Of a stretch of 64,000 nucleotides of DNA, positions 1 through 64,000 are shown piece by piece (within the stretch, counting starts at the first letter, position 1; each line of letters opens with the position of its first letter). Location: positions 45,653,825 through 45,717,824 of the forward strand of contig OY997591.1 of assembly GCA_963921825.1 (NCBI GenBank), read 5' to 3'. Below the pieces are notes generated by a model, which saw nothing but the letters and a program-made list of their open reading frames with translations, was not told the DNA's origin and did not search any database. The stretch is from Erodium maritimum (lineage: Eukaryota > Streptophyta > Magnoliopsida > Geraniales > Geraniaceae). Position numbers and translations under genes: made by a program.

Positions 1-84
1 TACAATCGAATCAACATCCCCGTGAATCTCTCCATACTCACTCACCCTATGATCTTCTCAACCATCAACTGAACCCGGATTAGA

Positions 85-672
85 TCACGATTTTTCATAA
101 TCAAAAGACGACGGAGCAGTCCCACTCGTACCAGAGCCAAAACCTTGAATCCTATCCACTTGCACCACACCACGAGGATCAGCACGAGGGAACCGAGCTT
201 CGAAAGCTCTGATTTCACGGTGGTGAGTTCCGGGATGAGCAAAAGCGACGAAAAGAATATGACCATTCAATGTCAATCCGTTTAATTTTGAAACAGCCTG
301 AGAAGCCTCACCCACCATCGAGAAGGAGATGAAACCGAAGAACCTCCCTCCCTTGTTCAAGCGCTTCAAAGCAGAGCACCTTTGGACGGACCCAAAAGCA
401 CTGAAGACGTTACTTACACATTCCTCCGTGGATCCAAATGGGATATTGCATACAAACACGGTGGAGCTCCCTGTTCCGATGTTCTCCGAAGCATACTCCT
501 TAACGTTCACCACGGGTTCTGGTTGCGCTTCTTTGATCTGAATCTCATCTACAACAGCTCTAGGAGGCTCTGTAACAGTCTGAGGACGCTTGACCCTGTT
601 CGAACGCTCCCCCGAACTACGAGATTTGGTGTTTTCCTCGTGCGTGAAGGTCGTCGGACAGGATCCTTGGAC
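85..672 (-). CDS. RRM (RNA recognition motif) protein fragment, broken or partial
   Basis: An open frame of about 195 codons on the minus strand ends at a TGA at 85-87. It contains one RNA recognition motif: RNP2-like VFVCNIPF followed about 40 residues later by RNP1-like GRFFGFISF. A charged Ser/Arg/Lys-rich linker precedes the domain. The frame has no ATG upstream of the RRM; it is closed by a stop at 673-675, where GTAAGT on the minus strand looks like a 5' splice site. A second frame at 549-830 starts MSSPVSLGETG and may be the preceding exon or a frameshifted part of the same gene. RRMs bind single-stranded RNA. In plants they occur in host RNA-binding proteins and in the ORF1 of BNR-type LINEs, and I cannot tell which this is. 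The RRM is clear; the gene model is not. Confidence 0.45.
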   Translation of the reverse strand, partial: VQGSCPTTFTHEENTKSRSSGERSNRVKRPQTVTEPPRAVVDEIQIKEAQPEPVVNVKEYASENIGTGSSTVFVCNIPFGSTEECVSNVFSAFGSVQRCSALKRLNKGGRFFGFISFSMVGEASQAVSKLNGLTLNGHILFVAFAHPGTHHREIRAFEARFPRADPRGVVQVDRIQGFGSGTSGTAPSSFDYEKS

Positions 673-894
673 TTACCCTTGAACGATCCCTTAACCCCGC
701 TCAACTCAATGCTCGCACCGGAGATGGCACAATACTCTATGTATGAAGCCAATAGAACAGTGCAAAAGGACTTGAACGGGAGAAGCGCATGAGCCATACC
801 TGTCTCTCCGAGAGACACTGGAGATGACATGTGTAAGGCGAGACGAATCTGGACGAACTACTGCAGGACAATGTTTACTGCAGCACAGTGCCGG

Positions 895-1112
895 CCGGCG
901 AGGAACTCCGACCTGCGACGCCGCCGCTCACAGACCTGCCCACAAACCTGCTCGTTTCGCTTCAGCCGCACGGAGCAGTGGCGACACTGACTTGGAATCA
1001 GTCACGACCGGCGAGGACTCCGACCTGCGACGACGCCACTCACAGACCTGACCACAACTTGTTCTTTGCTTCGCCACACGGAGAAGTGACGAACTGACCT
1101 ATAATCAGTTGA
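895..1112. repeat. 113-bp imperfect tandem duplication
   Basis: Two GC-rich units start at 895 and 1008. Each begins CCGGCGAGGA(A)CTCCGACC and ends in an (A)ATCAGT motif, with scattered substitutions and small indels. No convincing coding frame runs through both copies. The flanks (831-894 and 1113-1429) show no recognisable gene. Confidence 0.6.
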
Positions 1113-1429
1113 TTCTGTTCCGGCAACGTCTCACAAAAGGACGGCGAGACCACCTGATCGGTTCAACGCTCACCACACGGTGTCCAGGTGAAGGCTCTGG
1201 CCAGACGCGCGCCGACGAAGGCCGCATATGGGGGCGCGTGCGGGAACGCGTTCCCCTAGGGCCGGCTTGCTCGCGATAGAGAACGTTGTAATTATATTAA
1301 TAATGATGCACCACACATTTCTTAAATATGAGTAACATTGTATCGTAAATTAAGTAATCAAAACCATCTATGTGGTACATAATGTTGTACATACTATGCA
1401 TATGAAAAATAAGAATCATCTTACGACAG

Positions 1430-1890
1430 TAGGTGCTCGATCGAGGTGGTCAATTGGTTGGAGAAAACTTGGGCAACACTCTTGGCCAACGGATGTATAA
1501 GACTTGGGTGACGAATGCAGATCCATTGCCCAAGTTGAAACCTCACCAGCGGATACAAGTACATTCGTTGATAAAGTTTGGTCATTTTACGAACGAATGT
1601 TGTATCCGTTGGTCAAGTAATGACTTTAGCCATGGATTCCACATATGTGGGTAAAGTATCCTCACTTTACCCACGGATACAAGTTACTTTGGACTCGGAT
1701 ATAATATATGTTGTCCAAGTCGTCACTTTACCCACAGATGTCGCATCTGTTGCTAAAGTACCCTCACTTTAACAACAGATACAAGTAACTTGTGACACGA
1801 ATACTATATTCGTTCGACAAGTCACTTTACCCACGGATGCGACACCCGTGAGTAAATTTGCAAAACTTTAGCCACATATTTATTTTATCC
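1430..1890. repeat. Palindromic subterminal-type repeat field
   Basis: Short motifs alternate in opposite orientations. ACTTTACCCACGGAT-like words occur near 1662, 1724, 1765 and 1823, interleaved with their complements (GTAAAGT, ATCCGTTGG). The effective period is about 100 bp for a direct plus inverted pair. This resembles the subterminal transposase-binding arrays of plant DNA transposons such as CACTA elements. No terminal inverted repeat or transposase was found, so the assignment is a guess. Confidence 0.35.
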
Positions 1891-2246
1891 GTTGGCCAAG
1901 TGAAATACTACAATACTGGATGTGGTCTCTATTAGAAGGGGGCATTAAGATTCCTACTCACCTAAATTTCATGGAAGGATATGACTTTATAACCGTGGGA
2001 GCATGTCTAGAATAAAAGGTGTGCATCCTATGCTGGTTACGAAAAATTTGGAAGGCCCGCAATACGAAGGTTTGACAAGAACGTCCCCCTACTGCTTTAG
2101 GAGTTCAATCAGTCGCACATGCCCATATTACAACATGGACTCAAGCTCAAGCAAGTAAACTCCAGTTTACCCACCTGCGTAGTGTCACTCATCCTGAAAA
2201 GTTCATTATACCGCAACCAGGGTAACCTTCTGGGATACTAATCAAT

Positions 2247-2640
2247 ATGGGGGCGATTTATCGCCAGTCTCCCTCGGGCTCGGTTCTGGCAACTGAGAAT
2301 AGAGTTCTTCCGGAAGTTTGGGAGGCACCCATGATTGAGGCCCGAGCTATTTCCACGGGATTGGAAGTTTCCAGGGTTCACGAGTGGAGTAGAGTGGTAG
2401 TTCGTTTATACACCCACATGGTGGTCAACATGGTCAGCCAAGGAGAACCCACCATTTCCCCACTAAGTGCACTCACACAAGATATTCGAGCTATGCTCGC
2501 TCATATACAGGGTTCTTCCCTCGTTTTTTGTTAAAAGGACAACAAATGACGCCTCTCACTGGCTTGTTAGGGAGACCCATTCATCCCATGTCATAATGCG
2601 GTTAGGTATCCCTTACTTATTGCACTCTTTTATATTGTTC
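2247..2640 (+). pseudogene. LINE RNase H domain remnant
   Basis: The frame at 2247-2534 reads like the RNase H domain at the C-terminus of plant LINE ORF2: an EARAISTGLEVSR helix, then a VVVRLYTHMVVNMV segment where the catalytic Asp-Ser would sit. It shifts frame near 2500 and continues as FVKRTTNDASHWLVRE, the family's R.AN.ASHWLAR tail. No other LINE domain lies in frame next to it. T- and A-rich tracts at 2740-2772 could mark a LINE 3' end. This is a decayed transposon fragment, not a host gene. Confidence 0.6.
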
Positions 2641-2699
2641 GATCTGAATAATAAACATCTTAACTTTTACGATAGTTTTTTGTTAAAAGACCCGAGGTT

Positions 2700-3417
2700 A
2701 TATGCCTAACACATGGCCTCAAACCATTAGTTTCTAGTACATTCTTTTTTTTATCTGCATATTTTTTTTAATAATCCAACAGCTTTAAAGTAAAGCCGAA
2801 GGACAAGGACAGAAACCCTCATTACAAACAGGAGTACATGATAGAAATACTGCCTCTGAACAACAATCCAACAAGATGGTGAACAAGATCAACCATACAA
2901 GAATAAAAGTCTTTTATCCCTGATTTACCTAACATTAAGCACAACTATTAGAACATTATATTAAGTTTGGACAACAACCATAGTGAACTTTTAAAAATAT
3001 AGTATCAGATTACATGATATAATTCGTAATGATTGTAATCATGTGAATTTTTTGTTTTCAAAATAACTACAATTACATTATATCTCTCACAACTTTAGCA
3101 TATATGAGACAAGGAAGGGCATAATCTTCCCCTAAACTCTGTATCAGAGTTCCAACTTGTAACACAAATTCAACATTTTCCATCTGCATGGGTTGTATAG
3201 GATTTGACTCTTCAACCCAATTAGATTGAAAAAAATCAGATCTTTAGTGGTCATATAATTTTACTTTACCATCCCTATTAAACTCATTATAATTGTCATA
3301 TAAAATGTAAAAAAAATGTTTTTTCTTCCTGTGTATATAGGTCTAACATTAGTATTTATCAATTAGTTTCTTACAAATGTGAGGAGGGATGTGATTACAT
3401 CTAGAACCGTGCACGTT
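2700..3417. other. AT-rich intergenic region upstream of ascorbate oxidase
   Basis: Mostly AT-rich DNA without a convincing reading frame. The segment 2740-2830 resembles the 3' end of an antisense LINE. The rest is presumably promoter-distal sequence of the gene that follows. Confidence 0.4.
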
Positions 3418-3433
3418 GATATATATATATATC
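3418..3433 (+). promoter_or_regulatory. Putative TATA element of the ascorbate oxidase gene
   Basis: An alternating TA tract lies about 115-130 bp upstream of the start codon at 3548. This spacing suits a TATA box with a leader of roughly 85-100 nt. Assigned by position and composition only. Confidence 0.4.
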
Positions 3434-3547
3434 CGGTTCCAAATAATCCGGCACTAGATTCAGCTTAAAAATCTACCCATTCATCAACAATCCAAATTTG
3501 TAGCTCGAGAAATTGGGAAGAAGATCTGCAATATCTGACTTAAAGAC

Positions 3548-5748
3548 ATGCTTGTCCATACAAGAAGTTTGACGTTGTGGTTGACATTGATCCATGTCCT
3601 CAATTCGGACGCCAAGATTTGCCGGTACAATTGGGAGGTGAAGTACCAATACAAATCTCCCGATTGCTACAAGAAATTGGCCATCGCTATCAACGGCAAA
3701 ACTCCGGGACCTCCCGTCTTGGCTCAACAAGGCGACACCGTCGTCGTTCAGGTCAAGAACAGCCTCCTGACCGAAAACATTGCCATCCATTGGCACGGCA
3801 TCCGCCAGGTACGTAGTACATATAATTACACCGATTATATATGTCGCATTGTATTTACATGTATGTGACATACGTACATTATCATTCATTTTTTGAATGA
3901 GCGGTGATTTATAATATTGGTTTGGCTAATCAAAAAAACATACTTATATTATTATTAGATTGGAACGCCGTGGAGCGACGGGACAGAGGCCGTGTCCCAA
4001 TGTCCTATAATGGCCGGAGACACCTTCACTTACGAGTTTGTAGTTGACAGGGTAAATCACCATCCAACGTATGATCACCTATGAACTCCAACGTATTATG
4101 TTATAAAAGATTCATGTATGTATGTATATATCTCAGGCTGGAACGTATCTATATCATGCGCATTACGGGATGCAAAGAGAAGCAGGGCTCCTGGGGTCGC
4201 TTCGCGTATCGCTTCCGGACGGAGTTGCCGAGCCTTTTGCTTACGACCACGACCGTAGCATCATGCTCACCGATTGGTTCCACAAGAGCACTTACGAGGA
4301 AGCCACCGGATTGTCCTCTGTACCCTTTGGTTGGGTTGGAGATCCTCAGGTAATAGTAAATGCATCATATCTTTCTTAACCAACAATATAGATTTTCTTA
4401 GTCCAACTGGGTTAGCCTGATGGTGAAGACGGTCTCACATCTCTTAAAGGTCCCAATTTTATCACGACGATAATAATTTGTTTGTGTAGTCATTGTTGAT
4501 TCAAGGAAGAGGAAAATTCGATTGCACGAACATGGACGCGGGGATTTGCAATGCCACGAATCCGGAATGCGAGCCTCATTCGGTGCTTGTGATGCCCGGA
4601 AAAACATATCGGTTAAGGATTGGTAGCTTGACGGCCCTAGCATGCCTCAGTTTCCAAATTGAGGTGCCAATATAAAGATTCATCTTTATTCATGTTATTA
4701 CGGTGGCTAATATATAATTGGCTTATGAATGACAGGGGCATGATATGACGGTTGTTGAAACGGATGGGCGTTATGTGGAGCCATTTGTGGTGAAGAACCT
4801 ATTCATATATTCGGGAGAAACATACTCGGTACTAATCAAAGCCGACAAAAACCCTTCCACCAACTATTGGATCACCACCAACATGGTCAGCAGGAGCTCT
4901 AAAACCCCCATGGGCCGGGCCATCCTCAACTACTACCCTAACAACCCGCGAAAATACCCCACCACCGACCCTCCCGCCGGGCCCAAATGGGACGACTTCG
5001 ACCTACAAATGACACAAAGCCACGCCCTCAAGGCCCACAAGGACTTCAACGACAAGCCTCCCCCTCAGGCGGATAGAGTCATAGCGATGCTCAACACTCA
5101 AAACACCATCAACGGAACCTACCGTTGGGCCATCAACAATGTCTCATTCACCCTTCCGGAGACGCCCTACCTCATTGCGCTCAAACAAAACATGACCGAC
5201 ACCTACGATCCAACACCACCTCCTGATGGGTACGCTATAACTTTAATAAAGAAAACTTTGTTAGTTGAGTGTGACCTTTATTTTTTAATCTGAACAGATA
5301 CGATGTCAATTATAACATCTACGAGGTCCAGAGGAACACGAACTCTACATTGAGCAGGAGTATTTATAAGCTGGATTTCAACTCCACGGTCGATGTCATA
5401 CTCCAAAACGCAAACAGTATGACGCAGAACAACAGCGAGATGCATCCGTGGCACTTACATGGACACGACTTTTGGGTGCTCGGGTATGGACTGGGGAAAT
5501 ACGATGGTAACAAGGACCCGGAGAAGTACAATGTAGCGGATCCGATAATGAAGAACACGGTGGTGCTGTATCCCTACGGATGGACGGCTCTGCGGTTCCG
5601 GGCGGACAACCCGGGGGTTTGGGCGTTCCATTGCCACATAGAGTCTCACTTCTGCATGGGAATGGGAGTGGTGTTTGCGGAAGGTATTGACAGGGTTGCC
5701 AAGTTGCCGCCAAACATCATGGGTTGTGGCAAAGCAAGGTTCCAATGA
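3548..5748 (+). CDS. L-ascorbate oxidase (multicopper oxidase), six exons
   Basis: Exons: 3548-3808, 3959-4051, 4137-4349, 4490-4663, 4736-5229 and 5298-5748. All introns are GT-AG and all phases join, giving 561 residues. The protein starts with a hydrophobic leader (MLVHTRSLTLWLTLIHVL) and fits secretion to the apoplast, where ascorbate oxidase couples oxidation of ascorbate to reduction of O2 to water. Three cupredoxin domains are implied. All copper motifs are present: HWHGIRQ in exon 1, YHAHYGMQ in exon 3, HPWHLHGH and HCHIESHFCMGM in exon 6; the last holds the type 1 Cys and Met. N-glycosylation sequons (NVS, NMT, NGT) are visible. Length and residues such as QIGTPW and AGTYLYHAHYG favour ascorbate oxidase over laccase or SKU5-like proteins. 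It appears intact. Confidence 0.95.
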
Positions 5749-6492
5749 TTATGTATATACTTAATTAACATGTGTCGCTTTTATTGTCAATGTAATTAAA
5801 AATGTAACTTGTGATGAAATACAATCTCGCATCCAGTAATACATCATTTTCCATAGCATACATTAGGGTGGAACACTGGCCCCACTTGATTTCTAAATTA
5901 ATCATCGTATGAGGTTAGTTGGTCGACCATATGTTGTTCTTAATCGTTGAAATACTAATGTTCGGAATCTTGTGGGGTGGCAATTAAGTGTCATAGTTTT
6001 TTCTTTTAAATATAAAGATTTATTAAAATATTAATAAATCTTACAGACCGAACCACACATATCGAATAACAGAAGCGTTGTATCTACTAGTCGTTTTCAA
6101 AAACTCGAGAAACGGCTAGTGTGATGAATAGCTCTTGAGAAAGGGACGCATCGCCTAGAAAAATAATAACGACCAGAACGGTCTTTCTTATCGACTTTTC
6201 GAACAACTCCATCGATAGAAAGACTCGACTGGACACGCTACTAGAGGCAGCAGTTACACCTATGAGAGATCTGAGATTCCGACAGAGAGGACAAACATAC
6301 GACATATAAAAAGCTTGAATGAAGTTGATTTGGTCTTCTAATATAATATCAGAGTTTGGTATCTCGGGTCCAACAACCCTTCATTGGTTTGAATGAAGCT
6401 CAAATTCAGATTCAATCTCTCTTAACATACATGATGAATGAAAGAAAACCTTAGCATTTCCAAAGGAAGAAGGGAAAGTAATTAATGTAAGT
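5749..6492. other. Intergenic region between convergent genes
   Basis: AT-rich 3' flanks of the ascorbate oxidase (plus) and HIPP (minus) genes, with no supported gene. The stretch 6326-6353 (TGATTTGGTCTTCTAATATA and following bases) resembles the core of the repeat found three times in the HIPP intron. Confidence 0.5.
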
Positions 6493-7370
6493 TTACATGA
6501 GAGAGCAAGCATTAGGGTTGTCATCACTGAACATGGCCATGTAAGGGTCTTGATCATGTCTGGTGACAGTCCCATTATTATTACTTGTTGGATTGTCCAC
6601 CTTCCTTACGTAACCAGGAGGAGCCTTCTTGTCATAAGCCTGAGCAACGTACGGCTGAGCCATCAGATTGTACGGCACATACGGCCATATCTCTGCTTTC
6701 TTCCCCGTTGACTTGGCCTTCTTCAGCACCTTGCTTGCCTCCACATACCCGTTCACCGTCACCTTCTGCTGCTTCCTGTTTATCTCCACAGATTTCACTC
6801 CTGCACAAACACAAGGACAAACATGCTTTTAGCTGAATTGATCTTCTAATATGATATCAGAACGATACATTTCAAGACCCATAAAACATATTTAGTCGAG
6901 AGAAATGTGTAAGCTTAAGCTTTTGATACTTACCACTTAATGAAGAGAGCGCTTTCTTGACATCACAACTATACGATCTAAGCTTTTAGCTGAATTGATC
7001 TTCTAATATGATATCAGAATATACATATGCAAAGACTCAGAAAATGTATTTAGTCGACGTGGATGTGTAAGCTTAAGCTTTTGATACTTACCACTTAATG
7101 AAGAGAGCGCTTTCTTGACATCACAACTATACGATCTAAGCTTTTAGCTGAATTGATCTTCTAATATGATATCAGAATATACATATGCAAAGACTCAGAA
7201 AACGTATTTAGTCGACGTGGATGTGTAAGCTTAAGCTTTTGCTACTTACCACTTAATGAAGAGAGCGCTTTCTTGACCTTGAGCTCACACCCATCACAAT
7301 CCATCCTCACTTTGAGCTCCACAGTCTGCAATTGCTTCTTCTTCTTGTGTTTGTGTCCACTGCTGGCCAT
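6493..7370 (-). CDS. Heavy-metal-associated isoprenylated plant protein (HIPP26/27-type), main part, split by a transposon
   Basis: Exons on the minus strand: 7370-7250 and 6800-6493. The first reads MASSGHKHKKKK then an HMA domain with the metal-binding MDCDGC motif. The second completes the domain (VKSVEINRKQQKVTV) and ends in the CaaX prenylation box CSLM. Together they give 142 residues. HIPPs bind transition metals and, once farnesylated, associate with membranes or the nucleus in metal and stress responses. The family's usual N-terminus, MGVGGTLEYLSDL, is not next to this ATG. It lies in the same frame at 9667-9628 beyond a Harbinger element, so Met14 is now the first Met of this part. 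The complete protein would be 155 residues, as expected for the family. The intron holds three copies of the exon-1 3' end with a donor site. Confidence 0.88.
6834..7277 (-). repeat. Three tandem copies of the HIPP exon-1 end plus intron start
   Basis: Units start near 6834, 6991 and 7149 (periods 157 and 158 bp). Each contains the last 28 nt of exon 1 (GTCAAGAAAGCGCTCTCTTC and following), the donor GTAAGTA, and about 120 bp of intron. Only the copy at 7250-7277 is joined to the rest of exon 1. The donors lie at 6931-6933, 7089-7091 and 7247-7249. Confidence 0.9.
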
Positions 7371-7372
7371 TA

Positions 7373-9627
7373 GAGCATGTACAACAGAAAGGACCTTGGT
7401 CAGGGAGTGGGAGTGCAGAACTTGTGCTGACTGGACAAAAGTGAGGGAGTGGGAGTGCAGAAAAGTGGGTGTTTTGCAACAGAAAGGACCTCTGAGGTCC
7501 TGGGAGTGCAGAACAGTGCTGACTGGATTATTATTTGATATTTTCCTGTTTTATTTAATTCGTTATCAGAAACCGTTTAAATTATTTATAATTTAAACAA
7601 TTTTGGAAATAAATAATTAATGACAATAAATAATACATAAATAAATTTAACACGAATATAATTGAACTTTAAATTTTATTCAACCCCTTTGAATACAACC
7701 CAAAACAAAATACAAGTTCAAGAATCATCGTCTGTTGGATCGACATCCGGTGGTGTGGGTTGTCGTCGAAGATCATCGATTTGGGCTTTAAGGGTGGCTA
7801 TGAGTTTTCGCAGTTCGGACTTGAAAAACCTATGGTCTTCCATAGCCTCTTCGTCGTAGGAAGATGTATCCGCCCCCACCAGGGACTTGTAGGTGGCGAG
7901 GTTTGTTTCCCACTGTTGGGTTAATGTATGTATCAGGCGATGCCTTTCTTCATTTTGTTCGCCACGTGAACGTTCAGCATCCACCCGTGAACGTTCCAGC
8001 TCGGCGAAGGCAGACATTTGGGCCGTGAGGACGGTCCCCTTCTTTGCGGCCTTCGCTGCCTTCTTCCCTTGCGGTCGGTGAGGGGGACTTGGGGCGGCCT
8101 CAGGGGATGGGGCTGTGTCGCTGAGAGGGACTTGAGTCCCCTCGTAGTTGTCGCTTCCTCCCCATTCTGGTTGTTGTGACTCACCACTGAGATGTGTGCC
8201 CTCCTCCCCTGTACTTGTGGGTGGGGTTGAGCTGTAAGCCTCAGCCTCATCCAACCGTTGTCGTTGTTGGCGTACCTGACTGCAGACAGTTCCCATTGTG
8301 CCCTCCTGGGCAGTGAACTTCGTGACGCCCTCGAGCATCGCCATCCAATGATCCAGGTCGAACTTTAGTGGGAGTTCTTTCACCACTTCCCCTGCGTCCT
8401 CCCACATTTTCTTCGCACGTCTCAAGTGCTCTTCCGGGTTTGCGCCGCTCGGATTCTCGGCCTTGGACCTCTTCAAATAGCCGAGCATCCTCCTTGTCTG
8501 CCCAAACCCTCTGAGCCAACGTTTCTTGATAGCTTCCCATTTGCGATGTGGGAAACCTCCCCTCGAGTTGTATTTCTTCGTAACTTGGCACCAGAATGTG
8601 CTGCCGGTTTGAGAGTTACCCTTGACGGCGTCTTTTGTAGTGCTCAACCAGCAAGTTATGAGGTGGTGGTCCTCCTCCTTGCTGAATGTCCAGCCCTCCG
8701 GATCTGGTTCTTCGGGTTGGGCTCGGGGTTGGGCTCGGGCTCGGGCTCGTCATTGGGAAGGTCCGGCAGAGGATGGTTGGGGGGTTTGTACGTCGGGTAG
8801 TGGATGGCCCTCGTAGTTGTAGAATTGGGGTGGCATGCCCCATTGTGATGGCACTTGGAACAGTGGCGTCTGGAAACCTTGTGGGGGCATGCCCCATTGT
8901 GATGGCACTTGGAACCCTGGCGCCATTTGGAATTGTTGGGGACGGTATTGCCCTAATAAAAAAATTTAATACAATAAATTAAGTGAAAATTGTAACACAA
9001 TGTATTAATATAATAAAATAATTAAAAAATGAATACAATGCATTAATAATTAACAAAATTACGTTACATGAATAATAAGTTTGCACTTACCTGAACTCGA
9101 CCTCGGGTTCGAGTTTGGGGAGTTGGAGCGATTGCCCGTTAGAATGTCTCTGAAACCTCGTGCCACTTCGTCCTCGGTGAATCCTACTTCGTCACCAGCT
9201 GACTGTGCACGAGACCCAGCGTCGCCCGATATTTTTCACGAGAATAATTGAAACGAGAGAGGAGAATTTGGGAAGGAGAGAGTGAAGTTGGATAGTGGAA
9301 GTAGAAAGTGGTGTGAAAAAAATGAGAGGAGAGGGGTATTTATAGGGTTTTTTTTGCTGATTTTTGAATTAAAAAAAACACTAGCCGTTATAGTGCCAAC
9401 AGTCGGGACACGTGGCGGCGGCACACGCTGCCACCGCAGGAGAGGGCGCGGCGGCGCGTCCAGCGCGCCCGGCCAGCGAGAGGGGAGCGGGGAGCGGTGC
9501 AAGGGGAGCGGGAGCGCGTGCAAGGGGAGCGGGACGGCGTTTTTCGGCCTCCACAACGGAACGGCCAGCGCGCCTGGCCAGCGAACGCCACGGCGCGGGG
9601 AGCGGGGCCGTTCTGTTGTGCTTGCTC
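7373..9627 (-). mobile_element. PIF/Harbinger DNA transposon, ORF1 only, inserted in HIPP exon 1
   Basis: The left end GAGCATGTACAACAGAAAGG is matched in inverse by the right end (GAGCAAGCACAACAGAACGG on the minus strand). The element is flanked by the 3-bp duplication TTA at 7370-7372 and 9628-9630, the usual PIF/Harbinger target. It carries the family's Myb/SANT-like ORF1 but no DDE transposase, so it is non-autonomous. GC-rich short repeats based on GGGGAGCGGG occupy 9410-9600 next to the right end. Confidence 0.85.
7718..9232 (-). pseudogene. PIF/Harbinger ORF1 (Myb/SANT-like, NAM-associated type)
   Basis: Two exons on the minus strand: about 9232-9091 (ending at GTAAGTG) and 8952-7718, joined in phase across a 138-bp intron. 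After a Gln/Pro-rich stretch with a duplicated FQVPSQWGMPP motif comes GWTFSKEEDHHLITCWLS, a trihelix/Myb-like helix set including FWCQVTKKYN and KWEAIKKRWL, then a coiled-coil-rich C-terminus. ORF1 proteins of this type act with the element's transposase and are often annotated as NAM-associated or glutathione S-transferase T3-like. One in-frame TGA at 8750-8752 cuts the frame; the part from 8647 is still open for 309 codons. No clear ATG was found in exon 1. Confidence 0.75.
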
Positions 9628-9667
9628 TTAGGTCAGAAAGGTACTCTAATGTCCCTCCAACCCCCAT
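9628..9667 (-). CDS. Severed first 13 codons of the HIPP gene
   Basis: The minus strand from 9667 reads MGVGGTLEYLSDL, the conserved start of HIPP26/27-type proteins. It then enters the PIF/Harbinger terminal repeat at 9627. The frame continues exactly at codon 14 (ATG GCC AGC) on the other side of the element at 7370. Codon 13 (CTA) and the A of ATG at codon 14 include the duplicated TTA target site. As it stands the frame reads on into transposon sequence and stops at 9236, predicting a 143-residue chimera. Confidence 0.8.
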
Positions 9668-9810
9668 TTCTCACTGTGTTGAGTATGATCAGCTTCTCTA
9701 TCCCTTAGCCCAAAACACACAAACAAACCCAGATGAGTTTATGAGAAGATAGGATGTGGGTTGTGGAAAAGAAATGTTTTTGATGTGTTTTTACAAAATG
9801 GTTTGGATTT

Positions 9811-9820
9811 GTATTTATAG
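9811..9820 (-). promoter_or_regulatory. TATA box of the HIPP gene
   Basis: CTATAAATAC on the minus strand lies about 145 bp upstream of the original HIPP start at 9667. It predicts a transcription start near 9785 and a leader of roughly 118 nt. The promoter is therefore intact but now separated from most of the coding region by the Harbinger insertion. Confidence 0.6.
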
Positions 9821-10036
9821 CAACAAAAACTCAAAGTCACCTACATCTGTATTGTGTTTTGTGTATGCGAGAAAGTGCGAGGAACCTACAAAATCAACGC
9901 CTTTCTTTTAAAAAAAGAGGATACAAGAGAGGAGAGGACCTTCCAGCAAAATTTGTAGACTTTATCCAAGTGGCCCAAGGTTGTAGATTGTGAATCTATC
10001 GTGAGAGAGGTTTTTCTTTTAGCATGAATGTCGCAA

Positions 10037-11050
10037 TTTTTTTTAGATAACGGTGGATATATTAATAATAAACAATGTTTACAGGACCGTAGAGCACTAA
10101 AACACTAAACAAAATGGAAATCAAACAACCAACATAAAATGAGTTCCCACAATGGAGGATACTCAAGCATAAAGTAAAGAGCTCAGGGTTTCCGACTACT
10201 TTCTAAAGGCGCATAGAGGAGGATGATATTGTGGTAGCGTCTAGCGACATCGACACATTGAGACTAGACTGGCGAAAACTGGGATCGAGCGAACCCATTA
10301 CCGGATAGAAATACTGGTGGACTACATACTCCCCCAGGATGTTAACGTGCGTCGTCCTCCCTTGACTGATACTGGTAGGGCTCTAAAACGCAGGATTGCT
10401 GACCTCCGAGCTGGTAGGGAAGTACTTTGTCGGCTTTTGGTGGAACCGCTGCCACCTTACGTCCAGAAGGGCGGTATAGAAGGCCGACCCCCCTCTAGAC
10501 CCCTTCGGACTCATTCCGCGGGACGAGGGTGTTGAACGCCCTCCACCGCTGCAATTGCCGCTCCCTCTGAATTAGTGGAACAAACTTGAATTGGATCCTC
10601 CTCGACCCGAGTTCGTTCGCGGGTCTTCCTCAGACCCAAAATGTTTCCGGTCAACTCGCCATCCCATTCCCACAGAGTCCCAGACCTCCCCGCCCCACTT
10701 CGGGCCTCATAGAATGGGCCTTGAGCTTCCCGGGCCATAACCCCACATTTTGGGAACGGGACCTCCTGCCCATGTCCTTGGCCGGCCCAATTCGTCCCTC
10801 CTCCTCGGCCCAAACTTGATCCGATCCTGACCTAGGCCCCCGACCCTTGGTCCATCCCAGCTTCTCGGCCCAAGGTCCAAGCGATCAAGCTCAGCCCGTC
10901 CCCCCCCCCCCCCCCCCCCCCCGACCCATTAGCATCGTCAGCTAGGTTGGGCCCTCCAATTCTCAACCCAAACCAATCACATGGGACCCGACCCGAACCA
11001 CGACCCGATTCAGAAACCCTAGATCCAGGTCAAAACTCATCTTGTAATAA
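10037..11050 (-). mobile_element. ORF2-less LINE remnant with poly(C) tract
   Basis: The T run at 10037-10044, next to a TATATCCACCGTTATC-like sequence read on the minus strand, matches the usual poly(A) end of plant LINEs. The opposite end near 11050 resembles a LINE leader (CTAGGGTTTC). A frame at 10511-10813 (minus) is Gly/Arg-rich like LINE ORF1 linkers, but no domain is recognisable. Within it, 10900-10922 is an uninterrupted run of 23 C. No reverse transcriptase is present. The ends are approximate. Confidence 0.4.
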
Positions 11051-11467
11051 GTATTTATTCTTTTATGCAACATTAGTACTTTTAATTATTTTTGTATTAT
11101 AACTATTGCGGAAAACAATATTAGTGCCCCCCTCATTTAAAAAGCTGGCTCCACCACTGGCTGTACTGGTGGAGGTGGCGAACGGGACGAGGTCTGGAAG
11201 GGTGATTGTAGGGGGGCGGCGAATCTAAACCTTATAAAAAGGAGAGATTGGAGGTGCTTAATGTTTTTATGTATCCCCTTTTATCGTGAGAGGGACTAAT
11301 TCTTTTTTTTCGCTCGAATGTCATGTACAATGAACACGGAAAATTATCCATTCATTATCTATTATAACGTGCATATCATACCTTATGAATTTCTTTTTCT
11401 TAGTGTTTTTTATATTATTTTTTAACTGTTATTATTCATCTTCCAACTATATATATATATATATATA
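11051..11467. other. Unannotated AT-rich spacer
   Basis: No supported gene. It contains a T run at about 11302-11311 and a (TA)n tract at 11448-11466 into which the following MITE is inserted. Confidence 0.4.
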
Positions 11468-11732
11468 GGGGAACAATCAAGTACAAACCTTATTTCGGAT
11501 CAGAACGTAGAACTAATCTGGACCATTGATTACTCAGATCGAATGGCCACCGAAATTCGGGGGGGTGGGGGGATGGTGATTGATTACGAAATCAATTACA
11601 AGATATGCACTAATTAAAAAGATATTAAAAGATATGCATTAAATCTGGGCCATTAATTCTACGATCCAAGGACCCAGATTGATAATTCTACGTTCTAACG
11701 AAAGATACAAGTTTGTACCTGATTGTTATCCT
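11468..11732. mobile_element. MITE with about 60-bp terminal inverted repeats
   Basis: The left end (GGGGAACAATCAAGTACAAA) is repeated in inverse at the right end (GATAACAATCAGGTACAAAC on the minus strand). Similarity extends about 60 bp inward through the AACGTAGAA motif. Both ends abut TATATA tracts, so a TA target duplication is likely. The interior has no coding potential. Superfamily not determined. Confidence 0.6.
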
Positions 11733-11959
11733 ATATATATATCACATAGTTTTGTCTATAATAATAATAAAAAAAGAATTCATAACATCTAGGCTTCCTC
11801 TTTTTCTTTTTCATAACCTTTTTTTCTTCTGCAATTTCTTTCTTCTCCACAACAACGCTTCCTTTTTTCTCTGCAACTATCATGGTTCTCCTCACCATTT
11901 ATTCCCACGCGGGCCACTCGAGATACTTGGGAGCATGCCCCCAGCTCAACCGACCATCT

Positions 11960-12640
11960 TTATTAAGTCGTCGCGACCAAGGAAGGAAGCTCTTCGACCG
12001 TCTCCTCTGTCTCTTGTGTTGCCCCCGCCTCCTGCGCTGCCTCCACCTCTTGAGCCGCCTCCTCCTTTGTCTCCAACGTCGCTACCCCAACGTCGTCTTC
12101 CTCAACACAACAATCCTCAAAGTCGCCGCCCCCACTGTCGTCAACACTGCCGCCTCCAACACCACCATCACCCTTGCCTCTTACGCCGCTACCGTCCTCC
12201 CCCAACATCGTTCCCAACCTAGCACCACCACCTTCTCCTCCGTCCCAATGCCGCTACTGTCACCTCTTCTTTTTTCATCAGAGGCGATGTCGTCCTGCCA
12301 CCTCTCCCACCAGAGCCGCCACCGCTTCCACCAGATCCGCCACCTCCACCTCCTCCCTCGCCACTAGAGCAGCCTCCGTCCTCGCTTCCTCCTTTTCCAC
12401 CAGAGTCGCCTCCGTCCTCGTATCATCTACCACTAGAGACGTCGCCACCGCCACCTCCTCCTTTGCCACCAGATACATCGCCGCCCTCACCTCCTCTGCC
12501 ACTACAGTCGCCACCGCCATCGCCTCCTCTGCCACCAGAGCCATTGCCCCCGCCTCCTACGCTCACTCGGGGTCAGGGAGAGTGGAATCAGCAACTACTC
12601 ATGCTGGCAATAACAGATGGTCAATGAAAATCCGACCCCA
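11960..12640 (+). repeat. CCT/CCA-rich low-complexity tract with proline-rich frame
   Basis: Irregular repeats of CCN codons and CCACCAGA words. One plus-strand frame from about 12250 to a stop near 12627 reads as a proline-rich stretch (units such as LPPLPPEPPP). The two other frames and the minus strand are also open because of the bias. There is no signal peptide or extensin SPPPP array that would make it a credible cell-wall protein. Confidence 0.4.
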
Positions 12641-12945
12641 AGGTTCCCCCACTTTCTAGTTTTCTCCCTGGATGTTCGTTATCCCCTCAAGTACCCCTGA
12701 TCTTTTACCACATGCATTTTCAAGTCGAGTCAGGAAGTAATCATTATCGACAAGCTCTCAGCCGCAACTACAGGCAAGGTGTTTGCCTCACAACCATTCT
12801 CCTTATCATAACCGGGCATCTTGTAATAGGCTTAGCATTCGATATCGACACATTCAAATTATAGATTCAATCTACAAATTCAAACTATGTCTCGCTCTTT
12901 CTCTCTTCATTCTATCATTGCCTACCTATGTCTGAGTTACATGCA

Positions 12946-13517
12946 AAATGTGTCTTCCTCCCACCTATAGCGCGCATAGACGCCGACATCGGTACCGTTT
13001 GAAGTGTGCAGCTCCACATGCTCCTATAACTTATCCATGCTTTGAGATCTTTTTTTCTTTTGCAAAGCTTTGTTAACTACTTCCTATGAAGGTTTTTCTC
13101 CTTCTGATCCAAACAGAGGAAAAGGTTGTGGCCCCAAAAAGAAAAGCACTTTGATATTCATTTTAACTGGAACTTTTAGAATTCAAATAATTGACATGGG
13201 TTCCTCATGAACAAGGCAATTCGGTTTATAAATTATAATTCATGCTTAGTGGTGAAGAAAGAGAGGCTAAGGTGGATGTTTTGCTTTCACACCCCTGCAT
13301 TGTTCAATATTCTCATGGGTGCCTCAAATTCAAGAGGGAATCAGAGGATGAAGGGTTTAGGAGCTGTTCAGTGGTTGTTCCTTATTCTTTATTCTTTAAT
13401 TAAGTGTTGTTTTTGGACTTTGTGTTGTACCCACTAAGTTGAATCTTGTTTTGTTGTCTTAACTCTTAAATATAGAAGGATATATTTATGATATATTTGA
13501 ATTATTATATGAAATTC
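12946..13517. repeat. Direct duplication, copy 1 (572 bp)
   Basis: Runs from AAATGTGTCTTCCTC to GAAATTC and matches 14716-15288 with few substitutions. Non-coding; it looks like a transcribed-region or 3'-flank fragment. The ends do not have TG...CA, so it is not an obvious LTR. Confidence 0.8.
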
Positions 13518-14163
13518 CTGTTAATTTTAGTTGTCACTCGCTTCTACTGACAAGAGCAGCTATTTATTACACCCTCCATGACTCCAATCGATGGTCTTAG
13601 GGTCTCGATCCAGCAGATCGGGATATAGCGTCCCTGGACGGAGTCCCCTAATTGTCGGGTGCGCCGTATTCATAGCGCCGGATCCAGGGTCGGATCTCCG
13701 GTGAACGCAGATGATCAGTGGGCGGCTGAGGAGATCTGGGATCTCAGTAGGTCCATATCAGAGTCGTAAGACGCGGGCATTCGGAACAACTCATCTGCGC
13801 CAATTGACTCATCAACAAAACAATTATTCATCAATCATTCGTGGACATCTCCACGACCTCGATACAAAATCCTTTTTTGTGACAATCTTTCTCCATATTT
13901 TACTCTTTCCTTCAATGCATCGGCCTTACCGTTCAGGCGTATCATCAACTCAACCGTTAAGCCCTCGGTATTTCCTCCAACTCTGTTATCCTCGCGGCCG
14001 TCAATCCCTCGTAGTTTTCTGACAACATTGTTTCCACACGAGTAGAAATTTGGAAAAAAAAGTCAAGTGATAGGAGGAAGACTTCACAATACTTTCAGAA
14101 TAATATAAATTTTAATTAAAATTAATATGTCGATCGTTTAAAACGTAACGGTCTTAATTTTTG

Positions 14164-14372
14164 TGGGTAACTTGATATCATAACCCTGACCTTTCGTTTA
14201 TTACCAAATCATAACTCAAGCAAAAACTGGTTCTCATATCATAACGTTGACCGCAACGTTTGTCATTTTCTGTCGTCAAGTTTAATAGTCGTTTAGTGAG
14301 TAATAAGAAAGGTTGATAGGTCAGGGTTATGATTTGAGAATAAACGAAAGGTCTTTGTTATGACATCAAGTT
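14164..14372. repeat. Foldback (inverted-repeat) element
   Basis: The arm at 14164-14220 (ATAACCCTGACCTTTCGTTT core) pairs with 14317-14372. A further related, inverted-type copy of GAGTTATGATTTGAGAATCG lies at 14518-14545. It is probably a MITE. No target duplication was established. Confidence 0.5.
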
Positions 14373-14715
14373 TTTTCATGTCATTTCAAGAATGTTTTAG
14401 AGGCACGTGACAATCAAGTGACCGTTATTTCACGGAGACAGTCACACTTAACAGACTTTGATACATTTTTATAATTAATTTCTCAAATTTGTTATTATGT
14501 AAGAAAGTTGATAGGTATGAGTTATGATTTGAGAATCGACCAAAATACAACGAGACTACATAGGGTTTTCCCTATTTATTTCTAACAATCGGACATGCGT
14601 TAACGTGCTATTGGCAGAGGACTAGTGGCACTCGGATTAGGCATCGTGCAGGGCAATGCCACGAGAGGTATCGTTGCTCGACTTCGGCACTCCGATTCCG
14701 ACTCTAGCACAAGCT

Positions 14716-15288
14716 AAATGCGTCTTCCTCCCTCCTGTAACGCGCATAGACGCCGACATGGGTACCGTTTGAATTGTGCAGCTCCACATGCTCTACAACT
14801 TATCCACGCTTTGAGATCTTTTTTTTCTTTTGCAAAGCTTTGTACTCTGTTCCTATGAAGGCTTTTCTGCTTCTGATCCAAACAGAGGAAAAGGTTGTGG
14901 CCCCAAAAAGAAAAGCACTTTGATATTCATTTTAACTGGAACTTTTAGAATTCAAATAATTGACATGGGTTCTTCATGAACAAGGCAATTAGGTTTATAA
15001 ATTATAATTCATGCTTAGTGGTGAAGAAAGAGAGGCTAAGGTGGATGTTTTGCTTTCACACCCCTGCGTTGTTCATTATTTTCATGTGTGCCTCAAATTG
15101 AAGAGGGGAATCAGAGGATGAAGGGTTTAGGAGCTGTTCAGTGGTTGTTTCTTATTCTTTATTCTTTAATTAAGAGTTGTTTTTGGAGTTTGTGTTGTAC
15201 CTACTATGTTGAATCTTGTTTTGTTGTCTTTAACTCTTAAATATAGAAAGATATATTTATGATATATTTGAATTATTATACGAAATTC
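14716..15288. repeat. Direct duplication, copy 2 (573 bp)
   Basis: Second copy of 12946-13517, in the same orientation and separated by 1,198 bp. The intervening 13518-14715 holds no supported gene and contains the foldback at 14164-14372. Confidence 0.8.
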
Positions 15289-15744
15289 AAACTATTTAGA
15301 CCACTTATGTTTGACATGTTATAGACCAATCATTGGAAATTTAGTCGCTAGTTGTTTAAATTGAAGGTAATAAATGCCCTGTTTATTATTTCTTTCAGTC
15401 TGAAGCTTCCTATTGGTTGTTTTTTTAAACGGGATATTGTATTATTATTTGAAGTTTGATAAGATACCTCCTAGAACATCTGGTATGGTAAATTTGAACC
15501 ACGCTTGGACAGATACAGAACGGGCCTCTCGGGCTAACCAGTGGACTGTTCCGTTCGTTGTCCTAGAGAGATACTCGAGTTTAACATCCTCGAGAGTAGT
15601 GAGTAAAGATCAACAGTCATCAACTAATCGACCCAGAGGGGAAAAGACCTGATGGCTCCTCTGGATAGTGTGCACTAGGTACTGGGCATCACTGCGGATT
15701 AGTACTCTATGGAGGGACTTCTCCTGGATCCATTTTAAAGCCTG

Positions 15745-18700
15745 TCATATTTTCATTGCCTCCGCAAATTCAGGTCCTAGAAGTCCTAGTCCTGTTCCAC
15801 TCCTCCTATCCAGAACCACTCCTTGATCCGTCCTGCATAACCAACCCCAACCAAATTGTCCTGAATCAGTGAAGATAGCCATGTCTGCATTAACGGTCGA
15901 CCATGCCAGGGGGAGGGGGTTCATCCATCCTATTTGGCTGCTTCGACTCACGGTCGTCGGGTTAATTCAACCTTTATGAGCTTCAATCCAGTTGAGTTGA
16001 TTGCTTAGGACTGTACCTATGATACTCTGTGGTGTCGAGGGAGCATTGTCCCAAACAAGTACATTCCTTGCCTTCCATAATTCCCATAGGGTCATTGTCA
16101 CCCTGCCTTTTGCCTCCATATCTGGCAGAGCCAGAACCAATAGCAACCAGTCATTTAACGTAGTATGAGGAGATATAGGAACCTGTAAACCCGATAAGTC
16201 CCAGACGGCCTGGGCAAATTGACAGTGGGGAAGAAGGTGTGAGGTAGTCTCCTCCTCGGTCTGATAGACCAGACAGTATATCGATATCAGAACATATTTA
16301 GTATGGAGATTTGCCGCTACCTGAAGAGCTTCTGATAGTGCCCGTCACAGAAAGATTTTTATGCGGGGTTGAATGTCCAGATCCCATATCCCCGTCCAGA
16401 CCGTGGCCCTTACAGAAAAGTGTCATCTTCCATTTTCTCGCTATAGAGCTCTATAACCTTCTTTAACCGAATAGACGCCCCGAATATTATATTTCCAAAA
16501 CCATATGTCCTTGTGTTGGGGCATAGGAGTCGGGACTCGTATGATTTCCTCCACTATTCTTAAGGGTAAGTTGTGATGTAGTTTCGGTATATCCCAGTTT
16601 GTTCCTTGTACCGTAGTTAGGTCCGATACCATCATATTCGGGGTAAGAGATGTGTGTACTGGAATGACCGGATCATTCCTCATTAACCATGGGATACCCT
16701 CAACTAGCATTGATCGGCCATCCCCTATTGTACGATGCAAACCCTGCCGGAGAAGAGTTTGAGTGGCCCGGACCCCCATCCAAATTTGACTTGGATTATT
16801 GCCCCCGCCTGCACTGAGAAAATACCTTGATTGGTAATAGCGAGCTTTAAATACCCGGGACACCAAACTGCCTGGTTGAGTGAGGAATTTCCATCCCATC
16901 TTGGCCAACAAGGCGATATTCATGTCCCTCATGTCTCGGAAGCCCATTCCACCTTCCTCTTTTGGCTTGCACAAATTGTGCCAGTCCTTCCAGATGATCG
17001 GTTTTGTGCCTCGAGGGGTGCTTGTCCACCAGTATCTCGCTAGCGCGATATGTATTTGTTGTACAGATCCCCGAGGTAACATGAAAACACTATATGCGTA
17101 GATCGGCATTACCTGTAATACGGATCGAACCATTACCTCCTTCCCTCCCACTGATAGCATATGACCATCCCATGATCCGATCTTGGTCACTATTCGGTCA
17201 CATAGAAACTGCAAGCTTTGTCCTTTCCGTCTACACAGCATATTTGGGACTCCCAAATACAACGATGGTTGGGATATCTCCTATATTCCTAGAGTGTGGT
17301 ATGGATGACTTTTCCTTGTTTACGACCTGCCCTGACATCGATCCAAACGTCTAAAGTATGTGGTGCACCTGTTCAGCCTTATCCTTATTTTCCCTGCATA
17401 ATATATAACAATCATCTGCGAAAAAGATATGAGAAACAATTGGAACCCCCGTGGCCACCGAGACCCCGTGCAGTGTCTCCTCCCTTTCTGCTTGTGCCAA
17501 CATGCGAGATAAACCTTCCATACAGAAAAGGAAAAGATAAGGGGATAAAGGGTCTCCCTGACGAATTCCCCGGCCTGCTGTGAAAGGGGTAGTGTTCTTC
17601 CCGTCAGAGCTAACTGTATACTGGATGGAGCGCATACACACTAAAACCAGCGATCTCCATCCTGGACCAAAACTGAACGCTCCCATCATGCCTAACAAGA
17701 AAGACCATTCTACTCGGTCATAAGCCTTACTCATGTCGAGCTTCAAGGCCATGAACCCGTTCTGACCCTGGGTTCGTCGTCTAAGGGTATGTATAATTTC
17801 ATAAGAGATGAAAATGCCATCCTGTATTGCTCTTCATGGGACGAAAGCTCCTTGGTTTATAGATATGATCGAATCCAGAAGAGGCTTGATACGGTTGGCA
17901 AGAACCTTGGACATGATTATGAATATTACATTGCAAAGAGCAATAGGTCGAAGATCTGCAACTTTCCTAGCCACCATTTTTTTAGGACCAGTACCAGTGT
18001 AGTTTTATTGATATCACTACCAATACTCCCAATAGCAACCGACGTACGGACGAACTCAATAACCTCAAGGCACAAGGTATCCCAGTAATGTTGGAAAAAC
18101 TTCGGATTGAGACTATCTGGTCCTGGTGATTTTGACGGCCCCATTTGGAAGACTATTGTCCGAACCTCATCATATGTGACCCATTTTACAAGGCCAATAT
18201 TCTGGTCCGGGGAGATCATGGTCGGGACCGCCACAGGAAAAGCGTAATCCGCAATGTCTCATGTAGTGAAAGTCTGTCTGAAATAACTCAATATCAAGTC
18301 ACTCATACCCGTGTGCCACGAGACTTCCACACCCTCATCATTTTCTAGTACGGTGATCTTATTTCTCTTTTGTCTTTTCGTAGCCGACCGTTGGAAAATT
18401 TTCGTATTCCGATCCCCTTCATCCAGCTAATGTTTCTTTGCACGTTGACGCCAGAATTCTTCTTGCTTAGACAGAGCTCAGTTATATAGCTTCTGTATTG
18501 CCAGTCTATGTTTGATGCCTTACATGTCTATACACACATTCAATTCGGACAGCTCTCGTTGAAATCGTCTAATTTGGTTGATATTGTCCTGAAAGACTGT
18601 CTGCCCCCATGAGTCCATGTCTTTGAGGTGATGTTTTATATGACGATTGCCCGGTTTACCCCTTTCATTCTGAATCAAAGTCCCACATTCCAGGTGTTTC

Positions 18701-19505
18701 ACCCATGCATTCTCAAATATGAACTGTCATTTTCCTCGGACAATATCTTCCCTATGGAGTTGGAGTAAAATAGGCATATGATCCGAGGTAGAAAACCCGA
18801 AATTTTGTAGTGAAGCGATAGGGTAACGAGTCCCCACCTGAGGAGACATTAAAGCTCTGTCTAGCTGAATTTCCAACCGAGAATTCAGTTCCTGACCCTT
18901 AGTCCATGTAAACTGATATCCCAGTAGTGGGACCTCCTCAACCCCTATATCCCTGATGGAATGTTGAAACTCCTGGATTAATTTGAGAGGGTACGGGTTC
19001 CCCCCTTCTTCTTGGATGGCCTGAGAATGCCATTAAATTCGCCCATTAGTATCCATGCAGACGGTGCATGAACCGTAGCCAATTGTCGGAGAAGGTTTCA
19101 GGTTCTATTTCGATGCTCCATATCTGGTTCCTCATAAACTCTCGTAAAACGTACCACCAGTTCTTTCTCAAACCAGATGTTGACATCGATGTGTTTCCGT
19201 TGTTCCGATAACACCTCAACTTAGCATTTGTCCGAAAAAATGAGCATGGCTCCTCATTTATTCTTTGATCCTGCGGTTCTACCTTGCATCGATGGTAATA
19301 GCGTACCTGGTACCCCCGTGCCACCATGAAACCCTAGAGTTCTTCAGAGGATAACAAGTCAAGACCTAGAATTTCGAGCTTCCACATGTCGTGTCTCCAT
19401 CAAAAACACCATGTATGGTTTAAACCGGACGACCAGATCCATAAGCTGTCTACGGTTGTGATTCGCCCCCAACCCACGACAGTTCCATGCGAGCAAAGTC
19501 GCCAT
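15745..19505 (-). pseudogene. LINE ORF2: endonuclease, reverse transcriptase, RNase H (decayed)
   Basis: The start at 19505 reads MATLLAWNCRGLGA, the first strand of the apurinic-type endonuclease. Reverse transcriptase follows in pieces: SKSPGPDSLNPKFFQ near 18150, the block at 17752-17351 with RGIRQGDPLSPYLF and the FADD catalytic motif, and the thumb/zf-RVT region at 17262-16441 (GVPNMLCRRKGQ, GGMGFRDM). The RNase H domain sits at 15951-15745 (NADMAIFTDSGQFGWGW, EFAEAMKI). Many stops and frameshifts separate these blocks, so it cannot code for a functional protein. It is typical of plant L1-type LINEs. Confidence 0.85.
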
Positions 19506-19698
19506 TGGTACTCTCGAAATCACTTAAAGATACCAAGAAATATATTGATGAGTAAAATCACGTTCACAAGTATAAAACTCAACTCAATCAAATAAAATTT
19601 GCATTCATCGATCTGATGCAGGGGGAATTGGGTACCAGAGAAAGATAGGGTCAAAACCGCCCCAACCCATGCTCGATGAGAACAGTACTCGGGCGACC

Positions 19699-22319
19699 TG
19701 TCACGCCACAAATCCGGTGTAACCGAACCCGGAACGTGAACGAAAGAATAAGGACAAAGAAAATTAAAATGGCTAAACAATAGAGACAACATTTAAATTC
19801 CACGATTCAAGTATTAAATAAACTAATAAAAGTGCACTCTGAGTTTTACACTCAAGTTCGAATAAAACAAAACTAGAACAAGTGTGTACGTCACTAGACA
19901 ACCCAGAAACCCGGACTCTCGCTCCCCAGCTCTTCAAGCTTCGAGACGTCCTCCTAATCAGACTCAAGATCCATACCTGTAAGAAAAGCAGCAGTGGGTG
20001 AGCATTTCGCTCACCACCATGGATACCCGACTGACCACGACATACGAGTAAAAATACCAGGAATACAACAACATAAATTCAGGGAAAACAGTTATAGTTC
20101 ACGCATGATATCAAACCGCCACACGGGCTAACCGTCAAACACACCAACACCTCTACCACCCTTTCCGCAATCGAAAACAACCAACAGAGATCACATCCTC
20201 AACAAATCAAGTTGCAAATGCACACAATATCACGCAATATCAACTCACAAACTGCACAGTTCCCTGTAGCAAACCGGCTGGGCCTGGCGCTTCCCCGCAA
20301 TACTTTTTCCGACCGCCAATCGGAAAGGTGAGCCGACCTCTTCGCGGAACAAATCGCAACACTCTACCGATTGCTAGTCGGAAGGTGGGCCCACCTCATC
20401 GCGGTACCACGGCACCCTTCGTCGATGGCGAATCGACAGGCGGGCCATACCTTAACCACCCATCACCACATAGATCACCAACACTCAATCAATTATCACA
20501 ACACACTATCAATTATCGCATTTAACATACCAAGGCAAATATCAACACACCCACTGCACAGTTTCCGGTAGCAAACCGGCTGGGCCTGGCGCTGCCCCGC
20601 AATACTTTTTCAGACCGCCAATCGGAAAGGCGAGCCGACCTCTTCGCGGAACAAACCGCAACACTTTACCGATTGCTAGTCGGAAGGTGGGCCCACCTCA
20701 TCGCGGAACCACGACACCCTTCGTCGATGGAGAATCGACAGGCGGGTCATACCTTAACCAACCATCACCACATTGATCACCACACTCAATCATTTATCAC
20801 AACACACCATCAATTATCGTATTTAACATGTCAAGGCACTACCACATATCAAGTCACACGAGGCATTCAATACACACACGAGCTCAACACTCTAAGCGCA
20901 CAACTATTCAAACATACAAACACAACATACGCTAACAAGTACAACACGACAAATTGCGGAATATACACCACCTAAGGGCACAACCAGGTTCCCACATACA
21001 ATTATACATGCATGCCAAGTATAATCAACCTACGGGCACAACCAGGTACGCACATGCATTTTTACTAGTAACTTTCCCTAGTCAAACCGATATCCAGCTG
21101 CTTTTCCCTACCTCGTAATGCCATCTAAATCCAAATGTAGCTCCAGAAGCGCTCGCGACAACCCGCCTAAAGCTCCCCTCTTCCGCGATCGGTGGTAAAA
21201 TCTAAAGTGACGAAAAAAAAACATTTTTTAATATGCAATCCAACTTCGATTTTTATTAAATTAACGCCCAAATGCAACCCCGACAAGTACCGATCACTCC
21301 CAAACTTCCCAATTACTCGACATTGTCAAAATGGGCCCGGAATGGCCCATTTCGCCCAGCTTGGCGAATCTGCCCGGGAACGGGAAAACGTCCCTCGGGG
21401 CTCCGAAAATGTCCATTTTGTTTCTACAATTCCTAATTATATTCACGCGTTCCAACGCACTTGGCGGAATCAATTTCCGATGCCCGAGCGTTCTAACTCC
21501 GTATTTAAAGTTTCTAACCACAATTTCCGAATTCTCATGGATTAAAAACTCTAATTTCCTAATTCTCAATACAAGACGGTAATCCACAAAACAAAATACC
21601 CAATCTTTTGATACCGATAAATTAGCTCTAAGATCAACTTAAGAAGCAAAGAAAAAAGAACCACCCTTGGCCGAGTACCCTTTTGTGTGCTACTCCACCC
21701 ACAAGATTCATATTTGTTTATCCCGTGGTTAACATGCCATCCAAAACAAAATTAACCACTCAAGCTCTCTCTTGCATTAATCACACAATTAGTGATTATT
21801 CTTGAATTGATTGTTATTGTACCAAACTCCAAGCTTTTAGCATGTACAACAACCAATCAAGAATTGAAAAGCCACACAATAAATGACCAACCTTTGGTTT
21901 CTCTCTCCTTGTCTTGATCTGGCAGCAACCACACAAGCGCTTTGTTATGCAATTAATTCCTACAACAAGTAACAAAAGATAAACCAACCATAAGCAAGTC
22001 CTTCCCCTCTTGTTTCTCTCTCTGTAGTTGAAGCCGCCCCAAGATCAATTGATGATTTTGTAAACCATCACCCAAACATCACAGAGAACACCATGTTCTC
22101 TCCTCATCAATGTTGTCGCCGCACCACATAGAGGCCAACCAAACCTCTTTGCTTCTCTTGTTTCTCTCTCTGTCTGCCGCTACTGGTCACTTTACAAAAC
22201 AAACCCTACTATTCCCCATGTGCCAGCATAAGACAAGAAGGAAAATGAGCTTAAGTTGGTGTTAAAGGGCTTGACTCATGGGCCAAAATTTAGGCCCATT
22301 TTGGAGCCAAAATTCTACA
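19699..22319 (-). mobile_element. Solo LTR 1 of a Tekay/Del-like Ty3/gypsy family
   Basis: 2,621 bp with TG...CA ends and the 5-bp duplication CGACC at 19694-19698 and 22320-22324. It lies antisense to the plus strand (TGTCACGCC here is its inverted 3' end). It shares blocks with the LTRs at 33962-36732 and 56568-60884, for example ACTAGTAACTTTCC near 21065. It is inserted in the 5' part of the LINE that surrounds it. No internal retroelement sequence remains, as after LTR-LTR recombination. Confidence 0.88.
20252..20855. repeat. 302-bp tandem duplication inside solo LTR 1
   Basis: Units start at 20252 and 20554 (CTGCACAGTT...). They include CCGCAATACTTTTTC and CGATTGCTAGTCGGAAGG blocks and are about 95% alike by eye. 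Confidence 0.85.
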
Positions 22320-22607
22320 CGACCGGCCGGTGGGTTTACTATCAGGGGACAATTCCGGTTCCGCGTGGGGGTGAGAAAGAGAGATTGTGCAGAGTGCTCT
22401 CACCCCAGTGGAGAAAATGCGACGAAACTGAGGTGATTGTCGGTTGGATTCCACGAGATCGGAGGAGGAGCGTTGGAGGAGAAGAAATCTAGTCACGAGG
22501 GTGATCGGTTGTCAAAGCAGATTGGTCGGCGATGAGATCTTTGTTAATAACCCTACGGTTCAAAAGAAACCCTAAGGTTCCGCTTTAAAAAATTCCTATT
22601 GGTTGTT

Positions 22608-24235
22608 GGTTTTCTGCTTAAACAAATTAAAAAAAATTGAATTCCTGCTATTTTGGACCTATATGACTCCGTTTCATTTCCTCTTTGTTATCTCTTCCGA
22701 CTATCATATCGTCGACGTAAAGCTTACTTTTGATCGGGATCTTTCCACCGCTACTCTCACTCACCATTTGTTATAGTCGTCCTCGTGCCACCTGCCCATC
22801 ATGTCAACTCTCATCACCCCCACACCGCTACCACAATATACCTCTAACTCCTCCCCTTTCCGAATACACCCTTCCCTCTGCTCATGTTGTCGGCTTCGTC
22901 CAAAGAATTAATTAAACCAATCCGACCGAGAAGAAAGTGAGACCGGCCACCACGGCCTTTGTTAGAAACGAGGTACACTATGAGGTGTCCCAAAAACCCT
23001 ACCTTGTCTTCGGTCATCATGTTAGGGCAGACCCTCACTGCATCTACTACACCTGACCGAGGCTCTATAATCCACACCACAACTGAAGAACACCGTCTCT
23101 CGGCCACTGTCGTGTCGCCACATGCATCTGGAGTGGTGAAACTGACCATCCATCCCATGCCTAATCAATCACCACGCTGAGGGTCATTCCCAGCGCCGCC
23201 TCCATTCCTGCCTCAAGCCTGGATCAGTCCCATGATATTTCCACCAACCGACCCCGGGACAAAGCTGCCAGCCTGCCACACGGGGCCATCCTCGGCCCTC
23301 CACCTTCACCTCATCATTAAGAGATTCTCAACTTGATACGGTCGAAAAAATTTAGGGACCGACCGTCGCGACCTCTACCACCACCACAACCGCAACTATT
23401 ACTACCAGCTCCACCAGTCAAGGCCCCAAAAGATACAAGCATCACCTCCCCCATCTCTAGCTTGCGTGATCAGCAACGGGGTGCCAAAACCTCCAACGTG
23501 AAGGCAGCCGTGGGAACTCGGGATGAGAATGGAGAGACTATCCCTGCTTGAATCACTTGGTCTAATTAGGTGTCGATCAAGCCTCCACCATCATCAACTC
23601 CCCGACTACATACACCCATGATTAGTCCGATAGTACAAGGCCCATGGTACACAACTCGAAGGGGATGCAGATTGGGAGGGTCACTTCTGGTTCTGGGCAT
23701 ACTGGCGGTGATCCCACCTATAGAACCCTCGGTCTGGCCATCACACATAATCCTCCATGCGATCACCCGAAATAGGCCCCCTTAAGATCAACCACGGTGA
23801 CCTCGTCGAAGGAACAACACGGAAACGGGGACGATCTCACAAGCACCCAACCACTCCCACTACTATCAGACATCCAGACCCCCGAGGAATGATGAGGGTC
23901 CCTGAAATTATCAGTTGATCGAACGTGCAATGGCATCCGAACCCATTGGAGCGGCTACCCAAAAATGCGACCCAAGATCTACAACTTATCACGCTAGTAC
24001 ATTCGGGTGTTGGGAGCACGTGTGCCTCTACTTGGTACTGCTACCTCCTAGTTTGGAAATTCCAGGACCAAGTGAGTCTGGTACAACACAAGATCTCATG
24101 TCTAACTAGACGAACCCTTGCACGTGCTTCCATTATCTGGGCGCGCCACTAGCTAGGGTATCGGCTTATACGGGAATCTCCCTGGTGAGGGTTGCTCAAC
24201 GACTCTTCCTAGGATGATGACTGTATCACCATGCA
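22608..24235 (+). other. Unclassified, possibly decayed LINE sequence
   Basis: No intact gene. Short plus-strand frames (for example 23333-23551, Pro- and Ser-rich with KTSNVKAAVGTRDENG) resemble LINE ORF1 linker sequence. 27543-27940, on the other side of the hAT element, ends like a LINE 3' UTR. The two may be halves of one old LINE, but no domain confirms this. Confidence 0.25.
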
Positions 24236-24565
24236 TCGGGGTGTAGGGGTGGGCATCGGTTGGGGCCCGACAATATTTCCATTATCCGTAACCCAAATCG
24301 GGAGGACCGATTCCTGTAATCTATAACCGACACCGTATCGGGTTCCAACGAGAAACTTCAAAATCGATCGTCACGGAGCTGGCCGGTTACGGTTTTTAAC
24401 CGGCCCATTGGGCTTTCTTTTGGGCTTTCAATTAAAGCGCAACATAGAAAAAAAAACATCAATTTCTGAAACAAGTACAACAATAAAACCAATTTACAAC
24501 AAAAGCACAATCAGTTATTACTAGTAATTTTCTATTAAACTATTACATCAAGAAAAACATCATAA

Positions 24566-26978
24566 TCTTCCAATAGAAAAAACGCAGCCGTGCTCTCTCT
24601 TCTAGGGTTTTGCAGGGTTTTGCGAAGTTTCCGTCTTCCATGGATCTGTCGGCGATGATGGCGAGTGGAGAAGGCGGCGAGGCAGATGGGGTTCATTGGG
24701 GGCCGTGTCTGGTGGAGTCAGGTGAACGGGGAGGGTCCCCGGTGGCTGGGGACGACCTCGGTCGTGGATGGGTGGAGCCGGAGGAGGGGACGGAGCAGGG
24801 CTCCGAGCCTTCGGCGGAGGAGACGCTGGTGGAGGAGGTCACGCCGGTGATATCGGCTGGGCCTTGGTCGGGGAGGGCTTCGGGACTCCCGGAGATGCAG
24901 TTCTCGGTTGTACCAGTGGAGGAAGAGGGCTGGGTGGTGGGGGGGTCGACTCCGATCCGGGCCGCCCACCCTCCGTCGTACGGCGGTGAAGGGCCCCAGG
25001 CCGTGCCGGCCGCGCGCTGGTGTGGGCCGGAGCAGGGTGGTTCGGGACGGCGCTGATGCGAGTGAGGAGGTGGTGCATGGCGTGGGTGGCGGTCCGGTGG
25101 TGATCTCATGAACTCGGCGACCGGGACGGTTGAGAGGACAGGGTCACCGGAATCAGAGTCGGAGCTGGCGGCGAGGGCGGTGCCGGAGGAGGTGCCTTGG
25201 CGGCGAAGACAGGGGAAGGAACCCATGGCGGCTAGGGTTTCGCCATCTCGGGCCAGGGAGGATGCGGGCTTGGGCCGAGGGTTCATGACCGATGCCCGTA
25301 GGGCTGTTCAACCGCGGGCTGGGCTAGGCCCTCATCCGGGCTGGACCCGGGGAGGTGTGGGAGACGTGGCGACTTGGGCCGCCCGTTATGGAGCGGGTCG
25401 AGGTGCACATGGTGGACCGGACCTTCCGGGCGGAGCGGATCCGAGGGCTGGGACAGGTCGGGTGCCTGGTTCGGTTTTCAGGGGAGACCCATCAGTGGGT
25501 AATGGAGCTGATAGGGGGGACCAAGTGGAGCTGGACCGTCAGATGGGGGCTATGCGGATCAGGGAAGTCGTGGTCCCAGTTCAGGAGGTTACGGGCAGGG
25601 GGAACTTATATAAGTTTGCGCTGGCAGCCAAGGTCCTGACCTCCAGGAATGTCTTCTGGAAGTCAGTGGTGGCACGTATGGAGGATGTTTGGGGTATGAA
25701 GGTCGAGGCGAAACCATTGGAAGGTGGTCTAGTGGCTTTTTTCTTCAGGACGGCTAAGGAAAGGGAAAGAGTTCTCCTGGGGGAACCCTGGTCCTTTAGG
25801 GACTCTTTGGTCCTGTTTACGGATCTGAGAGCGCACATGCAGGTTAGTGACCTGCAGTTCCACCATTTCTCGGTTTGGGCACGAGTGTCCAATCTTCCAA
25901 TTGGGGCCTGGACGAGGGATGTGGGGTTTAGAGTTGGCAATGCACTGGGCGTCTGCCAGGGCGTAGATGTAGACAAGGATGGGCTATGTTGGGGGGACTT
26001 TATGAAGGTCCGGATCAGGGAAGACATCAGGATTCCACTGCAGAGTCAGCTTTGGTTCCGCCTCTCTGTCTCGCAGGTACGGACACGTTTGATTATTTCT
26101 TATGAGTACTTACCTGAACATTGCTTCGGTTGTTGTTGTGCGGGTCACCTCTTCCCGGTCTGTCCGGTTGTGGGGAGCTCGAGGGGAGTATCCCTGAGGG
26201 CACCAGGGGACCCGAGGTCGGCCATAGAGAAGGCGAAGCACGGGAAGGTTATCCCAGGAACGAACTGGACCTACTTAGGGGGGTCGGACAGAGGTGGACG
26301 ATCTAAAGGGGCCCCTCGAACACCAGGGCGGAAGGAGGGACCGGGGTGGTGGGGACGCAGTCAAGCTGGGGTTGAGGAGGATCGGGACACCTGGGTGGCA
26401 AGGGATTTGGCACCGTCACTATCGGGGAATAAGAGGCTAGTGCGGGAGGAGGAGCCAGAAGAGGAAGAAGACTCGGCGGCGTCAAATGAGGTTTCACCTA
26501 CAGCGGCGGGGGGCTCCAAGCACCCTCGCCTCCAGGAATGAGTCCGGCAGGGGCCAGGGAGGGTTTGGTCGGCTGTACCTTCTCCCTGGTGTATAGGTGG
26601 CATTGGTATCACCAACAGCTGACGTGTTACTACCCTACCACTTCGGGGTCAGCATTCCCGCGTTCAGGAGCCCTACCATTATCAAGCAAGGGAGGACGAC
26701 GCACGCTGACATACCGGGGGAGTAATTGATCCACCGTTGTTTGCTTATCCTCTGATCTGCTCGGTCAGACTCTTTTGGTTGGGGTATACTGTATCGGTAT
26801 CCCCGGATGCTACCGCAGTCCCACATCCACGACCGCAATTATGCTACAGAGCACATTTAAGTTTTATGCACTTGTCTTTCCAATTATTCTAGTTTGGTTT
26901 ATGTACGGTGATCTCCCTCTGCGGGGTCACCAATTTATTTTACATTAATTAATATCTCCATTTCCTTTCAAAAAAAAA
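24566..26978 (+). mobile_element. ORF1-only LINE
   Basis: 2,413 bp flanked by the 9-bp duplication ACATCATAA (24557-24565 and 26979-26987; neighbouring A residues could extend it). It has a GC-rich leader (TTCTAGGGTTTTGCAGGG), one long ORF1, about 430 bp of 3' UTR and an A tail at 26970-26978. There is no endonuclease or reverse transcriptase. It lies within the hAT-like element. Confidence 0.8.
24610..26541 (+). pseudogene. LINE ORF1 (DUF4283 and CCHC zinc knuckle), nearly intact
   Basis: One plus-strand frame runs from 24610 to 26541 with just two TGA codons (25054 and 25063). Local reading of another frame there (GADASEEVVHGVGG) suggests two small compensating indels. The second part, 25108-26541, is open for 477 codons. 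It contains a DUF4283 domain near residues 150-330 (NVFWKSVVARMEDVW, PWSFRDSLVLF, VWARVSNLPIGAWTRDVG). An intact C-X2-C-X4-H-X4-C zinc knuckle follows (CFGCCCAGHLFPVC near 26130), then a Gly- and Glu-rich tail. In plant LINEs this protein is thought to bind the element RNA. It was probably inactivated recently compared with the other LINEs here. Confidence 0.75.
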
Positions 26979-27542
26979 ACATCATAAAAAAGTCTTCAAT
27001 GGTCTTTAAAAACAAAAATCTTCAAATGAAGTATATGCTATAAATAATAAATAAAAAAATAAAATGTATGTTTATTTGAGTAAAAGGATATAAATTTAGG
27101 TTATTAAAATCAAATAAATTTTAAACTTTAAAATCAAATAAATCCATTAATACTGATGTCAACATTTAATTTATTTTAACTTGAACAACCAACTTATAGC
27201 AAATTTATTAATAAAAGTAAACTAATCTCCTACATTTTACTTATGTTAGGCTATTAATCTAATATTAGTGACAACATTTAATATATTTTAAACCTCTTGT
27301 AATACTATAACTATCAAATTAGTAAAACAAAACATAAACATTTTTATATACACACTTAAAGTCGGTCGGTCGGTTTTTTACCGGTTTGAAAGATAAAAAA
27401 TCGTATACACCCAAAATGCTACCGGGTTGGTATTTTTTTTAACCGTAACCGTCGCCGGTGACACCGCTTCGGGAAATTATGGTGATGGGAACGGCCGGTG
27501 ACGGTCAGTTTTTGGTGACAGCCGGATATTTACATAGCCCTA

Positions 27543-27950
27543 TTGGGGTGTGTATGGAGATACACATCCCGCCCAGCCAATATCGGGGCAAGCCCGATGA
27601 CCCCATCCACCCATTATCTAGAGTTCTCCGTGACTGCCTGTTATCCCCTCAAACGCCTCACACCTCTCCGCACGAGCAGTTCCAGATCGAGTAAGATGAT
27701 GGCTATTACAAGGTACATATGTGTAGCCACTGGAGTGGATGGATTTTAATTTTCCTTTGATTAACCGGGTATCTCGTTATAGGGTTTAGCGCCGATACCT
27801 ATGTGTCACGACTTCAGTCTTACCCTTTTATTTCACTAGTTTTTCTATTTCTTGTATAATGCTTATGGTCGGTCCCATGTCTGTAAGCTTTTTTATAATT
27901 CAATAAAATTCCTAGTTATATGCTAAAAAAACAGATTTAATTTTAAGGAT
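27543..27950 (+). other. LINE 3'-end-like sequence
   Basis: Contains a T-rich 3' UTR-like stretch and ends AATTCAATAAAATTCCTAG, ATATGCT and a run of A (27924-27930). No reading frame of note. Confidence 0.3.
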
Positions 27951-28021
27951 AGTAGCAATATAGTGTTTAGAAGCATTCATTATAAATCTTTGTTAATTCT
28001 ACTTTTTAAAGCAAATGTGAA

Positions 28022-29900
28022 TTTTTTTCGAGCGAAAACAAAAGAAATATTATCACTTTCTCATAGTAAACTTATATAAATGTAATGAAAACAATTGGGT
28101 TAGGTTAATGTTTGTGCAGACCCAATGCTTGGGTTCGATAACAAAGACGTCGGTTTCCCATGCTCGACTATTACTAGAGTAAATACATAAACAAAAGGAA
28201 ATATTCACGTTCACCCACTCATGTCTCGACTTGGACCTTTCTAGATTACATAAATGTACATCGATCTCGTACGAAGGCTTCATAAGATGTTGAGATGAGT
28301 ACGCTTGCTAGTAAAGGAGTAACCCAAGGTTGGCGGAGAAGATGGGTCGACAGTGATCAACCATTGCGGGAGCAGCACAATCCTTCTTATTGACTCCCCT
28401 AGCAAGGTTGTTTGACTGCCCTCACTTGATCTTACGGGAGACGCTCCTCCTCCCCACCCTAACTAGGCTCCTCTAGTGTCTGCTTCTTCAAATTAGGTCC
28501 ATGTTATTCCTTCGATCACAGAGTCGGTGAATGGAGCTTGTACTTTCCTTTCTTAGCCTTCCCCACCCCTTTGGGCCTGTCAAATACCTAAAATAGAATT
28601 GGTCTTTGGAAGATTCTTGGAGAATTTTGAGTCCGAGACTTCATGACCCTCGTTATTCAAGAGAGCTTGCGTTATCATAAAGGTCGGGGTTTGGGCCAAA
28701 CTCTCGTACTTCCAGATAGTAGGATATAGTGACCTTCTCACCCCAATGAAACGATAATAGCTTAGCCAAGAAATGATGTATCATTAGTGCAACACTCGGT
28801 AGGGCGGGTGGTAGAGTAGGTGGCAGTACAATCGCCCGTGGGAGATCCCAATCCGTGCACAGGTTCCGCCCAAGTTGATGGTATCGTCCACCTTTAAGGA
28901 GAGGATGAAACCCTGGGGAATACAAATCCTAGTCCGGCTGTTGTACTAGGCAGTCGACATAGTGTATCCCAAACAGTCACAAGAAAAACAAATAACGAGA
29001 GGAGCTCGTACTGTAGGCGGACACGGATCGTGAGGCCATGCATCAACAACCAAAACACCATGAACCGGTGGAGTGGCCATGTGAGGTCCATCCAGAAGCA
29101 CACCCGGAGAGCAACTCCCCAACACAAACCCATCTATCATATACCACTTTAACACAACCCCTGAGCGTCGTACCAATCGGTGTACATGTTTTCACCGATA
29201 TCCCATCCATTAGGATATTAGATGCTCATCCACATATCTGCATTTGATCGAATCAGAACTGTGGCACCACCACTCAAGGAGACAGATTCGCTAGGATGAA
29301 TGTAACCCGCTTGAAACACCAGAGTTCCTTGTTATGTACTCGGTCTTTCGCCTCCTAAGATGAAAAGTAAAACCTCGTAACCCCATGGCCAAGGTCTTTT
29401 ACCACGAGGCTTCCCATACCCCATGTATCCATCATGGCCCCATAAAGAGCTTTGAGGTCGTACGGTCGGGACGTTATGAGTCGTCCTGCCAGGCCGAAAT
29501 GCATGTTGATCCGACCACATATGTCGGCTCGATGGGCACCTTGATCACATGTTCCTCGTCATCCGCTAGAGATATGACCCCGAGCACTCATTGTAGATCT
29601 AAAAGGCCATCGGTCGTTGGTATGGATGAGAGCGAAGGGAGAGAGGGTGGTGGTTGCATGGTTCGTGGGGGATAGGATGGCGTTCGGTTCAGGTCTTATA
29701 GGAGTCGGGAAGGGTGCCTCGGGTTAATCACCTCATGGGACGGTATTCGATATATCTCAGGAAGGAGAACGTAGTACTGAGATGCTGGCATGTGGGGCTT
29801 GGTGTCGGGCATGTGACTAATGCAAAGGAGGCGAGGTAGTGGTTGGGAAGAGAGAACGACATCATAATTAGGTGTAGAGAAACCCTAGATGCAGAGCATA
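28022..29900 (-). mobile_element. ORF2-less LINE, degenerate ORF1 (minus)
   Basis: The T run at 28022-28027 next to GTTTTCGCTCG on the minus strand is a typical plant LINE 3' end. The 5' end near 29900 carries a GGGTTTCTC leader. The interior shows a decayed ORF1: GVTRFYFSS-like DUF4283 sequence near 29370-29400 and a damaged zinc knuckle (CFSCDCLGYT) near 28970-29000. There is no reverse transcriptase. Net length is about 1.9 kb. The ends are approximate and no target duplication was found. Confidence 0.5.
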
Positions 29901-30004
29901 GTGAAACAAAAAAAATTACTTACATTTTTTAAATTTATTGTGAAAATATTTTGAATTTGTCTTTTTCTTGAATTTTGTGTATTTTTACGTCAAAATTAAT
30001 TATT

Positions 30005-31483
30005 GGGTTATTTACGATAAGGTACCCTAATGTTTCGTCCACGAACGATAAGGTACCCTTATGAATTTTTTGTCCGATAAGGTACCCTAATGTTTCGTCC
30101 ACGAACGATAAGGTACCCTTATGAATTTTTTGTCCGATAAGGTACCCTAATGATTCGTCCACGAACGATTTGGTTTAAAATTGGCATATTCCGTTAAAAA
30201 CTAACGGAATATTCCTCTAAATTAGACATGTCCAGTTAAGTGGGGTGTGAAATGATGATTTTACCCTTTCTTATTTTAAGCTTATATATTTGATAGACAA
30301 AATTACCATTATAGCCTTAATTATATTATACAATAAAAAAATAAATTTGATTTTTTTTTAAATTTAAAAATTAAATTATTTAAATTAATAATAAAAATAT
30401 TAAAAAATACAAAAATTAAAAATTAATTTTTATTTTAAAAAAAAATGTGCAGCTGTTCGAGCTTCGTCCCCGGCCACCTCCGGCGTCGTCTCCGGCCACC
30501 CCCTCCTCCACCGTTGTCGTCCCCGGCCACCCCCACCTCCGCCGCCTCCTCCTCCCTCTTCCACCTCCCACCGTCTGAACCAAGCTTCAGCTCCAGATGT
30601 CGCGAGCTTCGAGCAGAGCTTCAGGTCCAGATTTGAACCAAGCTTCGTCCTCTCCGGCGTCGTCTCCGGCCACCCCCTCCGCCGCCGTCGTCGTCCCCGG
30701 CCACCCCACCTCCGCCGCCTCCTCCTCCCTCTTCCACCTCCTTCCCCTCACCAGATCTGAATCGCAGAGCTGAAGCTCTGCGATTTGGTTCAGATCTGGT
30801 TTTGGTCTGAACCAAATCGCAGAGCTTCATCTCTGCGATTCGATCGGGTGAGGGCGGTGGGAGGTGGAAGAGGGAGGAGGCGGCGGAGGTGGGGGTGGCC
30901 GAGGACGACGACGCGGAGGAGGGGGTGGCCGGAGACGATGCCAGAGGTGGCCGGGGACAAAGCTCGAACAGCTGCAGATTTTTTTTATTAATAAAATTAA
31001 TTTTTAAAAAATAAAAATGATTTTGTATATATATATAACTGTTTTTAATAAAAAAAAATCTTTATATATAAAAAAACTAATTATTAAAAAATAAAACTAA
31101 TTAAATATAAAATCTGGTTTTTAAATATAAAAATCTGATTTAAAAAAAATAAAAACTGATTTTTGAAAATAAGAACCAAATTCAGTTTTTAAAAAATATA
31201 TATAGTTTATTTATTTTATTTTGAAAATTGAAAATAATTAGAAAATATAAATTAAGGAAAAATAATAACTGAGGGTATAATGGTCATTTCACTCTTAAGT
31301 CAAAAGTCAACTAAAATGCCAAAGGGCAAAATAGTCATTCTACATAATTCTGTTAGTTTTTTAACAGCATTAAACCAAATCGTTCGTGGACGAATCATTA
31401 GGGTACCTTATCGGACAAAAAACTCATAAGGGTACCTTATCTTTCGTGGACGAAACATTAGGGTACCTTATCGTAAATAACCC
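30005..31483. mobile_element. Mutator-like foldback element with 9-bp target duplication
   Basis: Terminal inverted repeats begin GGGTTATTTACGATAAGG on both strands. The flanks are exact 9-bp copies of TTAATTATT at 29996-30004 and 31484-31492, a duplication length typical of MULEs. The inverted similarity is not confined to the ends: GC-rich arms (30447-30640 and about 30830-30980) are also inverse copies, with AT-rich spacers, so most of the element can fold back. No transposase is encoded. Confidence 0.85.
30017..30170. repeat. 58-bp tandem repeat in the left arm of the Mutator-like element
   Basis: Two full copies plus a partial one of a unit starting GATAAGGTACCCTAATG (near 30017, 30075 and 30133). 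The right arm (31395-31475) has fewer units, so the two arms differ in length. Confidence 0.85.
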
Positions 31484-31634
31484 TTAATTATTTAAAAAAA
31501 CAATAATTGAAAAAATATATGTATAGGATTTTTATTTTCCTTAAATTTCTTTTGAAAAATTCTGATTTCTTTTTGATATTTTTAAAATTTTAAGAGTGTT
31601 TTCATTTTGAAACGAGTTTAACAAACAAGGAAAG

Positions 31635-32775
31635 ACCCCGTCTCGTAACCCTACGGTTTCAGCCATCCGTTGTCCCATATTCTCCGTTGCATCCCTCCAT
31701 GGACTCTGATCAACACAATCCGAGGAGGCCAAGAACCATACTTAAAGCTCAGGCCCCCACCGATCCCCTTACCACTATGATCCAACTCATAGCCGAGCAT
31801 CTCTCGGATTCGAACTACTCGAGTCCCACTTTGGGGACTACATGTCCAAACGATCACACCGTGGTGACCGGAACCGATCAGGTAGACATGCACGAAACCC
31901 CTCGGCGTCGCTCACGGTCTCAATCACCGTTTGCAAATGGGATCTCGGTGGAGACGGGTCGTCTCGATCCTCCCTCGGTTCTTAGGGACAAGGAATACCG
32001 ACTGACGATCATCATGGGCTGGGGAGGTCGGTACAAGCAAGAGCACATGATGGGTTATCGCCGGGGTTTATTACGACATACCCTTGCGATTGGACCTCTT
32101 CCTCGCCCTCGAACGGTGGGGAGGAGACCAAGAAACACCACCGAGAGTGACGTCCGGGACTATCCTTAACATGGGGGAAAAGTTTTTCTTGTTTTATGTG
32201 CAGGTGAACAAGTCCAAATGTAAGGGACGCAGAAGGAACCTTAGTGCCAAGCAACTCCCTTTGAAGTGGTCGGGTGACAGCACGCCCCCAAAGGATGTGT
32301 GAAATCTACTCCACCATGCACCCGATAAGGGACGAGGAGGGAGCTCAGGAGCCATAGGTGGAGGTGTCACAGCCTCCTTCAAAGCGAGGAGAGGACCCGG
32401 CGGGGGTGGGAAGGCTTCAATAGGGCCTATACCCATAGACCCGGGACTACCGGTGCTGGGAAGTCTCGGGAAAGCCGCAATCAGAGCACTATTTTTAGGC
32501 TTGCATTATGCTTTTTCTTATTTTAGTTTGGGTTGGTTAGTTACTTTTGATTATTGGACTAGTTATTTTCTGTTTCATTCCTTTGAAATGTCGGTAAGGG
32601 GATGTCCTAAGTTAGTATCTGCGATCCAAAGCAGTATATTTTTACGGGTCCATGAGCGCCGGGTTGGCTACGGGCAACCAGGACATATATCTGAAACTCG
32701 GGGCTTTTACGCCTTACCTTGTATGATTTATATTTTTCATTAATGCACTTCCCCAGTTACTCGTTTCAAAAAAAA
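31635..32775 (+). mobile_element. Short ORF2-less LINE copy
   Basis: Starts with a leader-like CTCGTAACCCTACGG sequence, contains a broken ORF beginning MHPSMDSDQHNP at 31687, and ends after TTACTCGTTTC with an A run at 32768-32775. Neither DUF4283 nor reverse transcriptase is recognisable, and the copy is about 1.1 kb. Classified by its ends only. Confidence 0.4.
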
Positions 32776-33543
32776 TGTGTCATAAAAACAATTTTATGAT
32801 ATTTTTTTATAATTATCAAAAAACAGGATTATAACTCCTAGAAAAATAAAAACATAAAAGTACTATTTATCATTATCCCTCAATATTATTACATTATTCA
32901 ATTTATAGTCTTTCTGATTTTCCTCAGGTCTAATTCTAACTACATGTGTTTATGTTCATATTCGGTGTATGATAATTCCTTTTTTATATTACTATTCAAA
33001 ATATGACACAAGTCACCGAAAACTGCGAGTTTCGGAGACTGCTAACCTTTTTTTCTCTCTTGCTCTCATAACTGTAGTCATGGATGTCCACTCTTCTTCC
33101 TCCTCCTCCTCCCATGTTATGCCAGCCACTAGAGATACCTCCTCCGCTGCCTTCTCACGTTAGACGTCGACATCATGCCTTTGCAATCTCTGTGCAGGCT
33201 CAACTTCGAAGATCCCCTCCATGTCCTCGACGAGCTCCTCCACTCTAGATTAACTCGATCTTTCAAACGCCCTGAAAACTCCCCAAGAAAATGTTGCAGG
33301 GCCATAACTCGGGTCTTCCACCGTCGTTGCACCTCCCACCTAACCTTGTAAGGCCCAATATTCAAGCCTAGTTGCATCTCTGGCCTCGCCTCGCCTCGCT
33401 TCGCCGCTCTTTGGTGCAACAACGAGCCATTTCCTAACAGGGACAAGCCGCTCACGCTCTTTCTCTCGACCTCGAAGACCTTATAGGCTATTGAGGACCA
33501 ACTGGGAGGTGTCTCCCTTGAGGACAATACGTACGGATATGTT

Positions 33544-33960
33544 GTGGTGGTGGTGGTCCCGATTGACGTCATCCTAGTAGCCACCGACGGTCGGTATTGC
33601 CACTCGTTGCCTGGGAGGATTGTGGCAGACATCGGCTGTAATCCAAAAGTTCTTTATAACGTTATGATACAACTTTGGAAGGTCAACGACTTTGAGTTCA
33701 AGTGCCTCTCAAAGGAAGTGGTCGCCTTCCATTTTCCGACCAATATTGCGATAGAAAACGTCTGCCATAGGGGGCCGTGGAGTTTCAACGGTTACCCGCT
33801 GATAATGGTATCGCTTCTACCTTGCATGCAACCGAGCCCATTCTTTTTTGCTATATGGAAGTAGGGGTGAGGGCTTACAACCACCTAGGTGATGCATGAA
33901 ATGCCTCCGTTTGATATCTACTTGCTAATACCTACGGCACTGAGGTAACAGCTGCACTTG
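33544..33960 (+). pseudogene. LINE ORF1 DUF4283 fragment
   Basis: The frame 33544-33864 carries the DUF4283 core: NPKVLYNVMIQLWKVNDFEF, then SKEVVAFHFPTNIAIENV and GPWSFNGYPLIM. It shifts frame afterwards (YMEVGVRAYNHL corresponds to the domain's VWVRVYNLP strand) and is cut by the solo LTR at 33962. It is decayed. Confidence 0.7.
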
Positions 33961-33961
33961 T

Positions 33962-36732
33962 TGTCACGCCCATAATCAAGTTTTGACCGGATCTGAGACG
34001 GGAACTTAAAACAATAAATAATAAAGTAATTTAAATAAGAAAGAGGGTTTCAATATCAATTTAAAACACCGAACATCCACACGAGTCAACAGATCGGTAA
34101 GGAAAATGATAATAAACGAGTCAAAACAGTAAATAAAAATTGTACGTCTCTAGACACTAGCCAAAACCCTCGCCAGCTCCCAAGCTCCGAGAATCCTGCT
34201 AGTACTGGTCCCACTCAACACCTGAAAAACAACAAGGTAAGGAGTGAGCTTTCGCCCAGTATAGAAAGTAGTTAAGGTAATGAACATCGTCTCACCACCA
34301 CGAGTAACCGTCCAATTAGGGCATACTAGTTAAGCACAACTAATTGCCGAACCGGGGTTCATAGCCAAACTTACAACACACTCAAACGACCGCTTTCACA
34401 CAATAAAACTTTAACCAAACAGCATACGTATCACACACCAAAGCAACCAGCACACGTCCCATACCGTAGTCCCCGAACTCGGTCGGCTGTACACAGCCCG
34501 ACTCCATCATATCAAACCGGAAAGTCAATGTATCATATCGGATTGCCCCTCAGTCCAGAGGAGACACATACGTCTAGGCTACCGGAAACATCCCTAAGGG
34601 GACACATATCATCGGAGCTCTCGGAAATGTCCCCAAAGGACAATAGATCATCGGGGTAGAAACACGACACCTAGTGCCAAACACGACCCGTAGGCCCAAT
34701 ACGACCTGCAGGCCCAATACGACCCGTAGGTCCAATCACAACCGTCGGTCTAGATGCCCTACACCGGCATACCCCCTTGATGTAGGCATCGTACCGGAAT
34801 AACACACCGGGGGACCGCGCATATGTGGGACCACATCGTCGGCCTAGGTACTGCCCCACACCGGCACACCCCCTCGGTGCAGGTACCTTACCGGAATACA
34901 ACTCCTCTTGGAACACACATCAAGATAATATCACGCATCGTAATGCCACAGTTCAAACACGGCTCATCAAGCCCAACAATCTTACCACAGTTACACGACA
35001 CGTCGGTCTATCACTCACCCGACCATATCACAACCAATGATTCAATCCTAACAGTCACAGCACACTTGCCCACCCATAGCAACAAGATGTTACACCGAGT
35101 ATAAACTTATTAAGACTCTCACACAGCGATTATAACATGCATCAAGCATCTCAATCAGCACGCAACCCTAAGGCTCGACATGGCCATTCTACCAGCACGG
35201 CAATTTCCCAAGTAAAGAAAGCAGTTATTTTGGTGAATCACATCCTACATGTTACTAAGACTCGTCCGGTTATTTAGTAATCGAAAGCGGTTATTCTAAT
35301 GAATCACATCCTATGTGCCAACTAGGACCTTTCCGGTTATTATTATTGCCTAAACATGCATACTAGTAACTTTCCGTAATTAAACCGGTATTCGCTACTT
35401 TCCCTACCTCAAGATGAACACAACAGCTACGTCTCCTAGCTGCTGACGTCAGGGCCTACCTCCGGTCTTCTCGGGCGAAGTCCAAGTCTGAGGTTAACAG
35501 GTAAGGTTGATATCAGTCCCGGCACAGTCCAAAAGTCCTTTAAATTGTCAATTTAGTCCTTTAAAGCTCCGTTTTAATTTATCCAAATTAATTTATTTAT
35601 TTATTAATCTGCCCGACCCAGATCCGAAAACCATACCCGAATCCGACCCGAATCCAAAAACCATACCTGAATCCGACCCGGATCCGACCCGGTCCAGAAC
35701 TCAGACGCGACCCGACCCGACCCAGAACCGACCCGGACCCGGCTCCAGGCCCGACCCAGACCCGGTCCAGACCCGAGTCAGACCTGGTTCGGGCCCAAGT
35801 CCAGAACGCAGTCCAGAGACCTGGGCCTGACCCAAGGCCCAGTCTGGATCTGGCCCGAGACTCGAGTCCTGGCCCAAGGCCTATGTCTGTCTGGCCCAAT
35901 GGCCTGTCCTGGCTCGGTCTGAGCTGGAGACGAGGACGGCGATGCTAGGGTTGCTCCGGCCTCCGTCGACGGCGTCAGGGACGCCCGAAGGGCAAGCAGA
36001 ACTTGCCGGGAGGGGCGTCAGGGTCACGATGTGGCGGTGGCAGGGACGGTGGTGCCTGGAGCGCGACCCAAAGCCTCTACGTCTCTGATCTGACGAAGGC
36101 GTGGGTCACCGGCGTCGTTCCGGCTGAATCCGTCCACATCGAGCTCATCTCGGTGGGTTTTCAGGCAAGGCGAGGTCGGGGAAGAAGAAGAATAGGGCGA
36201 GGGAGGCACGAACCGTGCGTTTCCTCCGTCGTCGGCGTGGTTCGAGCTCGGGAAGACGAGCTCGAACCACGCCGACGACGGGGCTCGAGGGGTTCTCGGC
36301 GTCCGTTCCTTTCTCAGTTGACGGCGGGGCTCGATTTGTGAACGGAGGCGAAGGCTACGGTGATGGCGAGGCTGGGTGCGAGAGAGAAGGAGAGGAAGAG
36401 CGGGAGAAGGATCGAGAGAGCGAGAGAGAGAAACTGAAGATGAAACGTCTCGGGAATAGTGCGGCGCGAGGAAGAAGAAAGGGGAATAGGATTTTGTCCG
36501 AGTTGGGCTTCTCGTGGGTTGGGCCTAGCTTCGCGCGGTGTGGGCTTGGCCCGTGTCAACGAGCTGGGCCCGGTCCTCTGACCAGCCTAGTTTGGCCCAA
36601 GTCCTTCTTTCCCTTTTTTTTATTTTCTTTTATTTTGCACTCGTTCCAATTTTCCACCCCGTTTTCCAACCACGACGTTTCAATCGACGATTTTAAAGTA
36701 TTTAATTCTTTTACACCGGGGCGGTCTTTACA
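33962..36732 (-). mobile_element. Solo LTR 2 of the same Ty3/gypsy family
   Basis: 2,771 bp, TG...CA ends, and exact 5-bp duplication CTTGT at 33957-33961 and 36733-36737. It is inverted relative to the plus strand. The segment 35282-35310 (minus: GATTCATTAGAATAACCGCT) is the uninterrupted counterpart of the site where a LINE-like element entered the LTR at 58117. A GC-rich irregular array of CCGACCC/CCAGA words fills 35610-35900. Confidence 0.9.
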
Positions 36733-37951
36733 CTTGTACCCACCCCTCTGCACTGGGATGACTTCTTATGGTTTCGAGTTATCCTGGAAGTGGATAGGCC
36801 ACTCCATCGTCGGTTCCGACTCTAGTTCCCGGTTCATTTGGAGCCAACAACTATATGCCTGCAATATGAGAGGTTGTCGGGTTTCGCCGTTCGATGCAGA
36901 AGACTCACTCATCGTATACAGTCCTTCCAACCTCTCATCCCGGGAGTGGACAAAGAGGAGGCTCGATTTAACGACTCTCTCCGGGTCTAGACGAGTGTTG
37001 ATAGGGAGTAGCTACTCGAGACGGAGTGGGGAATACCCAAGGAAAGAAGGGCGCCCTCAATGGAGGATTTCCTGACGTCTCTCACATTAGGACCCAAGGG
37101 GATTGATATGATACATGGAAGGACTCTTCCCCTCCTTCCATATTTCTTGCATTATTCAGGACGGGGGAGTTTTGTGCGAAGACTTGTGACTTGGCTAAGG
37201 AGGATCCCACGGGGATGCCTATAGTTTTTCAGTGGGCGCGTCTATAATTGTTAGACGGGACATACGAGATGGAAAAGACCCGTGAACTAGCTAATGAGAG
37301 TCAGGAGGATGACCGAGAGGCGTGGGAGGGAGACATTTGCTACATCAAAAGGAGCCTCATATAGTTACTAGCACCTTCTTTGGGAGGCTCATGGGAAATC
37401 AGGGGGATTGAGTGTCAAACGCTCAAAGGTTCTGAAGGCAAATGGGCAAGGCAAGATGGGGCAGTTCTACACTCGAACATACCAGTTGAAGCGGGCCCTG
37501 CACTTATCAGGTATCCCAAGCACAAGTCATCGGCTTGTGGATGAAGAAGGGGATGACTCTAACCAGGTGAGGCATGCTAAACAACCCCACTAGGAGCCGT
37601 GAGCTGTCACAGTGCTAGGAGTAGAAGGTTGGAGGCTACCCCTCATGATTCAGGGCCGGTTTTGCATGTTGTGTCTTGGAGAAGCAAGAATAAATCACAG
37701 TTGTTCCCTCGTTTTAGTTTGTTGCATTTTATTTCAGTTAATTTACTTCAGGTTTTCATTCTGTCAAGGGTAGGAAGTAGCAATTATTTATTTTTGTCTA
37801 AGATAAGAATTAGACTACTTCAACAGATTCAAGAGCGTCAGATCACCTACGAGAATCCTGAATTTATTATGGTACTCGAAGCTTTTAGCCTTATCTTTAT
37901 AATGTTTGGTTGACATGATTAATTCAATTTCCTCGTCGCCTATTCCAAAAA

Positions 37952-38805
37952 GAAACATTACATTTTTCAAATTCATTTGTAAAAGAAAGAAGGTATTTGA
38001 TGAATATAATATTTTTTTCTAAAAAAATCAATTGGACCTAGACAGAACGTCTCATGTGGAGGAGCGTAGCGAACTTTAAGTTTTGGAATCTCTTTCTATT
38101 TGTTATGGACGATAGCAACTTTAAATAAGATAAACATGTATGGTTAAATTTGTTTGGTCGGAGCCCTACCCTCACAATATGTTCCATATCTAATTAAGAA
38201 ACAGTGTCACCAACGACTAAACAAAACAATGTTTCTTGACTTGATATTTTTAGAAAGAAAAAAGAAGCAATAGCATGATGAATTGTTTCGTGCTTCAACT
38301 TTTAGAGTGCTTTGGGCCTTGTTTGTTTGCTTGTGGGAAAGGTCCTTCCATATTGCTTTACAATGTCCATTACTGTTCACTTTTCAATTGGGTTCACCAA
38401 AAATTTCCTACCTTTCCACCTAAAATGGTGACAAAAATAATTGGACGACATGGATAAAGTATGTATTTAATGCTGGCAGTGTAACATAAAATAAAAATTA
38501 TTTTCCGTCTGCAAAACTGGGTTCATCACAGAAGTTCTGTAAAAACAGCTGCACAAGTATCATTATTTTCCACAAAATTACAATGACGTGAACTGATTTA
38601 AGAGCAAAATAAAAGTGAACAATGAACTTTCCTGTCTACAACTTTCATCTGATAAAATGAATGACGGCATTAACAAAAGAATACATCGGGAAATTGCTAT
38701 GTTTCTTTGCAAGGCACACAAAAATAGTGATCTCTATACAATAAACAAAAAGGGAAAAAATAACGAATTCCTCTTTGAACAAGGTTACCTTAAAGATCTG
38801 GAATG
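37952..38805. other. Intergenic region and probable CSI1 3' UTR
   Basis: AT-rich; no supported gene. The part near 38500-38805 on the minus strand directly follows the CSI1 stop codon and is probably its 3' UTR. Confidence 0.5.
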
Positions 38806-41800
38806 TTACTTGTTAGACCACTGAAACTCTATTTCAAGATTCCGGGAAGGCCCGCTTTTGCTTTCAGGCAGCAGTGTGTACTCTCCGGCAACTGCTCCCA
38901 GCATTACTACCCGATCAATCTGGATGGTTACTTTTCCAAATGAACTCTGATAACAAGAATGTACTTTCATTTCAGATAAAATGAGGCTACAATTGTATTT
39001 GTACATTCACTTGAAAGATAAATTCAAAAGGAAACTAAGTTTGCTTACCTTGCCCATTTTGCTCTTATTCTTGCACGAGATGTGAAGCTTCTGACCTTTT
39101 GGAGGACTCTCAAAGGACCAGGCAAAGCTCTCATCCCATTCGGGATTAGGACCAGTTGATACAACCTGAAAGGGCATACAAAATCAGTGCTCTACTGATG
39201 ACATAAACTTTTCCAGGGATTTTCCAGTTCAATTCTAAACTAGTTTCAAAGATCAATTCCGAACTAATGTCAGCCTCAAAAGCATTTATAAATATGGGCA
39301 TTTTCAAAGCCGGTTGGTTGTTGCCTAAGGGTATAATATTCCGAAGAAGAATAACAAAATGAAAACTCTGGGTGACAGTTTTTTTCTCTTGAATATCCAT
39401 TTTCTACCAGTAAAGTAAGTCATTATAGCATCTGATTCATGGTGAATGAAATAGAGGATAAAAGGATTAAATATCATGGAGATGACGATTTTACCTTTGT
39501 TTGCCTAGGTGGAGTGTTGCCAAGTGTAAGTTTGCAAAAGACACTGGGGTTACCCACTGACTGTTTCATATTGTTGCCGCGCTTGATTATGACCACTAAC
39601 GTCCCAGGCAAACACTGCAATAAGAATTCTGCCTTCTCCTGAAAACGAGGTGGGCCAGACTGGATTAAGTATTGCAGCAAGGGAATGGCATCTGCAGCAG
39701 CAACTGACTGAGCTCTAGAAACCTCAGCAGGGCATGCCGACCAAGCTTGCCTCAGAAGAAAAAGTGTATCCAAGGCAGCTTCTTGAGTTGCTTCCGAACC
39801 AGTCTTCAGGGATGTAACTAGATGAGGGATGCTCAGTGTTGCAGGCTCCGTAGCTCTTAGGCGCGGGAAGTTACTGAAGAGCGAATTCAGAGCTTTCAGA
39901 TATTCGTCATTCACCGTTCCAGTAGCCCATAAATCCTTTTCAACAGCGGCTGCAAAGTCATATTTAATAGTCATGAGAAAAGTGAAACCTATTTCAACAT
40001 TTGGTATGCGTAGGTGAATAATCTGGTTTTATCCTACATATAATGTGTAAGCCTTAGAATAAGCTGATGTAAAATGGCTAAGAAAAGCAAGTCTTAGCAA
40101 TAAAATCTGAAATATTTTAAATAGTTATAAATGCTGAAGTAACAACCTGCACTAAGCAACAACCAAGTTATCACAAACTAGAGGGAGCAGATGAGTTGTG
40201 TTTCATGATAGAAATTTGTTCCACAAATCCATCTTTTTGCTGGAGGGAGCATAATAGAGTGCTTACCAGTTATAGCTCTGACAGTCTCGGTAGAAGCATA
40301 TTCTTGAATTGTGTGGTTTGAAAATAGAAGTTTTATAAACATGGCAGCCTGAATGGATGTCTCTGGATCACTCGAGCCAATTAGATCCAGTACAACCTGA
40401 ACACCACCAGCCTCAGCAACTGCTCTTCTATTTGACCGACTATACATTACGAGGTTTTGTAAAGCGCATATAGCAACTACTTTCATTTCTTCTGTAGGTT
40501 GGTCTTCCAGCACATTCACTAGAGCACGGCAAGCATTGCCAGCTTCAGAAGTTCGAGCAAGACTCTCATTTTGGAACAGATCGCCAAGAGCCAAAGTTGC
40601 CAGTAATCTAGCTTGCTGGGCTTGGGTTTGTGGATCCAAGAGGTACTGAGACAATGGTAAGATAGCAGATTTAATGGCTTTTGATTCTCTAATCTTTACA
40701 TTGTGCAGCAACACTTCCAGCAGCCTTGCAGCACTTTCCTCACACTGGTGGCTTCTAAGAAGTTCCAAAAGAGCCTCTATGGCACCGCTTTCAGCCATTG
40801 CTTCAGCAGTGGTTGCATCATCACTTTCCAACACCAGAAGAGCGTTCAGTGCACCAACCACTGTGCTTTCTAAGCCTGATCTAAGCAACCTTACCAATAC
40901 AGCAACTGGAACTTCCAGATAAAATTCAGAACTAAATTGCAGAATACTGGCCAAAACAGAAGCAGCAGATTCCCAGAGGGCATGAGGAAGTGATGGATCA
41001 GCTTGCAATATTACTTTAGACAGTTCATTCACACCACCCTCTTTCACAATTTCATTTGGCCAAATGAGTGCAATACTCACAAGAGCCTTTACAGCTCTCT
41101 GCTGTAATATGTGTATGCCAGAATCAAGAACACGAATGAGAGGACCAATTACTTGTTGTATCACTTGATCCTTCTGAAGATATTCTTCCAAGAGCAGATG
41201 TGATAGAAGCTCAGCAGCCAACTGTTGCACTGCTGGAGCTGGAGAATCAAGTAAGGGAATAAGTGGTTCGATAGCCTGGTGAGAAGTCAGAGAATAGTCA
41301 GCACGGCACTGTGGATGCTCTAATATATTAACAAGAACCTGCAATGCACTGTGTTGCCCATCAGGCCCAAATTCTGGCCTTGTCAGCAAGGAGAAAAGGG
41401 GCTCAACCACTTTCGCAGCTGATTGTCCCTTAGCAATACTAGCATTATTGGTCAATATACGGAGCAGCTCCGCAAAAGCAGCACAGAGAAAATCTGGTGC
41501 ATCATGGAGGATATCGAGTACACTTTCAATTACCCCAGCTTTAACCATTTCCATTTTACAAGCAGGTCTGTCTTTCCCTAGTTTCACGAGAGCTCTGGAA
41601 ATTGCCTCATGCAGTATGTAGTTCCGACCATAGAGAAGGCCAACAAGAGGAACAACAGCTCCATGTGCAGCAACAAGTTCTGCTAGTTGCTCGTCATCTA
41701 CAAGTTTGTCTAATGCATGAACAACAGATTGTTGAGCAGGATTGAACTCAGTAACAAGAAGAGAGACCAGAGGCTCAACACAGCGTGCAGCTGCTACCGT

Positions 41801-44800
41801 AGATCTGATTCTTGTATTCCCAAAAAGAACACAACACAACTCTGCAGCATCCCCTTTCAGATCCATTGAACAATTTGATGAAAGGATCCTGCAAAGGACG
41901 TCTACAGCATTCATTTCAACATCTGCGACTGCAAGGGCTCTTGAAGGGTTTTCACTCAATAACCTGACCAATGCAGCAATAGAAGCATGTTGCTCCCTCT
42001 CCAAACCAGTATTAAGAATCTCCACCAAGGGTTGAACAGCCTGCCGAGCAGATTCTGCATTTCTAATGTGATCAGCACAAAAAAGGCTCTCTAATGCTTT
42101 AGCAGCACTGTACCTTGCACCTCTTCCACCTAAACGTAGTACTGCAACAAGTTGACTCACAGCACCAAATGCAGATTCGTGTCTCCTTATCTCGGCACTG
42201 CTAAACAGAATTCCTAACAGATCCGTAGCAGCTTCCTCAGTTGCATCTTGTGGGCCAAGTGAAAGGTACTTGGTCAGTGCTTCCAAGGCTCCTGATTCTA
42301 CCATTACAATCTTATTTGGTGGACAGTCTTTTGCAAGTTGAGTCAGAAGACCAAGAGCTAAAAAAGGTGCTCCAGGACGATCTGGCATTGGTTTTAGTAG
42401 ATCTACTAAGGCGGGTATTACTTTCCGGGAAGTTGCTCCAGTCCTTATGTCATCAACTCTAAATAACCTCTCAAGGGCAACTTGCTCAGGATAACGAGGC
42501 AAAGCAAACTCCTCTGACAATTCCAGAAGATCATTTATGTCAATATCAGCACAACCAAGCAAGGTAATAAGCCCACCTGCGGCCCCAGAATTTGCAACAG
42601 ATAACAGAGTTCCTCGGCTACCATTACAGACAAGACTTGCCATTGCTTGAGCAGCAAAATATCTGTTTGCTGACTCCTCGGATTTCAACAAATTTGCAAG
42701 TACAGGTATAGATTGCATTGTTTCAGGTGCTCGTATAATGTCTCTATCTTGAAACAAGATTGCAAGCAGTAAAGCACAAATCCAAATGCTACCATCTTCT
42801 CTATCATCAATCTATACATATTACAAGGCAAGAGCATAAAATTGGTTAAATTACAACATGAGTATGTAGAGTAGGTAGATGATGACACTGCTGTACAGAA
42901 GAGTAAGCAGGTCCACTGGAAAAAAATATTAGTTTCTGGATCTAAAAATATGTCAAGCACTAGACACATAATGATCTTTTCAAAGGGAAAAAATGATAAT
43001 TTGGAACAAAAAAAGTTGCATACCTGAGCATATTGAGAAAAAGAATGTGAAATTTTGTCATTGAGGACTTCAAGTGCTCCCCCCTCCATGATAGCAGATT
43101 TACTCTTTTCTTCGTGACATGCAAGAACACACAATAGCCATGTAGCTAAATTGGTTCCATAAATAACGGATGTGACTGTGTTAAAGTTTCCAATGCTGAC
43201 TTCTTCATTAACATTCCTGTTAATGCTAATCCCCTCCCCTTCATCATCACCTTGATCTCCTAGCGTGGAACTAAGCATTGCAACAAGAGACTGAATAAGA
43301 TGGGTGCATGACTTTGACTCATTAAGATCTTCCACCACTCTCTGGGGGTTAACTTTTGCAGCACAAACAAGAAGTGCAGCTCCCCCAACCTTGATCTTTA
43401 GGTTTGTGGAGCTGATCAACCTCCTGGCGGTTGATGTGATACATTCAGGAGCCCTAGCAATAGTATCTCCTAAGACAATAGGCTGATCTCTGCAAAGTCG
43501 TGATAGTATTTCAATAGCCTTATCCTGTAATGAGGGTGTTGCATCAGCCAAAGATGAGACTATTGGGATTATGCTTTTCGGATATTCAGCCAGAACCGCC
43601 CAAGCAGGTTTCATTTGTCCACTAGCCTTTTCTGACCTTGACAAAATAGCAAGAGCATTTAGTGCCTCCGCTGTGGAAACAGTTCCACTGTTGGAGGATT
43701 CAAGAAAAGAGACTAATGCAAGAACAGTTCCAGCACGATTTATGCAATCAGTCAAAGCATAATCAACTCGACGAGAACGGAGCAGGCGAGCAATTGCTGC
43801 TGCTGCAAGAGTCTTCCCAGTTGACGTTCCTTCACGCAAAACTCTAGTGGCAGGCACAATTATTTCTTCACTAACAGCTTTTTCTGATACTTCTATGTCC
43901 AAAATAAGATTTGCCAGTGCACATGTAGCCTGCTCTGCAACTTCCAGAGCAGGAGAATTAGCTAGCATAACTAATGAAGATAGTGCATCTCTAGCAACGG
44001 CAGCAACATCCCTGTTTTCTTTAATAGAAAGAAATATCGCAGAAAGGCACCATGAGGACGCAGCTAAAATGTTATCAGATTCCACATTTAGCAGCTTCAT
44101 CAGTGACAAGAGTGTTTTAACAGCAATGCTACTTTCCCGCAAGTCCTTCCTGGAACTAAAAATTCCAGCTAGAGCCGATGCAGACTTAGCCTGAGTTTCC
44201 TCCTTTGTAGAGCTCAGAATTTTAATCATTGTCTCAATTGCATCATTTGCAGCACTACCTTCATGAAGTATATCATTAAGGGGGGCCACCGAAAGCAAAC
44301 TTTTAAGAGCGTCTAAAACATAGACTTTGGATTCAGGTAGATCACTGGTTAATAATGCAGTGAGCTGACTGATGGTTGCCGTGTCAGATTTATGTATTAG
44401 ATGATTCAATGTCTTAGCTGCAATTTCTTTCCCATTTGGACTTCCATTCTTCAGGAGCCATAATAAAGCAGGAACAGCATCAGCACTTTCAACACATTCA
44501 CGTATGTCTTCACTGTGGTTGCATAGGTTCCGAAGAATTGTCGCAGAGTCCTCCTTAGCTCTAACTGACCCTGTCTCTAGAATCTGAACAAGTGGAGGTA
44601 TGCCACCGGCAGCAGTGATAGCCCATTTACTTTCGTCATTCTCATCAGATAGAAGGCAAAGCAATGCAACTGCACATTCTTGTTGCTGCTCTGAAGAAAG
44701 CCCAAGAAGAGAAATCAAAAGTTGCACTCCCTCTCGACCTTGAAGCGCTCGCCATAGACTACTTTCGTCATTGCAAAGTGTGAGAAGAGCTCTTACAAGC

Positions 44801-46958
44801 TCATCCTGGACTTCGTTGGTAGCCATTGTTATCAAACCAACCAGCAAACGTTTTGCGTCAGAGTTCTCAAGTTTTGTTGATAGTGTGGAATTCCCATACA
44901 AACTAGCCAGTGCTTCTATAGTACGCTCCTGTACAAGGAATTGTTGTGAGTGGGGTTTGAACTGCTTAATTAAAGTCTGCTCAACAGCAACAGGATCTGA
45001 TGCCCTTGTAGATTCTGCTTTATTATCATATATCATAAGTGCTGAAGCCAGAGCACCTAGTGTATCAGAAGACTGAGCAGATGAAGTGCATGATTCAAGG
45101 CTTTGACCCAGGCTTGAGATCACATACGACAAACCACCAGAAATGTTAGCAAGTGCGCACATTGCATTCTCCTGCAATGCTTGAGCATCCTCACCTTGCA
45201 TGAATTCTTTTGAAGGAGCTATAGTGGCATTAATCAAAACAGGAATACCACTTGAATTAGCTATCTCACGCCTTGCTTCTTTGGACTGCGCAGAGAGAGA
45301 CTTAAGAGCTCCTGCTGCTTCTGCTCTAACAGAAGCTTCATTACCAGATCCCAGTAGTTTTAGGAGTTGTTTTGTAGCCTCTGCAGCCAACACTTTAGAG
45401 CAAACAGACGCATCCTCCATCATCATACATGCAAGAAGAAAACACACATTCGCTTGAGTGCTTGGTTGTCCTGTTGTAAGCAGTTTCACAAGTATATCAA
45501 CCCCTCCAGCTTGTACTGTTGCAAACCAGAACCCCTCAGTACTGCTAGAGAGGTTCTTCAATGCTCCAGTTAATAAGTTATCAACCAAGTTTCCAGATTT
45601 ATGCCCATTTTTTAGTTGCCCCCAGAGCACTGGTACAACTCCTTCAGTTGAAAATATTTTTGAGCCAACATGATCCTTAGCACCACCCTGAGAAACAGCA
45701 TAAATAGTCTTAGCAGCTGCAATTTGACCTTCAGCTGAGCTGGACTTGAGAAGACCAAGCAACGGAGGAATGCATCCCCCGAGTAGAACTTTTAACTTAA
45801 GTTCATTCTCCTTACAGAGGGAACCTAGAACAATAGCAGCCTGAATCTTCACTCCGAGCGATCCTGATCGGAGAAGAGAAACAAGTACTGGAACAGCCTG
45901 AGAGTGAGACCCAACGGCACTGAAAGCATTTTCACGTGTATCAATAAGCTCAAGTAACTGCCTCAGAGAATGTTCCTTCTCTTGAAGAGACGAAGAACTC
46001 TGCCGCAACTGTTCAATGCATTGGGCAACACTGGCTAATGTCCCATCTGGATCCTCCATGCTACTAGTACGATCTCTGCAAAGAATATGAGGATATATCA
46101 AATAAAAATGAGTATTTATAACTAATATTCTTTTCCTAAATTAGGGTGGAAGGACTGTTGGGAGGTCAGTGTACAGGACATAGTGACAGACATGAGATAG
46201 GCTCTAATTTCAAAAATAAACTCATTTTATATAAAATAATAAGGGTTGCCTATTACTTAAAACCTAGTATAACATTCAATGAAACACCATATAGATCATA
46301 AAATGATTGGAGTTAATATTATTTGGTAAGCATAGTTTTATTTAGTCAGCATGAAAAGGCAACATCACTTGTCTGCATTCATAAAACTTTTTTCCATCAG
46401 TATCATAGCATGGCTAATCAACTTCGCATAGGAGATAGGGGTGTTCAGGGACGGGTCACCCGCCCACGAAACTAACATTCTAATCCACACGCAATTTGCG
46501 GATTGATGGTCATGAGATCTGTCACCCGCCCACGAAACTAACGTTCTAATCCACACGCAAATTGCGGATTGGTGATCATGAGATCTGTCACCCGCCCGCG
46601 GAACAGTATTTTTTTACCGATCTCATCTGCTTGGATTCCAGATGGATAGTGGGTGACCGGGTTAACCCACATATGTCCAATTTTAGGTTTTGCTGGGATT
46701 AATTTTCTTGGAGGTTACATAAATCAAGCAAAGCACGCTTGTCATGTCCATGTTCACACTACCCAAAAAAAGTGAAACCAAATAAATTAAAAATCAAAGT
46801 TGTATCAGACTAGCAGTTGGGCAAGTGATTTATGTTACAAATCATGGCTTGAGACCAAACAAATGTTTACTTCAGTTACATGAATAATTTTGGAGTTACC
46901 TCAAACCCATCTTCATATGTGGAGGGTGGGGCTGTGAATCTTGAAGTTTTGTTTCCAT
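38806..46958 (-). CDS. CSI1: CELLULOSE SYNTHASE INTERACTIVE 1 (armadillo-repeat and C2 protein)
   Basis: Coding exons on the minus strand: 46958-46900, 46075-43024, 42811-40267, 39949-39495, 39165-39049 and 38946-38806. All have GT-AG introns and matching phases, giving 2,122 residues. The sequence [20 protein letters not shown] near residue 29 and the KMGLRDR lead-in are diagnostic of CSI1/POM2. Nearly the whole protein is armadillo repeats. The last three exons form a C2 domain ([36 protein letters not shown]). CSI1 links plasma-membrane cellulose synthase complexes to cortical microtubules. Arabidopsis CSI1 is about 2,150 residues with an extra N-terminal segment; here I start at ATG 46958-46956, because the only upstream exon seen (49018 onward) does not join in frame. 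The gene looks intact. Confidence 0.93.
46433..46660. repeat. 66-bp tandem repeat in a hAT-like insertion, CSI1 intron
   Basis: GTCACCCGCCCACGAAACTA units start at 46455, 46521 and 46587 (the last partial). They lie just inside a TAGGGGTGTTCAGGGACGGG sequence at 46436 that resembles a hAT terminus. No matching right end or 8-bp duplication was found. It sits in the intron between 46076 and 46899. Confidence 0.5.
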
Positions 46959-46967
46959 ATTCTTATC

Positions 46968-49017
46968 CTGCAGTTGTTTGAATAAAAAATTCAATACTGA
47001 TAAGCTAGTAAAATTTAAAAATAATTGATGATACCATGAAGCAATGGATTCATAACAAGGATAATTGAAAGAAATCCTCCTCTTATAGAACCAATAATGA
47101 ATTTAGAAGATAGTTTGATGGAAAACATTTTTCAGAGCCTCTCTTGGCAAGGGAATAGCATACACATAAGTCATAAGTATTTGAGTGGTCGATGAAAAAG
47201 GCTAAAGGAGGGTTGAGGTCCACAGTTATCAATTCCGAGACCTCTCCTTTTAGAGAGAGAGAGAATTGGCAGTCTGAGTTAATGGTTGGTGGCCAAATAG
47301 CAGACTAATTTCGATCTATTTGAAATATATTTAAAAAAAAATTGACCTGCGAAAGATTTCAGTTTTAATGAAAAACTCATCAGAGGTGTGTGGTACATAT
47401 ACTACAGGCATAGACATAATCTATAGGTTATATGGAAAGCAATCGGTTGCATTATTGGTAGGACTAAACGGGAGGAGATATGTAGGTTTTGACTAGATGA
47501 CAAGTGTCTTTGGTTTCCCCTCTCGTCCCTGATTGCAACATTTTATAGATATGAAGCATGTGGGGCATTTGATGTGTAGTTGGAATTCAGTTGTACAAAG
47601 TTTTTATACTTAAATTAACTCATGGAAGATGTTTACGCAAGTAGGTATAACAATACACGAATGAAGATGTTTCCTTTTAGCTTGAATTACTTCACCATGA
47701 CTGTTTTGGCAATATTACCAAGTTTAGATGGCAATACATATCTATGAGACCACACCTATGAAACACGGTCAGTACTTCGTTCATAACCATGATAACAAGA
47801 GCTTCATGTCTATCTCTTTCTCCAACATGCATATCAATTGCCAAAAGCAGAGACCAGTATCGAAGACGCCCTATACTTAAAGAGCAATTAAGATTGCACT
47901 CTACACTAGTAACTTAATACCCATGCTGAACAGAAGTTTAAACAACGACGAGATAAAATAGATTGAATTCATCCCATGATTACTACCCATTAAAGTTTAC
48001 GAGTGCACACCCTACCTATGTATATGTATTAGCGAGCCAATGCACAATGCTCCAATTATGATGTGTCAGGTCATAAAAACTTGCATAGACGTCTGTATAC
48101 GTGTATTCACTCAATTATGATATGTTGGTTTACAACAGTTGTGTCGTGTTAGACTTCTAGAGGCTAGTGAGAAAAAAAAATTATATAAGAAGTTGCAAAG
48201 GAGAAGAGAAATGGAAGTACAATAGCATTGCTGGCAGCCAGTGTTGCCGCCATCTTTGCTTCACTTCAAGATTCTCAATACAAAATCAACCCAGATACCA
48301 ACCCCTATCCCGATCTACTTCAGAGACACAGCCAAAACATCAAAGCCTCCTGCCACAAAACAAATTTAGCACCATAAATATGACCAGATGTGATTCACTA
48401 AATTGCCAAGAATCTCAAGTAAGTCAATCAAACTGAACCTAATTGAAGACAACAAAAGGCCAACACGTTTATCAAATTAACCCCATTCATCCTAAAAATC
48501 TGAAGACAAAAATAAGCAGAATTTTCCTCGTCCACTCCACTACCACACTACAGATGAATCACTTCGTCTACCTCTTGACATTTCCAAAAAAAAAAAAAAC
48601 TGTCAGTTCAGAGCGAACTCCTGACTAAATTCATCACAAGAGAAGACAACAAATCAAGTCGTAATGCAACCATTTCATTTAGATAATGAAAGAAACAAAG
48701 AGACGCGAAAACGATTCATTTCCTCCGACTCAATTTCACAGCAGCCAAACAGAAATCAGGTCACATAAAGTCAAAAAAGTAAGAACCGTATGGAAATTGA
48801 GCAACTACAGAGAAGAAAAACAGCAGATCGAGCCTCTGCTTAGCCAAGTAACCACACTTTCACTACTTTACATGCTGAAAACAAAAACAAAAACAAAAAA
48901 GGACGGACGAAAATCGAGACAAAGCCATAACCAAATGAGCAGAAAATCAAAGGAATGAAAGAGAAGCAGACAGGGAATCGAGCAGTGTTGAAGAATGCAA
49001 ATGGATTTGGAGCTGAC
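46968..49017 (-). other. Large CSI1 leader intron
   Basis: AT-rich; no independent gene seen on either strand. Contains a GA microsatellite at about 47251-47264. Long leader introns are common in plant genes of this kind and can affect expression. Confidence 0.5.
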
Positions 49018-49135
49018 CTTGGGAGACTGGGACTGTGAAATGCTGAAGCTCCTTCGTACATCTGATTGATTGATTCGAAGAAGATAGAGAAGCGAGAGCG
49101 AGAGAGGAGCAATGGGACAAAATAGAAATGAACAA
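49018..49135 (-). other. Probable 5' UTR exon of CSI1 with an upstream ORF
   Basis: Ends at a GTCAGC donor (49017 downward) and is separated from exon 2 by a 2.05-kb intron. It contains an ATG (MYEGASAFHSPSLP) that, if spliced to 46967, runs out of frame through the main start codon and stops 32 residues later. The 5' limit is uncertain. Confidence 0.45.
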
Positions 49136-49190
49136 ATAAATAAATTATTTTATTTTTAATCAGTGAACTCTGAAAAGAGTGAGTGAGTGT

Positions 49191-49213
49191 GTAATGTAAT
49201 GTAATGTAATGTC
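49191..49213. repeat. (GTAAT)n microsatellite upstream of CSI1
   Basis: Four and a half copies of GTAAT just upstream of the probable CSI1 first exon. Confidence 0.85.
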
Positions 49214-49740
49214 TGTGTTGATGTGTGCTGAGCCGCCAGCATTTTCTCTGGCGATTAACACCGACAAATCAAAGCCGTCAACTTCACGACTTGGCTTACC
49301 TTTTTACTATGGCTCAGCTGCTCTACTATCGAAACTCCATTTTTTTGGTCCGATTAAATATCGTGCGGATTTAAAATATTTAATGATGATTCAATCTTGT
49401 TTAATTATGTTTCGAGGATCCGGATTTTTTAGACTATCAATCATGGCGTTAAACTGAATCGGTTTAATTTTGATCTAATTAAATCGTTTTCTTATATTAG
49501 ACTCGTAAATAGACCAAAAATACATCCTAAACAGATTTTGATTAGACCCGAGAACGTAGTCTAGTATTTTATGCTCACAGAGGCAAATATATCGTGATTG
49601 TCCTCTGAATAGATGACGGGTACTGTTTCACGTTAGTTTTTATTGAAATGTTGACGGGTTTCAATGTATAAATACAACCGAAGGAATACAAATGTTAGAT
49701 TTTAATGTAAATTGCAATTACATAAGATTATTTCATTAAG
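49214..49740. other. Intergenic, CSI1 upstream region
   Basis: No supported gene. Presumably promoter-distal sequence of CSI1 up to the decayed Harbinger sequence. Confidence 0.4.
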
Positions 49741-49744
49741 AAAG

Positions 49745-51640
49745 CTTCGTTAAATCCTCTTCCGCTTACTTAATTTAGTCGTTATTTGGTGGTACAAATC
49801 TGGTGCAATGTTGATCGTATTGGTGTAATGCTCTAGTGGAATGTTGTTAGCGTTGTGCGATAGAATGATAAATCTCCTCAACATCTTGAAACATAAATAA
49901 CGTAGATTAATATTTGAATGCCCAGTACAGAAAGTATATTTCGGTATGTACAACAAAAAACTGGACAACTTCTCAGACCAACCCCGACATCATCTTAGCC
50001 ATGCCCTCCAGAAAAAGTCGATGGGTTGCCAAATTATGTGGGTCCATGTTGAAGGTATCCTTATCCTGGAGTAAGCGGAACTCGCGCATAAGGGACTCTA
50101 TTCCCTGTTGTTGGACGGTCCGCTCGTGCTCCATGGCCTGCAAGCTAGCGGTCAATGCTTAAGGGTCTTGAGGGTGGGTTGTCTCCCGCCCCTTCCCTTT
50201 CTTAGCCTTCGCGGCAGTTCGACCCATAGGTCGGCGATAGCGGACTGGTCCTAGCCGTCTTGCATTGACATCTTCAACAGCGGCAGCTAGCATATCCATC
50301 TGAGACATAAGGTCGATAAGGTCGGGAGTTCTCGTTCTACGCCGACCATCAGTACCAATGAAATCATCGGTTGTCGCTGAGAACTCATTCTCGAAACGAT
50401 ACTACCAACATGGCTTTTCTCGCACAAGTTGCCACCAGTGCTTCCAAGTAAAAACGTGGTGTATCTCTCATGGTAGTCCTGCTCCACATCATCTGTGACC
50501 TGTTCATCGGATCTACCTGATTGGTAGATGTGCATGAACCTCGACCAACAAACTTAGAACATTTGCACCTTCCAGTTAGTTACGCTCCAATGTTGCTTGT
50601 ATTTCTTCGTCGACCGATCGTCTCCATATTGGTGCCTCGTGGCTTGGACGAACTCAAGGTGGACGGACTCCCAAAATGAGTCTGGCGACTGGTCAGCCCC
50701 AATGATTGAGTTCTCGGAGTTGTTGAGCCAGGCTTTAACCAACGCACACTCCTCCGGTCGTGTCCATTTCCGATAATAGCGAGCAAGAACCTAGTTCTGG
50801 GACTCCATCTCCACTGGAGGTGGTGGTGGTACGATCTTTAGGTATGTTTCTCCAGTTGGTCGTGGACAGTGTGCAGTAGGAACTGTCGTCCCGGTGTACC
50901 CCGTGTACACCGAAGAATGCCCCGAACCCACTCCCGTATCCCAAGTCATTGGGCCCTCGTACGCCATTCCATTGAGGAATGACGATGATGAACCCAACGT
51001 GTCTGGGTTATGGCTCGGCTCTGGGGTGGCCGGAAACGTCTGTTGGTTCGACGACAACCGGACGTAGTCCTCTGAGTCTTGGGCCCAATGCCTTTCCTCC
51101 TCGTCCTCGCCATACTATTACGAATCAGGTACGAAGTTTGACTCTCGGCAGCTGTGTCGATGGTACTCCTTATGGACTTGTCGAGACTGTGCCGTGGTGG
51201 AGAAACTTCGTCTACCATGTGGAAGTCGTGGGGTACCACATGTTCTTCAAACAGGCCATTGTAGCAACACTGACGGCGGTGATTGGATAAAATAAGGACG
51301 AGGTAGGAACGGCGGGATGTGGGAAAAAGGGTGCCGAAATCGGAAGGTTATGTCAAATAGAAGATCGCCGAAATGGTGGAACTGAGGTGAGGTTGTAGAG
51401 GATTCGTGAAGAAGAAACTTTGGGGGTTGGATAATTAATAGCGTTGTCCCGCGTCTGACGCTTATTCGCTGGACCCGATTTGCCTGAGCCCGAATCCGTC
51501 GATTCAACGGCCCCCCCGAGTCTTTGGATCCCTCGACGTCGATTCGGAGATTTCGAAGATTCGACTGCGATCAGACTTCGCAGACCCGACTCGACGTCAA
51601 AAAACTGCGCGTCGTACGAATCGACATCGCAATTACACAC
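49745..51640 (-). pseudogene. PIF/Harbinger ORF1 remnant (Myb/SANT-like)
   Basis: Minus-strand pieces in several frames. A Pro/Ser-rich N-terminal part lies at 51057-50791, followed by YRKWTRPEECALVKAWLNNS and GADQSPDSFWESVHLEF (about 50780-50640), then STKKYKQHWSVTNWKVQMF to 50562. This is the same protein type as the ORF1 at 7718-9232, but much more decayed, with stops and frameshifts down to 49745. The gap 51640-52200 is AT-rich with no clear gene. It contains TTAGAGCATTATC at 51666, which could be a Harbinger-type end. Confidence 0.6.
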
Positions 51641-52201
51641 GGTTTCGACGCCATTTTGGATAACCTTAGAGCATTATCATATGTTTAATTATTCAGATTT
51701 TTTAGAGCGTATATATTTTTAGGTTTTTATTTCGATTTCGATATTGATGTTTTTATATTTGAGGAATCAATGTTAGGAATAGGGATGCCGATTTTTAAAA
51801 GTCCATATTGTATTGATTCCGGCAAGAATTCTTCATTATTTTTTTGAATTTAAATTAGATAAAATTAAACAGTATTTAAACGATGCATATTATATCTACC
51901 AAACAATATACATATCACATTTATAAAACCACAAAATTACATCTATTGAAATGGTCGATAGTACGTACTAATCTTGTTTTGAAGCATGGTGAAGTAAGTG
52001 TATTATTTAAAGGCACATAGAATACATAGCGAAACAACACAGTCGCTAAACATTTTAGAGTTGAACAACAAAAACGTATATAACAACGTGTGCCAAAATG
52101 ATTTCAATTTCTTGTGAAGTTAGGGATCGTGGATTTGTGCACGATTTTGTATGTAGCATTTGTATTCTAGCGGGGTCCTTGAGACAAGGTTGAGGTGGTG
52201 T

Positions 52202-52285
52202 TTAATTCAGCATGTCATCATCCGGCTCATCAACGAACTCTTCAGTCCCTCTTTCATATGTGTCGTATTCCTCCTTGACAACCAT
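52202..52285 (-). pseudogene. C-terminal codons of a PIF/Harbinger transposase
   Basis: The minus strand reads ATGGTTGTCAAGGAGGAATA and ends DEPDDDMLN then TAA at 52204-52202. It continues in frame the transposase that breaks off at 60885 on the other side of the LTR retrotransposon. The ACCAT at 52281-52285 is one copy of the target duplication. Confidence 0.65.
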
Positions 52286-52345
52286 TGTAAGAACCGTCCT
52301 CGGTCGATTCCAGTCGAATAGGTGATTTTTGGCGAAATTTGGCTT

Positions 52346-53110
52346 TTTCGCAAAGACAGTCAATTGAAAAGAAACGACCCAATTAAGCTAACCGTAACGA
52401 CAACTAAGTTTTTTTGGGTCCCAGAAAGGTCCTGAATGACTCCCGGAGTCATCGGTTGACTTTTCCGGTCGAAAGTCAAACTTCGCCAAAAATCACCGGT
52501 TCGACCGGGATAGACCGTGGGCGGTTCCTACAATCTACCCCCTTAAAAGAATTTCGTCCTCGAAATTTAAAACGACGGTACCTCAAGGATCGAACAGGCT
52601 GGGGTACTTTGCGCGAACCTCATCCTCGCGCTCCAGGTCGACTCTGCTCCGTGGTGTCGCCACTGCACTCGTACCAGCGGAATAGTCTTGCCGCGCAAGA
52701 CCTGCTCTCGCGTATCCAGAATCCTGACTGGTTGTTCCTCGTACGAGACATCATCGGCTACCTCAATGTCCGTCCACTCATTAACGTGGGAGGGTTCCAC
52801 AGTGTACTTCCGCAGTTGGGAAACGTGGAAGACGTTGTGAACGTTCCCAAGCTGCGGTGGCAATGCAAGGCGATATGCAACGGCTCCAACTCTGCCGAAA
52901 ACCTCAAAAGGTCTGATAAACCGCGGGGCCAACTTGCCTCCGCCGCGGTTGAACCGCAATAAACCCTTCTTCAGGCTCCCTCTCATAAACACATGATCAC
53001 CAACTGTAAACTCGAGAGGTCGGCGTCGTCTATCCGCATAACTCTTCTGTCGGCTCTGCGCGGTCTTCAACTGCTCTCGAATCAACGCGAACTTCTCGTT
53101 CGTCGTGTCC
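52346..53110 (-). mobile_element. Inverted fragment: integrase tail, chromodomain, polypurine tract, LTR start
   Basis: Minus-strand copy of the region equivalent to 56000-56770 of the same element family. It includes an open 172-codon frame (53085-52567), a polypurine tract at 52533-52544 and an LTR start at 52532. It is less decayed than the forward copy, which has a TAG at 56041, and it differs at many positions. It therefore came from another element or has been converted. The left limit, where forward LTR sequence begins, is approximate. Confidence 0.75.
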
Positions 53111-53427
53111 CAATACGATATGTTGAGTTTGTGTGTGGATCGAAGTCTTGTGGTTTAATTATCTGTATTTTGGTACTCGTGTGTTTCTTTAGTTTGTTTC
53201 TATTGGCAAGTAGTCCCATTCCTGTTGATCTCTAATTGTGTTGTCCTTGGGTAAGTGTACTAATCGAGAGCTTGGTGACGAAGCGAGAGTTATTTTTCCC
53301 TTTACTAATTTTTCCTACTGAGCGTAAGCTCACCCCCTCTGTTTTTACTATTTTATAGGTTTCGTTGGTGAGTAAGCTTAGAGGACGTCTCAGGGATCGG
53401 GAGCTCATTGAGGGTCCGGGTTGATTT
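53111..53427 (+). repeat. Orphan 3' part of the LTR fused to protease
   Basis: Nearly identical to 60379-60695 in the 3' LTR. It leaves the LTR sequence at GGGTTGATTTATT and continues directly into the protease frame, so the rest of the LTR, the primer-binding site and gag are deleted. Confidence 0.85.
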
Positions 53428-56400
53428 ATTGGTTTTGGACATGACGGCATTTGACGTGATCTTGGGGATGGACTGGCTTGCGAGGTATCGAGCGTCGATC
53501 GATTGCTATCGACGGCAGGTGACAGTGGTCTCGGGTGGCACGATCGTCACTTGTGTACTGGGAAGTAGGAGCGGAGTTCTCCTGTCAACATTGACCTCGG
53601 GAGATGAGGTGGCGACCGAGCGGAGTAGAGAGCTGCCGCGAGTGGTATGTGAGTTTCCGTAGGTTTTCCCGGAGGAGCTGTCGGGATTACCGCCTGTGCG
53701 CGAGGTGGAGTTCAGGATTGATTTGATACCTGGTACGGCGCTGATATCCATGGCCCCGTACCGGTTTTCACCAGCCGAGTTGGTCGAGCTGAAGCGACAA
53801 CTCGAGGAGCTTCGGGAGAAGGGATTTATCTGTCCGAGTGCTTCACCCTGGGAAGCACCCGCCCTCTTCGTGAAGAATAAGAAGGGTGGAGCGCTGCAGA
53901 TGTGCATCGATTACCGGAAGTTGAACCGGGTCATGGTGAAGAACCGTTACTCGATGCCGAGGATCGATGACTTGTTCGATCAACTGAGAGGAGCGAAGTG
54001 CTTCTCAAAGATTGATCTACGATCAGGGTATTATCAGTTGAGAGTTCGAGAAGAGGATGTGGCGAAGACCGCATTTCGGACTCGGTATGGGCACTACGAG
54101 TTCCTGGTGATGCCGTTCGGGCTGACGAACACACCTGCAGCGTTCATGGACCTGATGAACGGTATTTTCCGACCGTATCTGGACTAATTCGTCGTGGTAT
54201 TCGTAGACGACATTCTGATTTATTCGCCGAGTGAGGAGGCGCATGAGGAGCACCTGAGGACAGTTTTGACGTTGTCGTGCACTCACTAGTTGTACGACAA
54301 CCTAGAGAAGTGCGAGTTTTGGCTCGCCGAGGTGAAGTTCCTCGGGCATGTTATGTCCCGAGAGGGTATACTGGTCGATCCAGTGAAGATCGACGCGATC
54401 TCGAAGTGGGCACGGCCCAAGAGTGTCTTCGAGATCCAGGATACTATCGACGGTTCGTCCAGGACTTCTCACGTCTGGCCGCGCCGATGACTGCCCTAAC
54501 ACGCAAGGGAGTCGAGTTTCTGTGGACTGATGAGTGTGAGCACTCATTTATCGAGCTGAAGGCTCGTTTGACTACCGCTCCCGTGTTGATCGTGCCGAAG
54601 CGAGGGATCAGTTATGATGTATATTGTGATGCGTCCGGTGAGGGACTGGGATGTGTATTGATGCAATCCGAGAAGGTAATTGCTTATGTCTCCAGACAGT
54701 TGAACACACATGAGCGCAACTACCCTACCCACGATCTAGAGTTGGCATCAGTCGTCTTTGCGCTGAAGAGCTGGCGACACTACTTGTATTGAGAGCGATT
54801 CTGGGTGTTCTCGGATCACAAGAGTCTCAAGTACATCTTCTCCCAGCGCGACCTAAACATGCGCCAGAGGCGGTGGATGAAGCTACTTGAGGAGTACGAC
54901 TTCGAGCTACTCTATCATCCGGGCAAGGCGAACGTTGTCGTCGATGCCCTGAGTAGGAAGTCGGTCCATTTCCTGACTGTTATATCAGTCCGAGAGTGGG
55001 ACATGATGGAGGAGTTGATCTCGTTCAAACTTGAGCTAGATGAGGTCACCGATAGCATGGCTATGTGTTCGCTGGTAGCTCAGCCCACACTAGTTGCTCG
55101 TGTGCTAGGGGCACAGGCCGAGGATGTCGAGACGGCAGAGATCCGGGAGAGGATTACCAACGGTGTTGACGCTGAGGGCTGGGAGCAGGGTACCGATCTG
55201 GGTCTACGTTACCGAAGAGGACTGTTTATGCCACGTAGCTGCAGAGACGAGGTTTTGAGAGAGTCTCATCACTCCTGTCTTGTTGTGTACCCGGGTGGCA
55301 CCAAGATGTATCGGGATGTTAGGAGACAGTTCTGGTGGAGCGGGATGCGGAGAGCGATTGCAGAGTTTGTCTTGAGATGCCTTACTTGTCAGCAAGTGAA
55401 GGCCGAGCATCAGCGTCCCGCCGGTTTATTACAGCCACTGCCAATCGCGCAGTGGAAGTGGGAGCACGTCACGATGGATTTCGTATGTGGGTTACCGAGG
55501 TCGCCGAGAGGGCACGACGCAGTTTGGACAGCGGTCGACCGACTGACCAAGTCTGCGCATTTTTTAGCCATGAGGATGACCGACATGGTTGGTACACTGA
55601 GCCGTTTGTACGTTCGAGAGATTGTCCGACTTCACGGAGTACTAGTGTCTGTTGTGTCCGACAGGGATCCTCGATTCACCTCCAGATTCTGGGAGAGCTT
55701 GCAGAGAGCCTTGGGGACCGAGGTTCTACTTAGTACATCGTACTACCCGCAGACAGATGGTCAGTCAGAGCGCACGATTCAGATCTTAGAGGACATGTTG
55801 CGGGCGTGCGTGTTAGACTTTCGAGGATTATGGGAGGATCACCTACCATTAGCCGAGTTCGCCTACAACAACAACTTCCATTCCAGTATCGGGATGGCAC
55901 TGTTAGAGGCGTTGTATGGTAGGCCGTGCAGATCGCCCGTGTGTTGGGCAGAGGTAGGAGACATGAGTTTGCTTGGGTCGGAGCTTGTCCAGGAGACGAC
56001 CGAGAAGGTCGCGTTGATTCGAGAGCGGTTGAAGACCGCGTAGAGCTGATAGAAGAGTTATGCGGATAGACGACGCCGACCTCTCGAGTTTACAGTTGGT
56101 GATCGTGTGTTTCTGAGAGTGAGCCCGAAGAAGGGTTTATTGTGGTTCAACCGCGGCGGAGGCAAGTTGGCCTCGCGGTTTATTGGACCTTTTGAGGTTT
56201 TGGGCAGAGTTGGAGCCGTTGCATATCGCCTTGCATTGCCACCGCAGCTTGGGAACGTTCACAACTTCTTCCACGTTTCCCAACTGCGGAAGTACACCGT
56301 GGACCCCTCCCACGTTATTGAGTGGACGGACATCGAGGTAGCCGAGGATGTCTCGTACGAGGAACAGCCAGTCAGGATTCTGGATACGCCAGAGCATGTC

Positions 56401-56517
56401 TTGCGTGGCAAGACTATTCCATTGGTACGGGTGCAGTGGCGACACCACGGAGCAGAGTCGACCTGGGAGCGCGAGGATGAGGTTTGCGCGAAGTACCCCA
56501 GCCTGTTCGATCCTTGA
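53408..56517 (+). pseudogene. Ty3/gypsy pol: protease, RT, RNase H, integrase, chromodomain (decayed)
   Basis: Plus-strand pieces: protease end with FDVILGMDWLARY (53450); reverse transcriptase 53696-54230 with [12 protein letters not shown] and the VDDILIYS active site; RNase H at 54490-54790; integrase 54805-56043 with PGGTKMY, CLTCQQVK, SDRDPRFTS and YPQTDGQSERT. A GPF module and a chromodomain-like tail (EWTDIEVAEDVSYEEQPVRI) end at 56517. The tail marks the Tekay/Del group of chromoviruses. In-frame stops at 53660, 54185, 54790 and 56041 plus frameshifts make it non-functional. In the integrase zinc region the usual second His before PGG is Tyr (VVYPGG). Confidence 0.88.
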
Positions 56518-56555
56518 GGTGTCGTCGTTTTAAATTTTGAGGACGAAATTCTTTT

Positions 56556-56567
56556 AAGGGGGTAGAT
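56556..56567 (+). other. Polypurine tract
   Basis: AAGGGGGTAGAT directly precedes the 3' LTR start TGTAAGAAC. It is the plus-strand priming site of the retroelement. Confidence 0.85.
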
Positions 56568-57452
56568 TGTAAGAACTGGTCCCGGTAGAACCGATGATTT
56601 TTGGCAAAGTTTGACTTTCGATCGGAAAAGTCAACCGATAACTCCGGGAGTCATTCGGGACCTTTCCGAGACCCAAAAAGCTTAGCCGTCATTACGATTA
56701 GCTTAATTGGGTCGTTTCCTTTCAATTAATTGTCTTCGCGAAAAATTCAAACTCGGGTCAAACTTAGACCATTTATCGACTAAACCTAATCAAATTAAAA
56801 GTGCTAGAATTTTAGCAAAGACAAGGTGGCTCCCACATAGACACTTGCCCATGGTGGCTTGGAGGAGAAGAAATGGGTCTTTAATGACCAATTTGCCCTC
56901 ATAAGTGCCAAAATAGAAGAAAGAAGCAATGAGGGGCCTTTGGGTCAATTCAACTATAGGTTAAATGCAATTTTTGGTCATAAATCAGCCCATTCTACAC
57001 CATTGCAACCGAAATTCACAAGGGGGAGAGGAGAAGAACAAGCTTCATAACTTGAGGAAGAAAAAGGGAGAAAAGGAGGAAGCTTGGAGCCATTTCTTCA
57101 TCAAATCTTCTCCAAAACCTTCTATTCTTCATCATCTCATCATCCTAAAGGTAAGTAAGCTCTCACAATCCCTTTTCAACCAATTTAAGGTAATGGGTCT
57201 CCATGGTTTTTGCTTGAACTAGATGAGTTTTGGTTTATTTGTTGTTAGATAGTTGTTTAGTGAAGAAGTAGTGGAGATTTTTGTTAGAAATGATTTGATT
57301 GTTGATGTTTGGAGGAAACCCATTTTGGGTATTGAAGTTTGAGGGTTTTTGTGACTGATTTTGAGGTTTGTTGGTGTTAGAAATGGATTTTTTGAAGTAG
57401 ATTTTCGTGGAATCGAAGTTTGGGGAAGAAGGAGTTGAGTCTGCCCAGATTT

Positions 57453-57792
57453 GGCACGGAAAGGGCTTGGTTCCGGCCCTCTGAGCGGCACGGAACGGGC
57501 TTAGTGCCGGCTCTCTGAGCGGCACGGTCCGTGCCTGGTACCGGCCCTCTGAGCGGCACGGTCCGGGCTCGGTACCGGCCCTCTGAGCGGCACGGTCCGG
57601 GTCCCAGACCGGCCCTCTGAGGGGCACGGTCCGGGTCCCAGACCGGCCCTTTGAGGGGCACGGTCCGGGCCTGGTGTCGGGCCTCTGAGGGGCACGTTCC
57701 GGGCCTGGTGCCGGGCCTATGAAGGGCATGGTTCGGGCCTGGTGCTAGGCCTCTGAGGGGCACGGTCCGGGCCGGATTCCGGATCTGTGGGC
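57453..57792. repeat. Ten-unit 34-bp GC-rich array in the 3' LTR
   Basis: Units begin GGCACGGTCCGGGCCTGGT and end CTCTGAGC or CTCTGAGG. Ten consecutive units of exactly 34 bp fill 57453-57792, with substitutions but no indels. Confidence 0.92.
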
Positions 57793-58116
57793 TGCCCGAA
57801 TTGGGCCTTGTTCGGGCCCAATTTACCCTTTTGGCCCAAGTTTTGTCATTAGGGGCATTTTAGGTTTTTCACTTTAAAACCGACTTTGAATGTTTATTAA
57901 TTATAATATTAATTTATGTTCCTAGACCTTTTTCTCGAGCTCGGAGGAGGAGACTACTAGACGGCTTTGGTGATTAAGCGTTTGGAGAACTTTTGTGGTA
58001 GGGAAGAGTAGTAAATTTCCGCTTTTAATTAAGGAATGCTAATAGTATGCATATAGGATGATAATAACCGGAAGAGTCTTAGTTTGCATATAGGATGTGA
58101 TTCACTAGAATAACCG

Positions 58117-59720
58117 TTTTTTTTATCAGCAATTTTTTTTATAAAAAACAAGTTTTCAAAAAGTTTGAAAACGAGGTCAAGGGCGAACCCTCCATAACAG
58201 ATTACAAACAAGAGCCTGTCTTCTAGACAGCTCAAACCATTACAAACAAATCAAACCATTTCAAACAACGAGTCTAGTACCCAGAATAATCTAATCTTAA
58301 GCACAACCTGAACCCAACAAGGGTGTAAACACAACCAAGCCATCAAAGGCAAACAGACCAACAAAACAGTGAAGAACAGGGTACAAATAAAACCAGAAAT
58401 AAGCCCTGATCTAACTAAACAACCAGGCCCAAGGCCCAAACCCAACAAAACAGCCCACGAACAGTAGAAGGCGCGTGCACCTCGGGTAGCGAGCCCCACG
58501 AGCTCCTCGGGCAGGGAAAACGTGTGAGCCTCGAACAGAGTACCACTGCCGCCGCGCCACCACTGCCAGAGAACCAGCAGTCAAATCACGGCCACCCCAC
58601 CGAGCACCACCAAGACACGATCGGAAACGAAGTATCAAAGCCGATCCTTACCAGTACCACCGGAGACACAAAGGTCTTCGTGCCGTCGGCCAACACCGAG
58701 AGCGGTCGTGCACTCAAATCTGAGAAATAACTCACACAACCCACTCCATTTCCAAAAAGTTACTCCGAACAAGGTCAAAACAAGACCTAAACAGACTCGT
58801 CCGGCCAGCACCGGCGACGAGCCCCGAATCCCATCACAACACACGTGAATAGGGACCGGAAAGAAGATATCAAGTGGGAAGAGAGAGACAAAAAGGAGAG
58901 TATCTCAAATCTGACCTGGAGGAGGGCTTCGAAGCCACCGACACCACGACCGAGCAAAGCACCGAGAAGTCCCAGAACCGCGACAATCTCCACACGGAGA
59001 AAATCCTCCCACTCGATCCCGAAACAAAACGACGTAGAAGGGGGAAGCCAAACCCACTGCTCCTCCAGTCCTCAGAAAACTGAAGCTCCAAAACCCCAAA
59101 CGAGGCTCAGTGGTGAGTCCAACAAGACCTACCACAACATCCAGGACACCAGATCTAAAGGCAATCGGCACTCCAAAACACCCCGACCTAACTGTTTCTC
59201 CGAACCAATGTCTTCTAGACCAGACCAAGGTCACCAAGGTCATATAGACCTGAACAGAATCGTCCGGCCAACACCGGATCCGAGCCTCGGAACCCCACGC
59301 TGCACCACCGCTAGCCATGGGGACCGGAAGAGGAGATCACAGAAGGAAGAGGCGAAAAGGAGAGTAAAAGCTCAGATCTGACCTAGACGAAGGGAGCAAC
59401 CGAAAGGGCAACGAGAGGAGGACGGAGAAGACGCCACGAGCCACTACGAGCTGTCACGAGCCACCAAGGGCCACCACTACGAGTAGATCTGGAGCAAGGT
59501 GCGGCGCCAGATCTGGAGAGGAAAGGCAACAGAGGAAAAAGAGGGAAAAGGAAAAAACGAAGGGGAACAAAGAAAAGGGGTCACTGGCATCATCTTTGGC
59601 TCCGTAGGAGACCAAATCAGACGTCGGCGACCAGAGAAGAAGCACGGCTTAGGGTTAGAGGTTAGAGAGAGGTCAGAGCTCTATTTTAGAGAGAGAGAGA
59701 GACAAAATCATTTGACTCAG
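58117..59720 (-). mobile_element. LINE-like element without coding regions, nested in the 3' LTR
   Basis: 1,604 bp between exact 10-bp duplications AGAATAACCG (58107-58116 and 59721-59730). The T runs at 58117-58140 are its A-rich 3' end on the minus strand. The interior consists of a LINE-like 3' UTR and a leader region in which a 130-bp block at 58790-58920 recurs at 59253-59385. No ORF1 or ORF2 domain is recognisable. Solo LTR 2 near 35285-35310 shows the uninterrupted site. Confidence 0.85.
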
Positions 59721-60149
59721 AGAATAACCGCTTTCAATTATGGGAATTGTCGTGCTGTAGATTCATATGTGGCCATGTCGAGCCTTAGGAATGATTGTTG
59801 ATTGTGTTGACTGTGGTTAATAGTCCTTAATTGTCGGTGCATAATATGTTCGTTGGTTAGTCTAAGAATCTTATTAAACTATATGAATTATGATGAGTAT
59901 GATATGAATGGCTGCTCCGTGACATGATTGGTTTAGTGAATGTGATATGATTGTACCTTGTGATATGATCGGGTGAATGATAGACCGATGGGATGTGTTT
60001 GGTAAGTCGTGTCAGTAAGCTTGATTGGTAAGATGAGTTCGGTGTAATGTTGTGTTTGGTATTTTGTGTTATTGTTGTTTACTTGCCCCGAGGTGTGTTT
60101 CCGGGAAGATGTCCGACCGAGGGGTGTGCCGGTCCGATATGTTTATTAT

Positions 60150-60375
60150 GTTGTTTCACCCCGATGCTACGTGTTCCGGGAAGACACCTAGGCCGATATG
60201 TATTCCGGTAGGGTGTATTGTTGTCTCACCCCGATGCTACGTGTTCCGGGAAGACACCTAGGCCGATGGGTATTCCGGTACAGTGCATTGTTGTCTCACC
60301 CCAATGCTACGTGTTCCGGGAAGACTTGTTTCACCCCGATGATGTGAGTTCCGGGAAGATAACTAGGCCGATGTG
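60150..60375. repeat. About 75-bp tandem repeats in the 3' LTR
   Basis: Units containing TCACCCCGATGCTACGTG and TTCCGGGAAGACACCTAGGC recur about three times, with decayed copies on either side (from about 60085). Confidence 0.8.
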
Positions 60376-60884
60376 TGTTCCAATATGATATGTTGAGTTT
60401 GTGTGTGGATCGGAGTCTTGTGGTTTAATTATCTGTATTTCGGTACTCGTGTGTTTCTTTAGTTTGTTTCTATTGGCAAGTAGTCACATTCCTGTTGATC
60501 TCTAATTGTGTTGTCCTTGGGTAAGTGTACTAATCGAGAACTTGGTGACGAAGCGAGAGTTCTTTTTCCCTTTACTACTTTTTCCTACTGAGCGTAAGCT
60601 CACTCCCTCTGTTTTTACTGTTTTACAAGTTTCGTTGGTGAGTAGGCTTAGAGGACATCTCAAGGCTCGGGAGCTCATTGAGGGTCCGGGTTGATTTATT
60701 TATTAGAGGCATACTTCCTGTTTCGTATTAAACATTGTCCTTATTGTATTTGATTGTTAAATTTGAGCTCGTATTATCACACTTTTACTCAGAGTTTCTG
60801 TTAATTAAATTGGCTTTTATTTTATTTAATTATTATTTTAGTTCACGTCTCGAGTCCGGCCAAAACCGAATTTGAGGGGTGACA

Positions 60885-61987
60885 ACCATATTGTGCAAAA
60901 TGATACAACTATGGGTAATATTAAAAAATACATGACATTCCCAGACATGAGTCAGATAGGTAATGATGTTCCAATGTGATTGGAGAATTCCGAAGGCTCG
61001 TCTAACATTCTTCTTAACATTCTCTTGATGATTCACAAACACTGGCTTTTTCCGCAATCGAATATGATCTAGTTTTAACAAGCTGAATGTATGTAGGATA
61101 AATGTCGTCAACTAAGTAACAAGAAATGTTGTAGCGATTACCATTTATCTCATAGTCCATGGTACATTCAAGCCCCCGGTGGACTTCAATGAATATATGT
61201 GAGTTATTCAGCACATTAATGTCATGATTAGACCTGCGCTGCTGAAAAAGCATGTCATATCCATGGATCGCATGAAGACATTCACTTCAAACATTATTGT
61301 TGGCATATTTCCATGATCTGCCCGTCCAAATTGTTATTTTCATGTTGTTCGATAATTATTTTACTCCCAATGCATGCAATCAAGACTATCAATCATGCTT
61401 GAGAATCCCCGTCTGTAGCCCCAATGCAACAAACATGTCTTGTCCTCAACATGCGACGTCCTCTCATTCTCTACTTGTAAACAGTTTGATTACATCCCGA
61501 CAAAACTGTTTGACGAAGTTAAGAATGGTTATAACACTCGTTCACAAAGTTTCTTCTAACGAATCAGTAGAGTACTGGTAACCTACCATTTTTCATAAGA
61601 CCATGCATTTTTTATGTGGAGGTAAAATAGGTCGGCTAAAAGCATCAAGCTTCTGGACGAAGTGATCGTTGTGCGCTACAACCACTTCCATAATACAAGT
61701 ATAAAGGGTTCGACTCACCCGGAACCGACGCCTGGACATTTTAGGATTGTAAAATGGTTTGTCCAAAAATTAATTATGCATCAGTCGTTCGCGATCGTGA
61801 CCCTCTGCACGACCTCGAGACACATCTTTCCTTAATCCGAATGACTCCTCAGACTTTTACTCTTCCTCTATCTGCCTCCACCCTCTCCCATATTTAGGAT
61901 GTTATCTTGATCGCCCTTTGGTGAGCTTGTGTCTTCATCTTCCGAATTCTAGTCGTTATAATCGCCTACAAATCTTCCTGACACCAT
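60885..61987 (-). pseudogene. PIF/Harbinger DDE transposase (decayed), main part
   Basis: Minus-strand pieces in order: a start near 61987 (MVSGRFVGDYND); the N-terminal helical region (SRRRFRVSRTLYTCIMEVV, then HNDHFVQKLDAFSR) near 61640-61740; YEINGNRYNISCYLVDDIYPTY near 61090-61160; and the C-terminal FVNHQENVKKNVRRAFGILQ, then CIILHNMVV at 60885-61040. These are hallmarks of the DDE_Tnp_4 family. Stops and frameshifts are frequent. The coding sequence is interrupted by the LTR retrotransposon and resumes at 52285. Confidence 0.8.
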
Positions 61988-62070
61988 TTTTCCATCAACA
62001 CGAAATTTAAGAATGTGACGGTATGTGGGTGTGAGATTTGGAGTAGTAGGCAACGAAATGAGCGTGGCGG

Positions 62071-62080
62071 TATTTATATA
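62071..62080 (-). promoter_or_regulatory. TATA-like element upstream of the Harbinger transposase
   Basis: TATATAAATA on the minus strand, about 85 bp upstream of the transposase ATG at 61987. Confidence 0.4.
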
Positions 62081-63295
62081 GAGAAATTGTTATTACTTAA
62101 TTATTGTTCTTTTTTATTACTACTTACATAATTTTTTTAAAATACATACAACAACGAATTTTTTTCAAACGAGGTTGTCATATGGCAACTGTTCAATTGG
62201 TTGTCTGTCAATTCTGAAATTCGTCCCAATCGATGTTAGGAACACCATTGTCTTTATGATTTCGGTTCTTGTTTTGAGAATCGACAATGAAACCGTTACA
62301 AACTCATTGTTTACATCGTTGGAACTTCGAGTCCAATCATAAGAACTGGAATTTACGTCGTTGGTTGAGCAGCGATTGTACATTCTCTTATACCTAAGTT
62401 CATATTAAGCATTTTAGAGATTGAATCAGCCGTATTCGTCACTTCTCATACTTCATATATACTTTTTGGAGACGGGAGAAGAGGAATCCATGTTCCTCAT
62501 ATTTATTTGAGACAGAATACATGGGGAGATATATTACATGAAAACCGAAACCATATAAGATTGGGTATTATTGATAAAATATGCTCCATAATAGTATGAA
62601 TTTTTTTTTCTATGCTAGTATAATTGCTTGAGCATATATCATTCACATATAGCAGTTACAGCATAATATCCCAAAAAATCCAACAAATGAACAGATCTGC
62701 TGGCAAACATCAAAACAAACAAACTCAGAACACAGTACTTATCTTCAAAAATAACCAAAACAAACTAACTAGCTTGAGAGAGAGCACATGGACCGAAAAA
62801 ACTTGCAGAAAGCAAAACCCCCGGAAGTGAAATTACTAACCAGAAACTGACTAGGATCAAAAGAACAGTACACGGAGAAATCTGGAGAATGTTTTTGAAA
62901 AAAAAGGAACGGTAAAACAAACAATGCCTGCAGAGCTAGAGAAAAGCAGTCCAAGGAGATGAATCGATCCTCTTACCTCGTATGATGTATTAGTTTGATA
63001 CATATAAAAGCAGAAATTCATTTAGAGAATATGACTAGATATGAATTAAAACTCCAAGACAACATTTTAGTACTCAAAATAGTCATTGAAATTGAAACAC
63101 AACTAGTCAGTCAGTTGCACCAGCGCATTGATAGAGTCATGCGTGTATCTAATACAGAAGTTCCAAAAGTTGCACAGTATATGTATATGGTAGTACTGCT
63201 ACAACTACCATATACATACACTAGGGAAGTTCCAAAAGTTGTATTTGAAATCCTTAACTATGGACAAAAAATGTACCCACTCAATCCTGACTTGT
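62081..63295. other. Intergenic region, ARGONAUTE 3' flank
   Basis: AT-rich; no supported gene. The part next to 63295 is probably the ARGONAUTE 3' UTR. A short perfect hairpin (ATATGGTAGTACTG...CAACTACCATATAC) lies near 63185-63215. Confidence 0.4.
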
Positions 63296-64000
63296 TTAAC
63301 AGAAGAACATGGAATTGGTGACATTGTCGTGGAGCCTGGGAAGATCAGGGACTTGATAGCCACCGGCAGAAGTAATGCTTCCTCCTCCATGGCTCGATGC
63401 CGTCTCTGACAACTCATCAAACTTGATAAACTGTGTCATCTGACTGGCTGCAAGGTGCGCATAGCATATTGGTGCCACTGCACTATGAAGCAGACATCAT
63501 TAGAAACAACAACTGCCCACGGACATTAAGTACCCTTCAACTCTCTCCCAAACTAATTTTAGTACAATATATAACACGTAACTAAATACGTTAAATTAAG
63601 CTATATTCTGACCCAAAACATTAATAATTTGGAACCAAAAAGATTCCCAACATAATCATAAATTTCATAGCAAAATGAAGAGGTGGACATTACCTACAGA
63701 AATGGCAGTAGTGCTCCTCTGGTACCTGCAAGCAAGATAAAAGACAAATTTAACAATGGCAGAAGGTGTGCAACGTAAATGAATTCTTTAGGAATGACAA
63801 CTTACACATATGATAACGAGTGCACAAGTTCCTGCAAATCATCAGCTGAAAACCCAATCTCATCATGCAGGACGTGGTAGTGTGTTGGTCGAGTTGTACC
63901 CTATACACATCAATACACATCAGTAAGCATCTCTTTTACTCAATAATTAATCAACAGATATTACAATACTCACAATCATGCCAGCATGTGCACACATGTA
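63296..64000 (-). CDS. ARGONAUTE, AGO4/AGO16 clade, C-terminal exons (partial)
   Basis: Minus-strand exons: 64000-63974 (continues beyond the window), 63900-63806, 63725-63694 and 63477-63296, all with GT-AG introns and matching phases. They encode the end of the PIWI domain: MCAHAGMI, TTRPTHYHVLHDEIGFSAD, LQELVHSLSYVYQRSTTAIS and APICYAHLAASQ. The C-terminus SMFFC is typical of the AGO4/6/9/16 clade. The His of the HYH motif is the third catalytic residue of the slicer triad and is present. These proteins bind 24-nt siRNAs and direct DNA methylation. The SHGGGSITSAGG linker and QVPDLPRLH tail resemble AGO16 or AGO4; the exact member cannot be fixed from this piece. Confidence 0.92.

Follow-up and report, generated by a model that had tools for sequence, protein, structure and literature searches.

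Transposons of the PIF/Harbinger type are mobilised by ORF1 and a transposase, and the autonomous members carry an ORF for a DDE transposase. The closest described elements, Ping/Pong/mPing and PIF, have a TTA target-site duplication (TSD), terminal inverted repeats (TIRs) and an ORF with a Myb-like match. All three match the descriptions of the family in passages of PMC2836001 and PMC2528002, the first of which also gives an extended target-site preference, 9 bp in plants, as a feature. Insertion into genes is common in Brassica rapa, where, in an excerpt of PMC9241368, 23% of reference genes harbour a transposon and changes of gene structure are frequent. HIPPs are given roles in metal handling and disease susceptibility in passages of two reviews (PMC10459601, PMC12835825), and the rice gene pi21 (OsHIPP05) is described in part of the second as a natural loss-of-function allele of a HIPP-class gene. 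Our literature search found no HIPP gene with a transposon insertion.

We analysed a window of 64 kb (the whole stretch of DNA presented here), which is plant nuclear DNA by its genes (GC 44.8%, no N). It contains a HIPP gene on the minus strand, with its ATG at 9667, its stop at 6495-6493 and one intervening element in the first exon (Table 1). When the flanks of this element are joined, the protein has an HMA domain (Pfam E=1.6e-14, residues 33-88), the MxCxxC motif of the HIPP family in the form MDCDGC, and a C-terminal CaaX box, CSLM, directly before the stop. It shares HMA and CaaX with the HIPP23-type HIPPs of eudicots, but differs from them in its interrupted first exon and in the CSLM box (6496-6507), which 2 of the 120 homologues listed carry (against 91 with CSIM, 25 with CSVM and 2 with CFIM). 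A motif scan places TATAAATA at 9819, upstream of the native ATG. The junction of exon 1 and intron lies in a 158-bp tandem repeat, which supplies two extra 5' splice sites (7091 and 6933), each with 29 bp of exon and with scores equal to that of the real site. If these donors were used, intron sequence would be retained and would lead to an immediate stop (GGT AAG TAG).

Table 1. Features of the interrupted HIPP gene and of the inserted element (positions in the window)
Feature	Position	Strand	Basis
TATA box (TATAAATA context) ahead of the native HIPP ATG	9814..9819	-	motif scan and sequence
HIPP codons 1-13, MGVGGTLEYLSDL, severed by the element	9629..9667	-	translation; kept in listed homologues
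Chimeric ORF from the native ATG, 143 aa (13 HIPP and 130 element codons, then stop)	9236..9667	-	no Pfam match
TSD TTA, copy on the 5' side of the gene	9628..9630	.	sequence and TTA pair ranking
PIF/Harbinger-like DNA transposon, apparently non-autonomous, 2,255 bp; ORF1 remnant in HIPP direction	7373..9627	-	
TIR, right end (GAGCAAGCACAACAGAAC... on the minus strand)	9604..9627	.	repeat search and TTA pair ranking
ORF1 remnant with Myb/SANT-like domain; same frame broken by TGA farther upstream	7718..8647	-	Pfam
TIR, left end (GAGCATGTACAACAGAAA...)	7373..7396	.	repeat search and TTA pair ranking
Two-codon upstream ORF ATG-CTC-TAA, from element end and TSD	7370..7378	-	motif scan and sequence
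TSD TTA, copy beside codon 14	7370..7372	.	sequence and TTA pair ranking
Rest of HIPP exon 1 from Met14, including MDCDGC	7250..7370	-	translation
158-bp tandem repeat, 2.9 copies, over the exon 1/intron junction	6825..7277	-	repeat search and motif scan
HIPP intron, 449 bp	6801..7249	-	translation
HIPP exon 2, CSLM then stop	6493..6800	-	translation

The element parts HIPP codons 1-13 from codon 14, the ATG of which lies at 7370-7368, and there is a TTA at each of its ends. The first-pass annotation had proposed that a PIF/Harbinger element splits the exon between codons 13 and 14 and that the frame is continuous once the element and one TTA are removed. The coordinates proved exact to the base, and translation of the joined flanks gives a protein of 155 aa in frame and without internal stop. 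A second intact exon 1 would have spoken against this arrangement, but tblastn and a motif scan found no other copy of the N-terminal HIPP exon in the 64-kb window. The insertion comes from a single assembly, so we considered an artefact in which the element is present in one haplotype or in somatic tissue, or in which the sequence is misjoined. Against this, TTA copies on both sides together with matching TIRs are the mark of a genuine insertion, and a misjoin would hardly restore the exact frame at a 3-bp duplication. We regard such an artefact as extremely unlikely.

The TIRs are imperfect. A repeat search found 24 nt that are 83% complementary in a register one base off, and 19 of 24 positions are complementary in the register set by the TTA. 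The TTA/TIR pair of the element ranks first among the 149,418 pairs of TTA that lie 100-8,000 bp apart in the window; two runner-up pairs reach 18, one AT-rich and the other (26839/32875) more mixed. As a control, pairs flanked by TAA reach 19 in 2 of 135,470 cases, both of them AT-rich runs, whereas the ends of the element are mixed. The 3-bp TTA duplication and the TIRs match those of PIF/Harbinger. A Myb/SANT-like ORF1 is indicated by a weak and partial match to Myb_DNA-bind_5 (4.4e-5, 23.8 bits against a cut-off of 21.7; profile 38-73 of 78), and a NAM-associated match (0.038) lies under its cut-off. The TSD, the TIRs and this Myb-like match support the family named in the first-pass annotation. 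The assignment is weakened because a protein search with ORF1 found no relative at E<=0.001 among 1,383 candidates, which also sets the element apart from described PIF/Harbinger members.

Two further features distinguish it from Ping/Pong/mPing and PIF: no transposase was found in its scanned ORFs, and its ORF1 is interrupted. The donor at 9090 and the acceptor at 8952 are the top-scoring sites between 9900 and 7200 by a crude matrix, and splicing there would add an upstream part of the ORF1 frame. In the spliced frame a TGA precedes the Myb-like part, and the first exon contains no ATG. There was no Pfam match to a transposase in 12 element ORFs or pieces, a selection of the frames that includes the chimeric ORF and one piece reaching past the element; as a member of the family, the element is apparently non-autonomous. 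Within the 64-kb window, blastn detected no other copy of it, giving only internal self-matches.

A search with the 155-aa joined protein returned 1,074 relatives at E<=0.001 from a database clustered at 90% (names such as HIPP23-type are those given by the sources), and the best 120 of these, at 76-86% identity over 96-100% of the query, were used. Among the 120 listed, all begin with MG and 119 with MGxxx[ST]; one begins MGYLSD and is a shorter form of another kind. Methionine stands at position 14 in 92 of them (both counts were made without an alignment). The commonest first 14 residues, MGVGGTLEYLSDLM, occur in 36 of the 120 and are identical to the joined flanks. The shared start and Met14 therefore show that the two flanks are one conserved exon separated by the insert. 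Neither an empty-site allele nor an annotated shortened form was found among the best 120 of 1,074, where the top identity is 86%.

The remainder downstream of the element had been described as open, and the in-frame ATG, MDCDGC and CSLM are indeed all present. When the joined protein is aligned with the 120 homologues listed, 88 columns are at least 95% conserved, and the joined protein deviates in one of them, Val to Met at codon 100. The homologues themselves, which are the closest of 1,074 and so favour conserved rows, deviate at a mean of 1.5 columns (median 1, maximum 7), with at least one deviation in 84 of the 120. The deviation score is thus that of a functional gene and the coding sequence has not decayed. 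Under a rough model of neutral drift, which assumes 7e-9 mutations per site per year and ignores generation time, the probability of one deviation or fewer is 0.07 at 2 My and 0.02 at 3 My. These low values weakly disfavour an old, unconstrained insertion. The undecayed codons are consistent with the recent event suggested in the first-pass annotation, but lack of decay fits recent insertion and continued selection on the remainder equally well.

Taken together, these data make it likely that a recent transposon insertion has removed the full-length HIPP from the disrupted copy. We suggest that an apparently non-autonomous PIF/Harbinger-type transposon entered a TTA in the first exon of a HIPP23-type gene that was functional and had a single HMA domain, and so would have ended production of the full-length protein here. 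Transcripts made from the native promoter would be read from the old ATG through 13 HIPP codons into 130 element codons and then to a stop. The resulting 143-aa chimera has no Pfam match and no HMA domain; a chimera with transposon sequence had been put forward as a separate outcome, and it can indeed be read from the native start but would amount to a null. There are also AATAAA motifs in the element at 7680 and 7555, poly(A)-like signals that precede the HIPP remainder, although 6.9% of shuffles have two or more AATAAA in the element's last 345 bp. Since read-through meets a stop and the AATAAA motifs precede the remainder, the likeliest outcome is loss of the full-length HIPP. The recent null allele is accordingly the likeliest of the options first offered, with both loss of function and recency inferred from the sequence. 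A second TATAAATA lies inside the element at 9344 in the same direction as the HIPP gene.

Some considerations temper the reading of loss. The HMA domain, intron and CaaX box are all retained in the Met14 remainder, and the copy may therefore not have lost all function. Transposon insertions in genes of Brassica rapa can act via new introns, as described in an excerpt of PMC9241368, and by that analogy the present element might be spliced out as a new intron, which counts against loss. The allele may also be revertible, because in a passage of PMC2836001 excision in the family members studied is usually perfect; reversion would call for an active autonomous partner.

A different consequence would be that HIPP survives in an N-terminally shortened form of 142 aa from Met14. 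Its transcript would start within the element, for example at the TATA-like site at 7590, or the native 5' UTR would be spliced into the 3' end of the element, and transposon-made introns of the kind reported in the same Brassica rapa excerpt would serve the second route. Met14 is in frame and shared with most of the listed homologues (see above), and no decay is seen in its coding sequence. Downstream of about 7560, the sole ATG ahead of Met14 belongs to a two-codon ORF, ATG-CTC-TAA, whose start context is weak and whose stop shares one base with the ATG of codon 14. With an upstream ORF of this kind, a transcript that began near 7560 could be translated from Met14. To that extent an element promoter could drive a shortened protein, as first proposed, but a TATA-like site such as the nearest one (7590) is expected by chance in 33% of shuffles of the stretch, and this one sits between the AATAAA motifs at 7680 and 7555. 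The splicing route scores poorly on a crude matrix: the region from 9820 to 9628 holds no strong donor, the best donor in the 5' UTR (9674) reaches 0.4 bits against 5.7 for the real HIPP donor, and the best acceptors (7426-7499) reach 1.0-2.1 against 8.1 for the real acceptor. Additionally, none of the 120 listed homologues is a Met14-start form. We therefore consider a surviving shortened HIPP unlikely.

The shortened form would lose the conserved glycine-2 N-terminus and would be predicted to keep metal binding and prenylation. The native start, MGVGGT, fits an N-myristoylation consensus. Myristoylation of HIPPs was not found in the literature searched: the myristoyl passages of PMC12609287 concern no HIPPs, and the word 'myristoyl' is absent from the HIPP reviews PMC10459601 and PMC12835825, in one of which S-acylation is described beside prenylation. 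A stronger version, in which the insertion made an element-driven shortened isoform with altered membrane or plasmodesma targeting and excision switches between both forms, is in our view highly unlikely. If true, it would mean an isoform without the myristoylation-like glycine-2 end, and targeting to membrane or plasmodesma would differ.

The window also contains the gene for CELLULOSE SYNTHASE INTERACTIVE 1 (CSI1), on the minus strand from about 46059 to 39474 or beyond and about 30 kb from the HIPP start. Its identity is up to 87% among the listed homologues, a value common to unrelated eudicot families. Linkage elsewhere was judged by proxy, equal contig size in the HIPP and CSI1 homologue tables being taken as a shared contig; only rows whose contig reached 100 kb were counted, which left out 19 of the 120. 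By this measure, 27 of 101 HIPP rows match a listed CSI1 row, although one match pairs two different Populus names. The remaining 74 rows have no partner among the listed CSI1 matches and are no evidence either way. Near-adjacent locus tags for the two genes occur in Paulownia (Pfo_018703/Pfo_018702), Jatropha (JCGZ_24099/JCGZ_24101) and Nyssa (F0562_005641/F0562_005639), and the tags in Erythroxylum are more distant (K2173_005309 vs K2173_005197). The linkage suggests that the disrupted HIPP lies at the ancestral position near CSI1 and is probably not a stray copy.

This position bears on redundancy. The function may be carried by another, intact HIPP23-type gene of the genome, so that the insertion would be nearly neutral; this is compatible with loss of the full-length protein from the disrupted copy and differs on the consequence. 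Two such proteins occur in some eudicots among the 120 listed (for example Ilex paraguariensis, Durio zibethinus and Juglans regia), and the intronic 158-bp tandem duplication of the splice donor could signal relaxed constraint. Arabidopsis HIPPs are redundant according to a passage of PMC10459601, and by that precedent a paralogue may cover the HIPP function here. The disrupted copy, however, is the one near CSI1 as in other eudicots, and it shows no decay. A nearly neutral insertion seems to us possible but rather doubtful.

Loss of the full-length HIPP from this copy, the reading we prefer, resembles rice pi21 in being a natural disruption of a HIPP-class gene. It differs in that pi21 has been characterised and has a blast-resistance phenotype, and in that the present allele is due to a transposon. 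The insertion polymorphisms of Brassica rapa likewise involve transposons that alter gene structure, but they are population variants, whereas the present insertion comes from one assembly. The locus shows a transposon cleanly inserted into a conserved coding exon, at a stage when the rest of the gene has not yet decayed; it may serve as a presence/absence marker and as a natural HIPP allele with loss or shortening of the protein. It adds one more case to an ordinary kind of gene disruption and leaves knowledge of transposons or HIPPs unchanged.

Elsewhere in the window, a multi-exon multicopper oxidase gene on the plus strand (~3580-5750), by eye close to L-ascorbate oxidase/laccase, is arranged tail-to-tail with the HIPP gene. 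Pieces of a Gypsy-type reverse transcriptase, RNase H and integrase were recognised by eye in the ORF list at 53696-56043 on the plus strand.
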